Assembly (NCBI GenBank): GCA_947305035.1
Contig: CAMZCV010000018.1
Span: 1 to 10,944, forward strand
DNA length: 10,944 bases
Direction: 5' to 3'
From: an uncultured Coriobacteriales bacterium
GTDB lineage: Bacteria > Actinomycetota > Coriobacteriia > Coriobacteriales > Atopobiaceae
The notes beneath the pieces were generated by a model that had not been told where the DNA came from, did not search any database, and worked only from the letters and a program-made list of their open reading frames with translations. Each line of letters begins with the position of its first letter. Position 1 is the stretch's first letter. A program made the translations under genes and the position numbers. Of this stretch, positions 1 through 10,944 are shown piece after piece.

Positions 1-207
1 TGCGTGATTGACGCGACGATATCCGCTGGCATCGAGCTGGGCTATCCCGCGCCCGTGCTTGCGAGCGTATGCTCGTACATCTGCTTGATGGAGATTGCGA
101 GCTTGCTGGAGACGTTCGGCAAGCTCAACCCGCAATTCCGCGACAGTCCGCTGTATCAACTGCTGTCTGCGGCACACGTGATGCACGAGAGCGAGGTAAC
201 AGGATGA
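1..207 (+). CDS. Phage holin, C-terminal part (5' end outside window)
   Basis: The reading frame is open from the first base, so this is the end of a gene that begins upstream; the GTG at 4 is probably internal. The visible 68 residues begin with a hydrophobic, small-residue stretch (ATISAGIELGYPAPVLASVC) and continue with YICLMEIASLLETFGKLN. That pattern of an aromatic-hydrophobic segment, then E, then S-x-L-E and G-K-L, resembles the last membrane segment and tail of the phage holin 4/toxin-secretion holin family. Holins form inner-membrane lesions that let the endolysin reach peptidoglycan. The context supports this: the endolysin starts at 204, overlapping the TGA stop of this gene (ATGATGA), a normal holin-endolysin arrangement. 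The family call rests on a short fragment, so another small membrane protein of the lysis cassette remains possible. Confidence 0.6.
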   Translation, partial: CVIDATISAGIELGYPAPVLASVCSYICLMEIASLLETFGKLNPQFRDSPLYQLLSAAHVMHESEVTG

Positions 208-974
208 TGACCGGCAAACAGGCGGCACAGCTCGCGGCGAGTTACATCGGCAGCGGGCCATCCACCTTCTATGCATACTATTCGCGCAACGTCTCGGAGT
301 TCCGCAGCGGCAATTGGTGCGCGTGCTTTGCGTCATGCATCGTCATGATGGCTGGTGCGACGTGCGCGGGACTACCTGGCGTCTACTGCCCGTCTATGCG
401 TAACGCGGGCGTGGATGCGGGCAAGGCCGTGAGCGTTGCCAACGCCAAGGCGGGCGATATCGTCTACTTCAACTGGGACTCCAACAGCCGCGCCGACCAC
501 GTTGGCATCTGTGAGTCGGTCAACGCGGGCTCGCGCACGATCACGACAATCGACGGCAACGTGAGCAAGCAAGTCGGGCGCAGAACCCGCACGTGGGGCG
601 AGGTCATGACCGTCATCCGACCGACCTACAAGGCAGAGTCGGTGGTGGAGTCGGCGAAGCTGCTCGTTGACGGCGTGCGCGGCAAGCTCACCATCTCGGC
701 GCTCCAACGCTCGCTCGCCAAGAAGGGCTACTACAGCGCAGCGGTGGATGGCGTGTTCGGCGCGAAGACCGCGACCGCGTTGCAGAAGTACCTCGCCAAG
801 CTCGGCTACTATACGCGGGCGGTGGATGGCGATTTCGGCTACTACAGCGTCGTTGCGCTGCAGAACTGGCTGCAACATTTGGGCTACTACCCGCTGAAAT
901 ACCTCATTGACGGCAGTTGGGGCAAGTACACGACCCAAGGCTTGCAGCAAGCGCTCAACGCGAACAAGTTCTGA
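204..974 (+). CDS. Endolysin: CHAP domain plus four C-terminal VDG-type repeats
   Basis: This is a predicted phage lysin of 256 residues that cleaves host peptidoglycan. Residues ~1-140 form a CHAP (cysteine/histidine amidohydrolase-peptidase) domain. C39 in the WCACFAS segment is the likely nucleophile, H99 in ADHVG the likely base, and TIDGN at 115-119 the usual third element. Residues ~155-256 hold four copies of a roughly 26-residue unit starting (V/I)DG-x-(F/W/R)-G, followed by ALQ and usually GYY (about 155, 181, 207 and 235). These look like peptidoglycan_binding_1-type wall-binding repeats. No signal peptide is seen, which fits release through the holin just upstream. ATG at 204 and ATG at 207 are both possible starts; the first overlaps the holin stop. 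A longer frame opens at 69 but lies inside the holin gene. Amidase versus endopeptidase specificity cannot be decided from sequence alone. Confidence 0.88.
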   Translation: MMTGKQAAQLAASYIGSGPSTFYAYYSRNVSEFRSGNWCACFASCIVMMAGATCAGLPGVYCPSMRNAGVDAGKAVSVANAKAGDIVYFNWDSNSRADHVGICESVNAGSRTITTIDGNVSKQVGRRTRTWGEVMTVIRPTYKAESVVESAKLLVDGVRGKLTISALQRSLAKKGYYSAAVDGVFGAKTATALQKYLAKLGYYTRAVDGDFGYYSVVALQNWLQHLGYYPLKYLIDGSWGKYTTQGLQQALNANKF

Positions 975-1064
975 TGCATCGCCGCGTGCAATGCCAACCG
1001 CCAAGCGCCCACTCCACTGCGCCCTTTCCTCTCCTTCCCTGCCAGACATAGCACGCGGCTTTGC

Positions 1065-1102
1065 AGCCCCCTCCATCGGTTCGTCGGTGGAGGGGGCTTT
1101 TT
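1065..1102 (+). terminator. Intrinsic terminator after the lysis genes
   Basis: An 11-bp perfect stem is formed by AGCCCCCTCCA (1065-1075) and TGGAGGGGGCT (1088-1098). It extends inward through a G-T wobble and further pairs to a TTCG tetraloop, and ends in a run of five T residues (1098-1102). The stop of the endolysin lies 91 bases upstream. This is a textbook Rho-independent terminator ending the rightward late/lysis transcript. On the minus strand no T-run follows the stem, so it should not stop the leftward integrase transcript efficiently. Confidence 0.92.
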
Positions 1103-1103
1103 G

Positions 1104-1282
1104 TGTCCCAAGCGCGTCCCAAATCGCGTTTTTGGGACGCGGATTCTGCGGGGTCGCTGGACAAAACCGCACGTCAAGGCACTAGTGGACACGTCTCGGC
1201 ACACTTGCTGTCTATCGGACGGATAGTAAGTAAAACTCATTTACCAGCGGAAACGCGGAAATTGCGTCCCTAAATGTCCCAA
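1104..1282. other. Candidate attP region with integrase-binding-type repeats
   Basis: The ~295 bases between the endolysin and the integrase hold no convincing gene. Beyond the terminator they contain five copies of an octamer (T/C)GTCCCAA. Two direct copies lie at 1104-1111 and 1115-1122 (11 bp apart), one inverted copy at 1132-1139, and two direct copies at 1265-1272 (ending TA) and 1275-1282 (10 bp apart). The last pair overlaps the 3' end of the integrase gene. Paired copies about one helical turn apart on both sides of a ~125-bp interval resemble the P and P' arm-type sites of tyrosine-integrase attP regions. The site lies where temperate phages usually keep attP, next to int and after lysis. 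No tRNA-like core was recognised, so the crossover core is not assigned. The role is inference; the repeats are directly visible. Confidence 0.55.
1113..1141. repeat. Perfect 11-bp inverted repeat, 7-base spacer
   Basis: CGCGTCCCAAA (1113-1123) and TTTGGGACGCG (1131-1141) are exact reverse complements, separated by TCGCGTT. The 11-7-11 geometry matches a tyrosine-recombinase core site. The arms also include two of the GTCCCAA repeats of the candidate attP. No T-run follows it on either strand, so it is unlikely to be an intrinsic terminator. Confidence 0.75.
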
Positions 1283-2388
1283 CTTGCATCGAACGGGTGC
1301 GCGGCGTATGCCTTTGACACCACCGCCGCGAACTCGGTTGCGCTCGGTCGGTCGTAGTGCCGACCAGTGACACCCTCGCCAACGTGACCCATCAGCGGCT
1401 CGATGTAGTACGGCTGCACTTCGAGCGTCCAGCGCATGTACGTCTGCCAAGAGTTCCGCAAGTTTCTAATCGGGTGGTGCTCGATTTTGCCGCGCATGTC
1501 TGACCATGCTCGCGCAAGTCTCCATTGCGGGACGTTCGACCCCGTTCCGTCAGTGGTGAGCCAGCCGTCACTGGCGGCTGCAATCTCTAACAGCCGTCTC
1601 CCAACCTTGCCGGGGATGACAACGCTGCGATAGCTCCACTTGTTCTTTAGCCGCTCGGAGACGGTGCCGTTGTGGACTACTTGACGCTCGATGCGCACGA
1701 CCGCGCAGCCGTCAATCTCGGTCACATCCTCGACGCGAGCGCCAAGCGACTCGCCGACGCGACAGCCGCCGAAAGCCATGAGGATGAACGCTGGCTCCCA
1801 CCACTCGCCGTGGACGTGCTTCCAGACCTCGCCGAGCTGTTCCAGCGACCAAATGCCGTCATCGTCCCGCTCTATGGTTGACGTTGACGGGTACAGATAC
1901 TTGACGTTCATGGGGTTTGCGGGGATGAACTCATATCGCACGGCGTATTCCATGACCATGCGCAGAACGATCACGGCGGTTCTCGACTGTCCCGCGCCCA
2001 TCGATGAAATCCATTGCTGCACCGCCAGCGGGCGCACCTGGTCTACTGACGTGGATGCCCAGCGCGGCTCGATGTGCGTGTTCCATGCGCTGCGATACTG
2101 CATGAGCGTTCGTTTCGATGCGTCACCCTCCGCGACGCGGCGCTCCACGTCTGGCAGATACCATCGCTCCCAGCATTGCCCGACGGTCGGCACGGGGGCA
2201 TCCTGCGAGTGCTCCACGCGCAGCGCGGCGAGGGCATCGCCCGCGTCTTTTCTCGTGCCGTAGACGGTCTTGGAGCGGCGCTTGTATCCGTCCGCGCCGT
2301 TCGCCCAGTAGCGGAGTCTCCACTTGTTTGCGCTGACTTTGGTGATGGTTCCCCAGTCGGCGCGTTGCTTTTTGCGTGCCACGATCAT
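1270..2388 (-). CDS. int: Phage integrase, tyrosine recombinase family
   Basis: This 372-residue protein should catalyse site-specific integration and excision of the phage. Residues ~12-60 form an AP2-like/arm-binding N-terminal domain (W-R-L-R-Y-W, then K-T-V-Y-G-T-R-K-D-A). Residues ~65-165 form the SAM-like core-binding domain, and ~178-360 the catalytic domain. Visible active-site residues are R210 in GGCRVGES, K250 in LKNKWSYRSVVIP, R311 in LRNSWQT, H335 in LMGH and the nucleophile Y345 in RHYDRP. In the usual HxLRH box this protein reads RNLRN, with a nearby HHPIR just before; such LRNSWQT-type boxes are, to my knowledge, common in coriobacterial and related integrases. The ATG overlaps the repressor stop (ATGA) with a weak GGTGGTG upstream, so translation is probably coupled and expression tied to the repressor. 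The 3' end runs into the candidate attP. Confidence 0.95.
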   Translation of the reverse strand: MIVARKKQRADWGTITKVSANKWRLRYWANGADGYKRRSKTVYGTRKDAGDALAALRVEHSQDAPVPTVGQCWERWYLPDVERRVAEGDASKRTLMQYRSAWNTHIEPRWASTSVDQVRPLAVQQWISSMGAGQSRTAVIVLRMVMEYAVRYEFIPANPMNVKYLYPSTSTIERDDDGIWSLEQLGEVWKHVHGEWWEPAFILMAFGGCRVGESLGARVEDVTEIDGCAVVRIERQVVHNGTVSERLKNKWSYRSVVIPGKVGRRLLEIAAASDGWLTTDGTGSNVPQWRLARAWSDMRGKIEHHPIRNLRNSWQTYMRWTLEVQPYYIEPLMGHVGEGVTGRHYDRPSATEFAAVVSKAYAAHPFDASWDI

Positions 2389-2717
2389 TCACCACCGAAC
2401 ATAGACGCCGTTGTCTCGGCAACTCCCATCATGTAGCGGCGTCCGTCTGGCGTGCATCGGCGATAAAGCCCGATTAGCTTGCGCTCGTCTTCGCTTAGAT
2501 TCATCTCCGAGCTGTACTCGATGGATGCAAACGAGCTACCTAACAGTTCGTCTGTGCTCACAGAGTAGAGGTCAGCAAGCTGAATTATTGCATCGATGGA
2601 TGGCTCGTTGATTCCCTGCTCCCATCTGCGAAGTGTCCCTAGTGGGATGCCGCTCTTCTTCGCTGCTTGCGATTGCGTGAGTCCCGCGCGTTTCCGTGCG
2701 TCTTTGATGGTGGTCAT
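2385..2717 (-). CDS. XRE-family phage repressor (CI-like, no peptidase domain)
   Basis: This is a 110-residue DNA-binding protein and the likely immunity repressor. Residues 4-58 are an XRE/Cro-CI helix-turn-helix domain: KDARKRAGLTQSQAAKKSGI, then TLRRWEQGINEPS and a third helical part ending STDELLG. The rest (LSEDERKLIGLYRRCTPDGRRYMM) is a short helical tail seen in many small phage repressors and likely dimerises. There is no S24/LexA-type peptidase domain, so RecA-stimulated self-cleavage is not expected. Induction would need another trigger, for example the Cro-like protein, an antirepressor or host signalling. The ATG at 2717 is chosen because an excellent AAAGGAGGG lies just upstream; a longer frame to 2753 would put its start before that site. 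The gene faces the Cro-like gene across the operators and overlaps int downstream, so the two form a leftward lysogeny operon. Confidence 0.9.
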   Translation of the reverse strand: MTTIKDARKRAGLTQSQAAKKSGIPLGTLRRWEQGINEPSIDAIIQLADLYSVSTDELLGSSFASIEYSSEMNLSEDERKLIGLYRRCTPDGRRYMMGVAETTASMFGGE

Positions 2718-2742
2718 AATCCCTCCTTTCGTGGATATCCAT

Positions 2743-2748
2743 ATTGTA
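2743..2748 (-). promoter_or_regulatory. -10 element of leftward repressor promoter
   Basis: Read on the minus strand this is TACAAT, preceded by TGGG. It lies about 25 bases upstream of the repressor ATG, leaving room for the AAAGGAGGG site. No good -35 hexamer is visible at 17 bases; the operator at 2754-2772 occupies that place. This suggests a promoter dependent on, or controlled by, the bound repressor. Confidence 0.5.
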
Positions 2749-2753
2749 CCCAC

Positions 2754-2772
2754 CTACTCGAAAAACGATTAG
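2754..2772. promoter_or_regulatory. Operator O1 (leftmost palindrome)
   Basis: CTACTCG-AAAAA-CGATTAG: two 7-bp arms around a 5-base A-rich centre, with one mismatch between arms. It shares the CG-(A/G)AAAA-CG core with the sites centred at 2805 and 2838. It sits directly upstream of the -10 of the repressor gene, so binding here could repress or activate the repressor promoter. Confidence 0.7.
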
Positions 2773-2789
2773 TAAGTTTCGATTTTCGC

Positions 2790-2817
2790 TTGACAGCAAT
2801 CGGAAAACGATTATAGT
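2790..2817 (+). promoter_or_regulatory. Rightward early promoter (PR-like)
   Basis: TTGACA (2790-2795) and TATAGT (2812-2817) are separated by 16 bases, close to the sigma-70 consensus. The operator at 2798-2812 fills the spacer, so repressor binding would block RNA polymerase. Expected transcription start is about 2824, giving a leader of ~145 bases before the Cro-like gene. This should drive the whole rightward early operon. Confidence 0.8.
2798..2812. promoter_or_regulatory. Operator O2 inside the rightward promoter
   Basis: AATCG-GAAAA-CGATT, a perfect 5-bp-arm palindrome with the same 5-base GAAAA centre as O3. It lies between the -35 and -10 of the rightward promoter, the position expected for direct repression. 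Confidence 0.75.
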
Positions 2818-2828
2818 AAGCATTGTTG

Positions 2829-2847
2829 GTACTCGGAAAACGAGTAC
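2829..2847. promoter_or_regulatory. Operator O3, perfect 19-bp palindrome
   Basis: GTACTCG-GAAAA-CGAGTAC has perfect 7-bp arms around GAAAA and is the best-formed of the three related sites. It lies just downstream of the predicted start of the rightward transcript. Centres of the three sites are at about 2763, 2805 and 2838, that is 42 and 33 bp apart. It is a likely binding site of the XRE repressor and/or the Cro-like protein. Confidence 0.8.
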
Positions 2848-2850
2848 TAC

Positions 2851-2940
2851 GAACATTGAAAACTGCAAAGCTCTTGCCCGTTCTCGTGCAGAAAGAATGG
2901 GCAGAAGTATCGGCCTAGGCCATGCGGATGCGTCCGCATG
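2851..2940 (+). promoter_or_regulatory. Structured leader of the early transcript
   Basis: The leader holds four elements in order. First, a GAACATTGAAAACTG segment (2851-2865) that resembles the boxA-containing leaders of Firmicutes/Actinomycetota rRNA operons. Second, a stem-loop TGCCCGTTC (2875-2883)/GAATGGGCA (2895-2903) with one G-T pair. Third, the palindrome GGCCTAGGCC (2912-2921). Fourth, a hairpin CATGCGGA/TCCGCATG with a TGCG loop (2921-2940). None is followed by a T-run. Order and position recall a nut-type antitermination site, but this is inference; the stems could simply shape the 5' end of the mRNA. Confidence 0.4.
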
Positions 2941-2968
2941 TGCGCGGTATTCGATTAGGAGGTGCAAT

Positions 2969-3190
2969 TTGATTAGTAACCTGCGTGGCGAGCGATGCCG
3001 TCAAGGAATGTCGCAAGAAGAGCTTGCGGCAAAACTCGGCGTGTCTCCCGCATCCGTCCGTCTGTGGGAGCAGGGCGCGGCTAAACCGTCTGCGTCCAAT
3101 CTGCTCGTAATGTCTGACCATTTCGGATGCAGCGTTGACTATCTGCTCGGACGCACCGACGAGCGCAAGGGCGTATTCACGTCCATCTAA
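2969..3190 (+). CDS. Cro-like XRE-family regulator (TTG start)
   Basis: This is a small (73-residue) helix-turn-helix protein, the first gene of the rightward operon and facing the repressor across the operators. Residues ~5-62 are an XRE domain: LRGERCRQGMSQEELAAKLG, then V-S-P-A-S-V-R-L-W-E-Q-G-A-A-K-P-S, then SVDYLLGRTDE. The start is taken as TTG at 2969 because a perfect AGGAGGT (2957-2963) ends five bases before it. The frame stays open upstream to 2744 but that part runs across the promoter, operators and leader hairpins and is not credible as protein. By position it should act like lambda Cro, competing with the repressor at the same operators and favouring lytic growth. It could also be a second repressor; sequence alone does not decide. 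Confidence 0.85.
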   Translation: MISNLRGERCRQGMSQEELAAKLGVSPASVRLWEQGAAKPSASNLLVMSDHFGCSVDYLLGRTDERKGVFTSI

Positions 3191-3223
3191 TCATTCAACA
3201 GGTTTTCGACACCACCGACGCAT

Positions 3224-3269
3224 GCCACGCGGCTCGGCTCGCTTCCGCTCCTTCCACGCGCGGCTTTTT
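3224..3269 (+). terminator. Possible terminator/attenuator after the Cro-like gene
   Basis: GCCACGCG (3224-3231) can pair with CGCGCGGC (3257-3264), with one A-C mismatch, and TTTTT follows (3265-3269). The loop is long (25 bases), so it is weaker than the terminator at 1065. It starts 33 bases after the stop of the Cro-like gene, the place where lambda has tR1. Confidence 0.45.
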
Positions 3270-3318
3270 GCCTGCTGTTCTCCGCGCGGCGGTCGCAAGG
3301 TAGGTAATCCACGAATCC

Positions 3319-3339
3319 AGTGGATAGCGGGTATCCACT
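3319..3339. repeat. 8-bp perfect inverted repeat before the excisionase-like gene
   Basis: AGTGGATA (3319-3326) and TATCCACT (3332-3339) are exact reverse complements, five bases apart. Another ATCCAC occurs at 3307-3312. The repeat lies in the 217-base gap between the Cro-like gene and the HTH_17 gene, which otherwise holds only the terminator-like hairpin and no gene I can support. It could be a protein-binding site. Confidence 0.45.
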
Positions 3340-3407
3340 CTGTTCCCCGCCACGGCTATCTGACCGAGCCGTGCCACATGGCGTGCGTTGGCGAGATTGG
3401 AGGTCAT

Positions 3408-3653
3408 ATGCGCTGCTTGACGCTGCGTGAGGCAGCGCGAGAGACAGGCATTTCGTACAAGACGATGCTCGAAGCCGTGCGCGGCGGCGAGCTGAAAGCG
3501 TTCATCCCGTGCGGACTGACGCGAAAGCGGTTCGTTCGTGATAACGAGGTTGAGCGCTGGTTGCAACAGATGGAGAAAGGCGCTCCGTCACAGGTCGTGG
3601 CAGACGGACGGAACGCCAGGATAAGCCCCGATGGGGCATTAAGGAGAGTATAG
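3408..3653 (+). CDS. Excisionase/HTH_17 family DNA-binding protein
   Basis: An 81-residue protein with a winged-helix MerR/excisionase-type (HTH_17) domain at residues 1-54. The LTLREAARETGISYKTMLEAV helix-turn-helix is followed by a wing (GGELKAFIPCGLTRKRFVRDNEV) and then the VERWLQQ helix. The remaining tail is polar and not recognised. Proteins of this kind act as recombination directionality factors (Xis), bending attachment-site DNA, or as small transcription regulators. Placement as an early gene after the Cro-like gene, in a phage with a tyrosine integrase, suits a Xis role. The ATG at 3408 is supported by GGAGGT at 3399-3404; the frame is open further upstream (to 3135) but overlaps the Cro-like gene and lacks a ribosome site. 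Xis versus regulator is not resolved by sequence. Confidence 0.75.
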   Translation: MRCLTLREAARETGISYKTMLEAVRGGELKAFIPCGLTRKRFVRDNEVERWLQQMEKGAPSQVVADGRNARISPDGALRRV

Positions 3654-3654
3654 C

Positions 3655-3798
3655 ATGCGAGAGTTCATGTCCCGCATCGTCTACTGGTCATCATTCACAG
3701 ACCAGCCCGTGACGGTCGGCGAGGTCGTGCGCTTCATTCCGTGGGGCGTGTTCGCGTTCATGTTCCTGTGGCTCATGTGCGCGTGGGCGGCGATGTAG
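3655..3798 (+). CDS. Small single-span membrane protein (47 residues)
   Basis: This is a 47-residue frame starting at ATG 3655, with AAGGAGAG (3641-3648) at a good distance and the previous gene's TAG two bases away. Its stop is directly followed by the ATG of the next gene at 3799. The first 25 residues are polar (MREFMSRIVYWSSF..). Residues 26-47 (RFIPWGVFAFMFLWLMCAWA..) form one clear transmembrane helix, rich in Phe, Trp and Met, with an Arg at the cytoplasmic-looking edge. I do not recognise a family. Tight packing and a good ribosome site argue that it is real. Small early membrane proteins of temperate phages often concern superinfection exclusion or membrane remodelling, but nothing here shows a specific role. 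Confidence 0.7.
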   Translation: MREFMSRIVYWSSFTDQPVTVGEVVRFIPWGVFAFMFLWLMCAWAAM

Positions 3799-4110
3799 AT
3801 GCGCACGGACAAAGCCGTTGACCGCAACTACACGCCTAACCCCGCGTGGGATGCGGGCGGCGCTGGCGTCATCCAGTTCGGCGAGTACACCAAGACCGTT
3901 CCCGACATGGCATCGAGCAGACCGCCGCGCGTGCTGGTTCGCAGCGTGACCGACCATGAGCTGTGGCGCTCCACGTGGAGGGGCAAGCGGTTCTCGGAGT
4001 ATTACGACTGTGTGGGACGCAGCTCGTGGTACCTCGGCAAGTTCCAGAGCGACGAAACCGCGATCGTGGCGTGGGAGACGCATCTAAGGCAGAGGGGAGT
4101 GATTAAGTGA
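3799..4110 (+). CDS. Hypothetical phage protein (103 residues)
   Basis: I do not recognise this gene. It begins immediately after the stop of the membrane microprotein and ends in a GTGA overlap with the helicase-methyltransferase gene. It is therefore translated as part of the early operon, without a strong ribosome site of its own. The protein is soluble and mixed in charge, with a basic, aromatic-rich second half. The segment LVRSVTDHELWRSTWRGKRF is followed by S-E-Y-Y-D-C-V-G-R-S-S-W-Y-L-G-K-F and ends in a helix (TAIVAWETHLRQR). It has one cysteine and no membrane segment. The W/R/Y-rich part could bind nucleic acid, but no motif proves this. Confidence 0.7.
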   Translation: MRTDKAVDRNYTPNPAWDAGGAGVIQFGEYTKTVPDMASSRPPRVLVRSVTDHELWRSTWRGKRFSEYYDCVGRSSWYLGKFQSDETAIVAWETHLRQRGVIK

Positions 4111-6347
4111 ACTACGGCAATTTCCTCGACGCAAAGCGAGCAATCGTGAAGCCGGTTGGATTCGAGCCGTCCGAAATCAACAATAAGCTGTATCCGTTCC
4201 AGCGCGATATCGTCTCGTGGGCATGCCGCAAAGGTAAGGCGTGCATCTTCGCCGACTGTGGCATGGGCAAGACGGCGATGCAGCTCGAATGGGCAGACCA
4301 AGTATGCAAGCACGTCGGCGGCGGCAAAGTGCTCATCGTGGCACCGCTGGCGGTATCGGCGCAGACCGTCCGCGAGGGGCGCAAGTTCGGCATCGCGGTC
4401 AATCGGTGCCGCTCGGCGCTCGAGCTCGATGACGGCATCAACATCACCAACTACGAGATGCTTCACGCATTCGAGGGCGTCACGTTCAATGCGGTGGTTT
4501 TGGACGAGAGCTCGATTCTCAAGAGCTATTCTGGCAAGATTCGCAACCAAATCATCGATATGTTCGAGAGTGTGCCGTTCAAGCTGGCATGCACGGCAAC
4601 GCCATCTCCAAATGACTATATGGAGTTAGGCAATCACGCCGAGTTCGTGTCAATCATGACGCGCACCGAGATGCTTGCGACGTTCTTCACGCACGACGGC
4701 GGCAACACCAGCAAATGGCGTCTCAAGGGGCATGCGGTCGATGTCTTCTGGGACTGGGTTAGCCAATGGGCGGTAACCGTCACGTCTCCAGCCGATTTGG
4801 GCTATGACGCGGGCGGATTCGACTTGCCAGACCTCAACATCCACCAAGTCATCGTTGAGTCGGATTCGCTCGTTGACGATTCGCGCCTGTTCGCGGTCGA
4901 AGCGATCACGCTGTCAGACCAACAGAAGGCACGCAGAACGACGGTTGAGGTAAAGGCTGACGCAATCGCGCAGAAGGTCAACTCCGACGATGGGCAATGG
5001 CTCATCTGGTGCGACCTCAACGCCGAGAGCGAGTATCTGGCCGACTCGATACCGGATGCCGTAGAGGTCCGTGGCTCCGACTCCGACGAGCACAAGGAAC
5101 AGTCGATGCTCGGTTTTGCAGACGGCACAATCCGCGTGCTTGTCACGAAGCCGTCAATCGCGGGATTCGGCATGAACTGGCAGAACTGCCATCAGATGGC
5201 GTTCTGCGGCTTGTCTCACAGCTACGAGCAGTTCTACCAAGCCGTGCGTCGCTGCTGGCGATACGGGCAGACGCAGCCCGTGACGGTTGACGTGGTCGTA
5301 AGCGACCAAGAGACGGCAATCGTCGCGAACGTCATCTCTAAGCGCGACGCATCCGACGAGATGAAGGAGCAGATGACAAGGAGAAGCATGAGGATTCGCA
5401 CGGACGATTCCATGACGGCGCGTGACTCGATGCCGTATATGACCGATGACGTGAGCGGTGATGGATGGGACTTGAAGCTCGGCGATTGCGTTGAGCGCAT
5501 CCGCGAGATTCCAGACGGCGCTGTTGGCTATACCATCTTCTCGCCGCCGTTCGCCAGTCTCTACACGTACAGCAACAGCGACCGCGACATGGGCAACTGC
5601 AAGACGGATGACGAGTTCGCGGAGCACTTCGCGTACCTCATCCCCGAGCTGTACCGCGTGACGGCACCTGGGCGGCTGCTCTCGTTCCATTGCATGAATC
5701 TCCCGACAACCAAGGAGCGGGACGGCTACATCGGCATCCGTGACTTTCGCGGTGACCTCATACGCGAGTTCCAGAAGGCTGGATTCATCTATCACAGCGA
5801 GGTTTGCATCTGGAAGGACCCCGTCACGGCAATGCAGCGCACAAAGGCGCTCGGGCTGCTCAACAAGCAGAAGAACAAGGACTCGTGCATGAGTCGGCAA
5901 GGCATCCCCGATTACCTCGTGACCATGCGTAAGCCAGGGGACAACGAGACGCCCGTGACGCACACTAACAAGGACTTTCCAATCCCCATGTGGCAGCTCT
6001 ATGCCTCGCCAGTGTGGATGGATGTCAACCCGTCTAGGACGCTCCAGTACAAGACGGCGCGAGAGAACGAAGACGAGCGCCACATCTGCCCGTTGCAGCT
6101 CGATGTAATCGAGCGCGGCATTGACTTGTGGAGCGCACCGAACGACCTAGTGCTTTCGCCGTTCGCTGGCATCGGCTCCGAGGGATACGTGGCCGTCACG
6201 AAGGGGCGCCGATTCGTCGGCATCGAGTTGAAGCCGTCCTACTTCAACGTTGCCGTAAACAACATGCGAGAAGCGGAGCGAATCGCGTCACAGCACACGC
6301 TGTTCGACTTCATGCGCGTTGACAACTGCACGGGGGCGAGCGCATGA
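4107..6347 (+). CDS. SNF2-like helicase fused to DNA methyltransferase
   Basis: A 746-residue two-domain protein. Residues ~25-425 are a superfamily 2 (SNF2-like) helicase/translocase. They include YPFQRDIVSWA (Q-like motif), Walker A C-G-M-G-K-T (51-56), VLDESS (motif II, 131-136) and ACTATP (motif III, 161-166). The second RecA fold has VLVTKPSIAGFGMNWQ (344-359) and QAVRRCWRYGQ (378-388, motif VI). Residues ~455-746 are a beta-type amino-methyltransferase. Its catalytic SPPF (479-482) follows GDCVERIREI; the AdoMet motif LSPFAGIGSEGYVA (683-696) and GIELKPSYFN (705-714) come near the end. SPPF is typical of N4-cytosine enzymes such as M.PvuII, though N6-adenine is possible. GTG at 4107 overlaps the previous TGA, with GAGGGGAG upstream. 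No nuclease domain is present. Phages often carry the two activities as neighbouring genes; here they are one frame with an internal start at 5388. Confidence 0.9.
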   Translation: MNYGNFLDAKRAIVKPVGFEPSEINNKLYPFQRDIVSWACRKGKACIFADCGMGKTAMQLEWADQVCKHVGGGKVLIVAPLAVSAQTVREGRKFGIAVNRCRSALELDDGINITNYEMLHAFEGVTFNAVVLDESSILKSYSGKIRNQIIDMFESVPFKLACTATPSPNDYMELGNHAEFVSIMTRTEMLATFFTHDGGNTSKWRLKGHAVDVFWDWVSQWAVTVTSPADLGYDAGGFDLPDLNIHQVIVESDSLVDDSRLFAVEAITLSDQQKARRTTVEVKADAIAQKVNSDDGQWLIWCDLNAESEYLADSIPDAVEVRGSDSDEHKEQSMLGFADGTIRVLVTKPSIAGFGMNWQNCHQMAFCGLSHSYEQFYQAVRRCWRYGQTQPVTVDVVVSDQETAIVANVISKRDASDEMKEQMTRRSMRIRTDDSMTARDSMPYMTDDVSGDGWDLKLGDCVERIREIPDGAVGYTIFSPPFASLYTYSNSDRDMGNCKTDDEFAEHFAYLIPELYRVTAPGRLLSFHCMNLPTTKERDGYIGIRDFRGDLIREFQKAGFIYHSEVCIWKDPVTAMQRTKALGLLNKQKNKDSCMSRQGIPDYLVTMRKPGDNETPVTHTNKDFPIPMWQLYASPVWMDVNPSRTLQYKTARENEDERHICPLQLDVIERGIDLWSAPNDLVLSPFAGIGSEGYVAVTKGRRFVGIELKPSYFNVAVNNMREAERIASQHTLFDFMRVDNCTGASA
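5378..5390 (+). promoter_or_regulatory. Internal ribosome site and in-frame ATG at domain boundary
   Basis: AAGGAG (5378-5383), four bases, then ATG (5388-5390), in frame with the helicase-methyltransferase at codon 428. It falls between helicase motif VI (ends ~388) and the first methyltransferase motif (~459). Initiation here would make a stand-alone methyltransferase of 319 residues. Whether it is used is not known. Confidence 0.5.
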
Positions 6348-6742
6348 CGTGCCACAGCTTCGAGGTCCCGTTCGTCCGTGGCAAGGGCAGGGTACGCTTT
6401 GCCCGCGCCACGGGGCGCACGTACACGCCAGACGCAACAGCGGAAGCGATGCAGCTCATCCGCCAGGAGTGGGGCGATAGCCCGTGTGCTCCATCTGGCG
6501 TGCCGGTGACCGTCCGCATATTGACCATGCGACCGATGCCAAAGTCACGACCGAAGAGGATCGTGGCCGAGCCGGATGTGTACAAGCCCGACGCAGACAA
6601 CATCGCCAAGCTCGTGCTCGATGCGCTCAACGGCATCGCGTGGTCTGACGATACGCAGGTCACTGGGCTTTATGTGTTCAAGTGCGACCGCATGCGCGAC
6701 CTCATCGAGCGCACGTGCGTGGAAGTGGAGTGGGAGGATTAG
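6344..6742 (+). CDS. rusA: RusA-family Holliday junction resolvase
   Basis: A 132-residue endodeoxyribonuclease of the RusA family, which cuts four-way DNA junctions made during phage recombination and replication so that branched DNA can be packaged. The signature is clear: RPMPKSRPKR (63-72) is followed by KPDADNIAKLVLDALNG (81-97) and AWSDDTQV (99-106). The acidic metal-binding set is D83, D85 and D102/D103, with K89 matching the conserved lysine of the family. Length agrees with E. coli RusA (about 120 residues). The ATG overlaps the TGA of the helicase-methyltransferase (ATGA), indicating coupled translation. It belongs with the Sak4-like ATPase and SSB further along as a recombination set. 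Confidence 0.92.
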   Translation: MTCHSFEVPFVRGKGRVRFARATGRTYTPDATAEAMQLIRQEWGDSPCAPSGVPVTVRILTMRPMPKSRPKRIVAEPDVYKPDADNIAKLVLDALNGIAWSDDTQVTGLYVFKCDRMRDLIERTCVEVEWED

Positions 6743-7267
6743 ATGCAGCTCACAGACGCACAGACCCTCGCGGTATTCCAAGGTGCCGCGAAGGTCATCA
6801 ACGACGAAATCAAGACAGGTAGACCAGACAATCTGCGCGGTAGGGTGGATGCCGAGCTGCTTGCGCACTATGAAGAGAGCGGCACCGACCGAATCCGCAT
6901 CTCAATCAACGGCAAGGCGATTGCGACGCTCACGATCACGATGACAGAAGAGCGCGAGATTCGCGAGGTTGCCATCGAGAACTATCGCGAGTTCATCAAG
7001 TGGCTCACGGAGACGGATGACGGTATCGACCTGCTCTGGACGTTCATCTGTTCGCGCGAGGTCACGCCGCTGCTCAAGTGCATCGAAGACGTGCTCTTGG
7101 TTGACGGAATCATTCCAGACGGATGCGTTGTGCGAACGCACAAAGAGCCGTCCCGCGTCAAAGGCACCGTGCTGCGCGGCTGCAAGCCGCAAGACATCGC
7201 CGATGCGCTCGGCGATGCGCTGCCCGATGTCATCGCGTCTGCAATCGCGCTGCCAGAAGGTAAGTGA
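6743..7267 (+). CDS. Hypothetical phage protein (174 residues)
   Basis: Not recognised. The ATG directly follows the RusA stop and has GGAGG about eight bases before it; the end overlaps the next gene start. The protein is acidic and soluble. Residues 1-75 start with a helix (LTDAQTLAVFQGAAKVIND) and then a beta segment (RIRISINGKAIATLTITM). Residues ~76-125 are helical (EFIKWLTETDDGIDLLWTF, then LLKCIEDVLLVDGI), and residues 126-165 include GTVLRGCKPQDIADALGDALPDVI. There are three Cys, two of them in the last third, with no metal-binding spacing. Position between resolvase and annealase-like ATPase suggests an early DNA-metabolism or host-takeover accessory. No motif supports more. Confidence 0.8.
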   Translation: MQLTDAQTLAVFQGAAKVINDEIKTGRPDNLRGRVDAELLAHYEESGTDRIRISINGKAIATLTITMTEEREIREVAIENYREFIKWLTETDDGIDLLWTFICSREVTPLLKCIEDVLLVDGIIPDGCVVRTHKEPSRVKGTVLRGCKPQDIADALGDALPDVIASAIALPEGK

Positions 7268-7584
7268 TGGGGCGCATCACGTACCCCGAGCCGCCGTCTC
7301 ACGTCGATGTCTGGTGGGTTGTTGTAGATGAGCCGGTTACGGCGATATCGACGGCATCTGGCGATGAGACGGCGTGCGTATGGGGCGTTCTGTACGGCAT
7401 GCGTGCCGACCGTGTAGCGACCAAGCACGACATGGGCGAAGTGACGATGACCTTGCTCAAGATAGCGCAGGATGCGTTTGTCGTACAGGAGCCGAGCATG
7501 AAGTGCTTCATGCGCGTCATGCGTGCAAACGGGCTCCACGGGCTTTACCGCAAGGCTGGCACGGATAAGACGTACAAGTTCTGA
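7264..7584 (+). CDS. Hypothetical phage protein (~106 residues)
   Basis: Not recognised. Two starts are possible: GTG at 7264, which overlaps the previous TGA, and ATG at 7267, which is directly after it in the same frame; AGAAGG lies a few bases upstream. The N-terminal half is beta-like (HVDVWWVVVDEPVTAI and TACVWGVLYG), and the second half is basic and helical (EVTMTLLKIAQDAF, MKCFMRVMRANGLHGLYRK). No membrane segment, no metal motif. It is followed after 19 bases by the Sak4-like gene. Confidence 0.7.
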   Translation: MMGRITYPEPPSHVDVWWVVVDEPVTAISTASGDETACVWGVLYGMRADRVATKHDMGEVTMTLLKIAQDAFVVQEPSMKCFMRVMRANGLHGLYRKAGTDKTYKF

Positions 7585-7603
7585 CAAAGATGGGAGTGGC
7601 AAC

Positions 7604-8230
7604 ATGGGAGTGCCTGTTCTGATTCTCGGCGAGTCTGGCACGGGCAAGAGCTACAGCTTGCGCAACTTCGACGCCAGCGAGATTGGCATCGTGAACGTGC
7701 TCGGCAAGCCGATGCCGTTCAAGAGCGGCCTCAAGTCAATCAACACGCGAGACATCCAGCGCGTGCGCAACATCATCAAGAAGGCGTCATCGAGGGCAAT
7801 CGTCATCGATGACTTCGGATACCTCATCACTGACATGTACATGCGTTACAGCTTTGGCGAAGAGCGCATGCGTGACCAGTTCGACGTCTACAAGCTCATC
7901 GGGCATGAGGTCTACGGTCTCATGAACGACATCTATGCGTTGCCAGAAGACAAGATCGTCTACCTCACGATGCACACCGATACGACGGTCGGAACAATCC
8001 AGCCGCTCACCATCGGCAAGCTGCTCAACGAGAAGGTGAAGCTCGTCGGCATGGTGACCGTCTGCCTGCTCGCCCGCGTGCAGGGCTCCAGCTACGAGTT
8101 CGTCACGAACGGGCTACCGCCAGCGAAGACGCCGCCTGGGATGTTCCCAGAGACCGTGCCGAACGACCTCGCGATGGTCGATTCCACGATGCGCGAGTTC
8201 TGGGGCATGAAGCAGCTCGGCGGCGAGTAG
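7604..8230 (+). CDS. RecA-fold phage ATPase, Sak4-like (AAA_24) putative annealase
   Basis: A 208-residue P-loop ATPase. Walker A is GESGTGKS (9-16) very near the N-terminus, and Walker B is AIVIDD (65-70). YLTMHTD at 120-126 supplies the usual polar motif after the next strand, and the C-terminal part carries basic-aromatic loops. The small single-domain layout with Walker A at the very start matches AAA_24/Sak4 proteins. Sak4 of phage HK620 is a remote RecA relative with single-strand annealing activity stimulated by its own phage SSB. The next gene here is an SSB-like protein, which fits that pairing. The ATG at 7604 is preceded by GGGAG; the frame opens earlier (7523) but inside the previous gene. 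No RecT/Erf/Redbeta gene is visible, so this is likely the phage annealase. Confidence 0.8.
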   Translation: MGVPVLILGESGTGKSYSLRNFDASEIGIVNVLGKPMPFKSGLKSINTRDIQRVRNIIKKASSRAIVIDDFGYLITDMYMRYSFGEERMRDQFDVYKLIGHEVYGLMNDIYALPEDKIVYLTMHTDTTVGTIQPLTIGKLLNEKVKLVGMVTVCLLARVQGSSYEFVTNGLPPAKTPPGMFPETVPNDLAMVDSTMREFWGMKQLGGE

Positions 8231-8260
8231 ACAACCAACAACGAGAGAAGGGACACAACA

Positions 8261-8827
8261 ATGCCTAACGTCAATTGGAGCACCGTCGAAGAGAGCGCGG
8301 GCGGCACGTTCCGCATGCCCGAGCCTGGCGGCTACATCTGCGTCATCACGGGCGTCAAGAGCGTGCCGGAAAAGCAGTACGTCGGCATCATGTGGGACAT
8401 CGCCGAGGGTGAGTTCAAGGGCTGCTACGAGTCCAGCCAGTACCCGCCGATGGACATCATGAGCTACAAGCCCAACGCGCTGCCGATGACCAAGCACAAG
8501 CTCCACGTGCTTGCGGATGACAACGCTGGCTTTCGCAGCTCCGCAGCATTCAACTCCGACAATTGGGACGCTTTCGTCGGCAAGCGCTTTGGAGCCGTTC
8601 TCCGCAAGCGCATCTACACCAAGAAGAACGGGCAGAGCGGAGAAGCCATCGAGATTGGCGCATGGAAGCGCTGCGACGAGATTCGCAGCGGCCAGTGGAA
8701 GCCGATGGCCCCGCGAGACCAGACCACGGGAGGCAACGGCGGCACCGCGCCGATTCCAACTCCTGCACAGGCACCGACCTACGACGCGGCAAAGGCCGAC
8801 GTCTACGACGAGGACATTCCGTTCTAA
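8261..8827 (+). CDS. SSB-like phage single-stranded DNA-binding protein
   Basis: A 188-residue protein. Residues ~18-140 are rich in beta segments (PGGYICVITGVKS, YVGIMWDI, FVGKRFGAVLRKRIYT, EIGAWKRC) and resemble the DUF669/DUF2815-like phage SSB group, predicted OB-fold proteins. Residues ~150-180 form a flexible G/P/T/A-rich tail, and the last residues are VYDEDIPF. An acidic stretch ending in D-I-P-F is the hallmark C-terminal tip of bacterial SSBs, used to recruit partner proteins. It should coat single-stranded DNA during replication and annealing and cooperate with the Sak4-like ATPase upstream. The start has a strong AGAAGGGA (8246-8253) at good spacing, suggesting high expression. 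The general role is fairly sure; the exact family name is less so. Confidence 0.8.
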   Translation: MPNVNWSTVEESAGGTFRMPEPGGYICVITGVKSVPEKQYVGIMWDIAEGEFKGCYESSQYPPMDIMSYKPNALPMTKHKLHVLADDNAGFRSSAAFNSDNWDAFVGKRFGAVLRKRIYTKKNGQSGEAIEIGAWKRCDEIRSGQWKPMAPRDQTTGGNGGTAPIPTPAQAPTYDAAKADVYDEDIPF

Positions 8828-8836
8828 CGACCGAGA

Positions 8837-8859
8837 CGGGGATGCCGAGTGCATCCCCG
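8837..8859 (+). other. Strong stem-loop between SSB-like and initiator genes
   Basis: CGGGGATGC (8837-8845) and GCATCCCCG (8851-8859) form a perfect 9-bp stem with a five-base loop (CGAGT), starting ten bases after the SSB stop. No T-run follows, so it is not a standard terminator. It may protect the SSB message from 3' degradation or tune the next gene, whose GAGGGGAG site begins 12 bases later. Confidence 0.6.
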
Positions 8860-8884
8860 CGTCATGAGACGAGGGGAGCACAGA

Positions 8885-9403
8885 GTGGCGCAGGATAGGT
8901 TCTACTACTGGAAGGGCTACCACGATGCCCTCGTGAGTCTCGGCTCATATGAGCTTGCTGGACGGTTCGTCATCGGCATGGGGCAGTACGTGTTCGAGGG
9001 CGTGGAGCCCGACTTCTCCGACTGTCCCATGCTCAAGTTCGCGTGGATCGCGATACGCGACGCCATCAAGGAGAGCGTGGAGATTGGCCGCAAGCAAGCC
9101 GAGCGAGGGCGCAAGGGCGGACGCTCAAGCAAGAAGCAATCAGAAAAAAGCACCGCTTTAAGCACCGCTTTAAGCGGTGCTTCAAGCACCGCTTCAAGCG
9201 TAGGGTACGGTAATGTAGAGTACCCTACCGCGCACGGCGGGCTTCGTGAAGACTCCGCCCGCCGCGCTTGGCCAAAGAGACGCGCCGACTGGACGGAAGA
9301 GCTTAAGGAACAGTGGCGCGAGTGGTGCAAGGCCGAGCAGCCTGACATGTGGCAAGCCGTCCAAGACGGCATGGTTCCGCAGCCGTGGGTGATGCAGCCG
9401 TGA
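8885..9403 (+). CDS. DUF6291-like protein, putative phage replication initiator
   Basis: A 172-residue protein. Residues 6-75 (FYYWKGYHDALVSLGSYELA, then GQYVFEGVEPDF, then FAWIAIRDAIKESVE) match the DUF6291 pattern found in phage replication regions. Residues 75-87 are basic (RGRKGGRSSKKQ); 88-105 form a low-complexity linker of STAL/STAS repeats; 127-172 form a Trp-rich C-terminal part (DWTEELKEQWREWCKA). It lies just before the DnaB-type helicase gene, where phages keep an initiator or helicase loader, and its linker DNA carries phased repeats (9148-9200) as in lambda O. The start is GTG at 8885, because GAGGGGAG (8871-8878) ends six bases before it; an ATG at 8849 lies inside the preceding hairpin. 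The domain match is fair; the initiator role is inferred from context. Confidence 0.65.
   Translation: MAQDRFYYWKGYHDALVSLGSYELAGRFVIGMGQYVFEGVEPDFSDCPMLKFAWIAIRDAIKESVEIGRKQAERGRKGGRSSKKQSEKSTALSTALSGASSTASSVGYGNVEYPTAHGGLREDSARRAWPKRRADWTEELKEQWREWCKAEQPDMWQAVQDGMVPQPWVMQP
9148..9228. repeat. Phased palindromic iterons plus inverted repeat: candidate replication origin
   Basis: Four copies of AAGC-NNN-GCTT lie at 9148-9158, 9160-9170, 9172-9182 and 9184-9194, at an exact 12-bp period, and a fifth partial copy starts at 9196. The centre is ACC in copies 1, 2 and 4 and GGT in copy 3, so copy 3 is inverted. Immediately after come GTAGGGTAC (9200-9208) and GTACCCTAC (9220-9228), a perfect 9-bp inverted repeat around an 11-base AT-richer spacer. 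A short A-rich stretch precedes the array. The repeats lie inside the putative initiator gene. Origin function is inference; a slippage-derived Ser/Thr/Ala/Leu linker is the simple alternative. Confidence 0.55.
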
Positions 9404-10644
9404 TCACATCGTACACAGCGCCATCCGCGCTGCGTGCGCTCGACAGGCTCAACATGCTCACCGGCACGCCGTTGCTCATGGTCGGCAACGAGCTAAGGCG
9501 CGGCGTCGGCGTCGAGGAAATGTGGCGCGACTTCGCCGTGCGACGCGGCATGACGCCGCAAGACGCGCACGCCGCATGGCTGTCATTCCCGCATGACGAT
9601 TGGCCAGACGTCATCGAGTCGTGGGCGATGGAAGACGGATGGAGTCCGAACGACGCGCGTCTGCCCGCATACGACCCGCAAGACGAGCAGAGCCCGTGGT
9701 CGCGTCTCGTTGCCACGACGGGCATCGACTACGTTGCGGAGCACATCGCTCATCCAGCGTTCGCCACGACTGGCATCGACAGGTTGGACCAGGCGCTCGG
9801 CGGCGGCATCGTCGGCGGCACGTACACGGTGATAGGCGGCGAGGGCGGCGTGGGCAAGACCGCGCTCGCGACCATAGCCGCCTACCACATCGCGTGCAGC
9901 GGCAAGTGGCGTGCGCTCGTGTTCTCTGCGGAGATAACGAGAAAGCAGATGTACGACCGACTTCTTGCCGTCCACACGCGTGCGCATCCAGAGCGGTTTC
10001 GCCACGAGGATTTGGTCTGGTGGAGCAAGGTCGAAGCGGAGAGCGACACGCGACTCGGCACGGAAGAGACGATGCGACTGTGGATGGCAGACGAGTCGGA
10101 GCTGAACGCGGCAAAGGTGCAGTACCTGCTCGGGGACGGCGCCGATGACCCAGTGATAGCGGCGTGGCGTGACATGGAGTCCGTGCTCGGCGGAAAGCTC
10201 GTCGTGGTTGACGAGGGCGTGACGTGCGACCGCATATGCGAGATCGTGCGCGAACTACGCAAAGCAAACGAGCCGGTTGTGCCAATCATCGACCACATGC
10301 ATGCGATAGCGCCGCCAGAGGGCGTGCCATCCGACAAGGAATATGAGTCGATAACGGCGATATCGCACCGTCTGCGTGACCTGGCGAAAGAGTGCCGATG
10401 CCCGATGCTCGTGCTTTCGGAGCTTAGGAACATCAACAAGAGCGAGCGAGACGAGCCGAGTCTCTCGTGGTTCCGTGGCAGCGGTCACGTCGGCTACGAC
10501 GCTGGGACGGCGATTGTGCTCATGCGCGGCGAGGATGTGCCGGAGGGCAGGGCGGTAAAGGCGCACGTATTGAAGAACAGACGCGGCGAGAGTGGCGCGG
10601 TCCTAGACCTCGTCTTCTCTGGCGCCGCACAGACCATCAAATGA
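9400..10644 (+). CDS. DnaB-type replicative helicase
   Basis: A 414-residue RecA-fold protein with a DnaB-like C-terminal motor. Residues 1-120 are a phage-specific N-terminal part (TPQDAHAAWLSFPHDDWPDV). A typical DnaB entry, FATTGIDRLDQALGGGI (121-137), leads to Walker A GGEGGVGKTA (146-155). The catalytic Glu is E178 in SAEIT, and Walker B is VVPIIDHMHAI (293-303), matching the IDYLQL segment of DnaB. The polar/arginine region is LSELRNINKSERDEPSLSWF with RGSGHVGYDAGTAIVLMR (339-376), followed by KNRRGESGA (392-400). It unwinds DNA at the phage fork. GTG at 9400 overlaps the TGA of the initiator gene (GTGA); GTG at 9385 is an alternative. A separate helicase loader is not seen. Confidence 0.9.
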   Translation: MITSYTAPSALRALDRLNMLTGTPLLMVGNELRRGVGVEEMWRDFAVRRGMTPQDAHAAWLSFPHDDWPDVIESWAMEDGWSPNDARLPAYDPQDEQSPWSRLVATTGIDYVAEHIAHPAFATTGIDRLDQALGGGIVGGTYTVIGGEGGVGKTALATIAAYHIACSGKWRALVFSAEITRKQMYDRLLAVHTRAHPERFRHEDLVWWSKVEAESDTRLGTEETMRLWMADESELNAAKVQYLLGDGADDPVIAAWRDMESVLGGKLVVVDEGVTCDRICEIVRELRKANEPVVPIIDHMHAIAPPEGVPSDKEYESITAISHRLRDLAKECRCPMLVLSELRNINKSERDEPSLSWFRGSGHVGYDAGTAIVLMRGEDVPEGRAVKAHVLKNRRGESGAVLDLVFSGAAQTIK

Positions 10645-10655
10645 AAGGAGAGACC

Positions 10656-10844
10656 ATGAGCAACGACCCGAACGCTGACGAGCCGCGCTATTGCAGCGAG
10701 TGCAAGTACTTCCTTGAGCTTGATTGGCGTTACCGCTGGCACGGCGCGCCGGACATGTTCGCGTGCGTCAAGGACGATGACATCGACAAGCTGGTTCTCG
10801 TGACCGATGACATGGAGGCGTGCAGGGATTGGAGGCATTGGTGA
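10656..10844 (+). CDS. Small Cys-containing phage protein (62 residues)
   Basis: A 62-residue acidic protein with a strong AAAGGAGAG four bases before its ATG, starting 11 bases after the helicase stop. It reads YCSECKYF near the start (C14, C17), has a third Cys in MFACVKDD (C38) and a fourth in EACRDWRHW (C55). C-x2-C...C...C with a closing aromatic segment is a pattern I know from many small phage proteins of unknown role and could bind one zinc ion. It is part of the replication operon and overlaps the next gene (GTGA). No function can be assigned. Confidence 0.8.
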   Translation: MSNDPNADEPRYCSECKYFLELDWRYRWHGAPDMFACVKDDDIDKLVLVTDDMEACRDWRHW

Positions 10845-10944
10845 GCATCACTGACGAGCTGCGCAAGTGGGCGCAGATTTGTAGCGTACATCACGACAGC
10901 AAGCTGTACGAAATCGCCGACAACATCGACGCGGCACACCGCTC
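10841..10944 (+). CDS. Small phage protein, N-terminal part (runs off window)
   Basis: GTG at 10841 overlaps the previous TGA, and GGAGG lies about six bases upstream. The frame is open to the end of the window: 34 codons plus two bases. The visible peptide (SITDELRKWAQICSVHH, then KLYEIADNIDAAHR) resembles a widespread group of small actinobacterial/coriobacterial phage proteins that begin ELR-x-W and contain IAD-x-ID-x-xH. Its role is unknown to me. Confidence 0.65.
   Translation, partial: MSITDELRKWAQICSVHHDSKLYEIADNIDAAHR

Follow-up and report, generated by a model that had tools for sequence, protein, structure and literature searches.

Gene content of the window and the DUF6291-family protein

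The DNA analyzed here, referred to as the window, is the full 10,944 bases of contig C18 from a draft genome. Its phage-type genes encode an endolysin-like protein, an integrase, an HTH repressor, a helicase-methyltransferase fusion, RusA, Sak4, a phrog_18107 protein, a DUF6291 protein, and a DnaB-type helicase; no tRNA gene was found in the window. The replication and recombination genes of the locus, with the parts of the DUF6291-family gene that concern us, are as follows.

6344..6742, + strand: RusA Holliday junction resolvase (PF05866, 72.6 bits)
7523..8230, + strand: Sak4-like single-strand annealing ATPase (phrog_2872, E = 9e-54)
8261..8827, + strand: phrog_18107 gene (E = 1.3e-6), function unassigned, upstream of the DUF6291 gene
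8885..9403, + strand: DUF6291-family gene, which probably encodes a replication initiator (replisome organizer) of 172 amino acids; GTG start at 8885, stop codon at 9401-9403
9107..9136, + strand: basic segment GRKGGRSSKK, residues 75-84, containing the linker-proximal motif that is best conserved in the family
9128..9283, + strand: predicted disordered linker (residues 82-133; AlphaFold2 pLDDT below 50), which bears the repeats
9400..10644, + strand: DnaB-type replicative helicase gene

The initial annotation had placed a DnaB helicase beside the repeat-bearing gene, and domain searches bear this out: the ORF, scanned from position 9349, matches DnaB_C (105 bits) and phrog_19, and its GTG start, as read from the sequence, overlaps the stop codon of the putative initiator gene. 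The phrog_18107 gene at 8261 to 8827 encodes a small protein that may have a role in single-stranded DNA binding. Gene order is near that of the window in L012, the nearest relative with DNA, where a RusA-like ORF (recognized by eye), a weak phrog_18107 match (E = 6e-5, two places upstream of the initiator), a primase, a DUF6291 gene, and a DnaB gene follow one another. Ten downstream genes of relatives, picked from 52 listed mostly by their Walker A motif, were also scanned; six encode DnaB_C and four an IstB/DnaC-like protein. Elsewhere in the window, the ORF at 4107-6347 encodes both a DEAD-type helicase (phrog_16, Helicase_C) and an N6/N4 DNA methyltransferase in one fused protein. At 69-2388, an endolysin-like gene (CHAP, PG_binding) adjoins the integrase. 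This adjacency would fit a phage genome joined at its attachment site better than an integrated prophage.

The description of the gene at 8885 to 9403 as DUF6291-like stands at the level of the family. The L012 homologue scores 51.7 bits against Pfam DUF6291 (PF19808), 7 of 10 relatives scanned exceed the Pfam cutoff, and the domain is carried by 8 of 10 proteins returned by a protein search, one of the 10 being the window's own. The window protein, in contrast, falls under the cutoff of 27.2 bits (21.4 bits, E = 2.9e-4); it also matches phrog_15768 (E = 7e-9). Homologues begin with MAQDRFYFW or MAADRFYFW, and GAGGGGAG lies ahead of the GTG start, at 8871-8878. When the N-domain was compared with viral structures, the three best matches were all named DUF6291, yet with E values of 0.011 and higher; solved structures gave no convincing fold match.

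The AlphaFold2 model of the window protein contains helices at residues 5-18, 22-38, and 48-77, and the repeats described below encode residues 88-104, within the low-confidence stretch. The model of the L056 homologue displays this layout more clearly, with N- and C-domain blocks at pLDDT 85 to 98, a linker at about 50, and an array (approximately codons 75 to 115) that falls wholly within the linker. In the basic segment, residues G75, G78, G79, and R80 are nearly invariant (at least 90%) across 17 sequences. In two relatives, L034 and L207, a DUF6291-type N-domain is joined to Phg_2220_C, a domain of phage proteins whose various names include replication initiation protein and replisome organizer. 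In a further relative (L042:1453-1914), an ORF with a DUF6291-type N-domain lies directly 5' of a second, full DUF6291 gene; the stretch after its N-domain resembles an HNH nuclease motif.

A repeat array in the linker-coding DNA

The linker-coding part of the gene holds a compact array of repeats, followed by an AT-richer element and an inverted repeat.

9148..9158, + strand: iteron unit 1, AAGCACCGCTT, exact 11-bp unit AAGC-ACC-GCTT
9160..9170, + strand: iteron unit 2, AAGCACCGCTT, exact 11-bp unit
9172..9182, - strand: iteron unit 3, inverted, AAGCGGTGCTT on the + strand, AAGC-GGT-GCTT, exact reverse complement
9184..9194, + strand: iteron unit 4, AAGCACCGCTT, exact 11-bp unit
9200..9217, + strand: AT-richer element after the array, GTAGGGTACGGTAATGTA; L012 has the identical base at 17 of the 18 corresponding positions
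9200..9228 (arms 9200-9208 and 9220-9228), no strand: perfect 9-bp inverted repeat, GTAGGGTAC / GTACCCTAC, with an 11-nt spacer

The four AAGC-NNN-GCTT units at a 12-bp period, one of them inverted, had been reported in the initial annotation and are confirmed exactly at 9148 to 9194. Further copies of the unit occur at six places in the window, all with two mismatches, and the tandem pattern was found nowhere else in the host assembly when up to one mismatch was allowed. Identical 11-mers (on either strand) fill four of four successive 12-bp slots, compared with at most two in 60 dinucleotide shuffles. In a stricter control, the peptide stayed fixed and its codons were redrawn from the usage of the window. 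Across 20,000 such recodings, none reached the observed identity at lag 12 (30 of 39 positions; recoding mean 18.4, standard deviation 2.8), the number of reverse-complementary 9-mers (18; mean 0.07), or the number of paired positions between unit arms (16 of 20; mean 6.25). Common codons would have sufficed for this peptide, yet the array uses rare ones, among them TTA, which accounts for 2 of 172 Leu codons across the other genes of the window. All units share one reading frame, 12 bp being four codons, and out-of-frame repeat pairs were not significant in this gene (4 versus 2.3 expected, P = 0.26). One part of the original description, exact helical phasing, is not borne out: 12 bp corresponds to 1.14 turns of B-DNA, and the array is therefore regular rather than exactly helically phased.

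The perfect 9-bp inverted repeat is present at 9200-9228 as annotated, but its complete form is not kept in L012. Perfect 9-bp inverted repeats with spacers of 3 to 20 occur on average 1.6 times per shuffled window (largest count, 8), and the window has further ones away from the array, starting at 1065, 1113, 7195, and 8837, which makes the inverted repeat alone less remarkable. The one at 8837-8859 lies just 5' of the DUF6291 gene, has a 5-nt loop, and is without a T run. GC content is 0.53 in both the array and positions 9195-9230, compared with 0.61 for the gene; the corresponding means over 47 family genes are 0.40 for the array and 0.46 for the next 45 bp, with 0.53 and 0.57 for the first and last 150 bases. 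By predicted DNA stability, only four 100-bp stretches of the window are less stable than 9127-9226. At finer scale no obvious unwinding element was seen, the array region not being among the eight least stable 40- or 60-bp stretches of the window. Nor is a GC-skew switch, proposed earlier as a check, visible near 9.2 kb in a contig that is too short to decide the matter.

Repeat DNA across the DUF6291 family

To compare the array with those of relatives, DNA was drawn from genomes and viral contigs. The L012 unit is (A)GC-ACC-GCT with one flip of the center to GGT, and the L013 and L017 unit is (A)GC-TCT-GCT with a flip to AGA; other centers are AGT and TCC in both of these and TCA in L013. 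The flips swap Thr with Gly (ACC/GGT) or Ser with Arg (TCT/AGA). Such a change is odd for a peptide and, on comparison of the sequences, exact for DNA read from the opposite strand. More distant arrays use other words and often more than one frame: L056 has 10 copies of AAGCAAACC at an 11-bp step, spread over three frames; L057 has 11 copies of AACAAACCG at alternating 10 and 11 bp in two frames; L032 has eight copies of AACGCAAGC in three frames; and L034 has 13 copies of TAAGCAAAC, 12 of which share one frame at 12-bp steps. L034 (12 units) is among some kin with long, near-exact arrays. Overall, the arrays of relatives are spaced at 10 to 12 bp. The initial annotation had looked to relatives with unrelated linkers lacking phased repeats as evidence against its proposal; what we found instead are relatives with unrelated linker peptides, most of them nonetheless bearing phased repeats.

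Silent positions allow DNA and peptide conservation to be told apart. At identical amino acids, the codon itself was unchanged at 270 of 303 array positions and at 1,505 of 2,466 positions outside arrays, over 18 nonredundant pairs of relatives, and the share was higher in the array in all 18. Thirty of 119 pairs were usable, of which 12 that repeated the same genomes were dropped to give the 18; the array share was higher in all 30. The 13 pairs that share no member agree without exception (241 of 264 in arrays versus 1,124 of 1,784 outside). This conservation holds between relatives at 52 to 66% identity.

We then asked how general such repeats are. ORFs with a DUF6291-like N-domain were collected with our own profiles (E < 1e-3), and 87 were thinned at 85% identity to 57, a set that still includes some kin (L002 and L003, 80%). 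ORFs were called mechanically from the first ATG, GTG, or TTG after a stop, and several (L027, L044, and L045, among others) probably have noncoding 5' extensions. Repeated 8-mers were scored against within-gene permutations of synonymous codons. At P < 0.05, 33 of 57 DUF6291 genes had significant out-of-frame repeats, compared with 8 of 56 neighboring genes. For in-frame repeats the counts were 40 of 57 and 20 of 56, a share that was raised among neighbors as well. Inverted repeats were significant at the same threshold in 14 of 57 and 7 of 56, respectively, far weaker than the direct signal at helical lags. Among lags not divisible by three, large excesses were found at 10 (45 versus 3.4 expected), 11 (92 versus 7.0), 20 (29 versus 2.0), 22 (63 versus 3.6), 23 (47 versus 2.3), 44 (30 versus 1.8), and 46 (20 versus 3.0), with small excesses at several others, such as 8, 17, 29, 32, 34, and 35, and no repeats at all at lags 13, 25, and 37 in the 57 genes. 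Among multiples of three, lags 12, 24, 33, and 36 were raised, as were 15, 18, 27, 30, and 42.

Lags 10 to 12 were jointly significant in 39 of 57 DUF6291 genes and 1 of 56 neighbors. With fresh permutations and a larger control of 300 neighboring genes drawn from 674 ORFs, lags 10 to 12 were significant in 38 of 57 DUF6291 genes and 11 of 300 controls; the corresponding counts for helical lags out of frame were 31 of 57 and 9 of 300. A hold-out set of 20 genes was obtained from 30 new DUF6291-like ORFs by removing kin at 70% identity or more. In it, lags 10 to 12 were significant in 9 of 20 genes and out-of-frame helical lags in 12 of 20; the latter list of lags was picked after the first set had been seen, which makes the hold-out its only blind test. 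A significant signal at lags 10 to 12 was absent from 19 of 57 genes and from 11 of 20 in the hold-out, some of which are short ORFs with the N-domain only. A candidate core word for the family, AAGCA, was rejected when it failed to replicate in the hold-out (4 genes versus 3.15 expected). The signal itself extends beyond the family: among 102 replisome organizers without the DUF6291 N-domain, which share kinds of C-terminal motif with the DUF6291 set, lags 10 to 12 were significant in 52 and out-of-frame helical lags in 51. Since about half of these organizers show it, overprinted arrays may be general in such phage genes.

A second DNA periodicity, of 6 bp, was observed in DUF6291 genes at lags 18, 24, and 30 (lag 18, 90 versus 29.3 expected in the first set and 92 versus 30.9 in the hold-out). 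By eye, it lies in coding runs of the NVNVN or KEKEK kind after the iterons and could be an unwinding element; these low-complexity repeats (NVNV, KEKE) feed into lags 12, 18, and 24.

Taken together, the unrelated linkers with repeats, the codon conservation, and the agreement of the hold-out indicate that it is the DNA, and not the peptide, that is kept. The prediction of the initial annotation held: the repeat DNA, silent positions included, is kept better than the linker peptide, as seen in codon identity, family-wide lags, and the hold-out. The linker peptide would in turn be a by-product of the DNA repeat, as that annotation proposed. On these sequence comparisons, selection has maintained the DNA repeats and not the stretch of linker that they encode.

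The nearest other protein (P0002) is 83% identical to that of the window (P0001). The two are identical through P0001 position 78 (window residue 71) and differ at 5 positions across the last 67 residues. Between these parts, most of the linker has been exchanged in one piece (residues 79-111 in P0001 numbering and 72-104 in that of the window), with GGR kept and, by eye, a four-residue period that persists. Because the linker differs and the N-terminal part is identical, the N-domain alone may not read the sequence of the unit. The reader may be the basic KGGR segment, which changes with the linker, or something else.

A candidate intragenic origin and its relation to known systems

We consider it likely that the array serves the phage as a replication origin of the intragenic iteron type. 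The initial annotation had suggested a phage origin, and selection at the DNA level, spacing, and gene context lend support to this reading; from them we infer origin activity itself. In the mechanism that we propose, the DUF6291 protein, through its N-domain, the adjoining basic KGGR segment, or both, would bind the 11-bp units in the DNA of its own linker. Several copies would sit side by side, one unit per roughly one helical turn, and the resulting nucleoprotein complex would open the AT-richer stretch beside the array. The single strands could then pass to the DnaB-type helicase, whose gene comes next and overlaps the DUF6291 gene.

The same DNA evidence would suit any multisite binder, and autoregulation is common among initiators. 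The array could accordingly serve as an operator, at which the DUF6291 protein or a regulator of host or phage represses or times expression of the operon, and not be the origin. We regard this as unlikely, given that the array lies about 260 bp inside the gene with no sigma-70-like promoter found in 8200-9500, that every further copy of the unit in the window has at least two mismatches, and that the layout recurs in 52 of 102 organizers whose N-domain is a different one; moreover, the characterized cases cited below (TP901-1/Tuc2009 and SPP1) are origins. Alternatively, hairpins in the mRNA or a DNA strand, formed by pairing of unit 3 with units 2 and 4 and by the 9-bp inverted repeat, could control helicase translation or mRNA stability. 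Positions 9140-9235 do fold strongly as RNA (-42.1 kcal/mol, z = -6.4), as do to a lesser degree the L012 (z = -3.0) and L013 (z = -2.8) counterparts and the one-way array of L057 (z = -4.6). The other four of five one-way arrays fold without such structure (L022, whose array was included in part, +2.3; L034, -0.6; L056, -0.1; L032, +0.3), no Rfam match was found, and inverted repeats beat recoding in only the 14 of 57 genes noted above, against 7 of 56 neighbors. Hairpin control is, on this evidence, distinctly improbable.

Two further readings would deprive the repeats of a function as DNA. Recent, functionless tandem duplication by slippage would account for the exact tandem copies in the window and the long near-exact arrays of kin such as L034; inverted units, alternation of 10 and 11 bp, and higher silent conservation between relatives at 52 to 66% identity are not readily produced in this way, and we give slippage very little chance. 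A flexible Ser/Thr/Ala linker grown by in-frame duplication, with the DNA repeat as its by-product, would fit the single frame of the units in the window and its nearest kin, the nonsignificant out-of-frame pairs (4 versus 2.3), and the predicted disorder. It is largely contradicted by the recodings, none of 20,000 of which reproduces the array, by the rare codons, by centers that flip exactly to the reverse complement (Thr/Gly, Ser/Arg), and by relatives that set one DNA word in two or three frames with silent positions conserved; that the array is a protein feature is scarcely credible.

If the array is an origin, Pfam's DUF6291, a family of "unknown function," would gain a testable role as a replication initiator. 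Phage origins would be readable from sequence as helically spaced, frame-crossing repeats in the linker of a replication gene, and the repetitive linkers of many phage replisome organizers would be explained as overprinted origins. A bolder reading, which we put forward as doubtful speculation, is that DUF6291 proteins make up a large, unrecognized group of phage initiators in which the origin is written over the disordered linker, with one site per turn of DNA. The 12-bp, orientation-indifferent, near-palindromic unit in the lineage of the window would then imply sites along locally underwound DNA, and the KGGR segment and array would be swapped as one specificity cassette between near-identical initiators, as in the window protein and P0002. 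Were this so, phages could switch origin identity at a stroke.

The open-licence literature that was searched, in the portions available, contains no description of DUF6291 repeat arrays. Precedents exist for each step of the proposed mechanism in lambda, TP901-1/Tuc2009, and SPP1, and on these the array is read as a set of DUF6291 binding sites and an origin. Lambda iterons are described as 19-bp sites that bind O dimers, with a neighboring A+T-rich region that opens, and plasmid iterons as generally phased with the helix (PMC5043065). The lambda genome (NC_001416, L214), in which four ori iterons are annotated in O, served as a positive control for our lag test, which detected lags of 20, 23, and 44 (P = 0.01). 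The O/ori-like layout claimed in the initial annotation holds insofar as repeated sites lie inside a putative initiator gene beside a replication gene. For the protein, no link to lambda O was found, the sole Pfam match of the window protein at E <= 0.01 being DUF6291. The two also differ in spacing, unit starts being 20 to 24 bp apart in lambda and 12 bp apart in the window, and in the next gene, which is lambda P in one and the DnaB-type helicase in the other.

In the lactococcal P335 phages TP901-1 and Tuc2009, initiators are reported to bind direct repeats in their own rep genes, and these repeats are the origin (PMC8965321). One likeness to the window is the location of the repeats inside the putative initiator gene. 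The surroundings offer another: TP901-1 has ssb immediately ahead of rep and rus as the second gene past it, and the window has the phrog_18107 gene immediately ahead of the DUF6291 gene and RusA further upstream. TP901-1 Rep contains DnaB_2 and HTH_36 (the latter just under the cutoff), neither of which occurs in the window protein, and hhalign of a Rep profile against the DUF6291 alignment gave no signal (probability 0.2). TP901-1 rep, a proven case, was itself not significant in the lag test (lags 15 and 23, P = 0.14). SPP1 provides a further likeness, by description: oriL is reported to lie within gene 38, which encodes the origin-binding protein, with direct repeats and an AT-rich DNA unwinding element (DUE) (PMC6316719).

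Iterons of plasmid origins as a rule lie outside coding sequence, and the window differs from them in that its iterons are overprinted on a coding sequence; RepA_N plasmids, whose origins lie inside the rep gene, offer a parallel. With intragenic iteron origins, the window shares regular repeats in a putative initiator gene, a neighboring gene for a helicase or loader, and repeats selected as DNA rather than as peptide. The best explanation is thus an origin of a known, intragenic iteron kind, realized here with a 12-bp, invertible, near-palindromic unit in the DUF6291 family.
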